From a bacterium (GTDB lineage Bacteria > Thermosulfidibacterota > Thermosulfidibacteria > Thermosulfidibacterales > JALWSI01): a DNA stretch of 9,252 nt. The stretch lies in NCBI GenBank assembly GCA_027080315.1, contig JALWSI010000016.1:1-9252 (forward strand). The letters run 5' to 3'. The translations under genes and the position numbers were made by a program. This document shows positions 1 to 9,252 of the stretch, in pieces. Under the pieces are notes generated by a model that saw only the letters and a list, made by a program, of their open reading frames with translations, had not been told where the DNA came from and searched no databases. Within the stretch, counting starts at the first letter, position 1, and every line of letters begins with the position of its first letter.

Positions 1-669
1 CCGGGCATCCAGGGGCCCCTCAGGTCTGAAGTTCTGAATGGCATAAACCTCTGCACCGTGAATCATTGTTGCAATCTCAAGAACCTGCTCGCTCCCAACA
101 AGACCTGGCACTAAGGTAGTCCTGAACTCATAGGGAACTTTTCCCTGTAGTAGTAATTGCACAGAAGGCTCAACCGCCTCCCATTCAATTCCCCCTGTCA
201 GCTCCGGATAAAGAACCGGTGGAGCCTTCACATCCATGGCCACCATATCCACCAATCCGCAGTTGATGAGGTGGCTAAGCAGCTTTGGATTTGATCCATT
301 GGTGTCCAATTTAACGTTTAGACCAAGTGACTTGATGCTCTCAAGAAGATAGGGAAGATTAGGGTGCAGGGTGGGCTCTCCCCCGGTAACCACAACCGCA
401 TCTAAAAAACCCTTACGTTCCTCTATCTTCTCAAAAATCTGCTCTGGCTCAAGAAGAGGGGACTCCTCATAGCACTCTGGCAGTACCAGGGCCCTGTTGT
501 AGCAATAAGGGCACCTGAAGGAGCAACCCCGCAAAAACAGGACCGACGCCACCCCCCCTGGATAGTCCACCAAACTCACTCCCACAAACCCGGCTATGGG
601 GGGTAGGTTATGCTCTCTGGGAGGTGTAACCACCCTCCCCTGCTTTTCACCAACAATCACCGCCTCCAT
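1..669 (-). CDS. nrdG: Anaerobic ribonucleotide reductase activating protein (radical SAM), partial
   Basis: This is the 5' part of a radical-SAM activase; 223 codons are visible and the frame is still open at the window edge. The family uses a [4Fe-4S] cluster and S-adenosylmethionine to make a 5'-deoxyadenosyl radical, which puts the glycyl radical on class III ribonucleotide reductase. The cluster motif CSFRCPYC (C49, C53, C56) is intact, preceded by VSLVDYPGG, typical of NrdG/PflA-like activases. GGEPT at 96-100 is the SAM-binding GGE motif, and LDTNGS at 121-126 fits the family. The ATG at 667-669 is the only ATG start: a TGA lies upstream in frame. Its ribosome binding site is poor, so it may be translated by coupling, as the stop of the small radical-domain gene is only 16 nt upstream. 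About 25 residues precede the usual family start (IAGFVGVSL). PflA-type activases share these motifs, but the nrdD neighbour makes NrdG far likelier. Confidence 0.9.
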   Translation of the reverse strand, partial: MEAVIVGEKQGRVVTPPREHNLPPIAGFVGVSLVDYPGGVASVLFLRGCSFRCPYCYNRALVLPECYEESPLLEPEQIFEKIEERKGFLDAVVVTGGEPTLHPNLPYLLESIKSLGLNVKLDTNGSNPKLLSHLINCGLVDMVAMDVKAPPVLYPELTGGIEWEAVEPSVQLLLQGKVPYEFRTTLVPGLVGSEQVLEIATMIHGAEVYAIQNFRPEGPLDAR

Positions 670-685
670 GGCAGAGGCTGCACAC

Positions 686-847
686 TTAAAGACTGTACTT
701 CAGCGTCTTTCTCTCTGAAAACTCCTTCTTCTTTCCCTCGTTCCAGTTCTGCACCGGACGATAGTATCCTACGATCCTTGAATAGATCTCTGTGGGCACC
801 CCCACAATCTTTCTCTTCCTGCTCTGCGTGTTATTAACTTTCTCCAT
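686..847 (-). CDS. Separate glycyl-radical domain of class III ribonucleotide reductase (NrdD C-terminus)
   Basis: This 53-residue basic protein is the C-terminal tail of NrdD encoded on its own. The motif SRIVGYYRPVQNWNEGKK matches the class III glycyl-radical loop (R-x-x-G-Y...RPVQ.WN.GK), with G27 as the predicted radical glycine. The 711-aa NrdD upstream lacks this motif, so this peptide should dock into its barrel and bring the radical near the active-site cysteines. The start chosen is the ATG at 845-847, because AGAGGAGA at 854-861 lies 6-7 nt before it. An earlier in-frame ATG at 869-871 would give 61 residues but has no ribosome binding site. The frame is the same as nrdD, whose TAA lies at 887-889. 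The cysteine pair that often precedes the radical motif in full-length NrdD is absent (KIVGVPTEIY). Function is inferred from motif and location. Confidence 0.85.
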   Translation of the reverse strand: MEKVNNTQSRKRKIVGVPTEIYSRIVGYYRPVQNWNEGKKKEFSERKTLKYSL

Positions 848-853
848 ATCAGA

Positions 854-861
854 TCTCCTCT
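854..861 (-). promoter_or_regulatory. Ribosome binding site deciding the start of the glycyl-radical peptide
   Basis: On the minus strand this reads AGAGGAGA, a strong Shine-Dalgarno core placed 6 nt before the ATG at 845-847. It lies inside the longer possible reading frame that begins at 871. It therefore argues for the inner start, and for independent translation of this peptide rather than readthrough from nrdD. Confidence 0.7.
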
Positions 862-886
862 GCTTCACCATGTTGGTAAATTTAGA

Positions 887-3022
887 TTAGGTTTCTAACC
901 TTTCAAGGGCCGCAGGGGCCTCAACTCTATCCTCTGATACCACATAGGCTGATACCACGCTGCCCGGCATAAGGTTGGCAAGCTCGTGGTCATCCACCTC
1001 CATCTCTATACCAAACTTTGCAAGCTCCTCTTCTGTATGGGGATAGGGACACACCTCGTGCTTTCCAGGTATGTAGCCGTGCACCGGGCATATGGAGAAG
1101 GTTGGAGTTATGCTGAAATAGGGCAACTTGAAGTTTTTAACCACCTTCTCAACAAGTCTCTTAACCGCATTGGGATCATCTATGCTCTCTCCCAAAAACA
1201 GATGGACAACGGTTCCTCCAGTAAACATTGCCTGAAGCTCATCCTGATGCGTGAGCACCTCCCATATGTCTTCTGTGTATCCTACAGGAAGGTGCACAGA
1301 GTTGGTGTAGTAAGGTGTATCTTTGGTACCCGCTGTTTTGATCTTTTCAAACCTCTCCCTGTCCCTCAATGCCAGGCGATAGCTGGCTCCCTCTGCAGGG
1401 GTGGCTTCAAGGTTATACAGGTTCCCTGTCTCTTCCTGGAAAACCACCAATTGCTCCCTCATTGCCTGCAGAACCCTCAAGGCCCATTCCCGGGCTCTGG
1501 GACTATAAATGGGCTCACCTAAAAGGTTCAAACAGGCCTCGTTCATTCCTGTTATCCCAATGGTTGAGAAATGATTATTCCAGTAGTAGCCAGAGCACTG
1601 CTTAACCTCTTCTAAGTACACCTTTGAGAAGGGATACAAGCCTCTCTCAGTAAAGTTCTCAATAACCTTGCGCTTTATCTCTAAAGAGACCTTGGCAAGG
1701 TTCATTAGATTAACGAGCCTTTCAAAGAACTCATCCTCATCCTTTGAAAGATATGCAATGCGAGGCAGATTTAGGGTCACCACTCCTATAGAACCGGTGA
1801 GAGGAGAAGACCCAAAAAGCCCCCCTCCCCTTCTCCTCAGCTCTCTGTTGTCTAAACGGAGGCGACAACACATAGACCTTGCATCGCTGGGGGAGAGGTC
1901 GGTGTTCACGTAGTTGGCAAAGTAGGGAATTCCGTACTTACCAGTCATCTCCCATATGGGCAGAAGGTTGGGGTCATCCCAGGGAAAGTCCTTTGAGATG
2001 TTGTAGGTGGGGATGGGAAATGTAAAGACCCGACCCTTGGCATCCCCCTCCATCATGAGCTCTGCAAAGGCTTTGTTAATCATTGATACCTCAGCTTGGA
2101 ACTCACCGTAAGTCTCATCAGTCTCTTCCCCACCAATCACCACCGGGATGTTCTCAAACTCTTTGGGCACCATGAGATCCATGGTGAGATTTGTGAAAGG
2201 GGTCTGAAAACCAACCCTCGTAGGTACATTCAGGTTAAAGATGAACTCCTGAAGGCACTGTTTAACATCGCTGTACTTCAGGCCATCCCTTCTGATGAAG
2301 GGAGCCAGAAGTGTGTCAAAGTTGCTGAAGGCCTGAGCCCCTGCCGCCTCACCTTGAAGGGTGTAAAAGAAGTTCACTATCTGACCCAAAGCTGTACGAA
2401 AATGGCGGGCGGGCTTAGACTCCACCTTTCCGGGCACTCCCCCAAATCCCCTTTTGAGCAGAGCCATAAGATCCCATCCAACACAGTAGGCCGCCAAGAT
2501 ACCCAGGTCGTGAATATGAAAGTCCCCCTCCTCGTGGGCCTGCCTCACATCGTTGGGATATATGGTGTTAAGCCAGTACTTTGCCACCACAGAAGAGGCT
2601 ATGTGAAAGTTGAGCCCCTGGAGGGAGTAGTTCATATTTGAGTTCTCTTTCACCCTCCAGTCCTCTTTCTGCAGGTACTTCTCAATAAGGTCTGTACCAC
2701 TCACCAAAGCAAGACCAAGCTCACGGCTGGCCCGTCTCTTCTCACGGTAGAGGATATACGCTTTGGCCACTGCCGGCAGGCCGTTCTCCATAAGAACCTG
2801 CTCAACAATGTCCTGAATCTCCTCTACGTGGGGAATACTCCCCTTGCGAAAGAATAGGCGAAATAGAATGAGGGAGACCTCGTCTGAAAGCTCCTGGGCC
2901 TTTTCGGCGTTGGGCTCCCCCGTAGCCTGCATCGCCTTCTCAATGGCAAGGGTTATGCGCCTCTTGTTGAAGGGAACAATAGAACCGTCTCTCTTCCGTA
3001 TTAAGTGCTCCATGGCGTGCAT
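887..3022 (-). CDS. nrdD: Anaerobic (class III) ribonucleoside-triphosphate reductase, large part lacking the glycyl-radical tail
   Basis: This 711-residue protein is the catalytic part of the oxygen-sensitive reductase that converts ribonucleotides to deoxyribonucleotides for DNA synthesis. Residues 4-100 (MEHLIRKRDGSIVPFNKRRI onward) form an ATP-cone, the allosteric domain for dATP/ATP control. The barrel follows: GDFHIHDLG (167-174), AYCVGWDL with C180, LQGEAAGAQAFSNFDTLLAP (222-241), and SMCCRLRLD with C385/C386, where the thiyl-radical cysteine is expected. TGSIGVVTLNLPR (409-421) is also typical. Near the end, CPVHGYIPGKHEVCPYPH (645-662) looks like a metal site with two Cys and two His instead of four Cys. 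The protein then runs about 49 residues and stops at TAA (887-889) without a radical-glycine motif; that motif is in the next frame downstream. The ATG at 3020-3022 is chosen because AAGGAG lies 6 nt upstream; a GTG at 3035-3037 would add five residues. Confidence 0.95.
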   Translation of the reverse strand: MHAMEHLIRKRDGSIVPFNKRRITLAIEKAMQATGEPNAEKAQELSDEVSLILFRLFFRKGSIPHVEEIQDIVEQVLMENGLPAVAKAYILYREKRRASRELGLALVSGTDLIEKYLQKEDWRVKENSNMNYSLQGLNFHIASSVVAKYWLNTIYPNDVRQAHEEGDFHIHDLGILAAYCVGWDLMALLKRGFGGVPGKVESKPARHFRTALGQIVNFFYTLQGEAAGAQAFSNFDTLLAPFIRRDGLKYSDVKQCLQEFIFNLNVPTRVGFQTPFTNLTMDLMVPKEFENIPVVIGGEETDETYGEFQAEVSMINKAFAELMMEGDAKGRVFTFPIPTYNISKDFPWDDPNLLPIWEMTGKYGIPYFANYVNTDLSPSDARSMCCRLRLDNRELRRRGGGLFGSSPLTGSIGVVTLNLPRIAYLSKDEDEFFERLVNLMNLAKVSLEIKRKVIENFTERGLYPFSKVYLEEVKQCSGYYWNNHFSTIGITGMNEACLNLLGEPIYSPRAREWALRVLQAMREQLVVFQEETGNLYNLEATPAEGASYRLALRDRERFEKIKTAGTKDTPYYTNSVHLPVGYTEDIWEVLTHQDELQAMFTGGTVVHLFLGESIDDPNAVKRLVEKVVKNFKLPYFSITPTFSICPVHGYIPGKHEVCPYPHTEEELAKFGIEMEVDDHELANLMPGSVVSAYVVSEDRVEAPAALERLET

Positions 3023-3028
3023 GCTACA

Positions 3029-3034
3029 CTCCTT
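3029..3034 (-). promoter_or_regulatory. Ribosome binding site of nrdD
   Basis: AAGGAG on the minus strand with a 6-nt spacer (TGTAGC) to the ATG at 3020-3022. It directly follows the alternative GTG start, which would place the site inside the coding region. This decides for the ATG. Confidence 0.75.
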
Positions 3035-3045
3035 CACCAGCTTCT

Positions 3046-3058
3046 GGGGGATGCCCCC
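3046..3058 (-). other. GC hairpin in the nrdD leader
   Basis: The minus strand reads GGGGGCATCCCCC, a perfect 5-bp stem with a 3-nt loop, 24-36 nt before the nrdD start and just ahead of its ribosome binding site. There is no U-run, so it does not look like an intrinsic terminator. It could stabilise the leader or affect ribosome access; this is inference only. Confidence 0.4.
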
Positions 3059-3106
3059 GATTCCGATTTCCCTATCTATCCCTATGCTTACCCCAAGTCA
3101 ACAGGA

Positions 3107-3122
3107 GACCCCAATATCTTGT
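3107..3122 (-). promoter_or_regulatory. Candidate NrdR box 2 (proximal to nrdD)
   Basis: The minus strand reads ACAAGATATTGGGGTC. It shares ACAnnATATTGG with the distal box and matches about half of the known NrdR palindrome (acaCwAtATaTwGtgt). It is weak alone. Its support comes from spacing: the ATATTGG cores of the two sites are exactly 32 bp apart, the three-turn phasing typical of paired NrdR boxes. Confidence 0.45.
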
Positions 3123-3128
3123 AGTTAT

Positions 3129-3134
3129 TTTATA
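3129..3134 (-). promoter_or_regulatory. Candidate -10 element for nrdD
   Basis: The minus strand reads TATAAA between the two NrdR-like boxes, where a repressor would block polymerase. No good -35 is visible 16-18 nt upstream. An alternative promoter downstream is TTGACT (3096-3101) with TAGATA (3073-3078), spacer 17 nt. Which one is used cannot be decided from sequence. Confidence 0.4.
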
Positions 3135-3138
3135 CTGA

Positions 3139-3154
3139 ACATCCAATATAGTGT
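3139..3154 (-). promoter_or_regulatory. Candidate NrdR box 1 (distal)
   Basis: The minus strand reads ACACTATATTGGATGT. The left half ACACTATAT matches the NrdR consensus perfectly and the right end (TGT) also fits, giving about 12 of 16 positions. NrdR is the ATP-cone zinc repressor of ribonucleotide reductase genes in bacteria. The site is about 120 bp upstream of the nrdD start and is paired with a second site 32 bp closer. Confidence 0.55.
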
Positions 3155-3196
3155 TGTTATTGCCATTACTGCCACCAAGCGTATTCGGTACGATCA

Positions 3197-3214
3197 TTAT
3201 TATGGTTATTATGG
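3197..3214. repeat. Tandem 9-bp repeat in the nrdD/tRNA intergenic region
   Basis: TTATTATGG occurs twice back to back. The second copy and its flank also form the right arm of an imperfect inverted repeat with GCCATTACTGCCA at 3162-3174 (right arm TGGTTATTATGGC, 3203-3215; 9 of 13 positions pair). It may be an operator or simply AT-rich intergenic sequence. Confidence 0.35.
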
Positions 3215-3274
3215 CAGATATGACAAACAATGTTTAGATTACCCCTGTTCCAAAAGAAACTCTGAAGAGCCACC

Positions 3275-3304
3275 TTGACACAGCAAAAGCACCCCACCTA
3301 CAAA
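3275..3304 (+). promoter_or_regulatory. Promoter for tRNA-Leu
   Basis: A perfect -35 (TTGACA, 3275-3280) is followed after 18 nt by TACAAA (3299-3304), a 4-of-6 match to the -10. The tRNA begins 11 nt after the -10, a usual distance for a stable-RNA promoter. No terminator is visible between the tRNA and rel, so this promoter could also feed the downstream operon. Confidence 0.55.
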
Positions 3305-3314
3305 GGGGCCATAA

Positions 3315-3401
3315 GCCCGGGTGGCGGAACTGGTAGACGCAGGGGACTTAAAATCCCCTGGGCCTGTGCCCGTGCGGGTTCGAGTCCCGCCCCGGGCACC
3401 A
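3315..3401 (+). tRNA. tRNA-Leu (anticodon UAA)
   Basis: This is a complete class II tRNA of 87 nt with the CCA end encoded. The acceptor stem pairs GCCCGGG (3315-3321) with CCCGGGC (3391-3397), discriminator A3398, then CCA. The anticodon stem is GGGGA/TCCCC (3342-3346, 3354-3358), with loop CTTAAAA and anticodon TAA at 3349-3351. The long variable arm (GGGC-CTGT-GCCC, 3360-3371) is diagnostic of Leu/Ser/Tyr tRNAs. The T-arm is GCGGG-TTCGAGT-CCCGC (3374-3390). It reads UUA and, by wobble, UUG. Its neighbour rel starts 72 nt downstream. Confidence 0.97.
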
Positions 3402-3443
3402 AAATCTCGTCCATAAAATCCTTGCCCTTTATTGTTCCTCAGA

Positions 3444-3449
3444 TATATT
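3444..3449 (+). promoter_or_regulatory. Weak candidate -10 for the rel operon
   Basis: TATATT lies 24 nt before the rel start. A poor -35 (TTGCCC, 3422-3427) is 16 nt upstream. The match is marginal; the operon may instead depend on readthrough from the tRNA promoter. Confidence 0.25.
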
Positions 3450-3473
3450 CTATCCCTGAGTAAAGGGGAGAAT

Positions 3474-5696
3474 ATGGAATATCACAAAGAGAAGAGAGAT
3501 ACGGCCCCAACCCCAGAAGGGGAAGAGAAGGTAGAGAGACTCTCCCAAGAGCTTGTATCCCTGTTCAAGGGGGAAGATAGGGCCATTATTGAGAAAGCAA
3601 TAGAGGTAGGAAAAGAAGCCCACCAAGGGCAGTTCCGCAAATCTGGAGATCCTTACATAGTTCACCCCCTCACCGTTGCAAAGATACTGAGAGACAATAT
3701 GCACATGGACACCACCGGCGTGGCAGCAGCGGTGCTTCACGACGTAGTTGAAGACACCCATTTAACCGCTGAAGACATAGAGAGGGAGTTTGGTAAAGAG
3801 GTGGCCTTTTTGGTGGAAGGGGTATCCAAGATCGGTCGGGTAGAGGTTAAAAGCCGCCTTCAACAACAGGCAGAAACGGTTCGGAAGATGATCCTGGCCA
3901 TGTCCCAAGACATCCGGGTTCTATTGATCAAACTTGCAGACAGACTACACAACATGCGCACCATTGAGTTCATCCCTGACGAAGCCAAAAGGCGCAAAAT
4001 TGCAGAAGAAACCTTAGACATCTACGCACCCTTGGCCCACAGGCTGGGAATTGCCTGGATAAAGTGGGAACTTGAAGACTTAGCCTTTAAGCAGGTGAAC
4101 CCAGAGATGCATGCTAAGATCCAGGCTTTGGTGGCAAAGAGCAGAGAAGAGAGAGAGGCCTACATTGAGGCCATGAGGAAGATCGTTCAACAAAAACTTG
4201 AAGAGAAAGGAATAAAAGCCACCATTCAGGGGCGTCCCAAGAACTTTTACAGCATCTACAAGAAGATGGAAGAGAACGGGCTCTCTTTTGAAGAGGTATA
4301 CGATCTCACAGCCTTAAGGGTGATTGTTGACACCCCTGATGAGTGTTACACCGTTCTCGGCATAATCCACTCCAACTGGCCTCATGTTCCCGGCAGGTTC
4401 AAGGACTACATCACCCTTCCAAAACCAAACATGTACCAGTCTCTACACACCACGGTGATCGGCCCCAAAGGAGAGAGAGTAGAGTTTCAGATCCGCACCT
4501 GGGAGATGCATAGGATAGCCGAAGAGGGAATAGCCGCCCACTGGGGCTACAAAGAGAAGAAGAACCTTGTGAAAGACGAGGAGAGGCGGGTTATTCAATG
4601 GGTTAGGAACATTCTGGAGTGGCAACACGAGACCTCAGACCACAAAGACTTCTTGCGCAAACTAAAAGTGGACCTCTTCCCAGAAAAGGTGTACGTCTTC
4701 ACTCCCAAAGGAGAGGTGAAGTCGTTTCCTAAAGGCTCAACCCCCCTGGACTTCGCATACGCCATACATACAGACGTAGGACACCACTGCACAGGTGCCA
4801 GGGTTAACGGGAAACTGGTCTCTCTAAACTACCAGCTTAAAACAGGGGATCAGGTAGAGATCATCACCTCAACCAACGCCCACCCAAGCAGAGACTGGCT
4901 TAAGCTGGTCCAGACCTCCAGGGCCAGAACAAAGATACAAGCCTGGCTAAGGGCCCAAGAGAGGGAGAGGGCCTTTGCCGTGGGCAAGTCGTTGTGCCAA
5001 GCAGAGTTCAGAAAGGTGGGTAAAAACTTCAACAAATACCTTGAAGAAGGAAGACTTGACCCCATATCAAGTGACTTTGGATTCAGGACATCTGAAGATT
5101 TAGTTGTCGCTGTAGGCTTCGGAAAGGTCTCGGCAAGACAGGTTGCCATCAAGGCCATCTCTCCAGAAGAGGTGGAAGGTGAGAAGGAGAAGAAGAGGCT
5201 CTCTTCTCAGCTATTTGACAACCTAAAGCCCCGCAAGAAAATGGAGGGGGCGAAAATTTCGGTTAAAGGGGTTGATGATGTACTGGTAAGATTTGCCCGA
5301 TGCTGCAACCCCATTCCAGGGGACGAGATAGTAGGATACATAACAAGGGGGAAGGGAATAACTGTTCACGCAGCAAACTGCCCAAACCTCATGACCCTGC
5401 AGCTTGAACCAGAGCGCCAGATTGAGGTTGAGTGGGAGACAGAGAATCCTGTACCCATGCCTGTCAAGCTCTTGGTAGAGACAGAGGACACCCCAGGTAT
5501 TCTGGCAGAGATCACCACAGCCATCTCAAAACACGGCGTCAATATTGAGGAAGGAGTGCTTAAAACCGATCCCTCTCGCAAAAGAGGTATCTTGAAGTTC
5601 ACCGTTGATGTTAAAAACACCGAGCAACTTGAAGAGGTGATGCACTCTGTGCGCAAGATTCACGGGGTTATCTTTGTGAACAGGATATTTGCTTGA
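3474..5696 (+). CDS. rel: Bifunctional (p)ppGpp synthetase/hydrolase, long Rel/SpoT type
   Basis: This 740-residue cytoplasmic enzyme makes ppGpp/pppGpp from ATP and GDP/GTP during starvation and also degrades them. The HD hydrolase domain is intact: R55, H64, HDVVED (H89-D94) and LADRLHN (D156, N160). The synthetase domain has GRPKNFYSIYKKM (253-265), EVYDLTALR (D277), RFKDYITLPKPNMYQSLHTT (308-327) and VEFQIRT (E337). RFKD is the RXKD form of bifunctional enzymes, unlike the EXDD of synthetase-only RelA. A TGS domain follows (about 400-465), then a helical region, a zinc-finger-like domain (RCCNPIPGDEIVGY, C610/C611, C636) and a C-terminal ACT domain (about 662-740). The ATG at 3474 is chosen because AAGGGG lies 5 nt upstream; a TTG at 3432 would add 14 residues with no site. 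The stop overlaps the next start as TGATG. Confidence 0.97.
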   Translation: MEYHKEKRDTAPTPEGEEKVERLSQELVSLFKGEDRAIIEKAIEVGKEAHQGQFRKSGDPYIVHPLTVAKILRDNMHMDTTGVAAAVLHDVVEDTHLTAEDIEREFGKEVAFLVEGVSKIGRVEVKSRLQQQAETVRKMILAMSQDIRVLLIKLADRLHNMRTIEFIPDEAKRRKIAEETLDIYAPLAHRLGIAWIKWELEDLAFKQVNPEMHAKIQALVAKSREEREAYIEAMRKIVQQKLEEKGIKATIQGRPKNFYSIYKKMEENGLSFEEVYDLTALRVIVDTPDECYTVLGIIHSNWPHVPGRFKDYITLPKPNMYQSLHTTVIGPKGERVEFQIRTWEMHRIAEEGIAAHWGYKEKKNLVKDEERRVIQWVRNILEWQHETSDHKDFLRKLKVDLFPEKVYVFTPKGEVKSFPKGSTPLDFAYAIHTDVGHHCTGARVNGKLVSLNYQLKTGDQVEIITSTNAHPSRDWLKLVQTSRARTKIQAWLRAQERERAFAVGKSLCQAEFRKVGKNFNKYLEEGRLDPISSDFGFRTSEDLVVAVGFGKVSARQVAIKAISPEEVEGEKEKKRLSSQLFDNLKPRKKMEGAKISVKGVDDVLVRFARCCNPIPGDEIVGYITRGKGITVHAANCPNLMTLQLEPERQIEVEWETENPVPMPVKLLVETEDTPGILAEITTAISKHGVNIEEGVLKTDPSRKRGILKFTVDVKNTEQLEEVMHSVRKIHGVIFVNRIFA

Positions 5697-6691
5697 TGCG
5701 CTCTTCTGCCAAGGCCGTCGTTCTTTTCTCGGGAGGACTGGACAGTATTCTCACCGTTAAGCTACTCCAAGACCAGGGAATCTCAACCATTGCCCTGCAC
5801 TGTACAACCCCTTTTGTGGGGAATCCTTCGGATAGATTCAAAGATAGTCTTATCAAGACCTATGGCATAGAAGAGGCAATAATAAAAGACCTGTCCCTGC
5901 AGTTTTTACCGTTATTAAACCATCCTAAGCACGGATTTGGAAGTCAGCTAAACCCATGCATTGATTGCAAGATTCTATTCTTAAGAATAGCAAAAGAGAT
6001 AATGGAAGAGAAAGAAGCGAGCTTTATTGCCACAGGAGAGGTTCTGGGACAAAGACCGTTTTCACAGAGAAGAGAGGCCATGGAGCTCATTGAGAGAGAG
6101 GCAGGGGTTGAAGGCATCTTAGTTCGCCCTTTAAGCGCCAAGCTTCTTAAACCCACAATCCCCGAAACCAAAGGACTGGTGAAAAGAGAAGAGCTGTTAG
6201 ATATCCAAGGTAGAAGCAGAAAGAGGCAACTGGAGCTTGCAAAGAGATACGGATTAAAAGAGATTCCATCCCCAGCAGGAGGCTGCCTCTTAACCGATCC
6301 ATCCTATTCAGAGAGGTTGAGAAGGCTTCTCCCTTTCTTGAACAAGCTATCCCCCTCAGATGCCATTGAACTACTCGGCGTTCTCCGTATGGGACGGCTC
6401 TTTATGATTGACCCCGAGCACCTACTGATCGTGGCAAGGAACGATTCAGAGGCCAAAGGACTAAAAGCATTGCAGAGAGGAACAATCCTAACTTGCAACA
6501 CGAGCACCGGCCTGATGATTGGAGAACCAGAACCTAAAAGCCTGAACAGGGCCGCAAAGATCCTGGCAAGATACACAAGGGGCGTTGAAGGTCCAATCCA
6601 GGTAAAGTATGAGGTGAACCGCACATCAGAGGAGATCCTGGAGGTCACCCCTATGCCTCCAGAGAAGGTGGAGGAGTTCTTGGTAAGATGA
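5696..6691 (+). CDS. PP-loop ATPase, tRNA thiolation-like, with possible NFACT-R-like C-terminal domain
   Basis: This 331-residue protein has an N-terminal PP-loop (SGGLDS, 12-17), the ATP-binding signature of enzymes that adenylate a substrate, such as the tRNA thiouridylases MnmA and ThiI. NPCIDCK (C88, C91) sits where MnmA has its NPCxxCN catalytic motif. ATGEVLGQRPFSQR (112-125) and a later Cys in SPAGGCLLTDPSYSERLRRL (192-211, C197) also fit a two-cysteine sulfur-transfer enzyme. The C-terminal part (about 220-331: LRMGRLFMI, LLIVARNDSEAKGLKAL) resembles the RNA-binding NFACT-R fold that is fused to ThiI-like PP-loop domains in some bacteria. A role in tRNA sulfur modification is therefore inferred; the exact base and the sulfur donor are unknown. 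The ATG at 5696 overlaps the rel stop (TGATG) with only a weak ribosome site, suggesting translational coupling. Confidence 0.8.
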   Translation: MRSSAKAVVLFSGGLDSILTVKLLQDQGISTIALHCTTPFVGNPSDRFKDSLIKTYGIEEAIIKDLSLQFLPLLNHPKHGFGSQLNPCIDCKILFLRIAKEIMEEKEASFIATGEVLGQRPFSQRREAMELIEREAGVEGILVRPLSAKLLKPTIPETKGLVKREELLDIQGRSRKRQLELAKRYGLKEIPSPAGGCLLTDPSYSERLRRLLPFLNKLSPSDAIELLGVLRMGRLFMIDPEHLLIVARNDSEAKGLKALQRGTILTCNTSTGLMIGEPEPKSLNRAAKILARYTRGVEGPIQVKYEVNRTSEEILEVTPMPPEKVEEFLVR

Positions 6692-7290
6692 AGCTGGGTC
6701 TTATGGTCTTGTTTAGTTATCTGATGGGAGGAATCCCCTTTGGGCTTCTGGTGTCTTACGTGCTTACAGGAGAAGATCCCCGCAAAGTGGGAAGCGGAAA
6801 CATAGGAGCTACCAACGTAAGCCGAGCAGCAGGCAAGAAGGCAGGGGTCATAACCCTGATCCTTGATGCCTTAAAAGGTTTTTTGCCTGTGCTTCTGACC
6901 TATCATCTCTTTCCTCAAAACCCTCTTGCCATAGCCTTGGTGGGACTGGCGGCCCTGTGTGGCCACTGCTTCTCCCCTTATCTTAAGTTGAAGGGGGGAA
7001 AAGGGGTTGCCACTGGAGCAGGGGTATTTCTTGGAATCAGCCCAGGCGCCTTGCTCATGGCCTTGGTCGTGTTCGTATTTATGCTTAAATGGAAAGGCTA
7101 CGTCTCTTTGTCATCCCTCACAGCGGCCTGGTGTATGCCCTTCTTCATATTGATTCTCAAAGGGTCTCCAGTTCTCTCCCTATCAGCTGCGGTGATGGCA
7201 GCTCTCATAACCTTGAGACACAAAGCCAACATTGAGAGGCTCATGGCAGGTGAAGAGCCAACCTTTGGAAAAGAGAGAAAGGCCCAATAA
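6688..7290 (+). CDS. plsY: Glycerol-3-phosphate acyltransferase PlsY
   Basis: This 200-residue inner-membrane enzyme transfers an acyl group from acyl-phosphate to the 1-position of glycerol-3-phosphate, making lysophosphatidic acid, the first step of phospholipid synthesis. All three conserved PlsY motifs are present: GSGNIGATNVSR (35-46), GHCFSPYLKLKGGKGVATG (92-110) and RHKANIERLMAGEE (177-190). Hydrophobic stretches at about 3-25, 53-75, 80-95, 115-133 and 142-175 agree with a multi-pass membrane protein. Length matches the family. The ATG overlaps the previous stop as ATGA, and GGAGGAG lies 11 nt upstream (6670-6676). PlsX, which makes the acyl-phosphate, is not in the window. Confidence 0.97.
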   Translation: MKLGLMVLFSYLMGGIPFGLLVSYVLTGEDPRKVGSGNIGATNVSRAAGKKAGVITLILDALKGFLPVLLTYHLFPQNPLAIALVGLAALCGHCFSPYLKLKGGKGVATGAGVFLGISPGALLMALVVFVFMLKWKGYVSLSSLTAAWCMPFFILILKGSPVLSLSAAVMAALITLRHKANIERLMAGEEPTFGKERKAQ

Positions 7291-7291
7291 G

Positions 7292-8467
7292 ATGTCTGTG
7301 CATCCCCAGATACTGGCATGGAGACGGGTAGAGTGCAGAGGGTTCCAAGAATCCCCTGAGCTTCCCGTGACCTACTATGGCAAGGTGGATTGGGAAGCCT
7401 ATGTGGAAGGGTACAAACCCTCTCTTCCATACCAGGGATTTAACAGGTTGCATCCGGTACTCAAGGCTCTTGTTAAGAGTTTAGACGAGATTGTGCAGAA
7501 GATTCCACAGCTATTGAGCACGCCAAGGCCCAAAACGGGTATCTACGCAGCTGGGCTCCTTGAAGCAGAAAGAGACTGGCTTCAGAGGATGGTGGATGAC
7601 GGTCACAAGATACGTCCCTCACATGGTCCCTTGCTAACCCACAATGGAATAAACTTCACCGTTGCCAGCTTTCTGGGCATACCCTTCTATTCTGGCTGGG
7701 GGATAAACCACGTCTGCTCTTCGGGAAACGATCTGCTGAGGCTTGCTCTATGGGAGATGGAGCAAGGAAAGGTGGATATAGCTATCTTGGTTGCAATAAA
7801 CAGCATGCAGAGCACCGTAAGAACAGCATATCATAAGGTTCTGGGGATAGTGTCTCAAACCGGAAAGGTGCGCTCCTTTGCCAAGGATAGAGACGGCACA
7901 GTGGTGGCCGATGGAATGGTGGTCATGGTGCTTGCAACCCCAAAATGGAGCGCAAAACACGGCATTCCTTCAGCAGCCAAGGTGCTAAGTGCTGCATCTG
8001 TGGCCGATTCTTCACACATGTACAGCCTGGATCCCCACGGAGAGGCATGGACCACGGCCCTTCTTGAGGCCATCAGAACCGCGGGGGTAACCCCTGAGGA
8101 TATTCAGGTAATCAAGGCCCACGGCACAGGAACCAGGATGAACGATGAGGTGGAAGGGGGGATAATATCGCGAATCTTCTCCCGAAGCTCCCCTGTGGTC
8201 ACCGCAATTAAACCGCGGGTGGGACATACCATATCCGCTTCATCATTGCTGGAATTGGCCATACTGATACAAAACCTAACCCTATTTGGAAAAGTCACTC
8301 CAATTAAGGGGGTTAAAGAAGAAGATGTTGATCGAGATTTGGCGTCTCTAAAACTGGCCACTTGTGATAAGGAGTGGCCTTGCAATCTTCCAGCAAAAGT
8401 GGTCTCCCTGGCAGCGGGGTTTGGGGGATTCTACAGCGCTGCTGTGCTTGAGGTGGAAGGAGAGTAG
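7292..8467 (+). CDS. Divergent beta-ketoacyl synthase (KAS I/II-like condensing enzyme)
   Basis: This 391-residue protein belongs to the thiolase-fold ketosynthases that join acyl chains by decarboxylative Claisen condensation. The full catalytic set is present: nucleophile C142 in [12 protein letters not shown]277 in [15 protein letters not shown], and H312 with K307 in [37 protein letters not shown] (196-215) matches the FDKDRDG region and [15 protein letters not shown] (372-386) the C-terminal GFGG loop. Cys-His-His points to FabB/FabF-like enzymes, not FabH (Cys-His-Asn). The first 80 residues lack the usual VVITGxG opening, so it is probably not the housekeeping FabF; its substrate is unknown. 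The ATG at 7292 lies 1 nt after the plsY stop with AAAGG 9 nt upstream; a longer frame from 7232 would overlap plsY heavily. The neighbouring plsY suggests a lipid role. Confidence 0.85.
8457..8462 (+). promoter_or_regulatory. Ribosome binding site deciding a TTG start for the Nudix gene
   Basis: AAGGAG inside the last codons of the ketosynthase gene, exactly 6 nt before the TTG at 8469-8471. It supports this non-ATG start over any start farther upstream in the frame, which would run deep into the ketosynthase gene. Confidence 0.75.
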
Positions 8468-8468
8468 A

Positions 8469-8915
8469 TTGGCAAAGAGGATTGAGACCTGTCCAAAGTG
8501 CGGCTACCAATGGGAGGTTTACCACAATCCCATCCCCACTGTGGACATAATCATAGAGCTTGAAGACGGCAGCATCGTGCTCATAAAGCGCAAAAACCCA
8601 CCTTATGGATGGGCATTGCCAGGAGGATTTGTGGACTACGGAGAGTCTTTAGAAGATGCGGCATTGAGGGAAGCCAAAGAGGAGACCGGCTTAGAGGTGG
8701 AGCTGAAAGGTCAGTTTCATGCATACTCTGATCCAGACCGAGATCCGCGACACCACACAATCACCGTGGTCTTCAAGGCATCAGCCAAAGGGATACCAGA
8801 GGCTGGGGATGACGCGGCCGAGGTTAAAGCGTTCCACCTTAATCAATTGCCCAAGCAAATGGCCTTTGATCATAGTCAGATACTCAGAGACTATGCGGAA
8901 GGGAGGTATCCGTGA
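8469..8915 (+). CDS. Nudix hydrolase, possibly ADP-ribose pyrophosphatase type
   Basis: This 148-residue protein cleaves a nucleoside diphosphate linked to another moiety, using Mg2+ held by the Nudix box. The box is perfect: G53-x5-E59-x7-REAKEETGL (67-75). The surrounding [13 protein letters not shown] and [19 protein letters not shown] (84-102) resemble small ADP-ribose pyrophosphatases of bacteria and archaea. An N-terminal CPKCG (8-12) looks like half of a zinc ribbon; no second Cys pair is present. The start is TTG at 8469, 1 nt after the ketosynthase stop, backed by AAGGAG. Its stop overlaps the purF start as GTGA. In this operon the substrate could be ADP-ribose or a nucleotide such as ppGpp; the sequence does not decide. 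Confidence 0.9.
8901..8906 (+). promoter_or_regulatory. Ribosome binding site deciding a GTG start for purF
   Basis: GGGAGG within the end of the Nudix gene, 5 nt before the GTG at 8912-8914. No ATG lies upstream of the catalytic cysteine codon in this frame, so GTG is the best start. Confidence 0.7.
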
Positions 8916-9252
8916 GCCTCTTCCTGAACGAGAAGTGCGGGGTCATGGGGGTTTATGGTCACCCTGAGGCCGCCAACCTGGTCTATCTCGGGCTATACGC
9001 CCTTCAGCACCGAGGTCAAGAAAGCGCAGGAATTGCAGCATCCCACGAAGGTGAGATTCATCTCGAACGCCACATGGGCCTTGTGGCAGATATCTTCACC
9101 CACGAGCGTCTGGCACGACTGCCGGGAGAGGTGGCAATAGGCCACAACAGGTACTCCACCACCGGAGAAAGCCTTTTGAAGAACGCCCAGCCATTCTTGG
9201 TTAACTGCAGACTCGGGGAGATGGCCATAGCCCACAACGGCAACCTCATAAA
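8912..9252 (+). CDS. purF: Amidophosphoribosyltransferase (glutamine PRPP amidotransferase), N-terminal part
   Basis: This is the first enzyme of purine synthesis, converting PRPP and glutamine to phosphoribosylamine; 113 complete codons are visible and the gene continues past the edge. The glutaminase (Ntn) domain is clear: [10 protein letters not shown] with the likely nucleophile C9, [16 protein letters not shown] (28-43), GHNRYSTTG (78-86) and IAHNGNLI at the end. The Cys lies at position 9 after the GTG start, so an eight-residue leader must be cut off to free the N-terminal cysteine, as in the Bacillus-type enzyme; E. coli PurF has Cys directly after Met. The start overlaps the Nudix stop (GTGA), indicating coupling. 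Confidence 0.95.

Follow-up and report, generated by a model that had tools for sequence, protein, structure and literature searches.

To our knowledge, class III (anaerobic) ribonucleotide reductases are regarded as holding their glycyl radical within the catalytic polypeptide. Solved structures of NrdD show the radical glycine on a C-terminal loop reaching into the barrel next to the finger loop (PMC4493059, PMC11226230). This radical domain is mobile even in the fused enzyme (PMC11226230), and a detached form is therefore plausible in mechanical terms. Ribonucleotide reductases read in pieces have been described, and the locus presented here shares this feature with them. The reductase of Pseudomonas aeruginosa is likewise encoded in two pieces, however it is a class II enzyme without a glycyl radical (PMC4520616). 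Phage nrdD genes, including those of the Jug phages, are read in pieces as well (PMC3653736; PMC12363816), but there the interruptions are introns or inteins and splicing restores the interrupted nrdD, whereas our locus would yield two proteins.

The window, by which we mean the whole analysed stretch of 9,252 nucleotides, carries three consecutive genes on the minus strand, encoding the large chain of NrdD, a 53-aa frame and NrdG. The large chain of 711 aa (887..3022) starts at ATG 3022, with GTG 3037 as a possible alternative, and a ribosome-binding site AAGGAG (3029..3034) lies 6 nt upstream of that ATG. It consists of an ATP-cone domain (2732..3001; PF03477, E 2.7e-24, residues 8-97) followed by the catalytic barrel. 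As the preliminary description had stated, it ends without any radical glycine at a TAA stop that separates the two halves (887..889, read on this strand as 889-887), and the missing motif, SRIVGYYRPVQNWN, is found 39 nt downstream in the same reading frame, within the 53-aa frame that precedes nrdG. This small chain (686..847, minus strand; stop 688-686) begins at ATG 847, 6 nt downstream of the ribosome-binding site AGAGGAGA (854..861), while an alternative in-frame ATG at 871, giving a 61-aa form, has no ribosome-binding site. The radical glycine is Gly27, encoded by GGA (767..769), and its surroundings, SRIVG27YYRPV, align with those in fused NrdD. The nrdG gene (1..669, minus strand) encodes a radical-SAM activase of the NrdG2 type (TIGR02495, E 2.8e-59) and runs off the contig end. 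Elsewhere in the window, a tRNA-Leu (taa) gene lies at 3315-3401 between nrdD and relA/spoT, and a ThiI-like protein with a C-terminal NFACT-R_2 RNA-binding domain is encoded at 5693-6691 beside plsY. Reassignment of the TAA codon was considered and rejected, plsY itself terminating at TAA.

The Pfam NRDD profile (PF13597, 562 positions) is divided between the two frames. The large chain covers only positions 1-529, and the missing end, positions 533-560, falls to the small frame, whose 61-aa form matches it with E = 3.8e-9. Scores of 592 bits against PF13597 and 1028 bits against PRK08270 indicate that the NrdD catalytic barrel is present in the large chain. For the small chain, PF13597 is the sole Pfam match, with no other family at E <= 0.001; Pfam and NCBIfam hold no dedicated family for it, the small chain matching the ends of NrdD models only, and a sequence search against solved structures gave no real match. 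Two hallmarks of a class III NrdD come out differently here: the NrdG activase is encoded, and the C-terminal glycyl-radical domain is not on the same chain as the barrel. The finger loop carries the double-cysteine motif MCCR (1862..1873), a motif class known from Thermotoga-type NrdD (PMC9669993), and the motif is invariant across our alignment of 27 rows. Because of this MCCR loop, the window enzyme is assigned by its sequence to the double-cysteine, Thermotoga-type class III ribonucleotide reductases. The zinc site before the radical loop, CPxH...CPxC in fused NrdD, survives in the window as the remnant CPVHGYIPGKHEVCPYPH (1037..1090) of the form CPVH...CPYPH; the fourth zinc-ligand cysteine is replaced in the window subfamily, and His662 is a candidate ligand.

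We think it very probable that this gene row encodes a true two-chain class III ribonucleotide reductase, in which NrdG would place the radical on the small chain and this chain would dock in the barrel of the large chain. Support at the level of sequence comes from the gene row with nrdG, the separate initiation signals, a conserved and selected small chain, and the recurrence of the split across lineages, and the two-piece glycyl-radical enzyme with an independently translated peptide that was proposed in the preliminary description thereby gains comparative support.

One rival explanation would be a sequencing error or a dying gene, and the window does come from a draft genome of 253 contigs. 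However, all eight same-order relatives that we examined encode a large chain that has about 700 aa, lacks the motif and is 71-74% identical to that of the window, together with a small frame that carries it. The preliminary description had named a fused NrdD in close relatives as a refutation, and none was seen there: every close relative is split, and the fused form is confined to more distant clades. In these eight, the small gene starts -17 to +13 nt from the stop of the large gene, versus +39 in the window, and is usually out of frame with it, with a Shine-Dalgarno site each time. Since every one of these relatives is split, and in other frames, neither the sequencing error nor the recent split that had been entertained earlier can account for the window. 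Nine genomes of the order keep the arrangement, as do many families, and dN/dS of the small gene within the order is 0.04-0.21 (pairs with unsaturated dS), so the small gene is under strong purifying selection. Against a dying gene also stands a three-profile search of ten split genomes, the single-contig G108 and G244 included, which detected neither a class I nor a class II reductase and left the split NrdD as the sole reductase found; the window's genome is one of the ten, as a 94%-complete draft in which such absence is not proof. In genomes without another reductase the split enzyme must, to judge from these searches, be functional, and the NrdG2 activase was present in 32/32 split genomes tested. 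Genome comparison thus indicates that the split is a real two-gene arrangement, and we regard error or decay as next to impossible. A single fused protein might still be produced through stop-codon readthrough, ribosome hopping or frameshifting, and in the window as well as at loci L012 and L033 the halves do share a frame. However, start offsets from -17 to +39 nt span all three frames, overlaps among relatives reach 38 nt, the spacer is unconserved, and ribosome-binding sites lie upstream of the inner start. In other genomes the halves are not even adjacent, being 2.6 kb apart in G152, 0.7 kb apart in G169 and on different contigs in G333 and G305. Readthrough, also raised in the preliminary description, fails because each of the three possible frames is seen between the halves, and because some halves overlap and others lie on different contigs; the non-adjacent cases refute a fused product for the family as a whole; we consider it very unlikely. 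Independent translation from the inner ATG, by contrast, held up: a Shine-Dalgarno match of at least 5 nt at the best start accompanies 59 of 71 stand-alone radical-motif frames, versus 9.8% of the 795 stretches within NrdD that served as controls.

We then surveyed 386 bacterial genomes, mostly one to three per family, of which 154 match NRDD. A split NrdD was counted by hand in at least 44 of these, distributed over 28 families, and about seven further genomes hold divergent split types. Trees of the large chain require 10-12 switches between split and fused forms, at least seven of them forced by well-supported branches, and by these trees the split arose or reverted repeatedly; some switches may be re-fusions, because the direction of the changes cannot be polarised. 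The clade of the window comprises its own order, a WOR-3 MAG (L033, the nearest named relative by NrdD, with 68%) and another group, all of them split, and its sister group combines split L012/L133 with fused L108/L112 that have a similar linker. The position of the junction varies. In the window type it follows the CPYPHTEEEL stretch, in L015 and L139 it falls inside the zinc ribbon, and in L132, L141 and L143 it comes after coiled-coil-like tails on both chains (in L132 the large chain ends ...IEAEIKRLKKLLEETND and the small chain reads MTKEEILKKIEELERKKKEV). The motif of the small chain, E.YSR.VGYYRPV..WN.GK, is nearly invariant in the alignment. A proteobacterial type, RVMGYHRPV, is found in Bradyrhizobium, Paracoccus, Cupriavidus and Azospira, and that of Sulfuricurvum is related.

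Annotated collections provided three phage and 20 plasmid records. The retrieved phage records H1 and H3 have a fused NrdD, and a split one is encoded on the plasmids of Bradyrhizobium, Paracoccus, Cupriavidus, Sulfuricurvum and Azospira. In the Bradyrhizobium, Sulfuricurvum and Azospira plasmid records two separate genes are annotated upstream of nrdG, where automatic NCBI annotation has put the name nrdD on the small peptide and none on the catalytic chain, with no comment.

Several variants of the small gene were also observed. To judge from sequence, L145 (G130) and L148 (G308) encode a small radical chain fused to a glutaredoxin/thioredoxin-like domain, the counterpart of fused NrdD proteins that carry a redoxin at the C-terminus, such as L067 and L074. 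The small gene is present two or three times in G042 (L015, L183, L184), G005 (L185), G025 (L186) and G338 (L187), with the extra copies away from nrdD. At L162 (G021:C26:6000-11700, minus strand; about 3466-4520 of the reverse complement) a stand-alone small gene is interrupted by an element of 870 nt, which is inserted into the radical motif after its Gly codon and before its Tyr codon and contains a LAGLIDADG-like ORF. Its ends are group-I-like, the exon ending in T and the element in G, and the joined exons restore SRVVGYLRPVSQWN; an Rfam search of the element gave no group I intron match.

As for the mechanism of the two-chain enzyme, the catalytic barrel, which holds the MCCR finger loop, and the ATP-cone would come from the large chain, and the separately translated 53-aa chain would supply the glycyl-radical loop and a C-terminal helix. 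The small chain is expected to bind at the barrel mouth, in the place taken by the C-terminus of fused NrdD. NrdG would take a hydrogen from Gly27, probably in the complex with the large chain; activation of YfiD, for comparison, requires the partner enzyme (PMC8683613). The radical could then be handed to a finger-loop cysteine. Because the radical part is a chain of its own, a small chain cleaved by oxygen could be exchanged without rebuilding the large enzyme. For the docking we used a surrogate model, a single chain with the halves joined artificially and the TAA read as Ser. It superimposes on 8p2s_B, an intact NrdD, with Z 35.9 and an rmsd of 2.5 A for 562 residues (range 96-775); its radical loop lies where solved NrdD has it, and the register holds up to residue 775. 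Block pLDDT of the radical part is about 80-89, and falls to about 50 or less at the artificial junction (roughly residues 675-737). The docking is partly assumed in the surrogate, because the halves were joined artificially and the alignment consists mostly of fused relatives, so the model agrees with a docked small chain and is no proof of docking.

Two further explanations concern the role of the small chain. The large chain might be active alone, drawing its radical from elsewhere, and the peptide might serve another role, a notion that draws on the unusual finger loop of Thermotoga-type NrdD (PMC4493059). Against it, the small chain retains the radical motif and its gene adjoins that of NrdG2, and we find it exceedingly unlikely. 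Alternatively, the small protein could serve only to repair an NrdD that is complete in other respects, as YfiD and Y06I do for pyruvate formate-lyase (PMC8683613), and genomes G123, G243, G368 and G076 indeed have a fused NrdD together with a stand-alone radical protein. However, the large chain of the window has no radical domain of its own to be repaired, and its genome yields only two NRDD matches, which are the large and the small chain, so that such a role is very improbable here. The stand-alone proteins of those four genomes (L177, L175, L176 and L178, respectively), of about 93-106 aa, have a conserved N-terminal domain followed by the NrdD radical motif at the end, and are candidate spare parts in their own genomes.

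Relatives of the small chain also occur in viruses. Scanning with the small-chain profile identified 322 viral contigs that encode one, and among the best 80 of these 322, which we examined, 49 have a stand-alone radical peptide (loci within L211-L290; virus records may be fragments). A search of the whole contig detected no NrdD core in 46 of the 49, and an NrdG2 match above the cut-off in a single one, the other 48 being without. Genes for terminase, portal, capsid or head protease lie within about 4 kb at L278, L282, L290, L288 and L212. Ribosome-binding sites are clear in 22 of the 49 viral genes, fewer than in the bacterial small genes, and in six of the viral peptides at least one CxxC pair precedes the motif, in the manner of a zinc ribbon. 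By analogy with Y06I of phage T4, which plays such a part for pyruvate formate-lyase, the simplest reading is that the phage peptides may be spare parts for the NrdD of the host. Whether the radical part is more generally a detachable, exchangeable subunit, serving as an obligate chain, as an extra spare beside fused NrdD and as a phage re-activator of the anaerobic host reductase during infection, is a proposal for which we see even chances.

Our search of the open-licence literature gave no report of a class III enzyme with its radical domain on a chain of its own. The two-chain class III reductase thus seems previously undescribed there, and YfiD and Y06I are the nearest known systems. A large phylogeny dropped sequences of fewer than 400 residues (PMC9531940), a filter that would conceal a radical chain of 53 aa. 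A natural two-chain form matters because its radical part can be labelled, swapped or titrated separately, which makes the activation of NrdD by NrdG, the transfer of the radical to the double-cysteine finger loop and the damage by oxygen directly testable. With the Thermotoga-type NrdD (PDB 4U3E/4COI) the window enzyme shares the fold, the MCCR finger loop, the radical-glycine motif and the NrdG partner, and it differs in having the radical domain on a separate chain and an altered zinc ribbon. With YfiD/GrcA and Y06I of phage T4 (PMC8683613) it shares a small free protein that bears the radical glycine for a barrel enzyme, with phage versions in both cases. However, YfiD/GrcA rescues a pyruvate formate-lyase that normally has its own radical domain, whereas the large chain of the window has none, and the small chain of the window, unlike YfiD/GrcA, would be an obligate part of 53 aa that belongs to the NrdD family PF13597 rather than to a PFL-type family.
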